Shown here piece after piece: positions 1-64,000 of a DNA stretch of 64,000 nucleotides (its first letter is position 1; every line of letters starts with the position of its first letter). A program made the translations under genes and the position numbers. The notes below the pieces were generated by a model. It was not told the origin of the DNA and did no database searches. It saw nothing but the letters and a program-made list of their open reading frames with translations. Origin of the DNA: Bacillota bacterium (GTDB taxonomy: Bacteria; Bacillota; Clostridia; Peptostreptococcales; Anaerovoracaceae). The stretch lies in NCBI GenBank assembly GCA_017416795.1, contig JAFQBD010000019.1, forward strand, positions 1-64,000. Reading direction: 5' to 3'.

Positions 1-171
1 CACAGCATATGCTTCATTGATTTCTTTAAATTTTTCTTCAGCCTCTTTGTCTCCCGGGTTTTTGTCAGGATGATACTTCATAGCCATCTTACGGAAGGCT
101 TTTTTTATCTCATCATCAGATGCACCCTTCTTGAGACCAAGGACCTCATAATAATCGCGTTTATCTGCCAT
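1..171 (-). CDS. dnaJ: DnaJ co-chaperone, N-terminal part (cut by window edge)
   Basis: This is the first 57 codons of a J-domain protein; the rest lies outside the window. The translation starts [12 protein letters not shown] and contains the J-domain HPD tripeptide in the segment [10 protein letters not shown], which stimulates the ATPase of DnaK. It follows dnaK by 24 bases on the same strand, the usual end of the hrcA-grpE-dnaK-dnaJ heat-shock operon. Function as the DnaK co-chaperone is family knowledge; only the J domain is seen here. Confidence 0.95.
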
Positions 172-195
172 TATTTTTATATCCTTTAACTAAAT

Positions 196-2088
196 TTATT
201 TATCTTCGTCTACTACTTCATAATCAGCATCAACAACATTGTCTCCTGCCGGACCTGCTGAAGCACCTGCGTTAGGATCAAAGCCTGCACCACCCATGTT
301 GTTAGGATCGAATCCTGCAGCACCTGCCATATTAGGATCCATGCCTGCAGCCTGAGCCTGCTGATACATCTTAGCTGAGATAGTGTGGAACTTTTCAGTC
401 AGTTCTTCAGTCTTAGCCTTGATATCTTCAGTGTTTCCTGCTTCCAGTGCAGCTGAGAGAGCATCCTTAGCAGCAACGATGTCGTTCTTTTCTTCTTCGC
501 TGAGTGCGTTTTCCAGTTCCTTCAGGTTCTTTTCAGTTTCGTAAACGAGAGTTTCAGCTCTGTTTCTCAGTTCTACTTCTTCTTTTCTCTTCTTATCTTC
601 TTCAGCATACTGTTCAGCTTCTTTTACCTTAGCCTGGATCTCATCATCGGAGAGCTTAGTTGATGAAGTGATAGTGATGCTCTGTGCTTTACCTGTTCCC
701 ATATCCTTAGCACTTACATTAACGATACCGTTAGCATCGATATCGAATGTAACTTCGATCTGAGGGATTCCACGTGGTGCAGGTGGGATACCTGACAGCT
801 GGAAACGTCCCAGAGTGATGTTGCCTGCAGCCATTTCTCTTTCACCCTGCATTACATGGATGTCTACTGCAGTCTGGTTGTCAGCAGCAGTTGAGAAGAT
901 CTGGCTCTTCTTTGTAGGGATAGTTGTATTTCTTTCGATCAGCTTAGTAGCTACTCCGCCCAGAGTTTCGATGGACAGTGACAGTGGAGTTACGTCCAGC
1001 AGAAGAACGTCATTTACTTCACCTGTCAGTACGCCTGCCTGGATGGAAGCGCCTACTGCTACGCATTCGTCAGGGTTGATTCCCTTGAACGGTTCCTTAC
1101 CAGTAACGTTCTTAACAGCTTCCTGAACTGCAGGGATTCTTGTTGAACCGCCTACCAGGATAACCTTTGACAGATCGCTGTTAGTTACGCCTGCGTCAGC
1201 CATAGCCTTCTTCATAGGCTCGATAGTTCTGTTAACGAGATCAGCTGTCAGCTGGTCGAACTTAGCTCTTGTGATATCCATGTTCATGTGCAGAGGGCCG
1301 TTTTCATTAACTGTGATGAATGGCAGATTGATGTTTGTAGTCTGCGCACTTGACAGTTCCTTCTTAGCCTTTTCTGCAGCTTCCTTAAGTCTCTGCATAG
1401 CCATCTTGTCAGCTCTCAGGTCAACTCCGTTTTCCTTAGCAAAGCTGTCAGCCATGAAGTTCAGTACTGCTTCATCAAAGTCATCTCCGCCCAGCTTGTT
1501 GTTACCGCTTGTAGCCAGTACTTCGAATACGCCGTCACCCAGTTCCAGGATGGATACGTCGAATGTACCGCCGCCCAGGTCGTATACCAGGATCTTGTGC
1601 TGGTGTTCGTCCTTATCAAGACCATAAGCCAGTGATGCAGCTGTAGGTTCGTTGATGATTCTCTTAACGTCCAGACCTGCGATCTTACCTGCGTCCTTAG
1701 TAGCCTGCTTCTGGCTGTCTGTGAAGTATGCAGGAACTGTGATTACAGCTTCTGTAACTTTTTCTCCGAGGTAAGCTTCTGCGTCAGCCTTCAGCTTGCC
1801 CAGGATCATAGCTGAAATGTCCTGTGGAGTGTACTTCTTGTTGTCGATTTCTACAATGTGATCAGTACCCATGTATCTCTTGATAGATGCGATAGTTCTT
1901 TCAGGGTTTGTGATCGCCTGTCTCTTAGCTGTTTCTCCAACCAGTCTTTCACCGTTCTTAGCGAAGCCTACAACTGATGGAGTAGTTCTGTTACCTTCAG
2001 CGTTAGCGATTACTACAGGTTCTCCACCTTCCAGTACTGCTACGCAAGAGTTTGTTGTACCTAAGTCGATTCCTATTACTTTTCCCAT
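196..2088 (-). CDS. dnaK: Molecular chaperone DnaK (Hsp70)
   Basis: A 630-residue Hsp70, normal length for the family. The N-terminal ATPase domain shows the phosphate-binding segments [14 protein letters not shown] near residues 5-18 and [11 protein letters not shown] near 170. The substrate-binding domain follows, then a Gly/Ala/Asn-rich linker near 580-615 and an acidic tail ending [11 protein letters not shown]. DnaK folds nascent and stress-denatured proteins in the cytosol in an ATP cycle driven by DnaJ and GrpE. The gene lies between grpE and dnaJ on the same strand. Its control is probably through the HrcA/CIRCE site upstream of hrcA. Confidence 0.98.
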
Positions 2089-2125
2089 TTTTTTATCTCC
2101 TTTTTCTATTAACTATTTTCGAAAG

Positions 2126-2689
2126 CTAGCTTACGACCTTGACCATTGATGGTCTGATCACTTTACCGTTGAGCGTGTACCCCTTTTGCAGCACGCCGGA
2201 AACCTTGCCGCTTTCGTATTCTTCAGTTTCCTCAGTCATCACAGCGTTGTGGAAGTTAGGATCGAAATCCTCGCCAAGTGCTGCGATCTCAGCCAGTCCA
2301 GACTTTTCAAGTACGTCCATAAGCTGTTTGAATATCATTTCCATACCTTCCTTGAAGCCGTCGCCTGAATCTTCGTGAGCAAGTGCTCTTTCGAAATTAT
2401 CCAGCACTGCCAAAAGCTCAGTTACCAGCTTCTCGTTAGCGTATGAATAAAGATCCTTTTTTTCTTTTTCTACCCTCTTCTTATAGTTCTGGAAATCAGC
2501 CATAAGTCTCAGGTATTTAGCATCGCCGTCTTCTTCAGGCTCTGCTTCTTTTTCTTCTTTCTTTTCTTCTGCAGCTTCTGCCTTTTCGTCGACTTTCTGA
2601 TCTTCAGCTGCGTTTTCTTCTACCGTCTGCTCGGCTTCGGTATCTTTGATGTCTTCCTTAATGACATCTTCACCGTTAACTTTCGTCAT
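2126..2689 (-). CDS. grpE: Nucleotide exchange factor GrpE
   Basis: The product is about 187 residues. It has a very acidic, Glu/Lys-rich N-terminal third (about residues 1-60), then the conserved GrpE core with LRLMADFQNYKKRVEKEK and a C-terminal segment with VLQKGYTLNGKVIRPSMVKV, the family signature. GrpE releases ADP from DnaK. I chose the ATG at 2689 over the GTG at 2692, because GGAGGA lies 7 bases before the ATG. The start overlaps the end of hrcA by 14 bases, which suggests translational coupling. Confidence 0.96.
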   Translation of the reverse strand: MTKVNGEDVIKEDIKDTEAEQTVEENAAEDQKVDEKAEAAEEKKEEKEAEPEEDGDAKYLRLMADFQNYKKRVEKEKKDLYSYANEKLVTELLAVLDNFERALAHEDSGDGFKEGMEMIFKQLMDVLEKSGLAEIAALGEDFDPNFHNAVMTEETEEYESGKVSGVLQKGYTLNGKVIRPSMVKVVS

Positions 2690-3725
2690 CACCGTCTCCT
2701 CCTGTTATCATGAACGCTTTGCTTATGTTGTCTGTAAGGTACTCAATAACTGATGTGACTTCGTCATACTGCATTCTCGTAGGTCCGATAACGCCTATCT
2801 TGCCAAGCTGCTTACCATTGACATGGTATGTGGCAGTGATCACGCTGCAGTCACTGAGCAGTTCATCCTGATTCTCATTGCCTATGGTTATTATTACACC
2901 ATTTTCTCTGTTAATGAGAGTCTTCGTGAAATCTTCCTTTTTATTTACCATCTCCAGGAACATCCTTGCCTTGTCGAGGTCATTGTATTCAGGCAGAGAG
3001 AAGATATTTGTGAGACCATCCATATAAAGGTTCACGTTGAGCATATCTTCAAGTGTTTTGACGAAGCTTGGCTTGATGTTGTTTTCAAGCATTCCCATAG
3101 CTTCGGCATCTGTCTGAACGTCTTCTATGATGTCCTGAGTGAGTGCTTCACTAAGTGTCTTGCCCCTGTAATTATACGTCATTGTCTTAGCAAGTATCCT
3201 AAGTGTTTCTTCGGATACAGCCTTGTCGAATCTGACAGCCTTGTTCGAGACTTTACCGCTCTCCGATACCAGCATCAGAACTGCTGTATAATCATCTACC
3301 GGGAGCAGATTGATATACTTGAGCGTATCCAGATCCTTTCTCGGCGTCATAGCGAATGCTGTGAGATTCGTTATTTCAGACAGCACATGAGCAGCTCTCT
3401 GTACCATGTTCTCAAGCTCTGTGACATTATCGTTGAGCTGAGCTGCTATGGAACATTTCTGCTCCATAGTAAGTTCGTGCTTGTTCATCATCTGATTGAC
3501 ATATAATCTGTAGGCTTTTTCAGAAGGAACTCTTCCCGAAGAAGTGTGAGGATGTGTCAAATACCCCAGCTCCTCCAGATCCGACATTTCGTTTCTGATA
3601 GTTGCGGGGCTTATTCCCAGGTCGTAATTCTTCGATAAGGTCCTCGAGCCTACCGGCTCAGCCGTTCTGATAAAATCAGCGATGATGGCCTGCAGTATTT
3701 TTAGTTTTCTTTCACTTAAATCCAT
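2676..3725 (-). CDS. hrcA: Heat-inducible transcription repressor HrcA
   Basis: The product is about 349 residues. The N-terminal winged-helix part (MDLSERKLKILQAI, then GSRTLSKNY and SPATIRNEMSDLEELGYL) is the HrcA DNA-binding domain; the middle and C-terminal parts match the HrcA ligand/dimer domain. HrcA represses heat-shock genes by binding CIRCE and depends on GroEL for activity. An upstream in-frame start at 3749 would lie inside the CIRCE element. I prefer the ATG at 3725, which is preceded by AGGAGGG at a good distance. First gene of the operon, so autoregulated. Confidence 0.96.
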   Translation of the reverse strand: MDLSERKLKILQAIIADFIRTAEPVGSRTLSKNYDLGISPATIRNEMSDLEELGYLTHPHTSSGRVPSEKAYRLYVNQMMNKHELTMEQKCSIAAQLNDNVTELENMVQRAAHVLSEITNLTAFAMTPRKDLDTLKYINLLPVDDYTAVLMLVSESGKVSNKAVRFDKAVSEETLRILAKTMTYNYRGKTLSEALTQDIIEDVQTDAEAMGMLENNIKPSFVKTLEDMLNVNLYMDGLTNIFSLPEYNDLDKARMFLEMVNKKEDFTKTLINRENGVIITIGNENQDELLSDCSVITATYHVNGKQLGKIGVIGPTRMQYDEVTSVIEYLTDNISKAFMITGGDGDDES

Positions 3726-3742
3726 ATTAGGCCCTCCTGTTG

Positions 3743-3769
3743 TTAGCACTCATCAAGTTTGAGTGCTAA
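3743..3769 (-). promoter_or_regulatory. CIRCE operator (HrcA binding site)
   Basis: A perfect 9-9-9 inverted repeat: TTAGCACTC, nine bases, GAGTGCTAA. This is the exact consensus of the CIRCE element bound by HrcA. It lies just downstream of the sigma-A promoter and upstream of the hrcA ATG, so HrcA would block transcription of hrcA-grpE-dnaK-dnaJ. Confidence 0.97.
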
Positions 3770-3779
3770 TCACAATCTA

Positions 3780-3808
3780 AATATACTATCAACATGTTGA
3801 TAAGTCAA
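3780..3808 (-). promoter_or_regulatory. Sigma-A promoter of the hrcA operon
   Basis: On the minus strand TTGACT (3803-3808) and TATATT (3780-3785) are separated by exactly 17 bases. The predicted start of transcription falls at the edge of the CIRCE element, the usual arrangement. The spacer also holds an inverted repeat (TATCAACATGTTGATA), whose role is unknown. Confidence 0.85.
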
Positions 3809-3851
3809 CACTTTTTAAGAAGTTTTAATATTATTTCACATACTTTTCACT

Positions 3852-3893
3852 AAAAAAGCCGCTGATTTGACCATCTTGTCAAAACAGCGGCAC
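3852..3893 (-). terminator. Rho-independent terminator after the amidase gene
   Basis: Stem GCCGCTG/CAGCGGC with an inner TTGAC/GTCAA stem. On the minus strand it is followed by a run of T (AAAAAA at 3852-3857 on the plus strand). It lies directly after the amidase stop at 3909 and would end the addA-amidase transcript. Confidence 0.85.
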
Positions 3894-3908
3894 CTTCATT
3901 ATATTCAA

Positions 3909-4862
3909 TTATTTCTTTCCTATACTCATCAGCCCTTCTGCCGCGAACATCTCTGCCCTGCTCTCAAATGTATAATCAGGATCAGGGAGATTTTCATATA
4001 TAGGTGCATCTCCTATATGGTTAGCAAACGGCTGCGGAGGATTGAATGCCTTCAGCTGTCTCATCAGCTGATCTGTATAATTAGTTCCGTATCTTCTGGC
4101 ATCTCTTACTCTGTCAACATCGAATGTCATTGTGAAATACATAGGATTCGATCCTGTTTCATAAAGCACTCTGCCGTCAGGTCCTGCGATACATGACTTA
4201 CCATAGTTATAAGTTCCCAGGTATTTGCCGGCACAGTTGAGAGAAATGAAGTACGCCTGGTTTTCGAATGCTCTTGTCGGTGCGATACCCTTGCATGAAT
4301 CGTAGAGACCTTCAGGGTCCATGGCAGGTCTGATCAGGATCTCAGCACCCATCAGTGCCAGATTTCTCGAGATCTCAGGGAAACACCAGTCATGACAGTT
4401 GAGCACGCCGATCTTGATGCCCTTTTCCTTGATGTCGAATGTCACATACTTTTCACCCTTAGTGATATGGCTTTCTACAGGATAGTACGGACACATCTTA
4501 CGATGCACATCTATAAGATCACCGTCAGGTCCGAATATAGGGATAGAGTTATAAAGCTTCACTTCTCCGTCTTCTTCCACTCTTTCGAACATGCTACCAG
4601 GCATAAAGTAGATGCCGTATTCCTTAGCGATCTTGCTCAGCTCCTCAGTCACCTTGCCTGGTATAGGATCGCCGTCTACACGTTCTTCAGCTTCAGCCCA
4701 GTAAGTTCCGATACCAAGCTCGATACCTACGATCAGTTCAGGCGCATTCATGCCCATCATAAGGCTTCTCGTTTCCTTCTTTATTCTCTTCAAGTTGTAC
4801 TCGAAACTGCTTGAGCAATCACCGCTCTGCATCATACCAATGTTTAAATATGTTCCCATCAT
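3909..4862 (-). CDS. Carbon-nitrogen hydrolase (aliphatic amidase/formamidase-like)
   Basis: A 317-residue nitrilase-superfamily protein. The catalytic triad is recognisable: a Glu in LIVGIELGIGTYW (about residue 48), Lys in HRKMCPYYPVE (about 140) and the Cys nucleophile in NCHDWCFPEISR (about 177). CHDxxFPE is closer to aliphatic amidases and formamidases than to true nitrilases, so hydrolysis of a small amide to acid plus ammonia is the likely reaction; the substrate is not known. It starts 17 bases after addA on the same strand and is followed by a strong terminator, so it is probably the last gene of that transcript. Confidence 0.85.
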   Translation of the reverse strand: MMGTYLNIGMMQSGDCSSSFEYNLKRIKKETRSLMMGMNAPELIVGIELGIGTYWAEAEERVDGDPIPGKVTEELSKIAKEYGIYFMPGSMFERVEEDGEVKLYNSIPIFGPDGDLIDVHRKMCPYYPVESHITKGEKYVTFDIKEKGIKIGVLNCHDWCFPEISRNLALMGAEILIRPAMDPEGLYDSCKGIAPTRAFENQAYFISLNCAGKYLGTYNYGKSCIAGPDGRVLYETGSNPMYFTMTFDVDRVRDARRYGTNYTDQLMRQLKAFNPPQPFANHIGDAPIYENLPDPDYTFESRAEMFAAEGLMSIGKK

Positions 4863-4879
4863 TATCTCCTTGATTTTTA

Positions 4880-7800
4880 TTATTTCACTGCCACGAATTT
4901 CTTCAGTTCGAACAGATACAGATACGCTTCCTTCACCGGTTTTCCTTCAGCCGCTTCCAGCGCCTCCTTATATAATTCTATCTGCCCTTTATATCTGTCT
5001 ACTATCGTATCTTCGCTTACTCTGTCTCCCATAAAGCTGTTCTTATAGTCCACCAGCACCAGCCCGTCTTCCTCTTCAAAGTAACAGTCTATTATACCCT
5101 GTACGATAGCCTTGGCGCCGCTTATCTCCTTCTGCAGGATGAACTCTCTTTCCTTTTCGAGACGCAAAGCGCGGGCTGCCCTCTTTCCTACTTCTTCTCC
5201 AAAGAAAGCCGCGGCGTTTTCTATATCGATCACTGCCCTTTCTTCTTCGGAAAGGTCGCCTGCTTCCAGTAAGCCGGTCACTTTTTCTTCGATATATGGC
5301 GCGCCTTCTTCCAGCGCACGAGAGAAATCCAGCTTCTCCATAACAAGGTGCATCACCGTTCCTATCTCTGCAGCATTCAAAACTTTTTTCACGGCAGTAA
5401 AGTTCGGCTTAGCTAAAATGATATCACTTCTATCAGAATGCTCCTCGCTATCTGACGTATCATCTGCTTGCTCTGCTCTGCCGCTGTATGCAGACTCAGC
5501 CATCAGCTTATTCAATTCTGTGACTGAATACTTTGACTTGACTTTGTCCAGTTCAGGATAAGGATATTCAAAAGACAACACCCTGTCAATCTCTTCAGAA
5601 ATCCCGCCCTCCAGACCTCTGCTTCTTTCAAACAGCTCAGCCAGTCGGATCCTCGGGGAATCCTTCTTCAGCTTCCGTTCATCGGTCCACTTTTCGAAGC
5701 CTGACCAGATCTTGATCTCACCGCCAAATTCTCGCAGCGGTTCATATATCATCTCTGCATAAGTCTTAGGATCTGCGATGTCATCATCGAGAGCTTCCGG
5801 ATCTTTGATGATGCCTGTTATGACGATCCTGTCCATAGCTCGCGTCAAAGCTACATATAATATCCTTATTTCTTCTTCGAATTCTTCTCCGGCCTTTCTG
5901 CCGTCGATGATCTTCTGCAGAAGAGTTTTCTTATACCATTTTTCTTCTTTATTTATAAGCGGAAGACCCACGGCTATGTCCTTGTGGAAGCTTGCTGATG
6001 TTCCGCTGCCCTTTGCTCTTATCTGCTTACCTGCACCTGCAAGGATCACTATAGGGAATTCCAGTCCCTTACTCTTATGGACTGTCATCACCTGTACCAG
6101 GTCCTCTCCGTCACCTATGATCTTGGCTTCTGCCATGGAGCTGCTGCTGTTTCTCATAGCTTCAAGATATGTGAGGAAACCATAGAGACCGCTGTAATTT
6201 GATCTTTCGAAAGCGGCTGCCTTTTCGGCCAGAAGCTGCAGGTTTGATATCCTCTGCTTACCTACAGGAAGTCCGCTGCAGTAATCGTAATACCCCGTAT
6301 CATATAGCAGCACTCTTACCAGTTCTTCCAATGAAACCGTCGTCTTAAGTTCCTTCCAGTATGCGATCTGCTCGAGAAGTCCGTTTATCTTGATTCTAAG
6401 GTCTTCATCAGGACCTTCCTCTGCATAAATTTTGACTGCTTCATGGTAAGAACCTTCGCGTTCGAATATCCTTATAGCTGCCAGCTCCTTCACATCGAAT
6501 CCGAATATAGGACAACGCATTATGGATATGAGAGGCACGTCCTGCATGAAATTATCTATCACCTTCAGCAGATTGATGAACACCTGCACTTCGACAGTAT
6601 CGAAATATCCGCCTGTAGTCTCTCCGTAAGCCGGGATCCCTGAATTGTTCAGTGCTCTTTCTATTTCGCCTATGATAGCCTTGTTTCTCGCCAGGACCGC
6701 TATATCTCTGTATCCTGCCTTCCTGTATACTCCCTGTTTGGCATCGTAGATCTCAGTCCCCAGATTTTCCTTTACCAGCTGCACTACATACTGTACTTCC
6801 ATCTCGGAGTTATCCATCATATCCTCGTCCGCATCAGGTTTGAAAATAAGATTCATCTGAGGTCGTATGCCGGGATACTCATCAGGCATCGTACATTTAA
6901 GCTCTGCGTTCTCATCGTATCCGTCCATGATCTTATGGAACACTTTATTGACGAGCTCCGTAACCTGCTGTTTGCTTCTGAAGTTGCTGTTCAGATCTAT
7001 CTTGATGCTTTCCTTTTCTTCAGGACTTGCATAAAGTGCGTATTTAGCCTTGAATATTTCAGGCTCAGCCAATCTGAACTTATATATGCTCTGCTTCACG
7101 TCGCCTACCATGAACAAGTTATTGCTCCTGCATATCCTGGCTGCAATAGTTTCCTGAAGCATATTGCTGTCCTGGAATTCATCTATGAATATATATTTGA
7201 ACTTGTTTCTATATTCAGCCGCAGCCATATCATCGCGGAGGATCTCGATGGCATAATGCATGACATCGTCAAAATCCACCATATTTCTTTCCTGTTTCTT
7301 CACCTTGAATAACTTCTCCAGCTCTGCGATAAGGCCTATCATATATGAAGTATCGCCTGAAGTCTGCTTCAGCTCATCATCGTACTCGCTGAATTCCCTC
7401 TGTAGATATTTTTTGTGGATATTATCAAGCTGCTGTTTACCCTTCTTCCTGCAATAGCTGACGCTTTCCTTGACTGCCTCGTAATCTTCCTTCTCTTCCT
7501 TGGTAGCACGCATCTGGTTGAACTTCACATTGTAATAGTATTCGCTGAACCTGCCTATTCCGTCTGTTTCGAGGTCTTCCTCCCATGATTTGAGCATGTT
7601 CAGATCTTCTTCAGCCTTGATGTGGAGTTTTTCAAGGCCTGCGAATTCTAATATCATCGCAGCTCTTTCGAAGTAATTGACGGCTTTTCTGAAAGCTGCC
7701 AAACACTCTTCGTTTATGAAATTCTCCAGCTTCAATGCCTTTGATGGAGACTCTGCAGCAAGAAGCTGTGCCTTTTGCCCTGCCCATTCAAGATAATCAG

Positions 7801-8347
7801 GTATACTTCTAAGCTGATCATAAAGAGAGATGATGCTCTCTTTGATGGCGCGCTCGTTCCTGTCGCTGCTGTGCTTTTTGAGAAAAGTGGTGAAGGCCTC
7901 ATAATCTTCTGCAAAGCGCACTTCGAACAATTCGTCGGCTGCTTCTCTCTTCATTATAGATACTTCTATCTCATCGCCGATCTTGAAGCCCGGCTCAAGG
8001 TCAATCAGATAGAAGAATTTTCTCATTACTTCAAGTGCGAAGGTGTGGAAAGTGCTGATGTTGGCATTCGGCAGCAGCATCAGCTGCTTCTTGAGAAAGT
8101 TCTTGTCGCTTTCAGGTTTTTTCAGTTCTTCTTTGATCGCCTTCTCAAGTCTTTCTTTCATCTCAGCAGACGCAGCGTTGGTGAATGTAGTTATGAGGAA
8201 TCTGTCGATATCCACTTTGTCCTGAAGCATCAGCTGTTTTATACGCTCGATAAGTACGGCAGTCTTTCCCGAACCTGCCGCTGCTGATACAAGTATGTTC
8301 TTATCTCGTGTATCGATAGTCTGCTGTTGTGCTTCCGTCCACTTCAT
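4880..8347 (-). CDS. addA: ATP-dependent helicase/nuclease subunit A (AddA)
   Basis: A 1155-residue UvrD-type (SF1A) helicase with a C-terminal nuclease. It shows Walker A SAAAGSGKTAVL near residue 21, motif II YIFIDEFQDSN near 385, VGDVKQSIYKFR just after, motif VMTVHKSKGLEFPIV near 760 and YVALTRAMDR near 830. The RecB-like nuclease ends with the segment VLVDYKNSF near 1100. AddAB resects double-strand breaks for RecA loading. The partner gene addB, normally directly upstream of addA, is not present here: upstream is the divergent gpmI. It must be elsewhere in the genome if the complex is standard. Confidence 0.96.
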   Translation of the reverse strand: MKWTEAQQQTIDTRDKNILVSAAAGSGKTAVLIERIKQLMLQDKVDIDRFLITTFTNAASAEMKERLEKAIKEELKKPESDKNFLKKQLMLLPNANISTFHTFALEVMRKFFYLIDLEPGFKIGDEIEVSIMKREAADELFEVRFAEDYEAFTTFLKKHSSDRNERAIKESIISLYDQLRSIPDYLEWAGQKAQLLAAESPSKALKLENFINEECLAAFRKAVNYFERAAMILEFAGLEKLHIKAEEDLNMLKSWEEDLETDGIGRFSEYYYNVKFNQMRATKEEKEDYEAVKESVSYCRKKGKQQLDNIHKKYLQREFSEYDDELKQTSGDTSYMIGLIAELEKLFKVKKQERNMVDFDDVMHYAIEILRDDMAAAEYRNKFKYIFIDEFQDSNMLQETIAARICRSNNLFMVGDVKQSIYKFRLAEPEIFKAKYALYASPEEKESIKIDLNSNFRSKQQVTELVNKVFHKIMDGYDENAELKCTMPDEYPGIRPQMNLIFKPDADEDMMDNSEMEVQYVVQLVKENLGTEIYDAKQGVYRKAGYRDIAVLARNKAIIGEIERALNNSGIPAYGETTGGYFDTVEVQVFINLLKVIDNFMQDVPLISIMRCPIFGFDVKELAAIRIFEREGSYHEAVKIYAEEGPDEDLRIKINGLLEQIAYWKELKTTVSLEELVRVLLYDTGYYDYCSGLPVGKQRISNLQLLAEKAAAFERSNYSGLYGFLTYLEAMRNSSSSMAEAKIIGDGEDLVQVMTVHKSKGLEFPIVILAGAGKQIRAKGSGTSASFHKDIAVGLPLINKEEKWYKKTLLQKIIDGRKAGEEFEEEIRILYVALTRAMDRIVITGIIKDPEALDDDIADPKTYAEMIYEPLREFGGEIKIWSGFEKWTDERKLKKDSPRIRLAELFERSRGLEGGISEEIDRVLSFEYPYPELDKVKSKYSVTELNKLMAESAYSGRAEQADDTSDSEEHSDRSDIILAKPNFTAVKKVLNAAEIGTVMHLVMEKLDFSRALEEGAPYIEEKVTGLLEAGDLSEEERAVIDIENAAAFFGEEVGKRAARALRLEKEREFILQKEISGAKAIVQGIIDCYFEEEDGLVLVDYKNSFMGDRVSEDTIVDRYKGQIELYKEALEAAEGKPVKEAYLYLFELKKFVAVK

Positions 8348-8403
8348 CTTGCTTCGCCTTTCCTAAATGCCTCGGCACATATATGCCGGGCGCACTTTTC
8401 TCT

Positions 8404-8412
8404 ATTGTATCA
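8404..8412 (-). promoter_or_regulatory. Extended -10 promoter of addA
   Basis: On the minus strand TGATACAAT, an extended -10 element (TGn plus TACAAT), lies about 55 bases before the addA ATG. No good -35 hexamer is seen at 17 bases. It is back to back with a similar element for gpmI. Confidence 0.5.
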
Positions 8413-8442
8413 TATTTTTGTACGCATACGATATATGTTTTG

Positions 8443-8451
8443 TGTTATACT
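8443..8451 (+). promoter_or_regulatory. Extended -10 promoter of gpmI
   Basis: TGTTATACT, an extended -10 element, ends 19 bases before the gpmI ATG. The leader would be only about 13 bases and holds the ribosome site GAGGTGAT. No convincing -35. Confidence 0.5.
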
Positions 8452-8470
8452 GTCTGCGAGGTGATTAGAC

Positions 8471-10018
8471 ATGAAAAATTTCAAAAGACCGACAATGCTG
8501 ATGATCCTGGATGGTTACGGGATCAATGAAAATAACAAAGAAAAGAATGCTATCGCAGAAGCAAATAAGCCGAATCTCGATGCTATCTTCGAAAAGTTCC
8601 CTCACACTACTATCAAAGCCTGCGGACTTGACGTAGGTCTTCCTGAAGGCCAAATGGGCAACTCCGAAGTAGGTCATCTTAATATCGGTGCCGGCAGGAT
8701 CGTATATCAGGACCTGACTATGATCACTAAGGCTATCGAAGACGGTGACTTTTTCGAAAATCTTGCTTTTATGAAAGCGATAGATCATGTGAAGAAAAAC
8801 GATTCTACACTCCATCTGCTGGGACTGTTGTCTGACGGCGGTGTACACAGCCATATCAGCCACCTGCTGGCACTTACCGATCTGGCTGCCAAGAACGGTG
8901 TAGATAAACTCTGCGTGCATTGTTTCCTGGATGGAAGAGACGTTCCGCCTAGATGTGCGGGAGAATATATAAGCGAGCTTCAGGCTCATCTCGATGAGCT
9001 GGGAGTTGGAAAGATCGGTGTAGTATCGGGAAGATACTATGCAATGGATAGAGATAAGAGATGGGAAAGAGTTGAAAAGGCATACGATGCCATGACTCTC
9101 GGCGCTTATGCAGTGAACGGCTCCGATATCATGGAAGCATCTTCTGGCGCTGAAGCCGTAACTAATGCTTATGACCGTGATGAAAACGATGAATTCGTTC
9201 TGCCGACTGTAGTTGACGGCGGTTATACTGTCAACGACGGCGATGCTATGATAATGTTCAACTTCAGACCTGACAGAGCAAGAGAGATCACAAGAACATT
9301 CGTCGATGCCGATTTTGACGGATTCGAAAGAAAAAAGAAAGTCGATGATATCTGCTACATCTGCATGACTCAGTACGATGCAGAAATGCCGAATGTTACA
9401 CTGGCTTATCCGCCTGAAACTATGACAAATACTCTCGGAGAATACGTGGCCGATCTGGGACTTACACAGCTTCGTATCGCCGAAACAGAAAAGTACGCTC
9501 ACGTAACATTCTTCTTCAACGGCGGTGTTGAAGCACCAAACAGAAATGAAGATCGTATTCTGGTTCCGTCACCAAAAGTACCGACATATGACCTGCAGCC
9601 TGAAATGAGTGCTTATGAAGTTACTTCGAAGGTCCTTGAAGCCATCGAATCAGATAAATACGATATGATAATCCTCAACTTCGCCAACGCAGACATGGTT
9701 GGTCATACAGGAGTTATGGAAGCAGCTGTAGCTGCCATCGAAGCTCTCGATAAGTGCGTTCCGCAGATCGTAGATGCAGTGCTGGCTAAAGACGGACAGA
9801 TCCTGCTGACAGCAGATCACGGCAACGCAGATGCCATGACAGATGAAGAAGGCAATGTAGTAACAGCCCATTCACTGAACGACGTACCGCTGATACACAT
9901 CGCGGGCGAACCTGTCCAGTTAAAAGAAGGCGGCAGACTCTGCGACCTGGCACCTACCCTGCTGAAGCTGATGAATATCGAAATTCCTGAAGAAATGACA
10001 GGAAAGCCATTAGTATAA
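8471..10018 (+). CDS. gpmI: 2,3-bisphosphoglycerate-independent phosphoglycerate mutase
   Basis: A 515-residue alkaline-phosphatase-superfamily enzyme, the usual length. It has the metal site LMILDGYG at the N-terminus, the phosphoserine region QMGNSEVGHLNIG near residue 60 and the second metal-binding part LTADHGNADAM near 443 with HS just after (VTAHSLNDVP). It interconverts 3- and 2-phosphoglycerate in glycolysis with manganese ions in the cytosol. It is the only large gene in this part on the plus strand and is a single-gene unit between a divergent promoter and a bidirectional terminator. Confidence 0.97.
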   Translation: MKNFKRPTMLMILDGYGINENNKEKNAIAEANKPNLDAIFEKFPHTTIKACGLDVGLPEGQMGNSEVGHLNIGAGRIVYQDLTMITKAIEDGDFFENLAFMKAIDHVKKNDSTLHLLGLLSDGGVHSHISHLLALTDLAAKNGVDKLCVHCFLDGRDVPPRCAGEYISELQAHLDELGVGKIGVVSGRYYAMDRDKRWERVEKAYDAMTLGAYAVNGSDIMEASSGAEAVTNAYDRDENDEFVLPTVVDGGYTVNDGDAMIMFNFRPDRAREITRTFVDADFDGFERKKKVDDICYICMTQYDAEMPNVTLAYPPETMTNTLGEYVADLGLTQLRIAETEKYAHVTFFFNGGVEAPNRNEDRILVPSPKVPTYDLQPEMSAYEVTSKVLEAIESDKYDMIILNFANADMVGHTGVMEAAVAAIEALDKCVPQIVDAVLAKDGQILLTADHGNADAMTDEEGNVVTAHSLNDVPLIHIAGEPVQLKEGGRLCDLAPTLLKLMNIEIPEEMTGKPLV

Positions 10019-10028
10019 TTTCAAAAAT

Positions 10029-10055
10029 AAAGACGAGACAATTGTCTCGTCTTTT
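10029..10055. terminator. Bidirectional terminator between gpmI and aminotransferase
   Basis: A perfect palindrome: AAAGACGAGACA and its complement TGTCTCGTCTTT around an AT centre, with T runs on both strands. It serves gpmI from the left and the aminotransferase operon (stop at 10072) from the right. Confidence 0.93.
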
Positions 10056-10071
10056 TGATTGTTGTTGTTCT

Positions 10072-11505
10072 CTATTCAAACTCCTTAAACACTCTTTCAT
10101 ATACATCAAGTGCATCATCTACGATGCCGATGCTGCCATATGGGAAGTATGTCTTACCGCCGTTAGCGATGATGAGACCTTCTGCAGCCAGTGCCATTGA
10201 GAATTCGATATAGTTCTTATATGCTGCCAGCATATGGTTCCAGAATTCAGGATCCTTCTCGTCTACGAAGTACTGTACGTGCTGGAGTCCGCTCACATCG
10301 ATGTGGAGTATCGATGAGTGGTGGAACAATACAGCAGGAACGTCGTAACGCTCTGTGATATCTTCGATTCCCTTCATAAAGTATCTTGATACCTTGTCCA
10401 GCTCTGCATGAACGTTCTTATCTTCCAGTTCCTTGATAACTGTGATTCCGGCAAGTGTAGTAAGCGGGTTGGCAGTCATAGTTCCGCCGACCTTTACTTT
10501 GTTTTCGCTTTCTGCAGAGATGCCTGCTGCCAGCAATTCCATGATCTCACGTCTTCCGCCAAGACCGCCGGAGTTGCCGAAGCCTCCGCCGATGATCTTA
10601 CCGAATACTGTGATATCAGGCTTAGTTCCGAAGATGGCCTGAGCTCCGCCCATACCGAGTCTGAATGCCGTTACTACTTCGTCGTAGATCAGCAGCATGT
10701 CGTACTTGTCGCAAAGCTCTCTTGCAGCCTTATGGTATTCCTTAGTCGTAGGAACGGCACCACTGTCCTGTCCTACAGCTTCCATCATGAATGCAGCTAC
10801 TCCGCCGTCATCCTGATGTTTCAGGATCTCAGCTTCCAGTGCCTCGATATCGTTGATAGGAACTGAGTGAGTGTTCTGGAAACAGTCTGTAGGTATACCG
10901 TTCTTCATGGTATTTCTCTTACCGTTATCGTTATATACCAGCTGATCTGACCATCCGTGATATCCGCCCTGGAATCTGATGATATGCTTCTTACCTGTGT
11001 AAGCTCTGGCCAGTCTGATAGCGATGATATCAGCTTCAGTACCGGAAGCCAGTGCACGGAACATTTCAACACTTGGATAGTACTTGCAGATCAGTTCTGC
11101 CAGTTCTCTTTCGTACATGCTGTAAAGACCTGATACAGGGCCCTGTTCTGACAGATGCTTGATAGCAGCTTCCTGAACTGCAGGATAATTGTTGCCCAGT
11201 ATTGTAGGACCGCCTGCACAGAGGAAGTCGATGTACTTATTGCCATCGATGTCATAAAGATAAGGACCATCTGCCTTGTCTATTGCCAGCTGCCAAGGGT
11301 GATTGTTTGCCAGGTTATGCTGGATACCACCCGGGATCACCAGCTTTGCCTTTTCTGCTTCAGCCTTGGAACCTGCACACTTTGTTTCGAAATAGTTCAT
11401 ATATCTGTCAACGGCAGATTTTTTCAGATGTTTTCTATTTCTGATAAGATCACCTGCAGCCGCATGGACAGCAGCGTAATCATATTCATTTAATAATTTT
11501 GCCAT
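10072..11505 (-). CDS. Class III PLP aminotransferase, glutamate-1-semialdehyde aminomutase-like
   Basis: A 477-residue fold-type I PLP enzyme. It has DGNKYIDFLCAGGPTILG near residue 95, ASGTEADIIAIRLAR near 158 for cofactor phosphate binding, the YDEVVTAFRLG aspartate near 275 and the Schiff-base lysine in TVFGKIIGGGFG near 302. It resembles glutamate-1-semialdehyde aminomutase, but no tetrapyrrole genes are nearby. It is the last gene of a six-gene operon with a kinase, aldolase and transporter, so amino-group transfer or migration on a sugar-like substrate is more likely. It is a paralogue of the gene at 15547-17028. Exact substrate unknown. Confidence 0.85.
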   Translation of the reverse strand: MAKLLNEYDYAAVHAAAGDLIRNRKHLKKSAVDRYMNYFETKCAGSKAEAEKAKLVIPGGIQHNLANNHPWQLAIDKADGPYLYDIDGNKYIDFLCAGGPTILGNNYPAVQEAAIKHLSEQGPVSGLYSMYERELAELICKYYPSVEMFRALASGTEADIIAIRLARAYTGKKHIIRFQGGYHGWSDQLVYNDNGKRNTMKNGIPTDCFQNTHSVPINDIEALEAEILKHQDDGGVAAFMMEAVGQDSGAVPTTKEYHKAARELCDKYDMLLIYDEVVTAFRLGMGGAQAIFGTKPDITVFGKIIGGGFGNSGGLGGRREIMELLAAGISAESENKVKVGGTMTANPLTTLAGITVIKELEDKNVHAELDKVSRYFMKGIEDITERYDVPAVLFHHSSILHIDVSGLQHVQYFVDEKDPEFWNHMLAAYKNYIEFSMALAAEGLIIANGGKTYFPYGSIGIVDDALDVYERVFKEFE

Positions 11506-11528
11506 TTTGATTCGCCTTCTTTCTGTTA

Positions 11529-11553
11529 TGACGGGACCCTACGGGTCCCGTCA
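11529..11553 (-). other. Intercistronic hairpin without T run
   Basis: A perfect 11-bp stem with a 3-base loop (TGACGGGACCC / GGGTCCCGTCA) between the symporter and the aminotransferase. There is no T run on either side, so it is more likely an mRNA stabiliser, processing site or partial attenuator than a terminator. Confidence 0.7.
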
Positions 11554-11554
11554 A

Positions 11555-12961
11555 TTATAAGATAGCATCTACATCAGGATCGTAGAAATCTTCTTCGCCT
11601 GCTCTTCTCTTTTCATTAGCAGTCTGAAGTTTTGCATAAAGAGTCTTATTGATAGGATATTTGATAACGCAGAGCAGTGAGATCAGCATACATCCTGCTA
11701 CGAAGAAAGTAGCGATGTTTTCGATACCAACGAGAGTCTGTGCACTCTGAGCTGTTCCTTTAGCTGCATCAAACCCTACCATAGTAAGCATGATACCGAT
11801 CAGCTGCAGACCTACTGCATTACCGACCTTCTGTACCAGCTGAGGGAATGAAGTGATGGCACCTGCTCTGTTCTTGCGGTTCTTGTATTCGTCCAGTTCG
11901 ATAAGGTCGTATGAGAAGTCGTAGAAGAATACCCAAAACGCTACTGTAGCGATACCTGTTACTCCCTGCAGCAGGAAGATGTCGAACAAGCTGTCGATTC
12001 CCAGGATCTTGACTCCGATGAGGCATACGATGGAAATTACGTATCCGATGATTACAGCGTTCTTTCTGTCCCATTTAGTTGCTACCCATGTCAGCAGAGG
12101 TGCTCCTACCAGGAAGCATACCAGTGTTGTTGCTGAAGTCTGGGAAATAACTGATGCAGGAAGTCCTGCTGTATAGATGATAACGTATTCAACGTTAGCT
12201 GTAGCAACTGCAGTTCCCAGAAGGATGAAGAATACCCATGGGATGAACCACTTCATTGGCTTCAGCTTCAGCAGGTTTATGTAAGTTGAAATAAGTCCGT
12301 CCATTTTCTCAGTTGTTGGCTTCTGGATGAATTCAACGTCTTTGATTGAGAAGTAGTTGATCAGTCCGAACAGGATGGAAATAGCACCAATGGAGAATGC
12401 AGCCATTGTCCAGCAAGTTCCTTCATCAAACAGTCCTGTGTACATTCCAACAAATACTGTAGGAAGTGCCGCACCACAGTAGATGAAGAACGCATTCATC
12501 ATCTGTGATATGCCTCTGATCTTAGTGATTTCATCATAGTCGTCTGTCATCTGTACGCAGCATGCATAGTAAGGGATACAGAAGCTAGTATATGATACCC
12601 ACATCAGTGATGTAACTACTGTGTAGTAGATAAACTGTGCGATCTGTCCGCCCGGGAATACATAGAAGCTGGCACCAAGCAGTATACCTGTCAGCACGCC
12701 GCCGATAAGCATGAACTTCTTAGTGTCAACGCCCGGTCTGTCGCAGATCCATCCGATCAGCGGGTCAGTAAATGCGTCTACCAGAACTGAAATCAATGAA
12801 ATAGTACCGGCAAGTGCAGGATTGATTCCTACAACTGTAGTCAGGAACAACATGAAGAATACATAGAACATGTTGTAAACTACTGATTCCGCACCGAGAC
12901 CTGATTCATATCCCAGTTTACGAAGCGGCGTCAATGTTGTGATCTTTTCCTTACGTCTCAT
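11555..12961 (-). CDS. GPH-family sugar/cation symporter (MFS superfamily)
   Basis: A 468-residue membrane protein with about 12 hydrophobic segments. The N-terminal signature VDAFTDPLIGWICDRPG near residue 60 is typical of glycoside-pentoside-hexuronide:cation symporters (MelB/XynB group). It would take up the operon's substrate with sodium or protons. Its ATG overlaps the kinase stop in ATGA, which shows tight translational coupling. A strong hairpin follows it. Confidence 0.9.
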   Translation of the reverse strand: MRRKEKITTLTPLRKLGYESGLGAESVVYNMFYVFFMLFLTTVVGINPALAGTISLISVLVDAFTDPLIGWICDRPGVDTKKFMLIGGVLTGILLGASFYVFPGGQIAQFIYYTVVTSLMWVSYTSFCIPYYACCVQMTDDYDEITKIRGISQMMNAFFIYCGAALPTVFVGMYTGLFDEGTCWTMAAFSIGAISILFGLINYFSIKDVEFIQKPTTEKMDGLISTYINLLKLKPMKWFIPWVFFILLGTAVATANVEYVIIYTAGLPASVISQTSATTLVCFLVGAPLLTWVATKWDRKNAVIIGYVISIVCLIGVKILGIDSLFDIFLLQGVTGIATVAFWVFFYDFSYDLIELDEYKNRKNRAGAITSFPQLVQKVGNAVGLQLIGIMLTMVGFDAAKGTAQSAQTLVGIENIATFFVAGCMLISLLCVIKYPINKTLYAKLQTANEKRRAGEEDFYDPDVDAIL

Positions 12962-14511
12962 GAGGAACTCCTTTCGTTCAACTTATGGAAATTTTTCTTA
13001 TTGCATTTATATAGATCTTTGAATGTTTCAAAGAGACTATCATAAACAGCTGTGTTTTCCTTTCGCGGCTCATACATCGCCACTGCAGGAACGCTCGCCT
13101 TAGTTTCCTGAAGATCTTCGAAGATACCAAGACCTACTGCCATTACTGCTGCAGCTCCTACAGAGCCTGCGTTCTGAGGACTGTCTACAGTTTCCACTTT
13201 TCTTCCCAGAACGTCAGCCAGTATCTGGCATGTCAGCGGTGCTTGAGCGCCTCCGCCTACGAATCTGATAACTTCTGACGGCGGTGTCAGCTTAGTCATT
13301 GCCGTCATCTGCCATCTGAGATGCAGACATACACCTTCAATTACTGCATGTATCATATCTTCGGCTGTTGATTCCAGTCCCAGATTGAAGAACATGCCTC
13401 TGGCATCAGGATCCTCAAATGGATTTCTGTTGCCGTGGAGCCAAGGAGTGAACATCACGCCGTTGCTTCCTGCAGGAACGTCTTTCATACGATCCATCAT
13501 TTCGCCATATCCGTCTGCTCCGTCTATGCCCACCTGTTTCTTTGCCCATTCAAGGCATTTACCGGCAGTTTCAAGTTCGGCGAAACAGTTGAATCTTTCA
13601 GGATCTGCACCGGATAATGATGCGATCATCGAACCTATATCAAGCATCTGCTTATCTACTACCGTGCATACCCAGCCTGATGTTCCCATATATACATGAG
13701 TATCTCCTGTAGAAGTAGCACCTGCACCTACACCGATCAGTGATGCATCTCCGCCTCCCGAGAATACAGGAGTTCCTTCTGCTAAACCCAGCTCTTCAGC
13801 AGCCTTAGCAGTGATGCCGCCCACCTGATCTGTACTTAGGACGATCTCAGGCAGATGTTTCATATCCACATCCATCATCTTACAAACTACAGGGCTGAAT
13901 CCTACTTTTCCAGGTCTCGTATCACAAACAAGCGTCGAGAACGCGCTGTCTCTTGACATGGTGAACTTGCCTGTAGCCTTCAGCACCAGGAAATCCTTGG
14001 CATCGAGCCATTTGTGCGCCTTTGCAAAAATCTCCGGCTCATTGTCAGCTACCCAGCGGTATTTATATACCGGATCTTTGACACTGCCTGAAACCGCTCC
14101 TGTTATCTGAAGCGATCTCAGTAGCTTATATGCGTTCATTCCTGCGATCTTAGGACCTGAATGCATCAGCTTTTTGATCTGTTCTTTGCCGCGGTTATCC
14201 ATATAACTCATGGCGTTCATAACAGGCTCACCGTCTTCGCCTGCCAGTATCACAGCCTGCATCTGTGCACAGAATGATATTCCCTTGATTTCTTCTTTAT
14301 CTATTCCCGTTTTTTTCAGCAGTTTCTTGGTAGTCACTCCCATGGCGTCCCACCACTGGTTCGGATCCTGCTCCACGCCGCCGTTATCCAGCACGTAAAG
14401 ATCGTAATCCGCAGTTTCCCCCGCGATCAGCTCGATGGGCTGATCCTTTCCTATGGAGAACAGACAGCTCTTCAGGCCTGTCGTTCCCACGTCGTATGCT
14501 ATAACATACAT
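12958..14511 (-). CDS. FGGY-family carbohydrate kinase
   Basis: A 517-residue sugar kinase of the xylulokinase/gluconokinase type. The N-terminal ATPase fold begins VIAYDVGTTGLKSCLFS, followed by EQDPNQWWDAM near residue 52. The C-terminal half has MGTSGWVC near 285 and RFVGGGAQAPLTCQILADV near 430, the second family signature with the adenosine site. It should phosphorylate a sugar or polyol at the expense of ATP, supplying a phosphate ester for the aldolase encoded just upstream in the operon. The ten-base gap to the aldolase and overlap with the symporter support one pathway. Substrate not readable from sequence. Confidence 0.9.
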   Translation of the reverse strand: MYVIAYDVGTTGLKSCLFSIGKDQPIELIAGETADYDLYVLDNGGVEQDPNQWWDAMGVTTKKLLKKTGIDKEEIKGISFCAQMQAVILAGEDGEPVMNAMSYMDNRGKEQIKKLMHSGPKIAGMNAYKLLRSLQITGAVSGSVKDPVYKYRWVADNEPEIFAKAHKWLDAKDFLVLKATGKFTMSRDSAFSTLVCDTRPGKVGFSPVVCKMMDVDMKHLPEIVLSTDQVGGITAKAAEELGLAEGTPVFSGGGDASLIGVGAGATSTGDTHVYMGTSGWVCTVVDKQMLDIGSMIASLSGADPERFNCFAELETAGKCLEWAKKQVGIDGADGYGEMMDRMKDVPAGSNGVMFTPWLHGNRNPFEDPDARGMFFNLGLESTAEDMIHAVIEGVCLHLRWQMTAMTKLTPPSEVIRFVGGGAQAPLTCQILADVLGRKVETVDSPQNAGSVGAAAVMAVGLGIFEDLQETKASVPAVAMYEPRKENTAVYDSLFETFKDLYKCNKKNFHKLNERSSS

Positions 14512-14521
14512 AGCGGTCCTC

Positions 14522-15523
14522 CTATTTGCTCTGCTTGGAATACTTGTTGAGATAGATCTGCCTCATGAGAAGACACTCAGCAGGATTTATCGGCTTACTT
14601 CCGATGGCTGCCAGTGCTGCTCTGCAGTTCTTTTCTATTACAATACTGAGCGCTTCTGCATCGCCTCTTTCTTCAGCTATGCAAAGGGCGCCTTTTCCTC
14701 TTACGAGTATAGGTGTTTTCTCTTTGAAAGCCTTCGCTATCGCTTTCTCATCTTCTTCATCTACTACCTTGAGACTTGTTCCTGCCAGCTGTGCAAAATC
14801 ATCGAGATATGGCTTGAGCACGCTTCTTACCTTCATGAATTTCATGATAGCAGGATCGTCATTCCATATAGGTTCCTGATCATCTGCCTTTGGAGCATTT
14901 TCAGCATCCTTGTCTGCGTCAGCATCCGCGATGCTCTGCTCTTTCCATGCCGGGATACCCAGATGTTCCAGATATTTTCCGCAAGCTTCTTCGAGTGTCC
15001 TTGCCACTTCGAAGGCCTCTTCATAGCTGCTGCCGTAGCAGATAGCTCCGTGGTTTGACATTATTACTGCCTGACCATCGTATTCATTGATGGCAGCGGC
15101 TGTGTTCTTGCAAAGCTTCTTAGTGCCCGGAAGTCCGTAGTCAGCACAGAATACGTAATTTCCTATGCCGGGATATTCCTTATCAAGCTTTATCCCTTTG
15201 AGACCCATGGCCGCAACAGCAGATGCGTTGCTCTGATGAGTATGGATCACGAAATTGGCTTCAGGCTTCAATCTGTAGACTTCTCTGTGGAGCTTCTTTT
15301 CTGAAGACGGCTTGATCTCGCCTTCATATTCTCCTGTTTCCATATCGATCTCGATCACTTCATCTTCAGTAAGTGTCAGGTAATTCCTGCCGCTTGCCGT
15401 GATCACGAAATGTCCTTCATCAGTTCTGCAGCTGACATTTCCCCACGTCCTGGCTATAAGCCCCGATTGGCTCAGTTCTATGCCTGCCTTTATTACTTGT
15501 TTTTTAGCTTCTAATAGTTCCAT
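14522..15523 (-). CDS. Class II aldolase/adducin-family protein with C-terminal extension
   Basis: A 333-residue protein. The first 215 residues form a complete L-fuculose-1-phosphate-aldolase-like domain: catalytic Glu in SSEKKLHREVYR near 74, zinc ligands in FVIHTHQSNAS near 95 and the third His in IMSNHGAICYGS near 158. A further 110 residues follow; the part ILVRGKGALCIAEERGDAEA looks like a decayed second aldolase domain in which the His of NHGA is replaced. It should split a phosphorylated keto-sugar into dihydroxyacetone phosphate and an aldehyde. In the operon it lies between the upstream aminotransferase and the kinase. Confidence 0.85.
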   Translation of the reverse strand: MELLEAKKQVIKAGIELSQSGLIARTWGNVSCRTDEGHFVITASGRNYLTLTEDEVIEIDMETGEYEGEIKPSSEKKLHREVYRLKPEANFVIHTHQSNASAVAAMGLKGIKLDKEYPGIGNYVFCADYGLPGTKKLCKNTAAAINEYDGQAVIMSNHGAICYGSSYEEAFEVARTLEEACGKYLEHLGIPAWKEQSIADADADKDAENAPKADDQEPIWNDDPAIMKFMKVRSVLKPYLDDFAQLAGTSLKVVDEEDEKAIAKAFKEKTPILVRGKGALCIAEERGDAEALSIVIEKNCRAALAAIGSKPINPAECLLMRQIYLNKYSKQSK

Positions 15524-15546
15524 TTTTGTTTCCCCTCTTGCTATAA

Positions 15547-17028
15547 CTATTTTACTTTTACTTCTTCTACATGGCTGAAGACTCTGTCGAATCTTTCCAG
15601 CACGTCTTTTATCATTTCTTCATCGTAAGCCGCTGAAGTGTAGATCCTGTTTCCTGCCAGTGTTACGATACCCTCTGCCATATATGCAGCTCCCATGTAT
15701 TCCATTTCCTTCTTTCTGATGGATGTCTGCTTCAGTACGTTAGGGATCTGCCAAGGCTTTGACCAGTCGATGGAGTAATGCATGCATCCTGTAGTATCAA
15801 GGTGACATACTGAACCCTGGTTAAATGCTACGAACGGAAGTCCGTGCTTATCGATCAGCTTGTTGAGACCTTCTGTAAGCAGATTACCCATCTTGCCTGC
15901 CTTTTCGATAGCATTTGTTCTTTCGATTTCGCAGATAGTATGGTATCCTGCAACACAGCTTACAGGTGCTGCAGCCATAGTTCCTCCGACCAGAGCCTTA
16001 GGATTTTTGCTGCCGCCGTCAAGGCCTGATGAGAGATATTTCATGTATTCTCTTTTACCGCCGATACCGCCTGCTCCCGGATATCCGCCGCCCATTACCT
16101 TACCGAAGATAGTCAGGTCCGGTGAAATATCAAAGTAACCCTGTGCACCTGACAGTCCGAGTCTGAATCCTGTTACTACTTCGTCGACTACGAAAAGTGC
16201 ATCGTACTTACGGCAAAGGAATTCAACTCCTCTAGGGAAGTTCTTATCTACAGGCCATGTACCGCTTTCAGGTCCGATAGCTTCAATAAATACTGCAGCT
16301 GTACCGCCCTTCTTAGTGTTTTCCTTGAGAACTCTTTCCAGATCTTCCAGATCGTTAGGGAAGAATTCATCAGTATACTTGAACATCTTCTTAGGAACTC
16401 CGCTCGCCTGTGTCCATCTTGATCCCGGAATTCTGATACTCCATGCCATCTGATCGTTCCAGCCGTGATATGCTCCGCCCATCTTGACGATCCTCTTATG
16501 CTTAGTTGCAAGTCTAGCTATTCTTGTAGCCCCCATAACGGCTTCGTTACCTGAACCCATCATTCTGAACATGTCTACAGTTGGTACACATTCACTGATC
16601 TTCTTCGCCAGCTTATATTCATATTCATGGAAAAGACCTGTTGAAGGGCCGCCGTCCATCAGCAGTTCTATTACCTTATCTCTAACGAAATCAGGATTGC
16701 TTCCCAGCACTACAGGGCCGCCGGCCTGAAGGAAGTCGTAGTACTCATTACCGTCCACATCGTAGAGATGTGCACCCTTTGCTTTTGCTACTGCCAGCGG
16801 AAACGGGTGATTGAATGCCAGATTATGCTGGACTCCGCCCGGGATTATTTCCTTAGCTGCAGTAGTCATTTCCTTTGATCCTGCACATTTCTTGTCAAAG
16901 TATTCTGTTTCTATCTCCTTCAGATAATCTCTGTTGACGGAGTAGATAGGCATTTCTTTAAGGACGTCAAGCTGTTTGTTTATTGCCTGAGCGTCAGGGT
17001 ATTTAGTGATTCCGAATTTTGTTTCCAT
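15547..17028 (-). CDS. Class III PLP aminotransferase, second copy in operon
   Basis: About 493 residues. It shows DGNEYYDFLQAGGPVVLG, MGSGNEAVMGATRIARL for cofactor phosphate, VVDEVVTGFRLG, and the PLP lysine in IFGKVMGGGYPGAGG. It is clearly related to the gene at 10072-11505 but diverged through much of its length, so this is an old duplication or two related specificities. A longer reading from 17097 would overlap tetR; the ATG at 17028 has AAAGGAG in front. It is the second gene after tetR. Reaction and substrate unknown; GSA-aminomutase-like by family. Confidence 0.85.
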   Translation of the reverse strand: METKFGITKYPDAQAINKQLDVLKEMPIYSVNRDYLKEIETEYFDKKCAGSKEMTTAAKEIIPGGVQHNLAFNHPFPLAVAKAKGAHLYDVDGNEYYDFLQAGGPVVLGSNPDFVRDKVIELLMDGGPSTGLFHEYEYKLAKKISECVPTVDMFRMMGSGNEAVMGATRIARLATKHKRIVKMGGAYHGWNDQMAWSIRIPGSRWTQASGVPKKMFKYTDEFFPNDLEDLERVLKENTKKGGTAAVFIEAIGPESGTWPVDKNFPRGVEFLCRKYDALFVVDEVVTGFRLGLSGAQGYFDISPDLTIFGKVMGGGYPGAGGIGGKREYMKYLSSGLDGGSKNPKALVGGTMAAAPVSCVAGYHTICEIERTNAIEKAGKMGNLLTEGLNKLIDKHGLPFVAFNQGSVCHLDTTGCMHYSIDWSKPWQIPNVLKQTSIRKKEMEYMGAAYMAEGIVTLAGNRIYTSAAYDEEMIKDVLERFDRVFSHVEEVKVK

Positions 17029-17074
17029 TTTCTTTCTCTCCTTTGGTGTCAAATATATTTTATCCTTTACGAAT

Positions 17075-17692
17075 TTACTTTTTAAAACATCCTGCAAGTG
17101 TCACATCCAACATACGTTCTATCCTTGCAGTACACTGTTCGTCTGTTAATTTTTCAATGTCTTTCCATTGAAATTGCGAATTAAGGTATATACTCATGAG
17201 AAGCTCAACTATCTCTGTCGAGTGGACCTCATCGCTGAACACACCCTCATTTTTTGCTTCATCAGTTAGTGCTCTGAACATCTCCTTAACTTCATTGACC
17301 TTACCGTACATAGGGCTAGTCTCGCATGCATTAAGGAATAGGATCCTGCGACTGACATCTATAAACTGCCTGCTGTCCAATACCAAAAACTCCAAAGCCA
17401 ACTTTATCTTTTCATAGCTACTTGTATGATGTCCTGTATTACGCTCATTCTCACTGAAATATCCTGTGATGTACTTACGCGTAGCGACGATCTGGTCATC
17501 CATCGTCCCTACTAAAAAACTCTCCTTATTGTGAAAGAAATTATATAAGGTTGCTTTGGAAATCTCAGCTTTTTCAGCAACGTCATCTATCATAGTATTC
17601 TCATAGCCTTTTTCTTTAAAAAGTCTTCGCGATGCTTTCAAGATATCCTGTCTGCATTTGATTTTGTTAGCTTCTCGTCTTGATACCACCAT
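17075..17692 (-). CDS. TetR-family transcriptional regulator
   Basis: A 205-residue protein with an N-terminal HTH typical of TetR: ILKASRRLFKEKGYENTMID, then ISKATLYNFFHNKESFL near residues 48-64. The C-terminal ligand domain is not assignable. It is the first gene of the aminotransferase-aldolase-kinase-symporter operon and probably controls it in response to the substrate. The stop is 46 bases before the next start. GGAGGT lies before the ATG. Confidence 0.9.
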   Translation of the reverse strand: MVVSRREANKIKCRQDILKASRRLFKEKGYENTMIDDVAEKAEISKATLYNFFHNKESFLVGTMDDQIVATRKYITGYFSENERNTGHHTSSYEKIKLALEFLVLDSRQFIDVSRRILFLNACETSPMYGKVNEVKEMFRALTDEAKNEGVFSDEVHSTEIVELLMSIYLNSQFQWKDIEKLTDEQCTARIERMLDVTLAGCFKK

Positions 17693-17712
17693 AGCACCAC
17701 CTCCTTGCCTTG

Positions 17713-17741
17713 ATTTTACTCCTGTTTTTTATCATTTACAA
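17713..17741 (-). promoter_or_regulatory. Promoter of the tetR-aminotransferase operon
   Basis: On the minus strand TTGTAA (17736-17741) and TAAAAT (17713-17718) with a 17-base spacer, about 20 bases before the tetR ATG. Both hexamers have one or two mismatches. Confidence 0.6.
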
Positions 17742-17742
17742 T

Positions 17743-17783
17743 AAAAAAATAAACTTAAGTCTAATTTTTGACTCAAGTTTATT
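17743..17783 (-). terminator. Terminator after pflA
   Basis: A 14-bp stem (AATAAACTTAAGTC with GACTCAAGTTTATT, one G-U type pair) followed on the minus strand by a run of T. It lies directly after the pflA stop at 17791. Confidence 0.85.
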
Positions 17784-17790
17784 TAATAGC

Positions 17791-18513
17791 TTATTGTTCA
17801 AGATATTCGTTCAGCGTCTTCTGCAGCTTGGCCAGTTTTTTCTTGTCCATAGCTTTGACGCCATCCAGCTTGTATTTCATTCCCAGTTTCTCATATTTAT
17901 TGAGAGCCATGGTATGATATCCCAATAGTTCTACCTTATATACGTTGTCCAGTGACTTGTTGATAAACTCTGCGAGGGCTTTGATGTTCTCTTCGGTGTC
18001 GTTGATTCCCGGCACTATGACCTGTCTCACCCACACCGGAGTCCCGCAATCATTTATCAGCTCTATCATCTCAAGCAGCTTATCTTGTGAACAGCCGCAC
18101 ATCTTAGTAAACTCTTCAGGGTCGCTGTGCTTGATATCCAGCAAGAGCATCTGCGCTTCATCAATTATATCTTCTGTATATTCGTCTATGTATGTAGCAC
18201 TCGTATCGATAACTGTCTTAATATTGTTCTTCTTAAGCAATCTCATTGCTTCCAAAACGAACTCACCCTGCATCATCGGTTCCCCGCCGGAAAATGTCAC
18301 GCCGCCCTCCTTTCCGTAATATGGAACGGAACGCTTAGCTGTATCCAGCACCTCATTTACCGTGATTTCCCGACCTCCGCTAGGTTTCCAGGTATCCGGA
18401 TTATGACAGTATAAACATCTTGCGGGACATCCCTGCAGGAAGAAAATCGTTCTTATTCCCGGACCGTCTACGGCACCGAATGTTTCGATTGAATGTAACC
18501 TTCCTATTGTCAT
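17791..18513 (-). CDS. pflA: Pyruvate formate-lyase-activating enzyme
   Basis: A 240-residue radical SAM protein. The iron-sulfur CxxxCxxC motif is visible in GCPARCLYCHNPDTW near residue 30, preceded by DGPGIRTIFFLQ. It has the glycine-rich SAM motif VTFSGGEPMMQ near 75. It cleaves S-adenosylmethionine reductively to put the glycyl radical on PflB, and works only without oxygen. It lies directly downstream of pflB on the same strand, with a terminator in the 85-base gap that may lower its expression relative to pflB. Confidence 0.96.
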   Translation of the reverse strand: MTIGRLHSIETFGAVDGPGIRTIFFLQGCPARCLYCHNPDTWKPSGGREITVNEVLDTAKRSVPYYGKEGGVTFSGGEPMMQGEFVLEAMRLLKKNNIKTVIDTSATYIDEYTEDIIDEAQMLLLDIKHSDPEEFTKMCGCSQDKLLEMIELINDCGTPVWVRQVIVPGINDTEENIKALAEFINKSLDNVYKVELLGYHTMALNKYEKLGMKYKLDGVKAMDKKKLAKLQKTLNEYLEQ

Positions 18514-18547
18514 ATATTACTCCGTTCATTACGAAAACTTCAAGGCA

Positions 18548-18580
18548 GAAAAAGGTGTCCCTTACAGGGAACACCTTTTC
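18548..18580 (-). terminator. Hairpin terminator between pflB and pflA
   Basis: A 14-bp stem (GAAAAGGTGTTCCC with GGGACACCTTTTTC) around a short loop, after the pflB stop. On the minus strand the stem ends in a T run within CCTTTTTC. It probably terminates most pflB transcripts, with read-through to pflA. Confidence 0.75.
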
Positions 18581-18598
18581 TAAACTTTGAATACACTC

Positions 18599-20839
18599 TT
18601 AGATGGATTCGTGGAAAGTTCTCATGATAACTTCCTTCTGGTGATCCTTGGAAAGTGCGTTGAATCTTACAGCGTATCCGGATACTCTGATAGTCAGGTT
18701 AGGATACTTTTCTGGATGATCGAATGCATCCATCAGCATGTCTCTGTTGAGAACGTTTACGTTCAGGTGATGTGCACCCTGATTGAAGTAACCTGACATC
18801 AGTCCTACCAGTACGTCCTTCTGCTTTTCCTTATCCTTACCAAGAGTTTCAGGAGTGATGCTGAATGTATAGGATACGCCGTCCTTACATTCTTCCCACT
18901 TGATCTTTGATACTGAGTTCAGTGATGCGATAGCACCCTTCTGGTCTCTGTTGTGCATTGGGTTAGCACCAGGTGCGAATGGTTCGCCTGCTCTTCTTCC
19001 GTCAGGAGTGTTACCAGTCTTTCTACCGTATACTACGTTTGAAGTGATAGTCAGTACTGAGAGAGTGTGTACAGCGTCTCTGTAAGCAGGATGCTTTCTC
19101 AGTTCAGCGATAGTTCCTTCTGCCAGTTCAGCAGCGATGCTGTCAACTCTGTCATCGTCGTTACCGAACTTAGGGAAGTCTCCTTCTGTTCTGTAGTCAA
19201 CGATGATTCCTTCTTCGTTTCTGATAGGGTAAACCTTAGCGTACTTGATAGCTGAGAATGAGTCAGCAGCTACTGACAGACCTGCAATACCGAATGCCAT
19301 CAGTCTCTTCAGCTTACTGTCGAGGAATGCCATCTGGATCTTTTCATAGTCATACTTGTCATGCATGTAGTGGATAACGTTCATGATGTTAACGTAAAGT
19401 CCGCACAGCCATTCTCTGTATATATCAAATCTTCTCTTAGCTTCTTCGTAATCGATAGGGCCGTCTCCCTGGATAGGTTCCATCTGAGGTCCCAGATGTT
19501 CTCCTGTCATTTCATCAACACCACCGTTGAGAGCCAGTGTCAGGATCTTAGCCAGGTTGTATCTAGCTCCGAAGTACTGGATCTGCTTACCCATTTCGAT
19601 AGCTGATACGCAGCAAGCGATTGAGTAGTCTTCTCCGTATGTAGGTCTCATAACGTCATCATTTTCGTACTGGATGGAGTCTGTATCGATTGAAACCTGT
19701 GCACAGAATCTCTTGAAAGGTGTAGGCAGATCATCTGACCACAGTACTGTCATGTTAGGTTCAGGTGATGGTCCCAGGTTGTACAGAGTGTTCAGGATTC
19801 TGTATGAGTTCTTAGTAACCTTAGTTCTTCCGTCCATACCCATTCCGCCGATACCTTCAGTGATCCACATTGGGTCTCCGCCGAACAGTTCGTTGTATTC
19901 AGGAGTTCTCAGGTGTCTTGCAACTCTCAGCTTCAGGATGAAATCGTCGATCATTTCCTGGATTTCTTCTTCTGTGTATACGCCGTTTTCAAGGTCTCTT
20001 TCAGCATAGATGTCGATGAATGATGAAGTTCTTCCGATTGACATAGCTGCGCCGTTTTCTTCCTTGATAGCTCCCAGGTAAGCGAAGTACAGCCACTGGA
20101 TAGCTTCCTTAGTGTCGTGTGCAGGCTGTGAAATGTCGATTCCGTACATTTCAGCCATCTTCTTCAGTTCGCCCAGTTCAACGATCTGCTTGTGGATTTC
20201 TTCCATAAGTCTGATGTTGTCTTCTGTCATAGGCTGAGTTCCGAACATAGCGTGGTCTTTTCTCTTTTCTTCGATCAGCATGTCGATACCATAGAGAGCA
20301 GCTCTTCTGTAGTCTCCGATGATTCTTCCTCTGCCGTATGCATCAGGAAGACCAGTGATGAATCCTGCATGTCTTACAGCCTTCATTTCGTCAGTATATA
20401 CGCTGAATACACCGTCATTATGAGTTGTTACATACTTGAAGATATTTTCGATCTCATCTGACAGTTCAGTTCCGTAAGCCTTAGCTGATGATCTTGCCAT
20501 CTTGATTCCGCCGAATGGACATACGCCTCTCTTCAGTGGTTCGTCTGTCTGCAGACCAACGATAATGTCTCTTTCCTTGTCGATGTATCCCGGACCATAA
20601 GCTGTAGCCGTCATGATCTTAGTAGCATCTACCTTCAGAACGCCGCCTGCTGCAGCTTCTTCTGCGATCAGTTCCTTAACTCTATCTGAAACGATCTTAG
20701 TTCTTTCTGTAGGACCGGCCAGGAAGCTTTCGTCTCCTTCATATGGTTTATAATTAAGTCTGATAAAGTCGTCAACGTCGACCATCTCAGCCCACATACC
20801 TGTTTTGAAACCATTCCACTGTTCAAATTTCATGCTCAT
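18599..20839 (-). CDS. pflB: Formate C-acetyltransferase (pyruvate formate-lyase)
   Basis: A 746-residue glycyl radical enzyme. The adjacent catalytic cysteines are in [15 protein letters not shown] near residue 405 and the radical glycine is in [13 protein letters not shown] about 20 residues from the C-terminus. It splits pyruvate with CoA into acetyl-CoA and formate in anaerobic fermentation. The open frame extends 40 codons further upstream, but the start at 20839 (MSMKFEQW) has GGAGGT at the right distance, and the extra part is AT-rich leader. A promoter lies about 100 bases upstream. Confidence 0.98.
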
Positions 20840-20940
20840 TTTTATACCTCCGTATTTTTTGAAACTTATACTATATTTTGTTATATATAAATGCACATAG
20901 TATATATATGTACAATATTTTCTATTCGTATGCCGTATAC

Positions 20941-20969
20941 AAGATACATCTAAATACAAGAATTGTCAA
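20941..20969 (-). promoter_or_regulatory. Promoter of pflB
   Basis: On the minus strand a perfect -35 TTGACA (20964-20969), 17 bases, then TATCTT (20941-20946). The leader would be about 95 bases and is very AT-rich with TATATA tracts. No Rex or CcpA site that I could assign with confidence. Confidence 0.75.
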
Positions 20970-21030
20970 TACAGCAAATATGTATTTTTTGGTGTGCAAA
21001 ATCCGTAATTATTTTGCGCTTTGAGGCCAT

Positions 21031-21080
21031 AAAAAAATCGACCCGGAAAGCTTGCATTTCCTTACTTCTCGGGTCGATTT
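21031..21080 (-). terminator. Terminator after pnp
   Basis: Stem AAATCGACCCG / CGGGTCGATTT with a large loop, followed on the minus strand by seven T. It lies 35 bases after the pnp stop. Confidence 0.9.
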
Positions 21081-21114
21081 GATAACACTGTGTATTTACT
21101 TTGTTACAAGTTTG

Positions 21115-23229
21115 CTACAGCAGCTCTTTTCTTGATAAGTTGATTCTGTTCTGGCTGTCGATTTCAGTAACTTTTACTTTAACAACATCGCCAACATTCA
21201 TAACGTCTTCAACCTTTTCCACTCTTTCCTTAGCCATCTTTGAGATGTGCAGGAGACCTTCCTTACCAGGCAGGATCTCGATGAAAGCACCAACTGAACC
21301 CTTTGCAGTAGTCAGGATCCTGGTTACCTTACCTTCGTAGATTTCACCAGGTTCAGGTTCCTTGATCAGCAGCTCGATCTCACGAACGCCGGCCTGAGCG
21401 CTTTCCATATCAGGAGCAGCGATATAAACGAGGCCTGTATCATCGATATCGATCTTAACACCTGTGTCAGCGATGATCCTATTGATAGTCTTGCCTCCCG
21501 GTCCGATGATAGTTCTGATGTGGTCAAGATCAACCTGCATTGAGATGATTCTTGGAGCGTAAGGTGACAGTTCAGCTCTTGGTTCTGCGATTTCATCCAG
21601 CATTTCGCCCATGATATGCATTCTGCCTTCATAAGCCTGCTTCAGTGCATCCTGCAGTACCTGCTTTGACAGTCCGTGAACCTTGATGTCCATCTGGATA
21701 GCAGTTACACCCTTAGCTGTACCTGCAACCTTGAAGTCCATGTCACCCAGGAAGTCTTCCATACCCTGGATATCTGACAGGATAGCCATCTTGCTTGTTC
21801 CGTCTTCTTCTACTCTTTCGATGAGACCCATAGCGATACCTGCTACAGGAGCCTTGATAGGAACGCCGGCATCCATCAGAGCCAGACAGCTTCCACAAGT
21901 TGAACCCATTGAAGTTGAACCGTTTGAAGAAAGTACTTCTGATACGACTCTGATAGCGTATGGGAATTCTTCTTCACTTGGCAGTACAGGCAGCAGTGCT
22001 CTTTCTGCCAGTGCGCCGTGTCCGATTTCTCTTCTGCCAGGGCTCTTCATTCTTCCTGCTTCACCTACTGAGTAAGGCGGGAAGTTATAGTGATGCATAT
22101 ATCTCTTTTCAGTCTGTTCTGTGATACCGTCGATAGTCTGAGCTTCTCCCAGAGGTCCGAGAGTTGCTACTGACAGCACCTGAGTCTGTCCTCTCTTGAA
22201 GAGGCCTGTACCATGTGTCCTTGGCAGGATGCCTGTATCACACCAGATAGGTCTGATTTCGTCTCTTTTTCTATTGTCAGGTCTGATTCCGTCGTCCAGG
22301 ATCATCTTTCTAACCTGTTCTTTAGTGATCGCATAAAGAACGTTTCCGATGTCCTTGCCGTTATCAGGATAGATTTCTGCGAAGTGTTCCTTAGCTTCTG
22401 CTTCTACAGCATCCATGTTGTCGAGTCTTTCCATCTTGTCGTAAGTCAGGATAGCTTCTCTCATCTTGTCTTCAGCATAAGCTCTTACTGCAGCATCGAT
22501 ATCTTCAGGAACCTTGTACAGTTCGATTTCCATCTTAGGCTTGCCGATTTCAGCTACGATCATTTCGATGAACTCAACGATCTTTTTGATTTCTTCGTGA
22601 GCGAACATGATAGCATCGAGGATAACTTCTTCAGGAACTTCGTTAGCGCCTGCTTCTACCATCATGATAGCGTCCTTTGTACCTGATACTACCAGGTGCA
22701 TGCAGCTTTCTTCTCTCTGTGCCAGTGATGGGTTTACTATGAACTGTCCGTCTACCATACCGATGAGAACTGAACCTGTAGGTCCTTCCCATGGAATATC
22801 GGAAATAGCCAGTGCAACGGATGAACCGATCATAGCAGCGATTTCTGATGGAGCGTCGTGGTCAACGCACATAACTGTTGCTACAACCTGAACGTCATTG
22901 TAAAAGCCCTTAGGGAACAGTGGTCGGAGCGGTCTGTCCATAAGTCTTGAGTTGAGGATAGCCTTTTCGCTAGGTCTTCCTTCTCTCTTGATGAATCCGC
23001 CGGGGATCTTACCTGCTGCATACATCTTTTCTTCATAGTCGCATGAAAGCGGGAAGAAATCGATGTCAGGTCTTGGTTCCTTGGATGCACATGCTGTTAC
23101 GTTAACAACTGTATCTCCGTATCTTACCATAACCTGTCCGTTAGCCAGTTCGCAAACCTTGCCGATTTCCAGTTCCAAAAGCTTACCGCCGATGGCTGTC
23201 TTAAATACTCTGTAATCTGTGTACTTCAT
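21115..23229 (-). CDS. pnp: Polyribonucleotide nucleotidyltransferase (PNPase)
   Basis: About 704 residues: two RNase PH-like domains (first about 1-230, second about 315-555), then a KH domain with [15 protein letters not shown] near 575 and an S1 domain starting [12 protein letters not shown] near 630. The sequence ends shortly after S1, without a long tail. It degrades RNA from the 3' end using phosphate. The frame can start at TTG 23238, but the ATG at 23229 fits AGGAGGT better. It is downstream of rpsO, a conserved gene pair. Confidence 0.97.
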
Positions 23230-23296
23230 AATTAACAACTACCTCCTGTTAATTTTCTTCTTTTGATTTCTGCGATGTCTTTGTGACACCGTACAT

Positions 23297-23327
23297 ATAA
23301 ATAAAGGCGGGTACTCATGTCCCGCCT
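23297..23327 (-). terminator. Hairpin between rpsO and pnp
   Basis: Stem AGGCGGG / CCCGCCT with a 9-base loop, followed on the minus strand by TTTATTTATATG. It is a terminator or processing site after rpsO. Transcripts that pass it would include pnp. Confidence 0.75.
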
Positions 23328-23347
23328 AAATTTCTTAAGTTGATTTA

Positions 23348-23614
23348 CTACTTTCTCAAACCTAAACGAGCGATCAGTGATCTGTATCTTTCAAGATCAT
23401 TCTTCTTCAGGTAATTGAGAAGGTTTCTTCTCTGTCCTACCATCTTGAGGAGACCTCTTCTTGAGTGGTGGTCCTTCTTGTGGATCTTCAGATGTTCGTT
23501 CAGATCGTTGATTCTGTAAGTCAGGATAGCAACCTGTACTTCTGGGGAACCAGTGTCGCCTTCCTTCAGCTGATACTCTTTGATGATTTCTGCTTTCTTT
23601 TCTACTGTGATCAT
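23348..23614 (-). CDS. rpsO: 30S ribosomal protein S15
   Basis: 88 residues from [11 protein letters not shown], the usual size of S15. It contains the conserved segments [14 protein letters not shown] and [20 protein letters not shown]15 binds 16S rRNA and nucleates the 30S platform. I chose the ATG at 23614 with AAGGAGGA in front rather than a start eight codons earlier. A structured leader lies upstream. Confidence 0.98.
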
Positions 23615-23642
23615 TTTAATTTCCTCCTTATTTTTCATTCGC

Positions 23643-23690
23643 CATGGGCCTGGTCACCGTCGGAGTGTCGGCTGGCTAAGCCCAGGTAAT
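23643..23690 (-). promoter_or_regulatory. Structured rpsO leader, possible S15 autoregulation site
   Basis: The minus-strand leader between the promoter and the S15 start holds nested complementary parts: an outer CCTGG/CCAGG pair, a CTGG/CCAG hairpin and a CGAC/GTCG-type segment. Leaders of rpsO in many bacteria fold so that S15 can bind and repress its own translation. The fold here is my reading by eye and was not computed. Confidence 0.45.
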
Positions 23691-23725
23691 CACATAAAAA
23701 TGCGAGTTAAAAAACTCACCGATTA

Positions 23726-23754
23726 ATATTACCATATACTTATATCTAATGCAA
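23726..23754 (-). promoter_or_regulatory. Promoter of rpsO-pnp
   Basis: On the minus strand TTGCAT (23749-23754), 17 bases, TAATAT (23726-23731). A short GAGTT/AACTC hairpin with T run follows directly at about 23697-23720 and could act as an early attenuator. Confidence 0.65.
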
Positions 23755-23802
23755 GAAATTTCTTCAAGTTTATGGTATACTATTTTCACGGAGGTAACCC
23801 CC

Positions 23803-24828
23803 ATGAAAATGACATTAGACATAGGCGGAACCAAGACTTTATGGACTATCTGGCATGACGCCCAGATCCTCGATCGCGGCACCGCTGCCACAAATACAAT
23901 AACTGATTTTACAGAGTTTATCAAGACATTGACAGGCGATTTTACTACTGCTCATGCCGACGATAAGATCACACATCTATCGTTCGCTCTGGCAGGCCCC
24001 GTAACTGATGATAAGCTGGAACTCACAAATACAGGACAGATCATCGATCTTGCCGAAATACGCGCCGCATTTCCGGATATAGAGGTCAAATTTTTGAACG
24101 ATCTGGAAGCACTGGCACATTCAATAGATCATCTGACCATGCCCGATCAGCTTGCCCTGTTCCGCTCTGCGGCATCTTACCATGCAAAGGGCACACTCGT
24201 AGACTCGTCAAGCTCATGCGAGTCCGCCGGAGCTTCAGCTCCTGTTGGAGCCAAGGCCGTTCTCTCAATAGGTACGGGCCTCGGCGTATCCGCCGTGTCC
24301 CGCGAAGGATTTGTCATGCCCTCCGAAGGCGGGCATATAGACTTCGCACCTGTCGGTGCGAAACAGCGACTGATATACGATAAACTCGAATCCCGCTACG
24401 GACATGTCAGCTACGAACGATTACTGTCCGGACAGGGACTGTCGAACATCTTCAGCATCATCTTAGAAGAGCTGGAATCAGGCGATTCCGATACCATGGC
24501 CTGCAGACCACGCCAAAAAATGCATCCTGCACAAATCACGGCAATGGCGAAATCGGGAAACAGAAAAGCGCTGGAAACTTTCCGCATCTTCTCAAAAATC
24601 TTAGGCGCCGCATGCGGCAACTACGCCCTTACCTATATGGCGACAGGCGGTATTTACATCGGCGGCGGTATGATCCCTAAGACCCTGCCACTGATAGACA
24701 AAGAAGCCTTCGAAAACGCCTATCTCAATAAAGGCCGCTTCAAAGACTTCCTCGATAATATACCTGTGTATGTAATACTCGACGAGACTGCACCGTCGAT
24801 TGGGGCGATGAGGGCTATATCGTTATAA
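23803..24828 (+). CDS. glk: Glucokinase (Glk family)
   Basis: About 341 residues from MKMTLDIGGTKT. It matches the bacterial glucokinase family: phosphate loop LDIGGTKT, FALAGPV near 60, LNDLEALAHS near 95 with the catalytic Asp, SIGTGLGVS near 150, SEGGHIDFAP near 168, and the ATP part MATGGIYIGGGMIP near 283. It makes glucose-6-phosphate from glucose and ATP. GGAGGT precedes the chosen start; an upstream in-frame ATG at 23749 lies in the rpsO promoter. There is no terminator before the toxin promoter 22 bases downstream. Confidence 0.88.
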   Translation: MKMTLDIGGTKTLWTIWHDAQILDRGTAATNTITDFTEFIKTLTGDFTTAHADDKITHLSFALAGPVTDDKLELTNTGQIIDLAEIRAAFPDIEVKFLNDLEALAHSIDHLTMPDQLALFRSAASYHAKGTLVDSSSSCESAGASAPVGAKAVLSIGTGLGVSAVSREGFVMPSEGGHIDFAPVGAKQRLIYDKLESRYGHVSYERLLSGQGLSNIFSIILEELESGDSDTMACRPRQKMHPAQITAMAKSGNRKALETFRIFSKILGAACGNYALTYMATGGIYIGGGMIPKTLPLIDKEAFENAYLNKGRFKDFLDNIPVYVILDETAPSIGAMRAISL

Positions 24829-24850
24829 TTACATATTTATCCATTTATTC

Positions 24851-24879
24851 TTGTATTTTACATTTAGCTGTATTATAAT
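24851..24879 (+). promoter_or_regulatory. Toxin promoter, copy 1
   Basis: TTGTAT (24851-24856), 17 bases, TATAAT (24874-24879). Transcription would start near 24886, exactly where identity with copy 2 begins. The same hexamers and spacing are found in copy 2, although the spacer itself differs. Confidence 0.85.
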
Positions 24880-24981
24880 CTAATCGTGCTACCATAGAGA
24901 CACGGTAGGCGGTTAGCCACAGCCGTTACAACTGCAATTATGGTGAAAAACCCAAAACGCATTGTAAAGGAGGTGGGAAAC

Positions 24982-25065
24982 ATTTCTACATATGAAGAAT
25001 TCTCGATCATTATTGGCATCGCCATGTTGGTCGTAGCAATTATAAATGTGCAAAGAAAAAAGTAA
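24982..25065 (+). CDS. Small hydrophobic type I toxin (TxpA/Hol-Tox-like), ATT start
   Basis: A 27-residue peptide, reading (M)STYEEFSIIIGIAMLVVA followed by IINVQRKK. It has an N-terminal STYE motif, one hydrophobic helix and a basic tail, as in TxpA, BsrG and putative holin-like toxins, which usually begin MSTYE. Here the start codon is ATT, 7 bases after GGAGGT; no ATG is in frame before Met15. An in-frame GTG exists but lies inside the Shine-Dalgarno site. Copy 2 differs by four silent and two conservative changes, which indicates selection for the peptide. Membrane action is inferred from the family. Confidence 0.8.
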   Translation: MSTYEEFSIIIGIAMLVVAIINVQRKK

Positions 25066-25138
25066 CCGCCCAAATTGCCAAAGGATAGGTTACTTTTGTA
25101 ATACTGTCGGCTAACCGTCTATCGGTAGCACTTTTATT
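25056..25138 (-). ncRNA. Antisense antitoxin RNA, copy 1
   Basis: Predicted RNA of about 83 bases, starting 7 bases after the minus-strand -10 and ending in the T run (six A at 25056-25061 on the plus strand) after the shared hairpin. It is fully complementary to the 3' end of the toxin mRNA, including the terminator and the stop codon, as in txpA/RatA-type systems. Ends are inferred from promoter and terminator only. Confidence 0.7.
25062..25097. terminator. Bidirectional terminator of toxin and antitoxin, copy 1
   Basis: Stem GTAACC (25062-25067) / GGTTAC (25088-25093). T runs follow on both strands: TTTT on plus, TTTTTT on minus. The toxin stop codon TAA is inside the stem. Confidence 0.8.
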
Positions 25139-25144
25139 TCCCTT

Positions 25145-25173
25145 ATTATACTTAAAAGACACACGAAAATCAA
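25145..25173 (-). promoter_or_regulatory. Antitoxin promoter, copy 1
   Basis: On the minus strand TTGATT (25168-25173), 17 bases, TATAAT (25145-25150). The identical hexamers and spacing occur in copy 2. The -35 lies only 8 bases after the stop of the permease gene at 25181. Confidence 0.8.
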
Positions 25174-25180
25174 TGCCAAT

Positions 25181-25960
25181 CTAACACAAACTATACTTCC
25201 TCTCCAATATCTTGACACTTCCAACCAGCAAAACTACTCCGAATATCACAGGAACAACAATGCTGATCACAGTTGAAAAAATCGTTACAACATCACCTGA
25301 TATGATCATATCCACCCCTGTTGTAGCCGCCATTATACCAAGCAATACAGCTGTCGAACCAAATACCACTCCTGCTGTAGTTATACCGCTATTTCTCTGC
25401 GGGTCTATCAAATGTCTAACTATCGCTCCCATCTGAAACACTCCACAGAATAAAATACCTAATGATAAAACTTCTAACGGAAGCAGCACCAATGCTACAG
25501 AAAGACTTTTCAGCTGGCCGCGATCATGAACTATCTCTTCTACGATCAAAGTATTATTTTCAATTGCATCCGCATATCCTGACATTACCTGCAGTAAGCC
25601 ACCTCCGATATTGCCAAAGCCCAATCCCATATTCCATATACCTGTCAGCAGTGACGATATACCAAGTGCCACCCATACTAATATGAAACTAACCATTATG
25701 TACAAACATGCTGCGATGGTTTTACCCACCACCACATCTTTCATTGACATAGGCACTGCCATATATATATATGCTTCCTCTCCAAACAAACTCCTATCAA
25801 ACAGATCCCGATAAGTAAGCAACAAATACACAAATGCTATGATCACTGCCGGTATCGTTAAAAAATCCATTATTATAAATGCGAACACAAGAAAACCAAA
25901 GTATTTTGATGCATGTCTCTCACATATTTTCATATTCATTTTTATCGATCTATCTAACAT
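25181..25960 (-). CDS. ABC-2 type permease subunit
   Basis: About 259 residues with six or seven hydrophobic segments (about 22-50, 80-105, 155-180, 190-215, 225-250). It is a paralogue of the protein at 27178-27957: both have LFGEEAYIYMAVP or a close form near residue 60 and end in ILERKYSLC or LLETKYSLN. No enzyme motif. It is the last gene of the GntR-regulated transporter operon. The frame could start at GTG 25969 in a GTGA overlap with the upstream gene, but ATG 25960 has a better ribosome site. Substrate unknown. Confidence 0.7.
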   Translation of the reverse strand: MLDRSIKMNMKICERHASKYFGFLVFAFIIMDFLTIPAVIIAFVYLLLTYRDLFDRSLFGEEAYIYMAVPMSMKDVVVGKTIAACLYIMVSFILVWVALGISSLLTGIWNMGLGFGNIGGGLLQVMSGYADAIENNTLIVEEIVHDRGQLKSLSVALVLLPLEVLSLGILFCGVFQMGAIVRHLIDPQRNSGITTAGVVFGSTAVLLGIMAATTGVDMIISGDVVTIFSTVISIVVPVIFGVVLLVGSVKILERKYSLC

Positions 25961-25965
25961 ACCCC

Positions 25966-26445
25966 TCACCTGCCTTTTACTTTAGCTATGCCTAATACAC
26001 GGCCGTAATCTATAACCTCATATTTCCCGCCGTCACCTCTCACATCAAGCTCGTCAATTTGAGTTCTGATATTGTTGCCGTTTTCATCTTCGATAACAAC
26101 GCCTGGCGGATCATATACTGTTCTGACAAAGCCTCCCCCGATATCTTCCACCTCTTTAAACGGACCTGCAATAACGTTCTTTCCCTTTTCATCATAGATA
26201 TTGTAATAGTTTCTCCCTTCATCAAAGATAAAAAGATCACTATCCTCGATCGCCTTGATATCCTCCACACTGTCATAGGCAGTGTCAACGATATAAGTCC
26301 ACTCAAGTTCCGTCATCTCGCGGTTTCTCTCAGCGACCTCATCAAAACTCACAACTATGCTGATCCCCACCACCAGCATCCATACTACTATGATGGCGAC
26401 GATCACCTCTATCGCTCTCGTTTTTGTATTCTTATTCCCCTTCAT
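25966..26445 (-). CDS. Membrane-anchored protein with WG-like repeats
   Basis: 159 residues: a basic N-terminus, one membrane segment at about 12-32 and an outer part with beta-rich repeats (NYYNIYDEKGKNVIAGPF, VVIEDENGNNIRTQID) that resemble WG/KWG repeats. No known function. It lies between the ATPase and a permease of the operon (gap 2 bases), so it may be an accessory part of the transporter. It looks like a short relative of the 395-residue protein at 27960-29147. Confidence 0.6.
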   Translation of the reverse strand: MKGNKNTKTRAIEVIVAIIVVWMLVVGISIVVSFDEVAERNREMTELEWTYIVDTAYDSVEDIKAIEDSDLFIFDEGRNYYNIYDEKGKNVIAGPFKEVEDIGGGFVRTVYDPPGVVIEDENGNNIRTQIDELDVRGDGGKYEVIDYGRVLGIAKVKGR

Positions 26446-26447
26446 AT

Positions 26448-27155
26448 CTACATTCCCCTGACGATTTCTTCCAATGGCTTTCCGTATTTCTCAATCAGTT
26501 CTTCGCAGATACCGCTGCCGACGATCCTGCCTTCTTTCAGCACTACCACTCTGTCAAACAGCCTCTCCATCTCATGGATCTGATGAGTCACCACTATCAT
26601 ACTGCTTTCAGGATCGAAGTTATCGAGGATCGCATCCATCACAACTTCCCTCGCATTACCATCAACACCTCCGATAGGCTCATCCAGCAGATACAACCTC
26701 GCCTTTCTCGCCATGACGAGACTCAGCTGCACCTTTTCCACCATGCCCTTTGACATCTCCTTAAAAGGCTTCTCCGCCTCCAGCCCGAACCTTTGCAAAA
26801 GCTCCCGGCACTTTTCTTCGCTGAAATCATCGAAGTATGTACGATAGAACTCGATGACCTCCTCCGGAGTTTTTTCGTTTGCAAAGCGCACTTTGTCCGG
26901 CAGGTATGAGACTTTCGCCTTGGTAATATGTGACGGCTTGTCTCCGTCTATCTCTGCGGCTCCGCCGTACTCCATGTAAAGCCCGGCTAAAACTTTTAAG
27001 AGCGTTGTCTTACCACTGCCGTTTTCGCCGAGGAGCCCTATTATCTCGCCCTTTGGAAAATCGATAGTGATATCATCCAGAGCTGTAACTTCTTTGAATC
27101 TTTTTGTAAGCCCGCTTATCCTAACCAGCGGATTTTCTTGTACTAATGTAAGCAT
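26448..27155 (-). CDS. ABC transporter ATP-binding protein
   Basis: 235 residues. Walker A is GLLGENGSGKTTLLK near residue 40, the signature region is FKEMSKGMVEKVQLSLVMA near 130 and Walker B is LYLLDEPIGGVD near 155, with the H-loop VVTHQIHEM near 190. The signature SKGMVEK departs from LSGGQ, as is common in ABC-2 exporter ATPases of the YtrB/EcsA sort. It pairs with the two permeases on either side. Confidence 0.9.
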   Translation of the reverse strand: MLTLVQENPLVRISGLTKRFKEVTALDDITIDFPKGEIIGLLGENGSGKTTLLKVLAGLYMEYGGAAEIDGDKPSHITKAKVSYLPDKVRFANEKTPEEVIEFYRTYFDDFSEEKCRELLQRFGLEAEKPFKEMSKGMVEKVQLSLVMARKARLYLLDEPIGGVDGNAREVVMDAILDNFDPESSMIVVTHQIHEMERLFDRVVVLKEGRIVGSGICEELIEKYGKPLEEIVRGM

Positions 27156-27177
27156 ATTTTTCTCCTAATCCACAACT

Positions 27178-27957
27178 TCAGTTGAGTGAATACTTTGTCT
27201 CTAACAACTTCGCCGAATGCACCATGATCCCATATGCTGCACCTGCTTTCAGTGCGCCCGCAATTATCAGCTGTGCTATGGCTAAATCGTTTTTGAAGAA
27301 CAAACCCGGTATCCATACACACAGTAATGTGAATACGATGTATATGATCACTGCTGCCAATGCGACGCCGATTGCAATGGTTACCTTTTCTCTTTGAGGC
27401 TCTATGATGTTTCTGATTATGACTGCATAAAATGCGCCAGAGCTGATGAACAGTGCTTCGATCATCGATGCTATCCATATCGTTCCAAAAATGAACATTA
27501 CCGTTTCCGTTAACATCCAATCATCCGAAAACATTTCGTGCATATTGATAAATGCAACTATACTATTCTCTAAAAGGTTATAAGAAATCAAACCTCCTGC
27601 TCCAAACAAATGAATTATAAAAAAGTCTACACATAATATGCATATCAAAACAGAAATCATACAATAGTTGAATGCCGCTAAAACTTTTCCTTTGACCAGC
27701 TTATTAAATGATATCGGAATGCTCATGTACTGATAAGCATACTCTCCAAAAACGCTTTTGTTGAAGATATGATTCATAGGAATCATCGTCAAGAAAATGA
27801 AAGCAAAGACAAGTGAAATAAAGGCTCCTATTCCTGCCGCCGTATTGTATGAAAAATTCAAGCAAATATTAAACAACAGTAATACACCCACGGTTATTGT
27901 GATAGATTGTTTAGGAACTAATTTAGCATTCATACTGACAATGTCTTGCGCTCTCAT
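27178..27957 (-). CDS. ABC-2 type permease subunit, paralogue
   Basis: 259 residues with about six hydrophobic segments. It shares the SVFGEYAYQYMSIP motif near residue 70 and the LLETKYSLN C-terminus with the permease at 25181-25960. The two may form a heterodimer served by the ATPase between them. It follows the WG-repeat protein by two bases. Substrate unknown. Confidence 0.7.
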   Translation of the reverse strand: MRAQDIVSMNAKLVPKQSITITVGVLLLFNICLNFSYNTAAGIGAFISLVFAFIFLTMIPMNHIFNKSVFGEYAYQYMSIPISFNKLVKGKVLAAFNYCMISVLICILCVDFFIIHLFGAGGLISYNLLENSIVAFINMHEMFSDDWMLTETVMFIFGTIWIASMIEALFISSGAFYAVIIRNIIEPQREKVTIAIGVALAAVIIYIVFTLLCVWIPGLFFKNDLAIAQLIIAGALKAGAAYGIMVHSAKLLETKYSLN

Positions 27958-27959
27958 AA

Positions 27960-29147
27960 TCAGTTCACCTCCAATCTAATGATACCGCAGCCCATAGAAC
28001 TATTTACCATTATATTATCTGTCCCCGGAAGAAATATAAGTTCATAGTATGATGCCGGAAGAACCACATTATTGTTCTTATCTTTTATGCCATATTTAAT
28101 TGATGTACCATATTCATCCTTTTCTTCTTCAGTGAAAACTATCAAATTTTTATTTCCAATTGTATAGCTATTTTCACTTAGTTCATTCGTCCCATTATAA
28201 TTGCCATCTTTGCCATAATAAACAATATCATAAATATTGTTTATCGACGCGAAACCAATATTTCCATCCTCATTTTTAAAAACGGTAAGAGTATCATTTA
28301 TATAATTTCCTGTCCATTCATATTCTTCGAAACGATCAATAAGATTTTTATCTTCCGCTCTGAACAACTCGCCATCCTTATCCAAAACTATATATGATTC
28401 ATCTCCATTTGCATCTGTATCTTTTGCCACATATAATCCATCGCCTTGGCAAATCAACTGATACTCCTTACCCTCATATAGTGGTTCAAAGTTTTCATCT
28501 GTGAAAAAGCCATAAGGCTCTGACTCTTCTTCAGGATACTCACCTGAGTATACATCATTCTGCATTAAAATCATTCTTGTTAGAATACCCTCTGTATCTA
28601 ATGTTTTACTAATATACCAGTTTCCATCATCAAGTCTCATTGCATTATAGTAATCGTTATATTCTTTTACAGTTTTTCCGCTGACAGCATCTATAATTAC
28701 AAACCCATCGGACGGATCCTTAAATGCATCGTCTCCGTATTGTATGAAGTACTTGTCTCCGGCATAGGAATATAAATAGCTAATACGATTAAGAAAGCCA
28801 ACATCTTCACCATCTAGGTCTTTAAGTATCCAATGTTCATTTGTTGCTGCAGCCATATATTCTCCACCCTTATATTCTACATCTTCAAATTGATTAGGTA
28901 GGATCGTGATGCCGTTTTTATCAATAATACCCGTTCCTTTGCTCCTGTCTACTTTTATATAGCATTGTTCGTCATTTCCCATAAAACTGACATATTCAAC
29001 ACCATTACCCAAGTCACTTATCCATCTGTAGTTATTAGTCGTTTGATTATAATTATCTATTTCCTCATAATCAGAAATCAAATACCACCACATAACCCCT
29101 GTTAATATAAGCATTGTTATAATGATTGCTCTCAGTTCTTTCATCAT
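27960..29147 (-). CDS. Membrane-anchored WG-repeat-like protein
   Basis: 395 residues: an N-terminal membrane segment (about 6-25) and a long outer part with beta repeats, for example TGIIDKNGITILPNQFEDVEY near 75, YIVLDKDGELF near 255 and YGIKDKNNNVVLPASYYELI near 360, resembling WG (KWG) repeats. It is the first structural gene after the GntR regulator. The function is unknown; a ligand-sensing or envelope role is only a guess. Confidence 0.6.
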   Translation of the reverse strand: MMKELRAIIITMLILTGVMWWYLISDYEEIDNYNQTTNNYRWISDLGNGVEYVSFMGNDEQCYIKVDRSKGTGIIDKNGITILPNQFEDVEYKGGEYMAAATNEHWILKDLDGEDVGFLNRISYLYSYAGDKYFIQYGDDAFKDPSDGFVIIDAVSGKTVKEYNDYYNAMRLDDGNWYISKTLDTEGILTRMILMQNDVYSGEYPEEESEPYGFFTDENFEPLYEGKEYQLICQGDGLYVAKDTDANGDESYIVLDKDGELFRAEDKNLIDRFEEYEWTGNYINDTLTVFKNEDGNIGFASINNIYDIVYYGKDGNYNGTNELSENSYTIGNKNLIVFTEEEKDEYGTSIKYGIKDKNNNVVLPASYYELIFLPGTDNIMVNSSMGCGIIRLEVN

Positions 29148-29183
29148 CCGACCTCCTTTCCCAAATAGTAAACTGTTTCAGTT

Positions 29184-29576
29184 CTAGCCGATCTTTCTGT
29201 CCTGCAGAGAATATACTTCCCCTACCTTTTCACGAAAAAACTTTTCGGCTTCCTTAAGATCAAAACCCAGCTCCATCAGCTTGCTGCAGCATTCCTGAAC
29301 AGCTTCTTCTGCCTGTTCTTCTCGCATCTTCTCGATCGTATTGCAGCTGTCAGTCACGAATCTTCCGGTATTTCTGTGTGAACTGAGGATGCCTTCCCTC
29401 TCCAGCTCATGCAAAGCGCGCTGTACTGTATTTGGATTCACACCCATCTCCGATGCATACTCTCTTACCGACTTCACTTTCTGTCCCGGCTTCAATATCC
29501 CTGCTGCGATCTCGCTGCTGATGTGATCCATGATCTGCAGGTATATAGCCTTACCTTCTATCCAATCCATAGCCAT
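29184..29576 (-). CDS. GntR-family regulator (YtrA type)
   Basis: About 130 residues. The N-terminal winged helix shows IYLQIMDHISSEIAAGILKPG, VREYASEMGVNPNTVQRALH and LEREGILSSHRNTGRFV; only a short C-terminal helix follows, as in the YtrA subfamily that controls ABC-2 transporter operons. The ATG at 29576 follows GGAGGT by 4 bases; ATG 29570 is also possible. It heads the operon running to 25181, and a 14-bp inverted repeat covers its promoter. Confidence 0.88.
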   Translation of the reverse strand: MAMDWIEGKAIYLQIMDHISSEIAAGILKPGQKVKSVREYASEMGVNPNTVQRALHELEREGILSSHRNTGRFVTDSCNTIEKMREEQAEEAVQECCSKLMELGFDLKEAEKFFREKVGEVYSLQDRKIG

Positions 29577-29637
29577 ACTTACCTCCTTTTTCACTACTCT
29601 CTTCATTACTAACTATATATATTTCTGCAAAATAAAA

Positions 29638-29677
29638 AATGTATTAGTGTATTATTTAATTAGTACACTAATACATT
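29638..29677. promoter_or_regulatory. Inverted-repeat operator for the GntR regulator
   Basis: AATGTATTAGTGTA and its complement TACACTAATACATT (arms 29638-29651 and 29664-29677) separated by 12 bases. The right arm covers the -10 region of the regulator's promoter. The position suggests autorepression. Confidence 0.75.
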
Positions 29678-29693
29678 TCAGCCGATTTGTCAA
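29665..29693 (-). promoter_or_regulatory. Promoter of the gntR-transporter operon
   Basis: On the minus strand a perfect TTGACA (29688-29693), 17 bases, then TAGTGT (29665-29670), which is poor as a -10 but lies inside the operator arm. Confidence 0.6.
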
Positions 29694-29715
29694 CAGTTTT
29701 TATAATTTAGCGGTC

Positions 29716-31380
29716 TTACCACTTGACCCAGTTCTCACTCCCGACAGGCACTATGCCATTTCCCGGGTCTGAAAGTTCATTTTTTAGGAGACCTCTGTAG
29801 GCTAGGCCATCTTTGTCAATTACTGCAACTTCGAGGGCAGCAAGTCTATCGTTTTTGTTTGTATCGCTTAGCATATTCAAATCCTTTGACGTCGGGTTCT
29901 GCACCAACGCCACCTTACCGTCGGTCGATGCAACGGCCAACCCTAAATCTACTCCGCAATGGTATTTGCCGTAGGAGTTTTTCTTAGATGCCATCTTATC
30001 TGTGAAGAATGTATCATCAAAGTCACTTGATATCTTACCGCTATAGATCATATCGTAATCGATTTCTTTATTTCCTGTTTCACCAATCTCTCTCCTAACA
30101 AGTACTGCCACATAATCCTCATGATTTGTCGCTACAAGACTTCCATCCTCACCCCACGCATAAGTCATCATTTCTGATGTAGGGAATATTTCTACAATTC
30201 CATCTGATGTCCATGAATCTGCATCTATCATTTCAACGAAATACTTGCCGTCTTTGACCGAAAAAATTGCCAAATACCTATTATCCTCTGAAAGACTCAT
30301 TTCCACATATTCAGCAGTCTCATCGATGGCATATATCATCGATATATCATCATGCATAGGGATCAGATCAGGAACAGCTACAACTCTGGGTCCCATCTCT
30401 ACAGTAGTTGACTCCTCTTCAATCGGCAGCTCATAAACGCCATATCCTCCGCATATCTGAGAAACATCAACAGGTTTCCCCTTCGCTGTCCTGTTATTGA
30501 CGATAAATAGCAGTTTATTATTATCCTTTTCTTCCTGCAATGCCATGATAGGATCGAACTCGTAATAGTCGCTCTTCCCATCAAACAGCTTGGTAACTTC
30601 TGTATTATATCCCAAAGAAATTTCCGGATTATATTCTTCTGCCTTAGAAACTTCGTATTTGTGATATTCGTTGTCTATCACAGGTATCTTGAATATATCA
30701 TTAAGCGATGTATATAACGCCACATCACGATCATATGCCGCACCGTTTTCAGGTGAAAGGTTTCCCTTGACATCATATATCTTTAGTCCGTTCAATGCGC
30801 TTCCGGAATCATATCGCTGCGCACCGAATTGAAAGCTGAAACAGACAGGATAGTAGTCTAAATAGTTGCCCAGCCGTATTTCTCCCGATTCGGCTTTTCC
30901 GCTTTCGACTACACGCTCCTGTACCTTCTCGTAAAATGCATGTATCTCTTTTTCCTGCAGTCCATTCAGGCTCTCGTAGTCAAGCTCAGTAACAAACGAT
31001 TCTGTATCCCATCCTGTGAAACGAATATCCTCATAAAGAGATGTTTTCACTGTCTTCGTCAGATCACCTTTGCCAAATGATTTATCTCTTTGGATATCAT
31101 CGAAGATGGAGTTTTCTTCAGCTTCCAATATCTCACCGCGTTTGAAATCAGACTCAGACTTGCCGCTGCTGTAATCATAGCTGTTTATCCAGTGTATATC
31201 ATCGCCTGAATCGGCCCTGAAACCTACACTTATGCCTTCTGCCACTTTACGATCGCCAACCAAAGTTTCTTCCGTAAGCTTAGCCTCGCTGATCACAGCA
31301 TCTACGAAAACGCAGCCGTATATTATCCCGCCAACAGAAAGCAGCGTCAGCAGTATGAACAAAATAATAGATTTCTTCAT
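29716..31380 (-). CDS. Membrane-anchored protein of unknown function, transporter-linked
   Basis: 554 residues with one N-terminal membrane segment (about 4-26) and a large hydrophilic outer part without a family I recognise. Its start overlaps the stop of the ABC ATPase gene in ATGA, so it is translated with the transporter. The last third holds beta-rich strings (YLAIFSVKDGKYFVEMID, DGSLVATNHEDYVAVLV) that suggest a propeller-like fold. It corresponds in position to the WG-repeat proteins of the neighbouring module. Confidence 0.6.
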   Translation of the reverse strand: MKKSIILFILLTLLSVGGIIYGCVFVDAVISEAKLTEETLVGDRKVAEGISVGFRADSGDDIHWINSYDYSSGKSESDFKRGEILEAEENSIFDDIQRDKSFGKGDLTKTVKTSLYEDIRFTGWDTESFVTELDYESLNGLQEKEIHAFYEKVQERVVESGKAESGEIRLGNYLDYYPVCFSFQFGAQRYDSGSALNGLKIYDVKGNLSPENGAAYDRDVALYTSLNDIFKIPVIDNEYHKYEVSKAEEYNPEISLGYNTEVTKLFDGKSDYYEFDPIMALQEEKDNNKLLFIVNNRTAKGKPVDVSQICGGYGVYELPIEEESTTVEMGPRVVAVPDLIPMHDDISMIYAIDETAEYVEMSLSEDNRYLAIFSVKDGKYFVEMIDADSWTSDGIVEIFPTSEMMTYAWGEDGSLVATNHEDYVAVLVRREIGETGNKEIDYDMIYSGKISSDFDDTFFTDKMASKKNSYGKYHCGVDLGLAVASTDGKVALVQNPTSKDLNMLSDTNKNDRLAALEVAVIDKDGLAYRGLLKNELSDPGNGIVPVGSENWVKW

Positions 31381-32099
31381 TTCATCTGCCCTATAGCCTT
31401 TCTGATACGATCTGCCCTGTAATCATACTTTTCCTTCACTATATCGATCAAAGTCCTACCGGACTCCTCTATTTCCGCAACGCTCAAGTCATCGATAATC
31501 TCACTTTTTCTGATAAGGATGGCCCTGTCGATGTAGTCTGCTATTTCTTCGATAAGGTGGGTTGAGATTATCACTGTTTCATTTTCATCAACGACGCTCA
31601 TCAGCACTTCATAGAAGTCCTCTCTGTTGAACACATCATTTCCCGCAAAAGGCTCATCCATGAAAACAAAATCTGCGCCCTGACTTATAGCAAGGACTAC
31701 TTCAAACTGATTCTGCTGTCCTAAGCTGAAATCACTTAATCTTTTCTTTGTCGGAAGCTCGAAGAATTCCATCAAGGCTTCGTATCTCTTCTCATTGAAC
31801 TTAGGAAACTGCATCTTATAAAACAGCTTGTGGTCATCTGCTGTAATTGATGGGAAGAAAGAGTGGTCCCCTGTAGCATAAGACAGCCTGTAGATATTAC
31901 TGCTATCTATCTTTTCTCCGTCCAAGGTTATCTCTCCCTCAAAAGTCAGAAATCCCATGATACACTTCATTAATGTGGTTTTGCCTGCACCGTTAGCCCC
32001 AAAAAGACCTATTATTTGCCCTTTTGGAATCGTGATATTACAATCCGAAAGTGCAATTTTATCTTTATATCTCTTAGATACATTTTTGATTTCTATCAT
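31377..32099 (-). CDS. ABC transporter ATP-binding protein, second module
   Basis: 240 residues. Walker A GLFGANGAGKTTLMK near 37, signature LSDFSLGQQNQFEVVLAIS near 125, Walker B FVFMDEPFAGND near 147 and switch His in VIISTHLIEEI near 180. It lies between a large permease gene and a membrane-anchored protein. Likely an ABC-2 exporter subunit. Confidence 0.9.
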   Translation of the reverse strand: MIEIKNVSKRYKDKIALSDCNITIPKGQIIGLFGANGAGKTTLMKCIMGFLTFEGEITLDGEKIDSSNIYRLSYATGDHSFFPSITADDHKLFYKMQFPKFNEKRYEALMEFFELPTKKRLSDFSLGQQNQFEVVLAISQGADFVFMDEPFAGNDVFNREDFYEVLMSVVDENETVIISTHLIEEIADYIDRAILIRKSEIIDDLSVAEIEESGRTLIDIVKEKYDYRADRIRKAIGQMK

Positions 32100-32112
32100 C
32101 TTTTGACCTCCA

Positions 32113-33495
32113 TTAGAACGGTATGATATGCGACAGGTAATCGACAGGAAGCGCTATATCCGGAGTCATGAAAATATACAGACACAGATCGACCAATACC
32201 TGCACGATCATGACTACGACGATCATCATCGCCTGTACCGCAGGACCTATCCAGATAGTTCGACCGTACTCTCTCGTATCCGGAAGCCGTTTCATAACAT
32301 AAACGCTTTTCGTAGTCTTGTTGTAATACAGATGATTCCAGTATGCCTGCAGAAACAGTGCCAACAAAACCGCCAGTATATATCCATAAAATGAATGTTC
32401 CTGAAGTTCCCAAAAATACGGCATCACTAATGATGGATCTATGGTCATACCTTTGGTTGCCGCCTCGATTTCTTTTATCTGAAGCATATATTTTCCGTAG
32501 AATACAAAGTGCCCTGCTGCCCCGATGAAAAGGCATGCGCCGAAGAAAGCATTTACTTTTTCCATATTGATGCCGAGAGGCATATATCTTCTTCTGAGTC
32601 GGAACGGATCGAACCTTCGAATACCCTTTTTCTTGATGCGCTCCGCGCCCTTTTCATATCTCTCTATGATCAGGTCTTGGCCGGAAGTATCATAGATATC
32701 CTCGGAAGTATTCACTTGAAGAAACACATCATCGTCGTATTCCGTGCTGTCCATATCTACGATACCGTCGTGCTTGTTTACCTTGAACGGGTCGCCCTTA
32801 GGACGCTTCTCTCTGAAAACCACATCTGCAAATGAAAGGGCAGCATAGAGAAAAACAACAAGAAGCGCGAAAATCATGTAACTGTTCTTCGGATAAAACG
32901 ACCATACAATTATCGCAGGAACAATTATCAGTGCCACTCCCGCTGACGGCGTACCATTGTGCCAGCTGAGATAACAGTCGCGCGCACATTCGCCTGCAAA
33001 AGCCAAGACAACGACCACATCAAAGGTTATCACAAGAGGATGAGATGTAGGTATCAGCGCATGACCTATCCCTGTCTGCAAAAATTCCAGAGCCAGCCTC
33101 GTATCCGGATCAGTAGCACCTGTGCCGGTGACATCTAATCTGCCGATGATATATATAGATGCTATGGCAGCGAACCAAAAAATCGCTATCACCATCAAAT
33201 AATAAACGAACATCGTAAGGTAAGACCTTAACGGTGAGTGACATAGTCTTCTTATGGTATATCCTGTAGTGGAGCAATCACCCTTTACTGCCTTCTTGCC
33301 ATTGAAAGATGTTACCACAGCCATCATTCCCAATACTAAAGCTGATATAAACACAACCACCGGTACGATCCCGTCCAGAGACCGAAGAATAAACATATAT
33401 GCCAATAATGATACCGCTAAAGCAGCTGCTATAAGAATCAGTTTTTTGCAGCTCGCTCTGTTGTATAAATAGACTAATGATAGGTACTTATTCAT
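32113..33495 (-). CDS. Multi-span membrane protein, probable ABC permease
   Basis: 460 residues with about eight hydrophobic segments in two groups (about 18-75, 95-130, 155-230, then 315-340, 370-395, 415-445). Between them is a hydrophilic loop of about 80 residues with EYDDDVFLQVN and a basic stretch. No family assigned, but it is directly followed (13 bases) by an ABC ATPase gene, so it probably forms the membrane part. Confidence 0.6.
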   Translation of the reverse strand: MNKYLSLVYLYNRASCKKLILIAAALAVSLLAYMFILRSLDGIVPVVVFISALVLGMMAVVTSFNGKKAVKGDCSTTGYTIRRLCHSPLRSYLTMFVYYLMVIAIFWFAAIASIYIIGRLDVTGTGATDPDTRLALEFLQTGIGHALIPTSHPLVITFDVVVVLAFAGECARDCYLSWHNGTPSAGVALIIVPAIIVWSFYPKNSYMIFALLVVFLYAALSFADVVFREKRPKGDPFKVNKHDGIVDMDSTEYDDDVFLQVNTSEDIYDTSGQDLIIERYEKGAERIKKKGIRRFDPFRLRRRYMPLGINMEKVNAFFGACLFIGAAGHFVFYGKYMLQIKEIEAATKGMTIDPSLVMPYFWELQEHSFYGYILAVLLALFLQAYWNHLYYNKTTKSVYVMKRLPDTREYGRTIWIGPAVQAMMIVVVMIVQVLVDLCLYIFMTPDIALPVDYLSHIIPF

Positions 33496-33529
33496 TGGAT
33501 GTCTCCCTCGTCATCGTTGCAGAAATCTT

Positions 33530-34501
33530 CTAATGCCATGATTTAACGGTCACATATGCAGCATAATCATATTCTGCAATTTCCGGACAATAATTTCTTG
33601 CTTTCGGCCAAAACCCTGTGCTCCCTAATGTATTTGTTATCTCCATATCCGGATTTTCATCAAATGCCACTACACAAATACCAATTTCCATATTAGGCCA
33701 ATCTTTTTTCATCTTGGTTTTGGGAACATATATGGATCTATTGTATGTTTCCTGCCAATCCGGCAAATCATATCCTTCAGGAGGGAACTTAAGCTTATCA
33801 AAATACTCCGCCATGTTAACATATTCATAAGTATCCCCTTCCAATAGAACTTCAAATTCAATACTTCCGGCATCTTGATCATCTATCATAGCAATCATAC
33901 CTTCTCCTGTATGTTCTCCCTCAAACGAGTAATCCAATATGATATCTTCATTGATCCGCTTCCCATCTTTGTACCAATAACATCGCATCTGCATATGGTC
34001 GTCCTCTTCGGACATATTGTACCTGTACAGATCAACATCTTTTCCTCTAAGTTGGTTTGCCATCAATGCTTCTGCACTATTCTCAGGTAATAAGACTATA
34101 CCTCCATCAAAAAAGCCATCTTGGTCTTCATCGAATGCATTGGCAAAAGGACCAGCTACCATACTGAATAATAATAATGTGATAGTTACAAGCAACAAGA
34201 CAAGAAAGTTGGTTCTACGCCTACTTCTCTTACTATCCGTCGCTATACTTATTATAGTTTCCTCTGACTTTGTGACGATCTCCATCTCTGTCAAATCTTC
34301 TCCTGCCAAAAATTCGTTGAGAGATATCCCAAGCGTCCCACACAGTTTCGTATATACCGAAACATCAGGCAAACAAACTCCCCGTTCCCACTTGGAAACG
34401 GATTTGTCGCTCATATTCAGTTTCTCTGCCAACTGCAGCTGAGTAAGCCCTAAAGCCTTCCTCTTCTCTGCGATATATTTTCCTATTTTTTTCTGGTCCA
34501 T
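33530..34501 (-). CDS. XRE-type HTH regulator with membrane segment and outer domain
   Basis: About 323 residues from MDQKKIGKYIAEKRK. Residues 1-65 are a Cro/CI-type HTH (LTQLQLAEKLNMSDKSVSKW). A linker with basic RRRT is followed by one membrane segment at about 115-135 and an outer C-terminal domain of unknown fold. This could link an outside signal to DNA binding. It is paralogous to the protein at 46354-47238 (same N-terminus and GEDL...SE linker). A start further upstream is possible, but AGGAGA fits the ATG at 34501. Confidence 0.85.
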   Translation of the reverse strand: MDQKKIGKYIAEKRKALGLTQLQLAEKLNMSDKSVSKWERGVCLPDVSVYTKLCGTLGISLNEFLAGEDLTEMEIVTKSEETIISIATDSKRSRRRTNFLVLLLVTITLLLFSMVAGPFANAFDEDQDGFFDGGIVLLPENSAEALMANQLRGKDVDLYRYNMSEEDDHMQMRCYWYKDGKRINEDIILDYSFEGEHTGEGMIAMIDDQDAGSIEFEVLLEGDTYEYVNMAEYFDKLKFPPEGYDLPDWQETYNRSIYVPKTKMKKDWPNMEIGICVVAFDENPDMEITNTLGSTGFWPKARNYCPEIAEYDYAAYVTVKSWH

Positions 34502-34581
34502 GTACATTTCTCCTAAATTGATAATAAAATTATATATTATGCTGCATATTCTTGACACCCCTCGAAAGTAGAATCAAAGAA

Positions 34582-34607
34582 AAAAAGCATTCTCGCGAAT
34601 GCTTTTT
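34582..34607 (-). terminator. Terminator after the thioesterase gene
   Basis: Stem AAAAGCATTC / GAATGCTTTT with a 4-base loop and A/T runs on both sides, so it could act in both directions. It lies 31 bases after the thioesterase stop. Confidence 0.85.
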
Positions 34608-34637
34608 ACATATTATCCATTTTGTCATTTACGGTAA

Positions 34638-35144
34638 TTAAAACAGAACGCTCTTAGGATGCTCCATATCAGGAACATACATTACTTCATGGAGCTCACT
34701 TTCATTGATTTCGTGGTCATCTCTAACTATAATAAAGTGACCGCTCGCTTCTGCAACGACCTCATCCTTCTCATTGAGTATATATCCGTCCACATATATA
34801 TGGCGACCGCTTTTAACCATAGGCTTGGCGATTATCCTGATTTCTTCTTCTGTAGATAATGCTCTTAAATACTTGACCGTCAGTTCAACTGTCATCGCAA
34901 GATCTTCCTGATCGATGGTCGTCGCATACCATAGGACCTCATCAAAATATGTCGATATGATCCCGCCATGGATAGTGTTTTCATAACCTTGATGACATTT
35001 CTTAGTTCTACATAACCCCACAGTATAGTTATCTTCTGTAACGTACATGCGAAGCCCAACTCCTTCACTAGGCTCGTTATGTGTTGCAAAACAATTCATA
35101 TCCAGCGGTATTGTTTTCTTGATTTTGTGTTCTGTTACTTGCAT
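34638..35144 (-). CDS. Hotdog-fold thioesterase (PaaI-like)
   Basis: 168 residues with the hotdog motif NTIHGGIISTYFDEVLWYA near residue 60, where HGG and the Asp are the usual active-site region, and strands LTVKYLRALSTEEEIRI near 92. It probably hydrolyses an acyl-CoA; the substrate is not known. It is a single-gene unit between the toxin cassette copy 2 and a terminator. Confidence 0.82.
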   Translation of the reverse strand: MQVTEHKIKKTIPLDMNCFATHNEPSEGVGLRMYVTEDNYTVGLCRTKKCHQGYENTIHGGIISTYFDEVLWYATTIDQEDLAMTVELTVKYLRALSTEEEIRIIAKPMVKSGRHIYVDGYILNEKDEVVAEASGHFIIVRDDHEINESELHEVMYVPDMEHPKSVLF

Positions 35145-35173
35145 GTTGTGTTTCCTTTTTTACCCATTCTTTC

Positions 35174-35202
35174 TTGTATTTTCCATTTCCATTTGTTATA
35201 AT
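35174..35202 (+). promoter_or_regulatory. Toxin promoter, copy 2
   Basis: TTGTAT (35174-35179), 17 bases, TATAAT (35197-35202). Predicted start near 35209. Confidence 0.85.
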
Positions 35203-35305
35203 CAAACCGTGCTACCATAGAGACACGGTAGGCGGTTAGCCACAGCCGTTACAACTGCAATTATGGTGAAAAACCCAAAACGCATTGTAAAGGAGGTGGT
35301 TTAGT

Positions 35306-35389
35306 ATTTCTACATATGAAGAATTCTCGATCATAATTGGCATTGCCATGTTGATCGTTGCGATTATAAATATGCAAAGAAAAAAGTAA
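35306..35389 (+). CDS. Small hydrophobic type I toxin (TxpA/Hol-Tox-like), copy 2, ATT start
   Basis: 27 residues, (M)STYEEFSIIIGIAMLIVA then IINMQRKK. The ATT start is 8 bases after GGAGGT, and the frame is closed by TAA at 35288 just upstream with no ATG, GTG or TTG between, so ATT is the only well-placed start. Compared with copy 1 there are two conservative changes (Val to Ile, Val to Met). One hydrophobic helix and a basic tail, as in the TxpA/Hol-Tox group. Confidence 0.8.
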   Translation: MSTYEEFSIIIGIAMLIVAIINMQRKK

Positions 35390-35463
35390 CCGCCCAATGC
35401 ACCAAGGTTCGGTTACTCCTTTGTAACTAATCTGGCTAACCGTCTATCGGTAGCACTTTTATT
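35380..35463 (-). ncRNA. Antisense antitoxin RNA, copy 2
   Basis: Predicted RNA of about 84 bases from the minus-strand promoter to the T run after the shared hairpin. It covers the 3' part of the toxin mRNA. Loop and spacer parts differ from copy 1 (for example 35392-35410), which could give each antitoxin specificity for its own toxin. Ends not measured. Confidence 0.7.
35386..35421. terminator. Bidirectional terminator of toxin and antitoxin, copy 2
   Basis: Stem GTAACC (35386-35391) / GGTTAC (35411-35416). A T run of six follows on the minus strand; on plus the run is broken (TCCTTTG), so toxin termination may be weaker than in copy 1. Confidence 0.7.
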
Positions 35464-35469
35464 GAATTC

Positions 35470-35498
35470 ATTATACCTAATGGTAATTAGAAAATCAA
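35470..35498 (-). promoter_or_regulatory. Antitoxin promoter, copy 2
   Basis: On the minus strand TTGATT (35493-35498), 17 bases, TATAAT (35470-35475). It begins 8 bases after the stop of the small gene at 35506, the same distance as in copy 1. Confidence 0.8.
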
Positions 35499-35505
35499 CA
35501 TCTGC

Positions 35506-35709
35506 TTACTCTTTTTTACCCTTGATCATCTGCTTGAAAAAGCCGGGTGTGCTTTTCCATGAATCATCCATACAGGCATATGTATTAGTACTGCCTGCAC
35601 CTTTTGGATTTATCGCCGGCATCTCTTTCAACCCCTTTTCCCTGCGTTCTTCGTTCCACTCTTCATGCAGGTTGCTGCTGGATAAGATTTTTTCATCATT
35701 CTTTGTCAT
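35506..35709 (-). CDS. Small hydrophilic protein of unknown function
   Basis: About 67 residues from MTKNDEKILSSSNLHEEW, charged, with no membrane segment or known motif. GGAGGT stands 7 bases before the ATG at 35709. It overlaps the upstream gene by 14 bases, so it is the last gene of the small-protein run. Confidence 0.6.
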   Translation of the reverse strand: MTKNDEKILSSSNLHEEWNEERREKGLKEMPAINPKGAGSTNTYACMDDSWKSTPGFFKQMIKGKKE

Positions 35710-35917
35710 TGCCATTACCTCCCTCAACTATTTCTCTTAACCTCTCAACCTCGTGCTGCAAATGAACAAGCTGCATCTGTATCTGCTCCAGATATTGATC
35801 GCGTCTTAATGTGCTCTTCTTCACAGCTTTGACTATTATATATATTATACCGCCGATAACAGCAGCGTACAGAGCGATTATAAGTAATAATGGCAGCAGT
35901 GTTGCGATCATTTTCAT
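35696..35917 (-). CDS. Small membrane protein with coiled-coil tail
   Basis: 73 residues: one membrane segment at about 5-30 (LLPLLLIIALYAAVIGGI) and a hydrophilic helix with heptad-like spacing (LEQIQMQLVHLQHEVERLRE). No family recognised. Part of the co-directional small-protein run. Confidence 0.65.
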   Translation of the reverse strand: MKMIATLLPLLLIIALYAAVIGGIIYIIVKAVKKSTLRRDQYLEQIQMQLVHLQHEVERLREIVEGGNGNDKE

Positions 35918-35963
35918 TTAGCCTTCCTCCTGTTTATCTTATATCATCAATTCTTATTTCAAA

Positions 35964-36311
35964 CTATCCCAATATCGTCAACCACGGCACATACCATATC
36001 ACCGTCTTCAATATTACGATCAGAAGGCCTTTAATTCCGCCCATCATCGCACCGAGTGCAACAAACAGGAACGGGAATATATTTAGTATCGGCATTATCC
36101 ACCTAAGCACCTTAGCCTCATGCGACCACCACAGTATGATGCTACCGTAAAGTCCGCACCACAGCACATGTATCAGCCAAGTACCAATATCTGAATCTAC
36201 ATGGAAAATAAATGTACATACTAAAATTATCGGCGGTACTGATGACAATATCACTCCGATCCATTTTAATATCTTATTTCGCTTCCTAGTCTGTTCTTCG
36301 TTAAGATTCAT
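35964..36311 (-). CDS. Four-span membrane protein, unknown function
   Basis: 115 residues with about four hydrophobic segments (15-36, 44-62, 70-90, 95-113). No motif I recognise. It lies 24 bases after the lipoprotein gene upstream and has a normal ribosome site. Confidence 0.6.
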   Translation of the reverse strand: MNLNEEQTRKRNKILKWIGVILSSVPPIILVCTFIFHVDSDIGTWLIHVLWCGLYGSIILWWSHEAKVLRWIMPILNIFPFLFVALGAMMGGIKGLLIVILKTVIWYVPWLTILG

Positions 36312-36335
36312 CCTGTCCCCCTTTGACTAATCGAT

Positions 36336-37007
36336 TTACCATTCTGCCTCCTTTATCTTTCTGTCAAGTGACTTCGGCAGAGCCTGCACATATTCCGGCC
36401 ATGTGCCGTCTTTTTCTCTGCTTTCATCGATCACTTCGCTTCTCCAATACCACTGACCTTCATATTTGCCGATAGATATAGTTCCGCGGACCACACCGTC
36501 CTTGCTGATTTTAAATACACTTCCCAGCTTTTCAAATTCTTCAAAGAATACGGCAAGCTCTCTTTCTTGTTCTTCCACTCCATAGACTGCTTCTGTTTCT
36601 TCAGCAGTTACTTCTATAGGATATGAGTTTATTTCATTGTCGTAGTCATCAGAGTCTATCAAGGCATACCACTCATAATTGCTGTCATCAGCGTAGTAGC
36701 TGTTAGCTTTATCTATGTGTTTCTTGATACAGTACAGATCTCCGCCATTCCATATCATATCCCAATTAGGACTGTCGATCGGGTATATGCCGTCTACTTC
36801 CTCGAAGTTATCATGGCTGTTACCGTTATAATCGTAATAGAACACATTTGTCGGATATTCTAATGATACATATTTCTTACCATCATACTTGACTGTATCA
36901 GCATTATCGGTCGTTTGACTTCCGCATCCTGTAATTATTACGATAGATACTGTCAAAATAAATGCACAAGCTAATATCCTCTTAATGCTATTCCGGTTAT
37001 TTCTCAT
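36336..37007 (-). CDS. Predicted lipoprotein
   Basis: 223 residues with a signal peptide and lipobox VIITGCGSQ (Cys at about 28). The mature part is Tyr- and Asp-rich and acidic, with no family recognised. One of three lipoprotein genes in this run; probably anchored on the outer face of the membrane. Confidence 0.7.
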   Translation of the reverse strand: MRNNRNSIKRILACAFILTVSIVIITGCGSQTTDNADTVKYDGKKYVSLEYPTNVFYYDYNGNSHDNFEEVDGIYPIDSPNWDMIWNGGDLYCIKKHIDKANSYYADDSNYEWYALIDSDDYDNEINSYPIEVTAEETEAVYGVEEQERELAVFFEEFEKLGSVFKISKDGVVRGTISIGKYEGQWYWRSEVIDESREKDGTWPEYVQALPKSLDRKIKEAEW

Positions 37008-37034
37008 CTTGGTTTCCTACCTTTCTGTCGTTAT

Positions 37035-38420
37035 TTAGTCTAGCTGTTCAGCAAGTTTAGTTGCTATTCTGTTGATGATATCATCAGTAAACTCAATATC
37101 GTTTTCAATAAAGAAAACAACATCTTCATATACGACAAGCCTATGACCTTCATCATATCCGTCGGTCAATATATAAGCCTGTTCAGCACCCCATCTTTTT
37201 GTTTCTTCGTCGTCAGCCTTAATGAATTCAGTATCTTCTCCATAATAATCGGTCGTCATATACTGCTCGATCAGCTTATCCTTGACCCATCCGAATCTGC
37301 AATCTGCTATTGTATAATAGATCCCATATGCCGGTCCTCCGTATTGATCGTAATAGGCCTGCCAGCAATCTGATACAGTTCCGTATATGGTCATATATTT
37401 TTCGCAATAGGTGTCTGCCTGAATAAGACCTGAAACATCGAATCCCAAATCCTCCACTGTCAATGGTATCTCGTCACGCTGAACCGTTTCCTTCACCGTT
37501 CCAAGACCATCTTCATCACTGTACTCTATGGTCACATTATTGCCGCCAACATCAAATATAGCAGCTGTTGTCGCTACAACGATGGTAACAACACATGCCA
37601 GCACTGCTATAACAACAACGATGATGATTTGCTGCGCTTTTGTTTTCCTGCTTCCGATACTTCGTGTCAGCTTGATTCCGAAGTATACTATCACTGATAT
37701 TATCACCAAACTGATAAGTACTGCGACCGTCACTTCCACATCTCCGGAAAGCAGTTCTATGAACAATAAGACTAGTGTAGCAACCAGCAGAATCGACATT
37801 ACCTTGTAATATATTACTGCCTTTTTGCCTTCAGGGAAAATAACATCCTCAGCTTTGGAAACACGCTTCTTGCTTTTTATGTAAAAGTGCAGGATCCGCA
37901 AAGCATGCCCTGTCCAAAAAACAAGCAATACTACCCAGCATAAATCTGTGCTGCCTGTTTCCATAAATTCAGTAGGCCATGAATTATTAAGAGTAAAAAG
38001 ATTCATTAAGCAAATCAAGACCCATAATGGCCACATAATCAATTCGCCATTTATGCATTTTTTAATTCTCTTCAGATGTTTGTCAGGTTCGATTTTTATC
38101 GGCTCTACTTGCTGATTTTCCGAAACGAAGAAAACCTGTCTGCCATTGGCATAAACAAATCGCCAGCCCTGTGCTTCCCATTCAGCTGCATACTGTTTGG
38201 TTTCTATGTTATCCCCATTTGAACCAAATGCAGATCCGTCGTGAAACAGAGATACATAATACTTGAGATTCTGAGGTTCTCCTTTTATAAATGTATAGAA
38301 TATACCGCTGCATCCATTGAATATCCAACCCTTTGCAGCCATAGTTTCCAAATATTCTTCGATAACTACCACATCGATAATCCCGAATAGCTTTAATGTG
38401 CGCTTTTTCTTAATCTTCAT
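37035..38420 (-). CDS. DUF2812-like membrane protein
   Basis: 461 residues. The N-terminal 110 residues resemble DUF2812 (IEEYLETMAAKGWIFNGC, then EAQGWRFVYANGRQVFFV). A membrane region with five hydrophobic segments follows (about 135-285), then an outer domain of about 160 residues. DUF2812 proteins often sit beside PadR regulators; none is seen here. Function unknown. Confidence 0.65.
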   Translation of the reverse strand: MKIKKKRTLKLFGIIDVVVIEEYLETMAAKGWIFNGCSGIFYTFIKGEPQNLKYYVSLFHDGSAFGSNGDNIETKQYAAEWEAQGWRFVYANGRQVFFVSENQQVEPIKIEPDKHLKRIKKCINGELIMWPLWVLICLMNLFTLNNSWPTEFMETGSTDLCWVVLLVFWTGHALRILHFYIKSKKRVSKAEDVIFPEGKKAVIYYKVMSILLVATLVLLFIELLSGDVEVTVAVLISLVIISVIVYFGIKLTRSIGSRKTKAQQIIIVVVIAVLACVVTIVVATTAAIFDVGGNNVTIEYSDEDGLGTVKETVQRDEIPLTVEDLGFDVSGLIQADTYCEKYMTIYGTVSDCWQAYYDQYGGPAYGIYYTIADCRFGWVKDKLIEQYMTTDYYGEDTEFIKADDEETKRWGAEQAYILTDGYDEGHRLVVYEDVVFFIENDIEFTDDIINRIATKLAEQLD

Positions 38421-38434
38421 TTGTTATCTGCTCC

Positions 38435-39148
38435 TCATTTCACGCCTGCCAGGTGTTCAATCAGTTTTATCATATACTGCTCATCGATGTTGTCTGCTAT
38501 GATTAGTATATTTGAATTATCCTCTTTATCGTTCTCTATATGCACACGATATGATTTGCGATTGTCAGGATAATAATCTTTGAGAACTCTGACAATTGCT
38601 TTCTTTCCGTTGATCTTAGATTTTATCAGCCAACGATTTTCTCCTGAATCAAGCTCATCTTCATCAGTGTAGAACGTTACAAGTACATATCCTTTGTTCA
38701 CTTTGATAGTATCAGGATCCTCAGCATCATTTCCGGCTCTATCTAAAATGATTTCGGCTTTAGCTGAGTCAGGGTACTCTTCAGTTTCCCATTCGTAAAC
38801 TTCACCATAGAAAACTAAAGAATTGCTATCATCATAGAAGAATCGGTTATACTCCTTAAAGTTGATCAGGGCATCAGTAAAATAGTTTGCGTACTTATCG
38901 GAGTATTCTATACCCTGCTGCCTACATTCGTCTTTTGTCAAATTCTCACCATCTGTCTGATACCATGTAGTCCCTGTCCACTCATGAAGCAAATTGAATT
39001 CTATCGTTTCTCCATTTTCCGTAGTGACACGTTTAATCATACTGTCATGGCTTTCTTTGAGTATGAGAACACCAAATAATATGGCGATGATTATAATCAA
39101 TGAAATACCTGATATAAGTATAGTTTTGTTAAGCTTAACCTCTTTCAT
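38435..39148 (-). CDS. Membrane-anchored protein of unknown function
   Basis: 237 residues with one N-terminal membrane segment (about 9-28) and an acidic outer part with many Tyr and Asp. No family recognised. Gaps to both neighbours are under 30 bases. Confidence 0.6.
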   Translation of the reverse strand: MKEVKLNKTILISGISLIIIIAILFGVLILKESHDSMIKRVTTENGETIEFNLLHEWTGTTWYQTDGENLTKDECRQQGIEYSDKYANYFTDALINFKEYNRFFYDDSNSLVFYGEVYEWETEEYPDSAKAEIILDRAGNDAEDPDTIKVNKGYVLVTFYTDEDELDSGENRWLIKSKINGKKAIVRVLKDYYPDNRKSYRVHIENDKEDNSNILIIADNIDEQYMIKLIEHLAGVK

Positions 39149-39174
39149 ATATCAACCACTCCCTTGACATATTA

Positions 39175-39396
39175 CTATCTTATCTTTCTTTCGTCATAAT
39201 CGTAATCTGCATTTCGCTTCGTATATAACCAACCTAATAACCAGCTATTAGTAATCAATGCCACTAGAACGCCCTTATTCATACCTTCTTTCTCGGCCGG
39301 TCCTCTCATGCTTTTGTTTATATATACTTTAATGACTATCAGAATCCCTGCAATTATTGCTAAAAGAATTATCAATGGTATAAATGATGTTAGCAT
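39175..39396 (-). CDS. Small two-span membrane protein
   Basis: 73 residues with hydrophobic segments at about 4-24 and 42-58 and a charged C-terminus. No family recognised; supported by a ribosome site and regular spacing in the run. Confidence 0.55.
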   Translation of the reverse strand: MLTSFIPLIILLAIIAGILIVIKVYINKSMRGPAEKEGMNKGVLVALITNSWLLGWLYTKRNADYDYDERKIR

Positions 39397-39426
39397 ATTG
39401 ATGCATCTCCTTTTTATAAAACAGCT

Positions 39427-39993
39427 CTAAGGCAATAACAGGTTTATTGTGCCGGCGAGCAGTACCATTACTATTACTGCAATGATATTTGTACCACCTT
39501 TTTTATAGTGCTGCTGCTTTTCTTCATCGGGAATCCCCGCACTTTCCTCAACAAGCTTATCTATTCTTGTCTTATACCATCTATCTCCCATGATACCTAT
39601 GAATACACAATAGGCAATTGTTACAAAGTTGGAAAGCAGGCTTGCTGCAAGCTCATTACTTATAACAGAAAAGAAAACTAATTGGGCAACAAGATCAATA
39701 ACTACTGTAGCCACTAATACTATAACTGCTAACTTGTACATTTTCCTGTATACCAACCAATCTACAGTGAACAAGAAAGCACACCAGTTCCAAGATGAAG
39801 CTTTATCACCGGAATCTATTTTGTTAAACTTTCTCAAATATGTACCGATGTTCTTCTGTATATATGCTGCCCTTTCATCAGGGTATTCTACTTCGAATTC
39901 TTCTCCGCAATAGTAACATGTCTTGTCATAACAATTTATTTCACGCTTGCATCTTGTACAAATTTTCACTTCATTATTTTCTTTGTTCTGCAT
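39427..39993 (-). CDS. Zinc-ribbon DUF2628-like membrane protein
   Basis: 188 residues: an N-terminal zinc ribbon (CTRCKREINCYDKTCYYCG, residues 12-30), then SSWNWCAFLFTVDWLVYRKMY near 65, the core of DUF2628, and membrane segments at about 85-108, 115-140 and 170-187. Function of the family is not known. Confidence 0.75.
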   Translation of the reverse strand: MQNKENNEVKICTRCKREINCYDKTCYYCGEEFEVEYPDERAAYIQKNIGTYLRKFNKIDSGDKASSWNWCAFLFTVDWLVYRKMYKLAVIVLVATVVIDLVAQLVFFSVISNELAASLLSNFVTIAYCVFIGIMGDRWYKTRIDKLVEESAGIPDEEKQQHYKKGGTNIIAVIVMVLLAGTINLLLP

Positions 39994-40023
39994 ATTACTT
40001 CCCCTCTGTGGTTTCTTATATGG

Positions 40024-40854
40024 TTATTGTTCGGCCTTCTTTATCTGTTTCAACATCCAGTCAGGCATAGTTCTGTTTTCATTTCCTTGGATGTAAAACA
40101 TATTTATATGCTCATTGCCCTGTTTATCAGTTCCAATGATTTTGCATTCGATAAACATTGTTCCGTATTTTGTATCAGCTTTCGTATCAACATTATATTT
40201 CATCATATATGTGTGCTCTTTTTCCACAACAAGAGGATTGTCTGCTGTTATATCATCAGGTGTTCTTCCTGCGATAGTTATATCCTTTACTAGATCAGAA
40301 TACTCTTCATAATACGGAATTTCCACACTTGTAATAGTCAAATCTTCGGTGGCCTGATGATCTTGTGTTATTGTCTGCAAGGCTTTACCAGGATCGGCCA
40401 TATTTCTGCTAGTCCAATCAAAAGTATACGCCAATTCATAACCTTCCATCATATGTATAGTTCCTATGTCTGCTTTTGTTTCACTGCCATCATCCCATTT
40501 AACAATTATTTCATGGAATATAAATGGCTCAGATAAACCTCCGCTATCATTTAAATTATCTGCACCTATACCAAAGTTCAAGGAGTGCAAATCATACCCT
40601 TTATATTTGTCAACTGATTCATCATAGAAAGCCACTCTAAGTCCTTCCGGCATATTAGGTATTTCTATATCAACTGCTTTAAGCTTAAAGTTCTTATTTG
40701 TAACGAACTCAATATCTGCATCCATGTCTGCGCTGCATACCAGTTCTTTAACAAATACCGGTTCTTCCAACTTGTCACTACAACCTGTAAATACAAAGGA
40801 TGTCAATAATGCTAACAACAAGGTTGCCATTAAACAGAAACAATTCTTTTTCAT
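40024..40854 (-). CDS. Predicted lipoprotein
   Basis: 276 residues with a signal peptide and lipobox FVFTGCSDK (Cys near 25). The mature part is beta-rich with no family recognised. Ends TMPDWMLKQIKKAEQ. Gap of 18 bases to the VanZ-like gene upstream. Confidence 0.7.
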   Translation of the reverse strand: MKKNCFCLMATLLLALLTSFVFTGCSDKLEEPVFVKELVCSADMDADIEFVTNKNFKLKAVDIEIPNMPEGLRVAFYDESVDKYKGYDLHSLNFGIGADNLNDSGGLSEPFIFHEIIVKWDDGSETKADIGTIHMMEGYELAYTFDWTSRNMADPGKALQTITQDHQATEDLTITSVEIPYYEEYSDLVKDITIAGRTPDDITADNPLVVEKEHTYMMKYNVDTKADTKYGTMFIECKIIGTDKQGNEHINMFYIQGNENRTMPDWMLKQIKKAEQ

Positions 40855-40872
40855 TTTGACTCCATCTCCTTT

Positions 40873-41442
40873 CTACACAATTGTCCTAACAATAGCTCTT
40901 CCTAAACATATTCCGGCAATGTACAACAAACAATCAAACGTATCAAAGAATCCTAATCTAAATGCATATTGCACGCTTTCTATAATTAATGAAATTATCA
41001 TGCTGGAGACAACTGTTACCTTTAGGCTTTTTTCTTTCAAAAAATATCCTGTAGGTACGAAAATCAAAAGGTTAAGTATACTTTGAAGTAGCATCTCTTT
41101 GCTTCTAATCGAATCTACCAATCCTATCAATGGATTAATCACAAGAGTGCCTTCGTACGAATATCTACAAAATAGCAATCCTATCAGAACAATAAAATAT
41201 ATCACCAGAAAGCAGTAAATCAATGGCTTAGAAATATGCTTTCCTATTATTCTTTGAAAAGTCATAATGAAAAAAAGTATGGAAATAGCTAGTGTTGAAT
41301 ACAAAACCAGCGGATATATAACTTCTTGTGTCCCAACGAATACGGGTATCATCTCAGAGAATAAATGCAATGTTAAATAGTAACCTGTTATTATTCCTAA
41401 AATGTATGGTGATATTTTTTTAATAATCGTTATTTTATTCAT
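40873..41442 (-). CDS. VanZ-like membrane protein
   Basis: 189 residues with about five membrane segments. The C-terminal half has the VanZ pattern: NLLIFVPTGYFLKEK near 118, then IESVQYAFRLGFFDTFDCLL near 148. VanZ itself gives low-level teicoplanin resistance; most relatives have no known role. Its presence in a probable envelope-stress operon fits a cell-surface function. Confidence 0.82.
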   Translation of the reverse strand: MNKITIIKKISPYILGIITGYYLTLHLFSEMIPVFVGTQEVIYPLVLYSTLAISILFFIMTFQRIIGKHISKPLIYCFLVIYFIVLIGLLFCRYSYEGTLVINPLIGLVDSIRSKEMLLQSILNLLIFVPTGYFLKEKSLKVTVVSSMIISLIIESVQYAFRLGFFDTFDCLLYIAGICLGRAIVRTIV

Positions 41443-41446
41443 TAGA

Positions 41447-42385
41447 CTAGTTCTCCTCTTGGTTCACGGTATATGAAAACAGCTCAATCTCAATTGATTC
41501 TTCACCGTCTTCGTCTTCTACATATTCTATAAATTCAAATCTGCTGCTTGGGTTTTCATCTGATCTACCAAATACGCAGATACCTACAGAACCTTCTCCA
41601 AAATCATCATCTAGAAATCTCTTGCTATAAAAATGTGGTGTAATCTTGTCAGTAGCTTCATATTCTAAAACAATGGCTTTTTCATCAAACATTTCCATCG
41701 TGTGCAGACCCATAATCTTTATATCAAAGTGACCTACAATATCATCATCAATGCTTATTGTACGGTTTATCTCTTTTTCATTGCACTTACATGAAAAAAC
41801 ATGTCCAACGTGATTTCTTATGTCTTTTCCTTCAAATTCAACAGATAGTTCATTGCTTGTTTTTTCCCAATCCAACTCGTAAATGCTATTGTCAACTTCA
41901 TACTCAGCAAGCCATAATTCTTCTGTATCGACATCAAGCCATTCGTCACTAATAGCTCCTATTTCTGCGGCCAATTTAATCATATTTCCAGTGATGTAGC
42001 TTGTATCATAAAGCGGGCCATTGGACATTCCTCTTGATGTAAAAGTTTTTCCGGAAATATTGAAACTTTCTATATCGCTTACCCCAGATGTTCTTTCCGC
42101 TTGTAGTTTTAAATCCATTAACATATCTTGACGATTTGTCGCAACATTAAAGTCGTCATCTTCATCATATTCAGTTTCATCCGGTTCGCTTTTATATAGT
42201 AAGTAGATGCATGTCTTTGCTTCGTTGATTATTTCTTCATCGTCATTATCATAGTCGATGCTATTATCTACTAAAGTCTGAAGCCCAAGAAGAAGCACCT
42301 TCTCTTCTCCTACATAAAACTCGCACCCAATAACTTTACTTCTCAGTATTGTTAGACTTTTTTCAATCAGTGTTCTAAGGTTCAT
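41447..42385 (-). CDS. Acidic protein of unknown function
   Basis: 312 residues, strongly acidic (YDEDDDF, EDEDGEESIEIEL), without signal peptide or membrane segment. It follows its upstream neighbour by 65 bases and precedes the VanZ-like gene by four. No family recognised. Confidence 0.6.
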   Translation of the reverse strand: MNLRTLIEKSLTILRSKVIGCEFYVGEEKVLLLGLQTLVDNSIDYDNDDEEIINEAKTCIYLLYKSEPDETEYDEDDDFNVATNRQDMLMDLKLQAERTSGVSDIESFNISGKTFTSRGMSNGPLYDTSYITGNMIKLAAEIGAISDEWLDVDTEELWLAEYEVDNSIYELDWEKTSNELSVEFEGKDIRNHVGHVFSCKCNEKEINRTISIDDDIVGHFDIKIMGLHTMEMFDEKAIVLEYEATDKITPHFYSKRFLDDDFGEGSVGICVFGRSDENPSSRFEFIEYVEDEDGEESIEIELFSYTVNQEEN

Positions 42386-42450
42386 TCCGCAGTAGCCTTT
42401 CTTATCAAATCATTTTAAGATTCATCCATGGTGTAAATGACATAAATATC

Positions 42451-42912
42451 TTACTCACATTTATATGTACTAAACGCAACTCTTCCCGTAAACTTATTTC
42501 CTACTAGATAAACATCATATTCTCCTGCTTCACCTGGTTCAAAGTATAATGTTGATATTGCCCTATAGAATATTTCTTTCCCTTTTTCATCAAGGATCAG
42601 CACCTTAACAGGTTCACCGGTGGCAGAAATCACATTGATACCGCCATCTTTATCAATTTCATATTCGCCTATGTATTCGATGCCGTAGAGCTTCCTGTAA
42701 CTGACTTCTTCAGGAGGAGTACCGCCAATCGTAGTGCAAGACTTCCAACTTGATTCCATCTTCATATCCTCTGCTGTCAAATGTCGTTTCTCATAGAAGG
42801 CTTCGTATTCTTCTACATCTTGCCGGTGATCAAGCCAGAGATTTATCGCACTTACTAAAGTAACTATTGCTACTATAAGAGATATTATTTTTTTGATCAT
42901 ACGCTTTAACAT
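42451..42912 (-). CDS. Membrane-anchored protein of unknown function
   Basis: 153 residues with one N-terminal membrane segment (about 8-26) and a short outer beta-rich domain (EPGEAGEYDVYLVGNKFTG). Its ATG overlaps the stop of the upstream lipoprotein gene in TAATG, so the two are coupled. Confidence 0.65.
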   Translation of the reverse strand: MLKRMIKKIISLIVAIVTLVSAINLWLDHRQDVEEYEAFYEKRHLTAEDMKMESSWKSCTTIGGTPPEEVSYRKLYGIEYIGEYEIDKDGGINVISATGEPVKVLILDEKGKEIFYRAISTLYFEPGEAGEYDVYLVGNKFTGRVAFSTYKCE

Positions 42913-43472
42913 TAGTTATCCCCTTCCCACGATTCGCCGTGTTGAGTTGCATGCATTATCAACCCACTGCTATTACATTTTATCTTTGTGCCATTAACAT
43001 CAAACCATCCATCTTCTGAATATCCAACATGAATATCCCTTAATTCCCCATCAGGTTCTGCTATTGGCAATGGTCCGAAAACAAAAGTATCACCATCTTT
43101 TAGCCCTCCATCTATGGAACTGACATATACCCCCGGACAATTAAACATATAGCTGAAATTATCATCCTGCTCCATAGTATCTTCAAAATAGACTAAACAA
43201 ACATTCATTGTCCCATCTTTCATTGGATTTTTATTATAAAGCAAAGCGAGTCTCTGCTTTAATTGTTTTCCATCTTCCCATAGAGGAAAAACACTATAGT
43301 CAATATTATTGATATCAAATCCATCCCAATACCAGTTTTCTTCTATGGATTGTTTAACAGTTACATTGCTATCTATTTCATGAAGTTCAACAGAAACATT
43401 TTCGTTTGAAGAACATGCTGCAAAACACATTAATCCTATTATTGCTATAGTTATTGTAACAATCTTTTTCAT
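42912..43472 (-). CDS. Predicted lipoprotein
   Basis: 186 residues with signal peptide and lipobox CFAACSSN (Cys near 20). No family recognised. It lies 18 bases downstream of the signal-peptidase-like gene. Confidence 0.7.
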   Translation of the reverse strand: MKKIVTITIAIIGLMCFAACSSNENVSVELHEIDSNVTVKQSIEENWYWDGFDINNIDYSVFPLWEDGKQLKQRLALLYNKNPMKDGTMNVCLVYFEDTMEQDDNFSYMFNCPGVYVSSIDGGLKDGDTFVFGPLPIAEPDGELRDIHVGYSEDGWFDVNGTKIKCNSSGLIMHATQHGESWEGDN

Positions 43473-43490
43473 ATCCTGTCCTTCCTCTAA

Positions 43491-43907
43491 TCATAATTCC
43501 CTGTCAATGCTGTTAAACGGCCAAACCCTAAACAAGACAACGCCTTTTATATCTGAAATTTTCTGCGTGCCTATTTCTCTGCTGTCTATACTATTCAAAC
43601 GATTATCACCCAATACAAAAACTTCTCCGTCTGGTACTACATAATCTGCAAGTTCCCCGGGAGTGTATCCATCAAGAGTACATGTCTCATCATCTATTCT
43701 GTCATTAATATATACTTTTCCATTTTTTATATTAATGATATCACCCGGCGTTCCAATAACGCGTTTGATGTACAGTCGGTTTTCTTCTTCAACCATGAAT
43801 ATGACAACATCACCTTTTTTAGGGGCATTTATGTCATAAGTTATTTTTGAAGTAATCAAATAGTCACCATTGTGTAAAGCCGGCTCCAATGAATGTAATG
43901 CTGACAT
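43491..43907 (-). CDS. Signal peptidase I-like protein lacking the membrane anchor (possible frameshift)
   Basis: 138 residues. The catalytic features of type I signal peptidase are present: Ser in LHSLEPALHNGD (residue 6), Lys in LYIKRVIGTPGD (48) and box E GDNRLNSIDSREIG. The N-terminal membrane anchor that normally precedes the serine is missing. A strong ribosome site (GTAGGAG) stands before another ATG at 43938, which opens a different frame (MKRAVVTFLKD, stop at 43864). This suggests a deletion with frameshift, or a sequencing error, at about 43905. The gene sits 40 bases after the RsiV-like gene, whose family is cleaved by signal peptidase. Confidence 0.75.
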   Translation of the reverse strand: MSALHSLEPALHNGDYLITSKITYDINAPKKGDVVIFMVEEENRLYIKRVIGTPGDIINIKNGKVYINDRIDDETCTLDGYTPGELADYVVPDGEVFVLGDNRLNSIDSREIGTQKISDIKGVVLFRVWPFNSIDREL

Positions 43908-43938
43908 CCTTTAAAAATGTCACGACTGCTCTTTTCAT
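43864..43938 (-). other. Short frame with the strong ribosome site before the signal-peptidase-like gene
   Basis: 24 codons, starting MKRAVVTFLKD and ending in TGA, overlapping the start of the signal-peptidase frame. It is probably the old N-terminus of that gene, now out of frame. Confidence 0.5.
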
Positions 43939-43947
43939 AATCAACTC

Positions 43948-44823
43948 CTACCTCACGATCTCAAATTCCTGTACGCCCATATATCCCGGTGCGATCTCGT
44001 ATTTGTTGAACACGATAACGGGATTGCCGGCTTCGTTGATATAGAATGCCTGATCCTCAGTAACACCATTGAAGCCTTCTTCTCCTACAATAAACTCCGC
44101 ATCCTTTTCTTTGGAACGTTCTGCTATGCCTGCTAATATCTGCTCATTTGCAATAGTTACATAATCTTCTCCGAGGATTGCCTCGAGGGTAAGGACTTCG
44201 CCTGTTTCAAGATCGTAGTTATAGTAGGAATGAACAGAATATGCACTTGCAGAGGTTTGCGTCCGAAACACTGCGAATGAAACATATTTTTCGGTAAGAC
44301 TGTACACCTCATAATCGACGATTATTTCCTGTACCATATAGTCTTCTTCCTTACCCCCGAGACTGAGCCATATTTCTTTTTCGGCCTGCATCTCAGCCTT
44401 CGTTTCTTCGACTGCTGCGTCTACTTCCGTTTTTACCAAATCATTTATCTTAGCCTGCAGCTTCTTGTCTTCAAGGCCTTCGATGGCAGGGATTTTTATA
44501 TCTGTAGCATAAATACTGTTTTCTTCGTGTTTTTCTTCTATCGTAAGTATCTTGGCAAGTCCGCTCAAAATAGGTATATCCGATACTGTCGCTGCAAAAG
44601 AGGGTGCTGTATTCACACCAATCCCGAAGCATATCCCAAAGCCCAGCACTGCTGCCGCAGCAACAGCTGCGCCCTTTGCAAAAATAGCCCTGCGCTTTGC
44701 ACGAACCGCCTTTTCTATATATTCTTTATCAAACGCTGGAGCTTCATAGAATCGCTTAGCATAAAGCATCGCTGCCTTTTGCATCTGTCTATTGAATTGT
44801 TTCTCTATATTTGAGTTCTTCAT
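43948..44823 (-). CDS. RsiV-like anti-sigma factor
   Basis: 291 residues. A cytosolic N-terminus (1-50) is followed by a membrane segment (about 51-70) and a large outer domain of the DUF3298/RsiV type (EVYSLTEKYVSFAVF, SYYNYDLETGEVLTLEAIL). Right after the membrane segment is NTAPSFAATVSD with a signal-peptidase-like S-F-A site near residue 77. In Bacillus RsiV binds lysozyme and is then cut by signal peptidase to free SigV. Its start overlaps the sigma factor stop by four bases. Name not assigned because orthology is untested. Confidence 0.85.
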   Translation of the reverse strand: MKNSNIEKQFNRQMQKAAMLYAKRFYEAPAFDKEYIEKAVRAKRRAIFAKGAAVAAAAVLGFGICFGIGVNTAPSFAATVSDIPILSGLAKILTIEEKHEENSIYATDIKIPAIEGLEDKKLQAKINDLVKTEVDAAVEETKAEMQAEKEIWLSLGGKEEDYMVQEIIVDYEVYSLTEKYVSFAVFRTQTSASAYSVHSYYNYDLETGEVLTLEAILGEDYVTIANEQILAGIAERSKEKDAEFIVGEEGFNGVTEDQAFYINEAGNPVIVFNKYEIAPGYMGVQEFEIVR

Positions 44824-45368
44824 TTGGAATTTCCCGCCTCTATCTTCTCAAATTCTTCTCTCAACTTCACCAATCCTCTGGCTGACCATGTGCGGACTGT
44901 GTTGATGTTCTGATTCAGCGCTTCGGCTGTGTCGATCAGATTATATTCACATATGATGTTGAGCCTGATAACGTCTTGATATTTTTTCTCAAGCCTTTCA
45001 AGTGCGAGCATGATGTTTATCATGTCTTCTTCATGGATAAGCTTCTGAAGGATATCCGCTTTGACATCCTCCACATCGACTTCCTCTATGCTTAGCTCTT
45101 CGATTTTTTTTGAGGAAATATCGTCATATTGAATCAAAACCTTGTTCATCTTTCTGTAGTGATCGTTGATTTTATTTCTGGCTATCTGCATGACCCAGGC
45201 CTTAAACGCATCTTTTTTTCGTAGCTTGCTTATATTCTTACAGGCGCTTTCCATAACGCTCTGCGTTATGTCTTTAGCTATTTCCTCATTATTTATTCCG
45301 GACACAACAAAAAAGAACACATCGTTATAAATTTGTTCCAGCTCTTTTTCTAATACCTTCATGTTCAT
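44820..45368 (-). CDS. ECF-type sigma factor (SigV-like)
   Basis: 182 residues. Region 2 spans about 8-75 (EEIAKDITQSVMES, then FKAWVMQIARNKINDHYRK) and region 4 about 120-170 (LERLEKKYQDVIRLN, NQNINTVRTWSARGLVKLRE). It directs RNA polymerase to stress promoters when the RsiV-like protein releases it. The ATG at 45362 is also possible and has better spacing from AAAGGA. An ECF-like promoter lies 49 bases upstream, which suggests autoregulation. Confidence 0.92.
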   Translation of the reverse strand: MNMKVLEKELEQIYNDVFFFVVSGINNEEIAKDITQSVMESACKNISKLRKKDAFKAWVMQIARNKINDHYRKMNKVLIQYDDISSKKIEELSIEEVDVEDVKADILQKLIHEEDMINIMLALERLEKKYQDVIRLNIICEYNLIDTAEALNQNINTVRTWSARGLVKLREEFEKIEAGNSK

Positions 45369-45416
45369 TCCTTTATTTGATGCGATCGTTATATATAAAA
45401 CCCCTTCTATATATAA

Positions 45417-45442
45417 GACGGGGTTTTAACAAAATAATTTCA
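45417..45442 (-). promoter_or_regulatory. ECF-type promoter upstream of the sigma factor gene
   Basis: On the minus strand TGAAAT (45437-45442), 16 bases, CGTC (45417-45420). This is close to the TGAAAC-N16-CGTC pattern used by Bacillus SigM/SigV/SigW-type factors. A GGGG/CCCC hairpin (AAAACCCC ... GGGGTTTT, 45397-45427) overlaps the -10 and may be the terminator of the upstream regulator gene. Confidence 0.7.
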
Positions 45443-45493
45443 AGAATTACCGAAAAATTTATTTGCCAATCTAAATTGTACCTTTTACCGGCA

Positions 45494-46216
45494 TCATGGT
45501 ACCTCTTTTATGTCGACAACATACCAGTTGCCTTCTTTATCTTTTTCAAGACACCAAAGGGCATAGATCTTCCAGCTCCCCGTGGATACTTCGCCTTTCT
45601 CAGTCGATCCCTCTTGATTATAATATACCCACATATAGCCCGCGTGTTCGGCAGTATATGTATCCAACATAACCGAACACAAACGAAGGTTATGCTTTTC
45701 TTTTACCACATCATCATAGTCAGTAGTGATACAATATCTGCTTAATGCACCGTACTTTTCTTGTGCTTCTTCCTCTGTAAGTCCCAGCTCAGAAAAAGCG
45801 GATTCAGCATTCTTCATGATATGTGATGTTTTTATATGGTGGCTTGGCAATCCCCTAAACAGCAGATATGACGATTCGCGTGCACCATAGAAATTTGTGT
45901 TGGTAACTGCGATCCAGTTATAAAATGGGAAAACATACAGTAGCACTATCACAATTGCTGCTATGATTACGACTTTCTTTCGCGACCCTTTATTCTCTGC
46001 CAGCTTGATATCTCCCTGCAATAGTTCATTCACCGACACGCCCAACACTTCAGCTAGTTCCTTGAGCGTCTCGATGTCAGGATAATTCTTTCCTGTCTCC
46101 CACCTGGACACAGCTTTATCAGTAACACCCAGCTTGTCCGCCAGGTCTTTTTGTGTCAGCCCTTTTTCTTTTCTCAGCAGAACTATAGTCTCGCCAAATT
46201 TATTGTTATCATTCAT
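45494..46216 (-). CDS. XRE-type HTH regulator with membrane segment
   Basis: About 240 residues from MNDNNKFGETIVLLRKEKG. A Cro/CI HTH (LTQKDLADKLGVTDKAVSRW) is followed by EVLGVSVNELLQGD, one membrane segment near 85-105 and an outer domain of about 130 residues. Probably a membrane-bound regulator; target unknown. AAAGGAGC precedes the ATG at 46216. The gene ends about 50 bases before the ECF promoter. Confidence 0.85.
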   Translation of the reverse strand: MNDNNKFGETIVLLRKEKGLTQKDLADKLGVTDKAVSRWETGKNYPDIETLKELAEVLGVSVNELLQGDIKLAENKGSRKKVVIIAAIVIVLLYVFPFYNWIAVTNTNFYGARESSYLLFRGLPSHHIKTSHIMKNAESAFSELGLTEEEAQEKYGALSRYCITTDYDDVVKEKHNLRLCSVMLDTYTAEHAGYMWVYYNQEGSTEKGEVSTGSWKIYALWCLEKDKEGNWYVVDIKEVP

Positions 46217-46271
46217 GTTCAGCTCCTTTTGCACCCTAGATAAGTGCTTTGCCTCTATTGATTCTGCTTAA

Positions 46272-46300
46272 ATAATATCACCGCTTATTTCGAAAAGTCA
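46272..46300 (-). promoter_or_regulatory. Possible promoter of the HTH regulator gene
   Basis: On the minus strand an extended -10 TGATATTAT (TATTAT at 46272-46277) with TGACTT 17 bases upstream. Confidence 0.4.
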
Positions 46301-46353
46301 CCCTAGCTGTGCGAGAGTTGAGATGTTAAACTTGTTTTCATAACCTTTAATTA

Positions 46354-47238
46354 TCAATCAAAAACAAATGTTATTAAAAAGCATAAGTCTGTCTCACTTA
46401 ATGTTTTGCTTGGATTTCGTTTAACATCCTTCATTGGATATGCAATTAAATCTCCGGCATCAGCCATATATAAGTAAACAGGTATTTTCTTCCCTTTCGC
46501 TACATCTACAGGCCCTTCGGACTCCACTTCTGTATATCCCATTAGCTTCTCATCTTCAGTAAAATCAACAAATATACTCTTACCAATACCGCCACTTTCC
46601 GTTGAAAGAGTAAAGTTAAAAGCGCCCATTTCCAAATCCGGCTCAATAGCAATCGACTCATCTTGTCTTCTGCCGTATGGCAGTTTTAGCTTTCTTCCAA
46701 ATTCACCTGCTTTTGTTCCATTAACATATTTGACTATTTCTATATCAACATTTTCATAGTTTTCATCCAAAGAGTAATTGAATAATGTGGCATCTCCAAA
46801 CAATCGCAACATATTAGCTTCATCCGGATTTTCTATTGAAAATGCAGTGATATAATTCCCCTTCAAATGATTATCTTTATTCAACACAAAAATCAATCCG
46901 ATGACAAGCACCGCTATACAAATAGTCAATCCAATTATGACCTTGAGAAGTTTTGATCTTTTCATCTTGCCAAATCTTGCAATACCAATAAGATTCTTTT
47001 CAGATTGTCTGACCACGTTTGCTGTGTCTAAATCTTCCCCTGCAAACAATTCATTAAGAGAAATATTTAAAACCTCACATAGCTCTTGATATTTAGATAC
47101 ATCAGGCAAACAAACTCCGCGCTCCCACTTTGATACTGCTTTATCACTTACGCACAATTTTTCTGCAAGTACTGCCTGTGTAATACCTTTACTTTTTCTT
47201 TTCTCTGCAATATATTTTCCTATCTTCCTCTGATCCAT
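46354..47238 (-). CDS. XRE-type HTH regulator with membrane segment, paralogue
   Basis: About 294 residues from MDQRKIGKYIAEKRK. HTH (ITQAVLAEKLCVSDKAVSKW), linker with NELFAGEDLDTANVVRQSE, membrane segment near 118-138 and an outer domain. It is the paralogue of the gene at 33530-34501: the first 100 residues are nearly the same and the outer domains differ. GGAGGT precedes the ATG. It starts 44 bases after the metallophosphatase stop. Confidence 0.85.
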   Translation of the reverse strand: MDQRKIGKYIAEKRKSKGITQAVLAEKLCVSDKAVSKWERGVCLPDVSKYQELCEVLNISLNELFAGEDLDTANVVRQSEKNLIGIARFGKMKRSKLLKVIIGLTICIAVLVIGLIFVLNKDNHLKGNYITAFSIENPDEANMLRLFGDATLFNYSLDENYENVDIEIVKYVNGTKAGEFGRKLKLPYGRRQDESIAIEPDLEMGAFNFTLSTESGGIGKSIFVDFTEDEKLMGYTEVESEGPVDVAKGKKIPVYLYMADAGDLIAYPMKDVKRNPSKTLSETDLCFLITFVFD

Positions 47239-47282
47239 ATCTGCACCTCCTCTGCTTATGGTCAGCATAAACATACTACAGA

Positions 47283-48158
47283 TCAATAAAAACCAACACC
47301 ACCTAAAGGTAGAGTCTCAAAAACCACCAGCCCCACTTCAGGTCTGTTATTTATCCTCCACGGGAACAAACTGTTTCCTATGCCCCTGCTTACTACCATC
47401 TGTGTGTTTTCCTTTTCATATATCCCTTCGTAATACTCAGGAAATAGTCCTTCACCGGGAGAGATCACTCCACCTATAAAAGGAAGCTTTATCTGTCCTC
47501 CGTGTGCATGCCCCGTGAGGACCAGATCAGCTGTGCTTTGCACATAGGTATCCATCAGCTCCGGCCTGTGCGATAGCAAGACAGTATATCCGTCGCTGCT
47601 CTCCAGTAGTCCGGTAAGCGACTTCTCCATTACCATATACGGTTCTTCCGTCTTCGGGTCCATCGTAAACATTGGATCATCAACACCTGCGATAGTAATG
47701 TGCTCCCCATCCTTTTCAAGCCGCATTTTCTTATTATCAAGGATAGTTACACCTGCTTCATACATGGATTCCTTCAGCTTGCTATATTCCTCTATCCTCT
47801 GTTCGTGATTTCCGGTCACATAATAGCAAGGAGCTATCTTCACAACTTCTTCGATAAAATCAACAGCCACGTCGACATCAGTCCTGCGAGAATCTATCAA
47901 ATCGCCTGTTATGGCGATGATGTCCGGCTCGGCTTTTTCTATCAGCTCAAGCAGCTTCTCATTATCTTCACCCATTTCAGTATTGTGAAGATCCGAAAGG
48001 TGGATCATCCTGAAGCCATCAAATGACTTAGGTAAAGCATCTGATTCTATCCTGTATGTATTCAGTTCCAAAGCTTTATTACACCACGTTCCATATATTA
48101 TGAACACGGCAGCCAAAACTGCTAAAATCACTATGATCATTCTGATTCTCTTCCTCAC
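47283..48158 (-). CDS. Membrane-anchored metallophosphatase (YkuE-like)
   Basis: 291 residues with an N-terminal membrane segment (about 5-24) and a calcineurin-type domain: MIHLSDLHNTEMG near 52, IITGDLID-like IIAITGDLIDSR near 80, YYVTGNHEQR near 112, LLSHRPE near 195 and LTGHAHGGQIKLP near 213. All metal ligands are present. The YkuE family acts on the cell surface; substrate unknown. Its start overlaps the AAA ATPase stop by four bases (ATGA type). Confidence 0.88.
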   Translation of the reverse strand: MRKRIRMIIVILAVLAAVFIIYGTWCNKALELNTYRIESDALPKSFDGFRMIHLSDLHNTEMGEDNEKLLELIEKAEPDIIAITGDLIDSRRTDVDVAVDFIEEVVKIAPCYYVTGNHEQRIEEYSKLKESMYEAGVTILDNKKMRLEKDGEHITIAGVDDPMFTMDPKTEEPYMVMEKSLTGLLESSDGYTVLLSHRPELMDTYVQSTADLVLTGHAHGGQIKLPFIGGVISPGEGLFPEYYEGIYEKENTQMVVSRGIGNSLFPWRINNRPEVGLVVFETLPLGGVGFY

Positions 48159-48856
48159 AACAATCTCCCCAAAATCTGTTTCCTGTCTTCTATGAACATC
48201 TTCGTGATCTGATAACTGCCCGTTTCCTCATATTCACAACTGTGTATCTTTCCGTCGTCAAACGACAGTATCTCCGCTCCCGGGATCCCAAGCAAAATCG
48301 GTGAATGAGTCGCTATTATAAATTGTGCCCCTTCTTTGGCACACTCGTATATTTCCAGTAAAAGAGTCAGCTGTCTCTGAGGCGAAAGTGCTGCTTCCGG
48401 CTCGTCAAGGATAAATACCCCGTCACCTCTCATCTGATCCTGCACCAGTGCCAGAAAGCTCTCGCCGTGAGACTTCTTATGATATTCCCGAGATATATCG
48501 GCATATTCTTCTTCCTTAGTCGCAACATTATAGAAGCTTTCCGCCCTCAAAAAATATCCGCTCCAAGCCCTCCTGTAACCTCTCACCAGTCTTATCGCTT
48601 CATGCAGTTCCGAGTGAGAATCATAAGTCGAGAAATTATAATTCTTCGTTCCGCCTTCAGGATTGAATCCGTAAGCTACAGCTATCGCCTCCAGAAGCGT
48701 CGACTTGCCGCTTCCGTTTTCTCCCGTAAAGATCGTGATCGGCTTGCAAAGCTGCAGGCTTTGCATATTCTTAAGGACTTCTATTCGTCTTAGGTAACTG
48801 TCTTTAGAAATCTCGTCCCAATCTATCGATATGCTTTGTATGAATAAGTCGTTCAT
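48155..48856 (-). CDS. AAA/ABC-type ATPase of chromosomal unknown role
   Basis: 233 residues. Walker A is IFTGENGSGKSTLLEAIAVA near residue 43, Walker B is GVFILDEPEAALSPQRQ near 148, with FIIATHSPILL near 180. It is like the single-domain AAA_21/RecF-type ATPases rather than a transporter subunit; no permease is adjacent. Function unknown. It is coupled to the metallophosphatase gene. Confidence 0.8.
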   Translation of the reverse strand: MNDLFIQSISIDWDEISKDSYLRRIEVLKNMQSLQLCKPITIFTGENGSGKSTLLEAIAVAYGFNPEGGTKNYNFSTYDSHSELHEAIRLVRGYRRAWSGYFLRAESFYNVATKEEEYADISREYHKKSHGESFLALVQDQMRGDGVFILDEPEAALSPQRQLTLLLEIYECAKEGAQFIIATHSPILLGIPGAEILSFDDGKIHSCEYEETGSYQITKMFIEDRKQILGRLL

Positions 48857-48916
48857 ATTTTGTCCTCAACATATTAGAATATGAATGCTAATTTTTCGAA
48901 ATTATCTGTTAATTTT

Positions 48917-48925
48917 ATTATATCA
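48917..48925 (-). promoter_or_regulatory. Extended -10 promoter of the ATPase-metallophosphatase genes
   Basis: On the minus strand TGATATAAT, a good extended -10 (TATAAT at 48917-48922), about 60 bases before the ATPase start. No clear -35. Confidence 0.55.
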
Positions 48926-48955
48926 TATCTCTTCCTATACCGCATTATTTATAAC

Positions 48956-48985
48956 AAAAAAGCAACACCTATATAGATGTTGCTT
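48956..48985 (-). terminator. Terminator of the glycogen operon
   Basis: Stem AGCAACACCT / AGATGTTGCT with one mismatch, and TTTTTT after it on the minus strand. It is the first terminator after the GH13-GH77 gene and lies beyond the 11-bp repeat array, so the array would be in the 3' untranslated region. Confidence 0.8.
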
Positions 48986-49005
48986 CAAACTGTTCAGAAA
49001 GGTTG

Positions 49006-49220
49006 TTTCAGCTAAACGTCAAAATTCATAGCAATTTAGCTGAAATTCCCCAACCACATATATATTGTGTGGTAAGAGTATAGTCTTCATTTCAGCTAAA
49101 TTATATTTATGCATCTGTTTTAGCTGAAATCTGTATAAAAACCATATTTTTTCTAGCCTATGTAATTCATTTCTAAAAATATTTCAGCTAAATTACTATC
49201 AAAACAAGTTTTAGCTGAAA
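49006..49220. repeat. Array of six TTTCAGCTAAA motifs in three inverted pairs
   Basis: Forward copies at 49006-49016, 49090-49100 and 49182-49192; reverse copies (TTTAGCTGAAA) at 49035-49045, 49119-49129 and 49210-49220. All six are exact. Within a pair the starts are 29, 29 and 28 bases apart, with loops of 18, 18 and 17 bases of unrelated sequence. Between the pairs are 44 and 52 bases. A separate ACCACATA/TGTGTGGT hairpin lies at 49053-49073. It could be protein-binding sites or three RNA stem-loops in the 3' region of the glycogen operon. I did not see the full 11-mer elsewhere in the window. Confidence 0.9.
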
Positions 49221-49236
49221 AATAGTTTCCGCAGCC

Positions 49237-52200
49237 CTACCTCTCATGTTTCTCAACAAGCTTTCTCATCTTCTCGCAAAGCTCAGCGCTCGCCCATCCT
49301 TCAGGTGCTCGCCACTGCCAGTTTCCTTCGGCTAGTCCCGGAATATTCATGCGGCTTTCGTCGTCCAGACCTAAAATATCCTGAAGAGGCAGTATCACCC
49401 ATGGTGATCTCGAATTGTACAGTTCTTCAATGATTTGATCCGAAGTTTCTGTGATATCATTTTCCTCTATCCAGCCAACCAGCGTCTGGTTATCGTGTGT
49501 ACCGGAATAGAGGATCTTAGTCGCTGCTTTATCGTCATCCAATGCCGCTATCTCATCTGCTGAAAACTGATATACCAGCATTCCCGGACAGCCGGTCAAC
49601 TTGAGCAGGTCGTGTACTTGATTATCAAGCGTTCCCAGATCTTCAGCTAGGAAAGGCATACGACCAAGTCGTGCTTCAAGGAAGTCAAAGAATTCCTTTC
49701 CTACTCCCGGAAGCCACCATCCATCACGAGGCTTACCTCCACGCGGGATAGCGAAGAATGCCGCAAAGCTTCTGAAGTGATCCAGTCTGATATAGTCATA
49801 TTGTTCCATCGCTCTTTCGACTCGCTTCAGCCACCATTCGTAATCACTGGCCTTAAGTGATGCCCAGTCATAAAGCGGGTTGCCCCAGTGCTGGCCGTCT
49901 TCACTGAAGTAGTCAGGCGGTACACCGGCACCAACTAACGGATATCCGTCTTCACCCAGCAGGAACACGTCTCTGTGCGCCCAGGTATCTGCACTGTCGA
50001 CAGCTGCATATATAGGTATATCGCCTATCACTGAAACGCTTTTGCTGTTAGCGTAGGCCTTGACTTCCTTCCACCTGCGATCAAATATGAACTGGTTTTT
50101 CTTGATGACTTCAAGCTCGTCTTTTCTGCCGAGTCTCCACTTATCCAGATCCTTTCTGTTGCGTTCAGCTTCCGGCCACTGCTGCCAAGGTTTGCCGCCA
50201 AGACTCCTCTTTATCAATGTGTAAAGCGCATAGTCTTCCAGCCAGTAGCTTTCTCTTTCGCAAAAGCGCTCGTACTCATCCTTATCTATGTATTCTGCCG
50301 CTGCAGTTCTTCCTGCCAGCTTGCTGTTTCCTGCAAATACTGCAGGGCTTGAATAAGGAGAGTCTGTATCTTCGTCAGCAGGACTTAGCGGCAATATCTG
50401 CCACAATTTCTGTCCCATCGATGCCAGATCATCAATGAATCCTTCTGCGCCGTCAAGACTTCCCGACGGCAGTGATGATACATGACAAAGCACGCCTGCA
50501 CTGCGTTCCATCTGAAGCCGCTGTAGTTTCTGCTTGCTGCAGTAATAGAGTTTAGTTGATACAGGCGGCAATTCGACATTGATGTTGTGTCGCAATGTCT
50601 CTACAGTATCTACTGCTTCATCTTTCCAAAGTTCGATTTCTTCTGCATCCAGAAGTTCCAGCACATACTCAGTTCCTTCAGGGAATTTGACTTCAGCTGT
50701 TACAGAGCCGAATATATGTCGGTTAGCAACCATGATCATGGATCCATCGTCCCAAAATCTCTCACATATGAATATATGCTCCCCTTGGGCTTCAAATCTA
50801 TATGCACCTTCTGTCAGTACAGGATACTGTTTTCTAATCTGTGCCAGCATCCTATAATGAGCCATCAGTTCTTCATCTTCCCTGCCCCACGGATATGTAG
50901 CTCTGTTATATGGATCTTCATATCCCTGTACGCCTGCTTCATCACCATAGTACAAGCACGGTACACCCGGCAGTACATACTGGATCAGTGATAGGACTTT
51001 CATCCTGTTTTTTGCGAGCCACATCTTATCATCAGGGATACGATAGTTTTTCTTATCTTCTTCATTCAGTATCGCATCATCATTTCTTGTTCCGGGCGCA
51101 TCGCTCAGTATAGTCAGCGTCCTTGCTCTGTCATGGCTTCCTATCAAGTTCAAAGCGCCATAGAAATTCTCAGGCGGATAATTTTCTGCCAGGCTGTTCA
51201 ATCGTCTCACTGCAGCCTGTGCATCGCTTCTGCCCAGCATATAATCCATCAAAAGGTCACGAACCGGATAGTTCATAGTTGAATCCAGTTCATCGCCCAT
51301 GAAGTAACGACGCTGTACATCATAGCTCACCTTATTGCTGGCATCTTCCCAAACTTCTCCCATGAGAAGACCCTCAGGATCTGCATCCTTGACAGTCTTC
51401 CTGATGCCTGCAATGAAATCATCAGGAAGTTCGTCTGCCACATCGAGTCTCCAGCCTGAAGCGCCGGCACGCAGCCATTTTGCGACTACGTTGTCGTTCT
51501 CGCCACTGCTGATCCCATAACATCCTTCCGCATCATCGTGCTGATCCCCACCATATATAAATTCTCTATAAGACGGTTCATTTTCTTCAACATTCGGCAG
51601 GTCACCTACGCCCCACCAGCAGTCATATTTATCCGGAAATTCCTCGAATCGATACCACTTATAATAAGGCGATTCCGGTCCTGCACAGGCACCGAGTCTT
51701 CTCGGATCTTCACCGTCGGCATCGCCATAATTACCAAACTGATCAAAATATTTGCTGTCTGCTCCCGTATGATTGAATACACCGTCGAGGATCACTCTTA
51801 TCCCCAGCTTACGAGCATCATCGCATAACGCCTTGAAATCCTCTTCAGTCCCGAATCCGGGATCTATCATCATATAATCAGCCGTATCATACTTATGATT
51901 ACTCGATGCCAGGAAAACAGGGTTAAGGTATATCGCACCCGCACCCATGCTCTTGATATAAAACAGTTTTTCTCTTATCCCCTGCAAAGTCCCGCCGAAG
52001 AACGGCCAGTGAGTCACCTCGCCTTTTTCATTTTTAACATAATACGGCAGCCCATACCAATCCTCTTCGACTACGCGCTGTGTACCTTTCCAGGTCGGCT
52101 CGCCAGCAGGATCTTCAGCACTGCCTGCGTTCTCGCGTCTGAATTCATCTACAGCCTGCTGCTTTTCTCGCCAGTTTTCATCTCGGGCGAATCTGTCGGG

Positions 52201-52641
52201 AAATATCTGATAAACGATGGCGTCCTTGTACCACTTCGGAACAGGCGCATCCTTATATACCGTTATCTGAAACGCCGGCGGCTCATATCCATACAGCTGT
52301 CCCTCGCCGCCAAGCCTTTCTTCGTTATTGCCGTAATAGAATTTCCTGTCGCTTGTCGTATCGCTGCCGTCGCCGTCCTCCAGAATGAAGTAATACCAGC
52401 AAAGGTCCGCCTCCTCGGAAGGTGTCAGCGATACGCGAAAAAGACAGGCGTCTCCTTCTATGGTCTTTTCCATAGGGATAAGCCTGCCGCCTTTTGTCGT
52501 CTGCCAAAGGTGCACTTTGCAGGACAGGCACTCAAACCTGCCTTTTGCCTTGATGCAAAGGCTCACTTTCTCGCCTGTCTTAAGTGCGCCTGTCGGCTTT
52601 CTGTATCGGATGTCCTGTGAATCATGATAACATCTGATCAT
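49237..52641 (-). CDS. Fusion of GH13 alpha-amylase-type and GH77 4-alpha-glucanotransferase
   Basis: 1134 residues. Residues 1-130 are a beta-rich N-terminal domain. The GH13 barrel follows with DGVFNHTG, GWRLDVADELP (nucleophile Asp), MGEVWEDAS (acid Glu) and LIGSHDRARTL; it is closest by eye to neopullulanase/cyclomaltodextrinase enzymes. From about 709 a GH77 (MalQ) domain starts SAGVLCHVSSLPSG and has DYIRLDHFRS (nucleophile), FLAEDLG (acid/base) and YSGTHDNQTLVGW. Both catalytic sets look intact. It is the last gene of the glycogen operon, 14 bases after glgA, and would trim and rearrange glucan chains. Confidence 0.92.
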   Translation of the reverse strand: MIRCYHDSQDIRYRKPTGALKTGEKVSLCIKAKGRFECLSCKVHLWQTTKGGRLIPMEKTIEGDACLFRVSLTPSEEADLCWYYFILEDGDGSDTTSDRKFYYGNNEERLGGEGQLYGYEPPAFQITVYKDAPVPKWYKDAIVYQIFPDRFARDENWREKQQAVDEFRRENAGSAEDPAGEPTWKGTQRVVEEDWYGLPYYVKNEKGEVTHWPFFGGTLQGIREKLFYIKSMGAGAIYLNPVFLASSNHKYDTADYMMIDPGFGTEEDFKALCDDARKLGIRVILDGVFNHTGADSKYFDQFGNYGDADGEDPRRLGACAGPESPYYKWYRFEEFPDKYDCWWGVGDLPNVEENEPSYREFIYGGDQHDDAEGCYGISSGENDNVVAKWLRAGASGWRLDVADELPDDFIAGIRKTVKDADPEGLLMGEVWEDASNKVSYDVQRRYFMGDELDSTMNYPVRDLLMDYMLGRSDAQAAVRRLNSLAENYPPENFYGALNLIGSHDRARTLTILSDAPGTRNDDAILNEEDKKNYRIPDDKMWLAKNRMKVLSLIQYVLPGVPCLYYGDEAGVQGYEDPYNRATYPWGREDEELMAHYRMLAQIRKQYPVLTEGAYRFEAQGEHIFICERFWDDGSMIMVANRHIFGSVTAEVKFPEGTEYVLELLDAEEIELWKDEAVDTVETLRHNINVELPPVSTKLYYCSKQKLQRLQMERSAGVLCHVSSLPSGSLDGAEGFIDDLASMGQKLWQILPLSPADEDTDSPYSSPAVFAGNSKLAGRTAAAEYIDKDEYERFCERESYWLEDYALYTLIKRSLGGKPWQQWPEAERNRKDLDKWRLGRKDELEVIKKNQFIFDRRWKEVKAYANSKSVSVIGDIPIYAAVDSADTWAHRDVFLLGEDGYPLVGAGVPPDYFSEDGQHWGNPLYDWASLKASDYEWWLKRVERAMEQYDYIRLDHFRSFAAFFAIPRGGKPRDGWWLPGVGKEFFDFLEARLGRMPFLAEDLGTLDNQVHDLLKLTGCPGMLVYQFSADEIAALDDDKAATKILYSGTHDNQTLVGWIEENDITETSDQIIEELYNSRSPWVILPLQDILGLDDESRMNIPGLAEGNWQWRAPEGWASAELCEKMRKLVEKHER

Positions 52642-52655
52642 AAAGTTTAGTTCTC

Positions 52656-54131
52656 CTAAATCAGTTCTTCATATAATTCTATATAGCTCTTCGCAGAATT
52701 CTTCCACGAAAAGTCTTTCTTCATGGCATACTTCACGAGAGTATCCCATCTCTTCTTGTCATTCCTGTATATTTCTGCCGCATCCTTGATAGCGAACAGC
52801 AGCTCATGAGCATTGAAATCAGGGAATGCGAATCCACATCCTTCAGGGTTACCGTCTCTGCAGTCGATGACAGTATCTTTGAGACCGCCTGTCTGGCGAA
52901 CGATCGGAAGTGTTCCGTATCTCATGGCGATCATCTGTGAAAGTCCGCACGGTTCAAACCTAGAAGGCATCAGCAGCATATCTGCTCCCGCATAGAATCT
53001 GGCGCTGAGCCCCAGATCGAATTTGATGCATGCGTTCATCTTATCAGGCATCAGATTTTCGAAATGCTTGAATGCATCTTCATAATCCTTATCGCCTACG
53101 CCAAGGATAGCTATCTGCACATCTTCGGCCAGCAGTTCTTCCAGTATGAAAGTTATAAGATCGAGACCTTTCTGCTCTGTCAGTCTGCTGATGAGAACTA
53201 TGAGAGGTACATCAGGATCTACCTTAAGTCCAAGTTCTTCCTGGAGAGCCGCCTTGTTAGCAGCCTTTCCTGCCTTGAATGTAGTAGAGTTATATTTCTG
53301 GACTATATTCTTATCTCTTCCCGGTGAATGCTTGTACACATCGATACCGTTGAGGATGCCGCTGAGGACTTCATGTCTTCTTAGGAATATGTCTTCCATA
53401 TCCTCACCGTACCAAGGAGTACATATCTCTTCAGCATAAGTCGGGCTTACGGTAGTAAGTCTGTCGCTGTAGCTGAGAGCACCCTTCATGAAGTTCACCG
53501 CATCACCGTATTTCAGCTGATCTGCCGCATTTTTGACATCTGCAAGTCCCAGCACATCACCAAGCATATCGCCGTGATATATTCCCTGGAATTTCAGGTT
53601 GTGTACGGAGAATACAGTCTTTATCTTGCTGTATTCTTCCAGTTCCATGTAATGCTCTCTCAGGAATACGGGAACGAGCGCAGTATGCCAGTCGTTACAA
53701 TGTATCACATCAGGGAAGAATCCCGGTATGTGCTGCAGGCACTCGAGGACAGCCTTACTGAAATATGCTATCCTTTCGCCATCGTCTCCGTAACCGTAAG
53801 GATTTTCGCGCTTGAAATAATACTCATTATCTATGAAATAATAAGTGACGCCTTTTTCTTTGAGCATCTCTACTCCGCAGTACTGATTTCTCCATCCGAG
53901 AGGTACTGTACATTCAGCCACCTTCTTCATGCGCTTTCTGTACTGCTCAGGGATAGTGTGGAGTTTAGGCAGTATAACACGCATATCTACGCCTTCCTTG
54001 CATATCGCTGCAGGAAGTGATCCGCCTACATCTCCCAGACCGCCCGTCTTGATAAAAGGGTCAGCTTCAAAAATTGCGTACAGGACCTGAAGCTTCTTTG
54101 CGCCCTGTTCAATTTTCTTTTCTTTAGTCAT
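52656..54131 (-). CDS. glgA: Glycogen synthase
   Basis: About 491 residues, GT5 family with GT-B fold. The ADP-glucose motif KTGGLGDVGGSLP is near residue 25, and the C-terminal domain has VLISRLTEQKGLDL and MLLMPSRFEPCGLSQMIAM near 385. It extends alpha-1,4 chains from ADP-glucose. Start at 54131 is preceded by AAAGGA; the frame runs seven codons further up but without a ribosome site. Lies between glgD and the GH13-GH77 gene. Confidence 0.96.
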   Translation of the reverse strand: MTKEKKIEQGAKKLQVLYAIFEADPFIKTGGLGDVGGSLPAAICKEGVDMRVILPKLHTIPEQYRKRMKKVAECTVPLGWRNQYCGVEMLKEKGVTYYFIDNEYYFKRENPYGYGDDGERIAYFSKAVLECLQHIPGFFPDVIHCNDWHTALVPVFLREHYMELEEYSKIKTVFSVHNLKFQGIYHGDMLGDVLGLADVKNAADQLKYGDAVNFMKGALSYSDRLTTVSPTYAEEICTPWYGEDMEDIFLRRHEVLSGILNGIDVYKHSPGRDKNIVQKYNSTTFKAGKAANKAALQEELGLKVDPDVPLIVLISRLTEQKGLDLITFILEELLAEDVQIAILGVGDKDYEDAFKHFENLMPDKMNACIKFDLGLSARFYAGADMLLMPSRFEPCGLSQMIAMRYGTLPIVRQTGGLKDTVIDCRDGNPEGCGFAFPDFNAHELLFAIKDAAEIYRNDKKRWDTLVKYAMKKDFSWKNSAKSYIELYEELI

Positions 54132-54164
54132 AGTTCTTCCTTTCAGCAGCAAACTGCAGGCATC

Positions 54165-55271
54165 CTACAGTTTCTGATTTTTTTCTATTACGAGAGGTGA
54201 GTACTTAGTGCCGCTGAGGCGTACGCCCTCACTCACGTATGCGAATTTATCACAGATCACATTTTCAAGCACTGCACCCGGTTCGATAACACATCTCTGC
54301 AGGATGACACAGTTTTTCACTACCGCACCCTTTCCTATCTTGACGTTACGTGACAGGATACTGTTTTCAACATTTCCTTCTACGATAGCGCCGCTGGCAA
54401 CGATGGAATTAGTCACCTGGGCACCTTCAAGATACTTGGCAGGAGGCGCATCCTGGACCTTTGTGAATATCATCTTCTTGCTGTTGAACAGCTCATTTCT
54501 GATAGCAGGATCCAGCATATCCATGGAGCACTGCATGTAATCATATGTACTGTCTACAGCTCCAACATATCCGTTGAAATTGTATGAATTTATCTTGAGT
54601 CTTCCGATATTATCTGCGATGATCTCCATCATATCGATATAGTCGATGTTGGAGTACCATTCCATCAAGTTGAGAAGAGTTTCTCTGTTGATGATATAGC
54701 AATCCATGAACCAAGCAGCTATACCGCTTGTAGCTGCATCACCGATACCCAGTAAAGCTCCATCCCTGTCAAGATCGAGGAAATGTCCCTGCTTCAGATT
54801 GGCATTGGCGATTTCCTTATACAGCATAGTTATTTCTGATCCCGACTCGATATGCTGTTCTACTGCCTGATGGAAGTCTATGTTATATATCTTGTTCGAT
54901 GCACTTACTATAACGTAATCCTCGTTAGCTCTGTCCAGGAAAGGTCTGTTGTTGATCATATCTCTCAAGAGAAATTTTCCCTGGAAACGCTTCATGCCGT
55001 ATGCTGATCCCGGCAGGATATAGAGCCCGTCATCCTTACGGCTAAGCGACCATTCTTTACCTGCTCCCAGATGGTCGATCAGTGATCTGTATCTGTAAGC
55101 AGATGTAACGCCTACTGTACGGATTCCTGAATGTACCAGGTTTGAAAGCGGAAAGTCCACCAGTCTGTATCTTCCGCCGATCGGAAGTGTCGCGATAGGA
55201 CGTATGTCTGCCAGCTTGCTGAACTGCTCACTGGAATAATTAGTTGTTATAAGACCCATAACATTATTCAT
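54165..55271 (-). CDS. glgD: GlgD subunit of ADP-glucose pyrophosphorylase
   Basis: 368 residues, a paralogue of GlgC. The N-terminus (MGLITTNYSSEQFSKLADIR) lacks the glycine-rich GGxGxRL nucleotide loop of GlgC, which marks GlgD. A nucleotidyltransferase-like fold is followed by left-handed beta-helix repeats (about 280-368). In Bacillota GlgD forms a complex with GlgC and raises its activity. AGGAGGT precedes the start; the gap to glgC is 17 bases. Confidence 0.94.
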   Translation of the reverse strand: MNNVMGLITTNYSSEQFSKLADIRPIATLPIGGRYRLVDFPLSNLVHSGIRTVGVTSAYRYRSLIDHLGAGKEWSLSRKDDGLYILPGSAYGMKRFQGKFLLRDMINNRPFLDRANEDYVIVSASNKIYNIDFHQAVEQHIESGSEITMLYKEIANANLKQGHFLDLDRDGALLGIGDAATSGIAAWFMDCYIINRETLLNLMEWYSNIDYIDMMEIIADNIGRLKINSYNFNGYVGAVDSTYDYMQCSMDMLDPAIRNELFNSKKMIFTKVQDAPPAKYLEGAQVTNSIVASGAIVEGNVENSILSRNVKIGKGAVVKNCVILQRCVIEPGAVLENVICDKFAYVSEGVRLSGTKYSPLVIEKNQKL

Positions 55272-55288
55272 TTCTGATACCTCCTATC

Positions 55289-56431
55289 TTATTTCTCTAC
55301 GACATCGTTGTCGCCGATAACTGCTATTTCTTCGCCCGAAGCATCGCCGAATACAGCATCTTCTTCGATAACTGTATTTTCTCCAATGATGGCTCTTTCT
55401 ACTCGTGCGCCCTTCTTGACTACTGCTCCCGGAAGCAGGATGGAATCGATGACCTTTGCACCTTCTTCAACCTGAACACCGAAGCTTAAGATAGAGTGTT
55501 CAACTGTTCCGAGCACGCTGCAGCCGTTGCAGATCAGGCAGTTTGATACCTTTGCTTCAGGACCGTTGTAGCTAGGCGAATACATGTTGGAATTGCTGTA
55601 CACCTTCATTTCTTCTTCGAAAATGTTGAAGCCTGAATCAGGATCCAGCAGTTCCATATTAGTTTCATAGTAACTTTCTATAGTACCTACATCCTTCCAG
55701 TATCCGCTGAACGTATACGCATAGATACTGTTGCCTCTGCCGAGAAGCATAGGGATGATGTTCTTACCGAAGTCATGATCTGAATCTTCCATTTCTCCGT
55801 CTTCAAGGAGTGCCGCCTTTAGAACAGGCCAGCTGAATATGTAGATACCCATAGATGCCAGATTGCTGTCCGGCTCCTTAGGTTTTTCGGAGAATTTGAA
55901 GATCTTATTATTTTCGTCTGCTGTCAGGATACCGAATCTGCTTGCTTCTTCCATAGGAACTTCCATAACTGAAATAGTCAGGTCAGCGTTGTTTTCCTTG
56001 TGGAACTTGAGCATCTTGCTGTAGTCCATCTTATACAGGTGGTCTCCTGAAAGGATCAGCACGTATTCAGGGTCGTAATTATCGATGAAGTCGATGTTTC
56101 TGTAAATGGCATCAGCTGTACCTCTGTACCACTGGCCGCCTGATTCTGTAGCGTAAGGCGGCAGCACGAATACTCCGCCGTAAGCATCGTCCAGATCCCA
56201 TGCAGCGCCTGTTCCTATATATGAGTTGAGGAGCAGCGGCTTGTACTGTGTCAGAACGCCGACTGTCGTGATGTCGGAGTTGGCACAGTTGGATAAGCTG
56301 AAGTCGATTATCCTGTACTTTCCGCCAAATGCCACTGCAGGCTTGGCTATCTTCTTCGTAAGAGCTCCCAGACGGCTTCCCTGTCCGCCTGCAAGAAGCA
56401 TTGCCACACATTCTTTTTTCTGCATCTGCAT
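55289..56431 (-). CDS. glgC: Glucose-1-phosphate adenylyltransferase
   Basis: About 380 residues. The nucleotide loop is [16 protein letters not shown] near residue 10 with [15 protein letters not shown] near 27; the sugar-phosphate region [14 protein letters not shown] is near 118. The C-terminal third is a left-handed beta-helix. It makes ADP-glucose from glucose-1-phosphate and ATP, the committed step of glycogen synthesis. ATG 56431 has GGAGGT six bases upstream; the longer frame from 56455 would overlap glgP. Confidence 0.96.
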
Positions 56432-56442
56432 AATGTTACCTC

Positions 56443-58860
56443 CTATACATGCCATATCTCATCGGCATACTGCATTATCGTCCTGTCGCTGCTGAAATGT
56501 CCTGCTTTAGCTATATTCGTAAGAGACATTTTGAGCCATCTGTTTTCATCTCTGTAAGCTCTGCCTGTCTCTTCCCATGCTCTCATGTAATCTCTGAAGT
56601 CCTCAAGTACGAAGTATTCGTCACCATATCTGAGAAGTGCATCGTATATGCTCCAGAAATTAGGTCCCACTTCTTCAAAGAATCTGTTGACCAGCTGATC
56701 TGTTATCTCTCTCAAATCTTCGTCACTGTCATACTTATCCTGTGAGAAGTAATTTCCCTTGATATAGTGGTCTTCGACTTCTTCGGCACTCATTCCGAAG
56801 ATGAAGATGTTGTCATCTCCGACCAGTTCATGTATCTCAACGTTGGCACCGTCTTCAGTTCCCAGTGTCACTGCACCGTTGAACATGAACTTCATGTTTC
56901 CTGTTCCGCTGGCTTCCTTGCCTGCCGTCGATATCTGTTCACTGATATCTGCCGCAGGATAGATCAGCTGTCCCAGACTTACGCTGAAGTTTTCTAAGAA
57001 CACTACCTTGATCTTTCCGCCTATATCAGGATCGTTGTTGATGATCTCTGCTGCTGAGTTGATCAGTCTGATTACTTCTTTGGCGAATTCATAGCTCTGC
57101 GCCGCCTTGCCTGCGAAAATGAAGGTATGCGGCGGGATGTCCAGTGACGGGTCTTTCTTCAGCTTATTGTACAAGTACATCACTTTATACATATTAAGCA
57201 GCTGCCTCTTATATGCATGGATCCTCTTTACCTGGATGTCAAATATGGAGTTTGGATCCACTTCCACTCCGTTCTTTTCCTTGATATATGCCGCCAGCCT
57301 GCACTTGTTTTCGTATTTTATCTGCTTCAGCTGCTGCAGGAAGTTCTCATCATCCTTGTATTTCAGCAGTTCTTCCAGCTTGTAAGTATCCTTCTTCCAA
57401 TCTTCGCCGATATGGTCTGTGATCAGCTTAGTCAACTTAGGATTAGCTTCGATCAGGAATCTTCTGTGGCTGATGCCGTTAGTCTTGTTGTTGAACTTTT
57501 CAGGTGTCAGCTGATAGAATTCCTTGAACACATCCTTCTTCAGGATATCGCTGTGGATGGCTGCAACGCCGTTGACCGAATGGCTTCCGATGATGGACAT
57601 ATTGGCCATCTTCGCCTGACCGTCCCACAGGATCGATGTTGCCTGCAGGAATTCCTGACGTCTTTCCATGTTGCTGTCGATGCTTTCTCTGTAACGTCTG
57701 TCTATTTCCTCAATGATCATATAGACTCTAGGCAGAAGCCTTTCCATAAGATCTATCGGCCATCTTTCCAGCGCCTCCGGCATTACCGTATGATTTGTGA
57801 ACGAAATTGTTTTTGTGGTGATATCCCAGGCTTCGTCCCACTCCAGACCTTCCTGGTCCATAAGCACTCTCATCAGTTCCGGTACGCAAAGCGCAGGGTG
57901 TGTGTCATTGATATGGATAGCTACTTTATTAGGGAAATCCGCCCAGTTATCAGTTCCTGATCTCTTCTTATATCCTCTGATAATGGATGCTATACCAGCC
58001 GCTACCAGGAAGTATTCCTGCTTCAGTCTCAGTTCCTTGCCTTCAGGCGTGCTGTCGTCAGGATAAAGGAGCGTCGTGATAGCTTCAACATCGTTTCTGT
58101 CTTTCACAGCGTCGCTGTATCTGCCGCTGCTGAAAGCCTTCATATCCAGCTTTTCTTCTTCCGGCTCTGCCTGCCAGAGTCTCAGCATATTCACAGTCTT
58201 TCCGCCATCTCCTACGATAGGCACATCGTACGGAACTGCCATAACTGTCTGGTAGTCCACATGTTTGAAATGGATCTTGCCGTCTTCATAAGTACGGTCT
58301 ACATATCCTCCAAAGCGCACCTTAACGGCTCTGTTGGAGTTTCTGATCTCCCACGGGTATCCGTTTGTCAGCCATGGATCAGGCTCTTCTGTCTGACTGT
58401 TATCTTTTATCTTCTGCTTGAAAAGACCGAATCTGTATCTGGCTCCCATGCCTATGCCTGCGATATCGCAGAACGCCATTGAGTCGAGGAAACAAGCAGC
58501 CAGTCTTCCCAGACCGCCGTTACCGAGAGCCGGATCAGGTTCCAGGCTGCAAAGTGCATCCAGATCTTCTCCCATCTCTGCCAGGGCTTCCCTTACCATA
58601 TCTTCTATTCCAAGATTTATCAGGTAGTTCTTGAGAAGCTTTCCCATCAGGAATTCCATGGAGAAGTAATATACTCTCTTCTCGTCATCGTTGATGTGGC
58701 GATGCTTAGTATCTGCATGGCGTCTTGCTGCCTTGCTGCAGATCAGTTTGGCAAGCACTTCATATTTCTGCTGAGGATTACAATCCTCGAAAGGCTTCGC
58801 CATATCGTCCATTATTTCTTCTCTGTACTGTCTGATAAAATTGTCTTTTCCTAAAAACAT
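56443..58860 (-). CDS. glgP: Glycogen/starch/alpha-glucan phosphorylase
   Basis: 805 residues, GT35 family. The PLP lysine is in [19 protein letters not shown] near 645, followed by TEDGANVEI. Near the N-terminus [17 protein letters not shown] and [16 protein letters not shown] are seen. It releases glucose-1-phosphate from glycogen with phosphate. Co-transcribed between glgB and glgC, so synthesis and breakdown genes are in one operon. Confidence 0.97.
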
Positions 58861-58878
58861 AAATCCTCCAAAATCATT

Positions 58879-60771
58879 TTATTTGTCACGGATCGGAGCT
58901 ATTACCATGCCTCCGATAGGCGGCACAGTCACTTCTATATATTGATCGTATCCGTGGGTCTTTCCTTCTTTTGTTTCAAGCGGGCCGACATTTATCTTGC
59001 CGCTGCCGCCGTATGCCATATCATCCGAGTTGAATATTTCTCTGTATGCTCCTTCCTTCGGTACGCCGATCCTGTACTTCTCGTAAACGTCCGGCTGGAA
59101 GTTGAGAAGTATGATGGTATGATCGTCTGCCCCTTTGCGCATGAAGAGCAAGATGCTCTGTTCGTTATTGTCTGCATCAAGCCACTGGTGGCCTTCCTGT
59201 GAGTAGCTTTCCTGCCACAGTGAAGGCTGGTCAAGATACATATGGTTCAGCGCCTTGACATAATTCTTGTGAGCCGCATGAGTCGGATAATCAAGAAGGA
59301 ACCATTCCAGCTCCTCGTAATATCTCCACTCGATGAACGGTGCGATCTCCGTACCCATGAATGTCAGCTTGCCGCCGCTGTGACACATCTGATAAAGCAG
59401 CAACAGTCTGTCGCCTGCGAACTGTCTCCAGTAATCTCCCGGCATGCGGTTCATCAGTGAAAGCTTACCGTGTACCACTTCATCGTGTGATAGCGGCAGA
59501 ATAAAGTTCTCATCAAATGCATACATCATCGAGAAATTGAGCAGATTGTGACATCCGCTTCTGTATGGGAAGTCTGTCTTACAATACTTGAGAGTATCGT
59601 TCATCCAGCCCATGTTCCACTTATAATGGAACCCCAGACCGCCTTCTTCCGGCGGATAAGTTACCATCGGCCATGCTGTGCTTTCTTCGGCAGCCATGAA
59701 GACGTCAGGATGGAGCCTTCCGACAGCTGCGTTGCACTTTTGCAGGAATGCCTTAGATGCCAGATCTTCTTCTCCGCCAAGATGGTTATATTTCTTTTTG
59801 CTTTCGTCTGAAGTGCCGAAATTGAGATAAAGCATGCTGGTAACGCCATCCACTCTGATGCCGTCAACATGGTATTCTTCGAGCCAGTAAATCAGATTGC
59901 TGACAAGGAACGACTGGACTTCAGGTCTTCCCAGATCGAATTTATATGTTCCCCATTCCTGGTGATCATCTATCTCATAAAGCTTGTGTCCGTTGAATCC
60001 GGCAAGGCCGTGGGAGTCTCGGCAGAAATGTCCGGGAACCCAGTCAAGGATGACTCCTATCCCTACCTTGTGGAGCTGGTCGATAAGATGTTTGAATTGT
60101 GCAGGCGTTCCGTATCTTGAAGTCGGTGCGTAGTAACCTGTCACCTGATAACCCCATGAACCATCAAAAGGATGTTCCATCACAGGCATCAGCTCCACAT
60201 GGGTGTAGCCCATATCTTTAACGTATGCCGGCAGCACGTCTGCCAGTTCGTTGTACGAATAAAAGTCAGGATCTCCGTCTCCGGGACTGTGCTGTCTCCA
60301 TGAACCGAGATGCATTTCATATATGTTCAGCGGCTTTTCGAAGTGAGAAGTTTTTCTTCTTTCAGCCAGCCATTTTTCGTCGTTCCACTCATAATCTAAC
60401 TTAGCGATCTTCGATGCAGTTCCCGGACGCTTTTCTGCAGAGAACGCATAAGGATCTGCTTTATAAAACATCTCGCCTGTATCGCTTTCAATAACGTATT
60501 TATACAGCATACCCTCTGCTGCATCAGGCACGAAACCTTGCCAGATACCGCTGTTTCCGACAGGCTCCATATAATACTTGTCACCGCTCCATCCATCGAA
60601 CTCACCGGTAACGCAAACGCTCTTCGCCTGCGGCACCCACACAGCAAAACGACAGCCGGAAACTCCGTCTGTCTCTTCCATATGCGCGCCTAAAAACTTG
60701 TAAATATGAGTATGTTCCCCTTGTCCGAATAAACTAAGATCCTTTTCCGCGAAAATATTATTTTTTGGCAC
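58879..60771 (-). CDS. glgB: 1,4-alpha-glucan branching enzyme
   Basis: About 630 residues from the GTG at 60771 (VPKNNIFAEKD), which follows AGAGGGTGA. An ATG at 60813 opens the same frame, but the -10 at 60822-60827 would place transcription start almost on it, so GTG is preferred. It has an N-terminal beta-sandwich with ARFGVWAPQ-like CRFAVWVPQAKSVCV, then GH13 motifs DWVPGHFCRD, GIRVDGVTSML (nucleophile), MAAEESTAWP (acid) and LPLSHDEVVHGK. It adds alpha-1,6 branches to glycogen. First gene of the operon. Confidence 0.94.
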   Translation of the reverse strand: MPKNNIFAEKDLSLFGQGEHTHIYKFLGAHMEETDGVSGCRFAVWVPQAKSVCVTGEFDGWSGDKYYMEPVGNSGIWQGFVPDAAEGMLYKYVIESDTGEMFYKADPYAFSAEKRPGTASKIAKLDYEWNDEKWLAERRKTSHFEKPLNIYEMHLGSWRQHSPGDGDPDFYSYNELADVLPAYVKDMGYTHVELMPVMEHPFDGSWGYQVTGYYAPTSRYGTPAQFKHLIDQLHKVGIGVILDWVPGHFCRDSHGLAGFNGHKLYEIDDHQEWGTYKFDLGRPEVQSFLVSNLIYWLEEYHVDGIRVDGVTSMLYLNFGTSDESKKKYNHLGGEEDLASKAFLQKCNAAVGRLHPDVFMAAEESTAWPMVTYPPEEGGLGFHYKWNMGWMNDTLKYCKTDFPYRSGCHNLLNFSMMYAFDENFILPLSHDEVVHGKLSLMNRMPGDYWRQFAGDRLLLLYQMCHSGGKLTFMGTEIAPFIEWRYYEELEWFLLDYPTHAAHKNYVKALNHMYLDQPSLWQESYSQEGHQWLDADNNEQSILLFMRKGADDHTIILLNFQPDVYEKYRIGVPKEGAYREIFNSDDMAYGGSGKINVGPLETKEGKTHGYDQYIEVTVPPIGGMVIAPIRDK

Positions 60772-60821
60772 AGGATCACCCTCTTTCCCAAAATCAGAAT
60801 AACATGAATTCATACACTAAA

Positions 60822-60827
60822 AGTATA
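60822..60827 (-). promoter_or_regulatory. Probable -10 of the glycogen operon
   Basis: On the minus strand TATACT, 51 bases before the chosen GTG start of glgB. The -35 at 17 bases (TATTAT) is weak. Confidence 0.5.
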
Positions 60828-60872
60828 CCACAAACGGGAGTTGAATAATAGGGTTGAAGATTTACATTTATA

Positions 60873-60901
60873 TTGACACGAGAAAAATTAAAAGGTAGTA
60901 T
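60873..60901 (+). promoter_or_regulatory. Promoter of a candidate small RNA
   Basis: Perfect TTGACA (60873-60878), 17 bases, TAGTAT (60896-60901), pointing right into a region without a plus-strand gene and about 8 bases before a compact hairpin unit. Confidence 0.65.
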
Positions 60902-60907
60902 TACTAA

Positions 60908-60970
60908 TAAAGAAACGATGTTTATTACCGTACGGTATCTACCAATGCGGGCTGCACGTTTCTTTTTTAT
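60908..60970 (+). ncRNA. Candidate small RNA with terminator
   Basis: Predicted RNA of about 60 bases. Its first bases AAAGAAACG (60909-60917) pair with CGTTTCTTT (60957-60965), followed by a T run. Inside are the self-complementary TACCGTACGGTA (60926-60937) and a TGC/GCA hairpin near 60942-60955. No open frame of note on this strand. The promoter and terminator frame it exactly, which makes an independent transcript likely. No known RNA family recognised. Confidence 0.5.
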
Positions 60971-60975
60971 TATAT

Positions 60976-61127
60976 GCTTTCTCTATTACATCATCATTAT
61001 ATCCTTGTCTATGATCTAATGCAGATATCGTGGTTTAATTATAATCCTTGCGCACTGCATTACAGTGTCTATAATATCTTTTCTGCTCTCCCTGTTTGGT
61101 TATTTTCTCTTTTCAATATTTCTGATA
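60976..61127. other. AT-rich spacer without visible gene
   Basis: Between the candidate small RNA and the stop of the nuclease-like gene. I see no gene, repeat or clear terminator here. With 60814-60907 it completes the gap before glgB. Confidence 0.5.
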
Positions 61128-62678
61128 CTATTTGCTTATTCCCATTAAAATATCTTCTATTTTTTCCATTAAGTAATCAGAAGGCTCTTGCCCATTATCT
61201 TTTAACCTAAGCATACACAATAAATCCTCATCCTTCAATTCTATAATCAATTTACCATGTTCTATCAAACATCCTTTTGCAGCTTTTTTAGCATTTTTAT
61301 CGAAACCTTTTCGTGAAATAATAAATGCTACATTTCTTAGCGCCGGAGTATATAAGTATTTTTCAGATATATAAATCAGATTCTGTGATATCAAGTCTTT
61401 ATAATTTTTAAACTCAAATACGACAAACTTCGTTCTATAAAAATTAATTAAGAAGTCCCAAAATGTCGTTCCGCCTTTAAGTGAACAAACCATGTCCATA
61501 CGAAACATTTCATCTGTAGTACAATATTGCTCACTCATCCTAGAAAATTGATCCTCAAACAATTCTTTTATTATGTGGGAACATATCATTTCGTATTGTT
61601 TATCTACACCTTCATTCTTTCCTGTAGCACATTCATCTAATTGTTTTTTATATAGTTCATATTTCTTTTTTTCCAATACATTTTTTTCTGGAACATTTAC
61701 AATCCTTTTGTCATCATCATCGACTTTTTTATCTTCTAATGGTTCTTCCAACACTACATCTTTGATTGAAAAATCAGTAATACTCGATATCTTATCAGTT
61801 AAAGATTGGTTTCCTTGACATAAAAACATGATATTAGAAATATCCCAAATAACTATTCCGCTATCATAAGCACTTTCTTTTATATTTTTATCAACATGGC
61901 AAAGCATAATAAGATAGTACTCACATCCTGGAAATGTTAGTTTAGCATCGTCCTTGTATGTGAGTGCTTGTTCAATAGCTTTATGTATAATTTTCTGCGA
62001 ATTATAAATGTTCTTATAGGACTTTATTTCAAATATACATTTTTCTGCTCCTTCAGCAACAATATCGTAGCATACTACTTGATTTTGAGCTTTTCTTTGA
62101 ACATTTTGATATCCTAAATAATGCAATAGTTCTATACAAAATTCTTCAACTAACTGATATCCATAAAATTGATAAACATATCCATCTTCTATTGCTTGTT
62201 TAAAAGAATATGAAAAGACCAATTTAAATGAATCTACCCAACTTAAACAATCTTCATCTTCATTCCACGCTCTTTGCCCACTAGTTTCCAATAATATAAT
62301 TCGTGTTTTTGTTAATTTCCCTATACTACTTATAATCCTACCATTTAAGCCATGAACCTCTTTACATAAAATTAAGCTAGCGTTACCGTTCAACAAAAAA
62401 TCACTTTTACTACATAAACCGTATGTTGAAATAGACACCTTCCCTAACAGTCCATTTTCTTCCAGTTCTTTCTCGAATTGGACACGCTCCACTAAACTAC
62501 TAATTAAAACTACGATGTTTTCTTCTCTATTTATTCTTTTTCTTATTATATCCACGAGTATCGATGTTCCTCCAAATCCAACAGGTATCTCAACTCTCAT
62601 TTTCTTAATTTCTTCTAGTTCTAATTCTTTTGTCAATTTTTCTACTATTTCACTTCTTAAATGTTCGAATTTATTCAT
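61128..62678 (-). CDS. Protein with degenerate helicase-like part and two PD-(D/E)xK-like nuclease parts
   Basis: About 516 residues from MNKFEHLRSE (AAGGAA 7 bases before; the frame is open 15 codons further). Residues 30-160 resemble a decayed SF2 helicase first domain: PVGFGGTSILVDIIR where the P-loop would be, SISTYGL, and LILCKEVHGL where DExH would be. Residues 195-260 have YDIVAEGAEKCIFEIKSYKN, a D-xn-ExK pattern. A charged linker (about 320-350) follows, then a second such part with RMDMVCSLKGG and FVVFEFKNYKD near 425-445. Codon use is AT-richer than in the neighbours. Possibly a defence nuclease; family not recognised. Confidence 0.65.
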   Translation of the reverse strand: MNKFEHLRSEIVEKLTKELELEEIKKMRVEIPVGFGGTSILVDIIRKRINREENIVVLISSLVERVQFEKELEENGLLGKVSISTYGLCSKSDFLLNGNASLILCKEVHGLNGRIISSIGKLTKTRIILLETSGQRAWNEDEDCLSWVDSFKLVFSYSFKQAIEDGYVYQFYGYQLVEEFCIELLHYLGYQNVQRKAQNQVVCYDIVAEGAEKCIFEIKSYKNIYNSQKIIHKAIEQALTYKDDAKLTFPGCEYYLIMLCHVDKNIKESAYDSGIVIWDISNIMFLCQGNQSLTDKISSITDFSIKDVVLEEPLEDKKVDDDDKRIVNVPEKNVLEKKKYELYKKQLDECATGKNEGVDKQYEMICSHIIKELFEDQFSRMSEQYCTTDEMFRMDMVCSLKGGTTFWDFLINFYRTKFVVFEFKNYKDLISQNLIYISEKYLYTPALRNVAFIISRKGFDKNAKKAAKGCLIEHGKLIIELKDEDLLCMLRLKDNGQEPSDYLMEKIEDILMGISK

Positions 62679-62776
62679 AATACTTTTCCTTGCGCATTTC
62701 AACAAATATACTGTACCTGTCAATCCACCTTATAGTTTGTCTTTTACCAATCTGCTTGCCACCTCATAACATACAT

Positions 62777-63334
62777 TCACTTCATCTTTGCTTTTATTGC
62801 TTTTACCGATTTATCAAAGTCAGATTCTATCAATTGAGTTTTATTAAATATATCGTATTCAAGTCCCGCTTTTCTTTAGCTGCTTTAGCGGAAATAGTCT
62901 TTTCCAAAAGCCGTTGCTCCCTGCTTAAGTCGTTCATCATCCATTACAAAACCTTTTCGGATATATTCGTTTAATATTGATGTTGCCCAAATGCGAAACT
63001 GTGTTGCTTTTATTGAATCCACTCTATATCCAACAGATATAATTGCATCAAGACTATAATAATTCGTAGGTGAGTTCTGTGTTTTCCCCTCTATTGCACC
63101 ATGTTGAGTGGGTATTGCAATTTTTGCAACAACCACTTCTTCAGATAATTCTCCTGACTTGAATATATTTGTTAAATGTCGGCTAATTCCTGATTTATCA
63201 ATACCAAATAAGTCAGCCATACCTTTCTGCGACAGCCAAATACTTTCATCCTTAATAACTGCATTTACGGTAACATCTTCACTATCCGTACTGTAAAGAA
63301 TCATTTCAAATTGTTTCTGAATCATGTTTCCCAT
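62777..63334 (-). pseudogene. RhuM-family gene with internal deletion
   Basis: The open frame 62885-63334 (149 residues, starting MGNMIQKQFEMILY) matches the N-terminal half of RhuM-family proteins: IWLSQKGMADLFGIDKSGIS, TQHGAIEGKTQ and FRIWATSILNEYIRKGFVMD. The family is usually over 300 residues. After the stop at 62885, 62777-62877 encodes a RhuM-like C-terminus, EYDIFNKTQLIESDFDKSV then KAIKAKMK and stop. The middle, about 150 codons, is missing and the join carries stop codons. RhuM genes often travel with mobile and restriction elements; this copy is decayed. Confidence 0.75.
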
Positions 63335-63832
63335 ATGATCTCTCCTTTTGTTTTCTGCCTACCAAATATCTTTTTTCCAAGCTAAATCATAGTCATTGAT
63401 TATCTTCATTTAGCTAATCGAAATAATACGCCACTTCTTGTCTATAATTCTGTATTGTAAAATATGTTCGTTCGATATCCCTTCATCAACGATTATATTC
63501 TTTTGCTATTAAGTTGCTAATACTTTCCTCCTAATCTTACCCCTTTCGTCGCAAACATTTGTTCTTTTCTGTATTATAACAAATGCCCTTGATTATCTCA
63601 AGGGCATCAATCAATAATGATATACTTTTTTCTATATCTAAAACCTATTTAACACAATATTTCTGCGATTTATCTTTTGTATCAACGACATACACTCTGC
63701 ATGTGGTGTATCGACTTAACAAGCACAATTCTTGAACGTCGTATTATATACAAGAGCACAATTTATTTAAATGCCAGTTCTTGTAGAGCCAGTGAAAAAC
63801 ATAAGCCTTATAAATATTCCTTCATCAAACAT
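63335..63832. other. Spacer with possible gene fragments and one hairpin
   Basis: No intact gene seen. On the minus strand 63645-63743 encodes YDVQELCLLSRYTTCRVYVV followed by a short Lys-rich end and stop, and another short frame ends ...IIDKKWRIISIS at about 63410-63500; both look like remnants. A hairpin ATGCCCTTGA/TCAAGGGCAT lies at 63583-63607, overlapping a possible minus-strand promoter TTGAGA (63596-63601), 17 bases, TATAAT (63573-63578) that could drive the rhuM remnant. Confidence 0.4.
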
Positions 63833-64000
63833 TCAATAGTGAAACACCTCTTTCGAATTTTCATAAATGGTATCTGATATGTCGAATCCAACTACATCAG
63901 ATATCATTGACATGTTTCTTTTAAGTTCCTTTTCTATCTCATCTATGTGTTGAACTTTTAGCGCAAATGGTGCATCCGTTTCTAGCAACATGTGATCTAT
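63833..64000 (-). CDS. TatD-like metal-dependent hydrolase, C-terminal part (cut by window edge)
   Basis: The last 55 codons of a gene that continues past the window. The segment HMLLETDAPFALK matches the conserved LLETDAPY/F of TatD-family nucleases, and DTIYENSKEVFHY the usual ...N...LF end. Between them the sequence lacks the usual proline/arginine-rich loop, as in diverged members. TatD relatives are part of the Qat (QatD) phage-defence operon; whether this one is QatD needs the sequence beyond the edge. Confidence 0.7.
   Translation of the reverse strand: MDHMLLETDAPFALKVQHIDEIEKELKRNMSMISDVVGFDISDTIYENSKEVFHY

Follow-up and report, generated by a model that had tools for sequence, protein, structure and literature searches.

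REPIN/BIME repeats go with REP-associated tyrosine transposases (RAYTs) (PMC2817692, PMC3116915). The arrays described here are like that system in their short half-sites of alternating orientation and their intergenic, dispersed placement (PMC2817692, PMC3116915), and also in their intergenic inverted doublets, whose spacer varies, in the link between a dedicated gene and repeats of its own, with a motif specific to gene and genome, and in that different genes with their repeats may share one genome. They differ in the partner protein, which appears PD-(D/E)XK-like (a Pfam search with three linked proteins found no Y1/HUH tyrosine-transposase domain), in half-sites that are not REP palindromes, in dyads that are helix-phased over 73-125 bp, in showing little or no compensatory change, and in numbering tens of sites rather than hundreds.

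MITEs are miniature non-autonomous elements; like them, our arrays are short and non-coding, have inverted ends and occur as copies at unrelated loci, with an empty site in a relative, but they lack a consistent target-site duplication, contain several internal dyads better conserved than the rest, and could be matched with no autonomous transposon. The res sites of the Tn3 family are phased dyads bound by resolvase dimers, and share with the arrays the three dyads of inverted half-sites and a spacing that tolerates whole-turn changes; our half-sites are much further apart, however, no resolvase gene is linked, and solo copies are dispersed. Operator and centromere clusters of the ParB/KorB type present dyads to a sequence-specific dimer, and likewise form clusters at several chromosomal places, but with another half-site geometry; here no ParB-like protein is linked and a close sister genome has no arrays. 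Direct repeats of constant length with constant-length spacers, as in CRISPR, are absent, and the preliminary description of the locus rightly set CRISPR aside, the array consisting of alternating inverted 11-mers and not of a tandem repeat.

We read the six repeats treated below as a solitary copy of a dispersed, non-coding intergenic element, hitherto unnamed, REPIN/RAYT-like and served by a cognate PD-(D/E)XK-type protein that, we infer, binds and mobilises it; we put the probability of this reading at about two in three. No paper on phased arrays or on this partner protein family was found among open-access papers; in broad terms the pairing of a dispersed repeat with a cognate protein has a known analogue.

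The window array and its setting

The window, that is, the whole stretch of 64,000 nucleotides analysed (part of genome G000), holds exact copies of TTTCAGCTAAA at 49006-49016 (+), 49035-49045 (-), 49090-49100 (+), 49119-49129 (-), 49182-49192 (+) and 49210-49220 (-), and no seventh. These positions and their grouping into three inverted pairs are those already given in the preliminary description, which had also noted the 28-29 bp spacing and the unrelated loops: start-to-start distances within the pairs are 29, 29 and 28 bp, and each pair has the geometry 11 bp, 17-18 bp, 11 bp, with loops unrelated to one another. Its judgement that the copies exceed chance was borne out, with eight copies at up to one mismatch in the window vs. 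1.9 expected from shuffles. The features are as follows.

49006..49045, no strand: dyad 1; TTTCAGCTAAA, 18-bp loop, TTTAGCTGAAA
49090..49129, no strand: dyad 2; TTTCAGCTAAA, 18-bp loop, TTTAGCTGAAA; centre 84.0 bp (8.0 turns) from dyad 1
49182..49220, no strand: dyad 3; TTTCAGCTAAA, 17-bp loop, TTTAGCTGAAA; centre 91.5 bp (8.8 turns) from dyad 2
49226..49232, - strand: outer flank GCGGAAA, 5 nt beyond the outer arm
48994..49000, + strand: opposite outer flank TCAGAAA, 5 nt beyond the outer arm; forms an imperfect terminal inverted repeat with GCGGAAA
48987..49236, no strand: segment missing in sister genome G073 (boundaries approximate)
48959..48986, - strand: intrinsic terminator of the glycogen operon (context, outside the element); kept beside the G073 empty site
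49237..52641, - strand: fused amylase/4-alpha-glucanotransferase gene of the glycogen cluster (context); its end adjoins the array
48155..48856, - strand: AAA_21-type ATPase gene (context), on the other side of the array, which is upstream of it

The array thus follows the stop of the glycogen cluster's last gene, precedes the terminator of that operon and lies upstream of the ATPase gene, a placement described earlier with which the ORF and terminator coordinates agree. By eye only, most of the outer ends in the four G000 arrays carry GCGGAAA or a close variant at that same 5-nt distance. The genome-wide count that the preliminary description had suggested gave 20 exact TTTCAGCTAAA copies in G000 vs. 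2 for the reversed pattern; beyond the four intergenic arrays the copies are singles.

Helix-phased arrays within the genus

With mismatches allowed, G000 has four arrays (C7, C10, which is the window array, C12 and C15), every one with three pairs. Arrays with a changed motif occur in three genomes of the same genus, the change from TTTCAGCTAAA being at the eighth base plus an extension: G068 has TTTCAGCCAAA (six arrays mapped), G006 has TTTCAGCGGAA (four four-pair arrays and one pair at a contig end) and G063 has TTTCAGCGG. The eighth base shifts together at nearly all sites of a genome, which implies a trans-acting recogniser. G068 has arrays at positions corresponding to those of at least three G000 arrays (after purD, upstream of the ORF MDNARYNL and upstream of the ORF MISNK); spacers and loops of these counterparts are little alike, and several of their spacings differ by whole turns. 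Most of the genomes compared are metagenome assemblies. Beyond the genus, family-wide and order-wide pattern searches returned isolated matches only, with no array recognised, and the eight matches of a viral scan were likewise isolated and formed no array. The element measures ~215-290 bp and holds three or four dyads, each an inverted half-site pair of 39-42 bp whose middle 17-20 bp are weakly constrained.

Spacings between pair centres correspond to whole helical turns, at about 73, 83, 94, 105, 115 or 125 bp (measured 72.5-74, 82-84, 91.5-94, 104.5 and 124.5). For 36 spacings the coherence was 0.937 at 10.45 bp, a value reached by none of 20,000 nulls. These nulls treat spacings as independent while some arrays are homologous, and we therefore tested separate genomes and motifs apart. 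The TTTCGACGT arrays, found by prediction (below), gave a coherence of 0.958 at phase 0 over 42 spacings (0 of 100,000 nulls), with period and phase fixed beforehand; arrays of other paralogues were also phased (P = 3.5e-5), as were the TTTCTGCGAA arrays of G065 (P = 3e-6), and the TTGCAGAT arrays of G065 showed weak phasing at 10.45 bp (P 0.047; best period 10.27). With whole turns between them, successive dyads all face the same side of the DNA, an arrangement that suggests proteins bound along one face of the duplex rather than RNA hairpins. Of the two functions proposed in the preliminary description, the binding-site array gains from this phasing, from the genome-specific motif change and from the conservation of arms in diverging arrays.

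The candidate partner gene and predictions from its arrays

Directly downstream of the C15 array of G000, outside the window, lies the candidate partner gene (L062:533-1360; G000:C15:533-1360), and a gene of this family also directly follows an array in G068 (C26) and G063 (C70). The C15 protein, of roughly 275 aa (250-300 aa in the family), is most closely related to a G068 protein (57% identity), and the G063 homologue is 49% identical over the C-terminal part. We regard it as a putative nuclease with a PD-(D/E)XK-like C-terminus on the grounds of residues conserved in most of 40 members, namely VRSKSE (E), PDF and WEHxG, with H or Y where K is usual, and of a weak PHROGs endonuclease match (E 0.0019). 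The three linked proteins had no Pfam match up to E = 5, and a PDB sequence search with the partner protein gave one insignificant match. A search for viral relatives of the protein found none; plasmid and phage searches yielded mostly partial, domain-level matches, together with one distant near-full-length phage match (25% identity). Plasmid records H1-H6, from unrelated bacteria, carry the C-terminal WEHxG domain alone in proteins annotated as AAA-family ATPases or a RecQ-type helicase.

Homologues of the gene come with arrays of their own half-sites. Those of G030 and G066 have a four-dyad array of TTTCGACGT spaced 73, 94/95 and 73/74; the gene-linked arrays of G065 C6 and G026 C32 use TTTCTGCGAA and TTTCACCG; and arrays of more distant paralogues use TTATACA, TTGTTAA, TTGCAGA and TATGGTT. 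Motifs of the closest homologues have TTTC then NNC in common, and distant homologues differ. Many paralogues have no array; those with none detectable upstream include G000 C5, C9 and C25 and G068 C67, C102, C144, C172, C182 and C207. The family reaches up to ten matches in one genome (G065).

Motifs taken from gene-linked arrays predicted arrays elsewhere. TTTCGACGT, read from the gene-linked array alone and then sought in 49 genus genomes, had 51 sites in G030 and 22 in G066 (73 in total) and none in the other 47; nearly all mapped arrays of these two genomes have four dyads spaced 73-(84, 94 or 105)-73. In 773 kb of G065, TTTCTGCGAA marked two phased arrays besides the gene-linked one, and TTGCAGAT, the motif of a second G065 paralogue, had sites at six other loci, each with 0 control matches. 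The G072 C82 motif recurred at a second locus as two dyads 74 bp apart. In the TTTCGACGT, TTTCTGCGAA and TTGCAGAT searches the repeat family thus followed the presence of the particular linked gene; G006 has arrays, and no full-length subfamily gene was found in its fragmented assembly.

The product of the gene directly downstream of one array per genome would be the likely binder, since the array beside a gene homologue has the motif found throughout that genome. A dimer may occupy each dyad, and several dimers on one face would then cooperate in forming a nucleoprotein complex that is bent or wrapped. The nuclease-like protein may drive or maintain the dispersal of arrays, by copying or recombination, much as a RAYT does for REPINs; loss of gene and arrays together, as in G073, would end the system. 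One candidate partner, a tyrosine recombinase beside the C7 array (L060:6209-7051), was set aside when a motif link emerged for the C15 gene family. This recombinase gene and a PDDEXK_2 (Rpn-type) gene (L060:7152-7985) lie 0.85-2.6 kb downstream of the G000 C7 array, and a gene resembling the latter by eye (MGIEMKKDEIKIKKEITREPLTSDIIFKAVYG...; L250:3849-4757) is found 139 bp away from the G030 C54 array.

We lean somewhat towards the wider proposition that these are a new class of dispersed element, in which helix-phased dyad arrays are copied by or for diversified PD-(D/E)XK-type proteins, each with its own half-site code and several families to a genome, and in which co-evolution of protein and motif makes the arrays species-specific. 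If so, the pairing of dispersed repeats with a dedicated, co-evolving protein would have at least two origins in bacteria, one involving tyrosine transposases and the other a nuclease-fold protein whose system relies on a helically phased code in duplex DNA. The family would then offer a natural series of protein/half-site pairs for the study of changing DNA recognition and a test case for intergenic repeat spread with no obvious transposon, and would account for intergenic arrays of one genus that look meaningless in any single genome.

Copying, probable loss and rival explanations

Within one genome, arrays from unrelated loci show homology to each other, and the longest alignments between them stop at the outer arms (G030 C6/C70, 297 bp; G066 C140/C143, 296 bp; G006 C147/C83, 322 bp). 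The arrays therefore behave as discrete copied units bounded by their outer arms, with terminal inverted repeats. The G026 gene lies between two direct 172-bp copies that are 98.8% identical, the other genes having an upstream array only, and internal duplication of dyad pairs has enlarged some arrays (L256). Between orthologous arrays of G030 and G066, arms are 95.7% identical, the remaining array sequence 75.2% and the flanks 83.2%, a comparison somewhat favouring the arms, as these were located by the motif itself. By eye, the flanks of 16 arrays had no consistent target-site duplication, and a clean empty site sought between G030 and G066 gave rearranged flanks instead.

An empty site was found in the sister genome G073, which is 92-96% identical at aligned loci. 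This metagenome-assembled genome (MAG) has none of the C7, C12 and window arrays, and a DNA search of it gave no match to the partner gene; at the window-array site (L025) the gene stop TAG is followed by CTA and then by the AAGCAGC of the terminator. For C7 and C12 loss in G073 is likelier than repeated gain, because the more distant G068 shares array positions with G000; at the window-array counterpart G068 has a run of N at exactly that place (L026:4393-4492), and the call of loss vs. gain is thus confined to C7 and C12. A G073 with neither gene nor arrays is what we would expect of an element that is gained and lost. The preliminary description had taken loss of the pairs in close relatives as a sign against the motif; G073 does lack the array by the pattern used, and the array is nonetheless real.

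The same arrays could be the operators of a lineage-specific global regulator, one protein controlling both their neighbours and its own promoter, with dispersal incidental. Where measured, own-gene arrays precede the start codon by ~120-130 bp, in several cases with promoter-like sequence (by eye) between array and gene, the arms are under purifying selection, and repressors typically use phased sites with DNA looping. We nonetheless consider this unlikely, as neighbouring genes share no common theme, several arrays lie between convergent genes (G068 C223, G030 C70 and G030 C78), which argues against a general promoter function, and the arrays are homologous copies bounded by outer arms. Rather less probable is a role as chromosome-structuring, segregation or self-recognition sites, where the protein would cluster distant arrays or read self marks and its nuclease domain would act elsewhere: the 4-14 intergenic arrays per genome without promoter bias, the nuclease-like domain and the many diversified paralogues would suit it, but the entire set is absent from sister G073, and motif and number vary greatly between congeners, unlike in an essential chromosomal system.

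The other function raised in the preliminary description, three stem-loops acting in RNA, here at the 3' end of the glycogen operon transcript for stability or for an RNA-binding protein, we consider very improbable. The 11-bp arms can pair and fold well (-9.7 to -11.2 kcal/mol), and the array lies in the transcribed 3' region, before the terminator; G030 even has a weak excess of matching within pairs (P about 0.004), with G066 marginal. RNA pairing does not explain the 10.45-bp phasing between pairs, however, and in G000, G068 and G006 within-pair covariation is absent, arms matching their partners no better than the arms of other pairs. Arrays also occur in diverse transcriptional contexts, and an Rfam search near the window array gave two sub-threshold matches only, none near threshold.

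Three further loci bear mention. In G030 C28 (L249) a gene for a secreted protein (MKKRRLL...) seems to have been tandemly duplicated together with its downstream array. Single strong dyad-like inverted pairs outside any array occur at L067:1501-1540 (G016 C89) and L170:1501-1541 (G151 C9), and the G016 pair extends into a longer hairpin.
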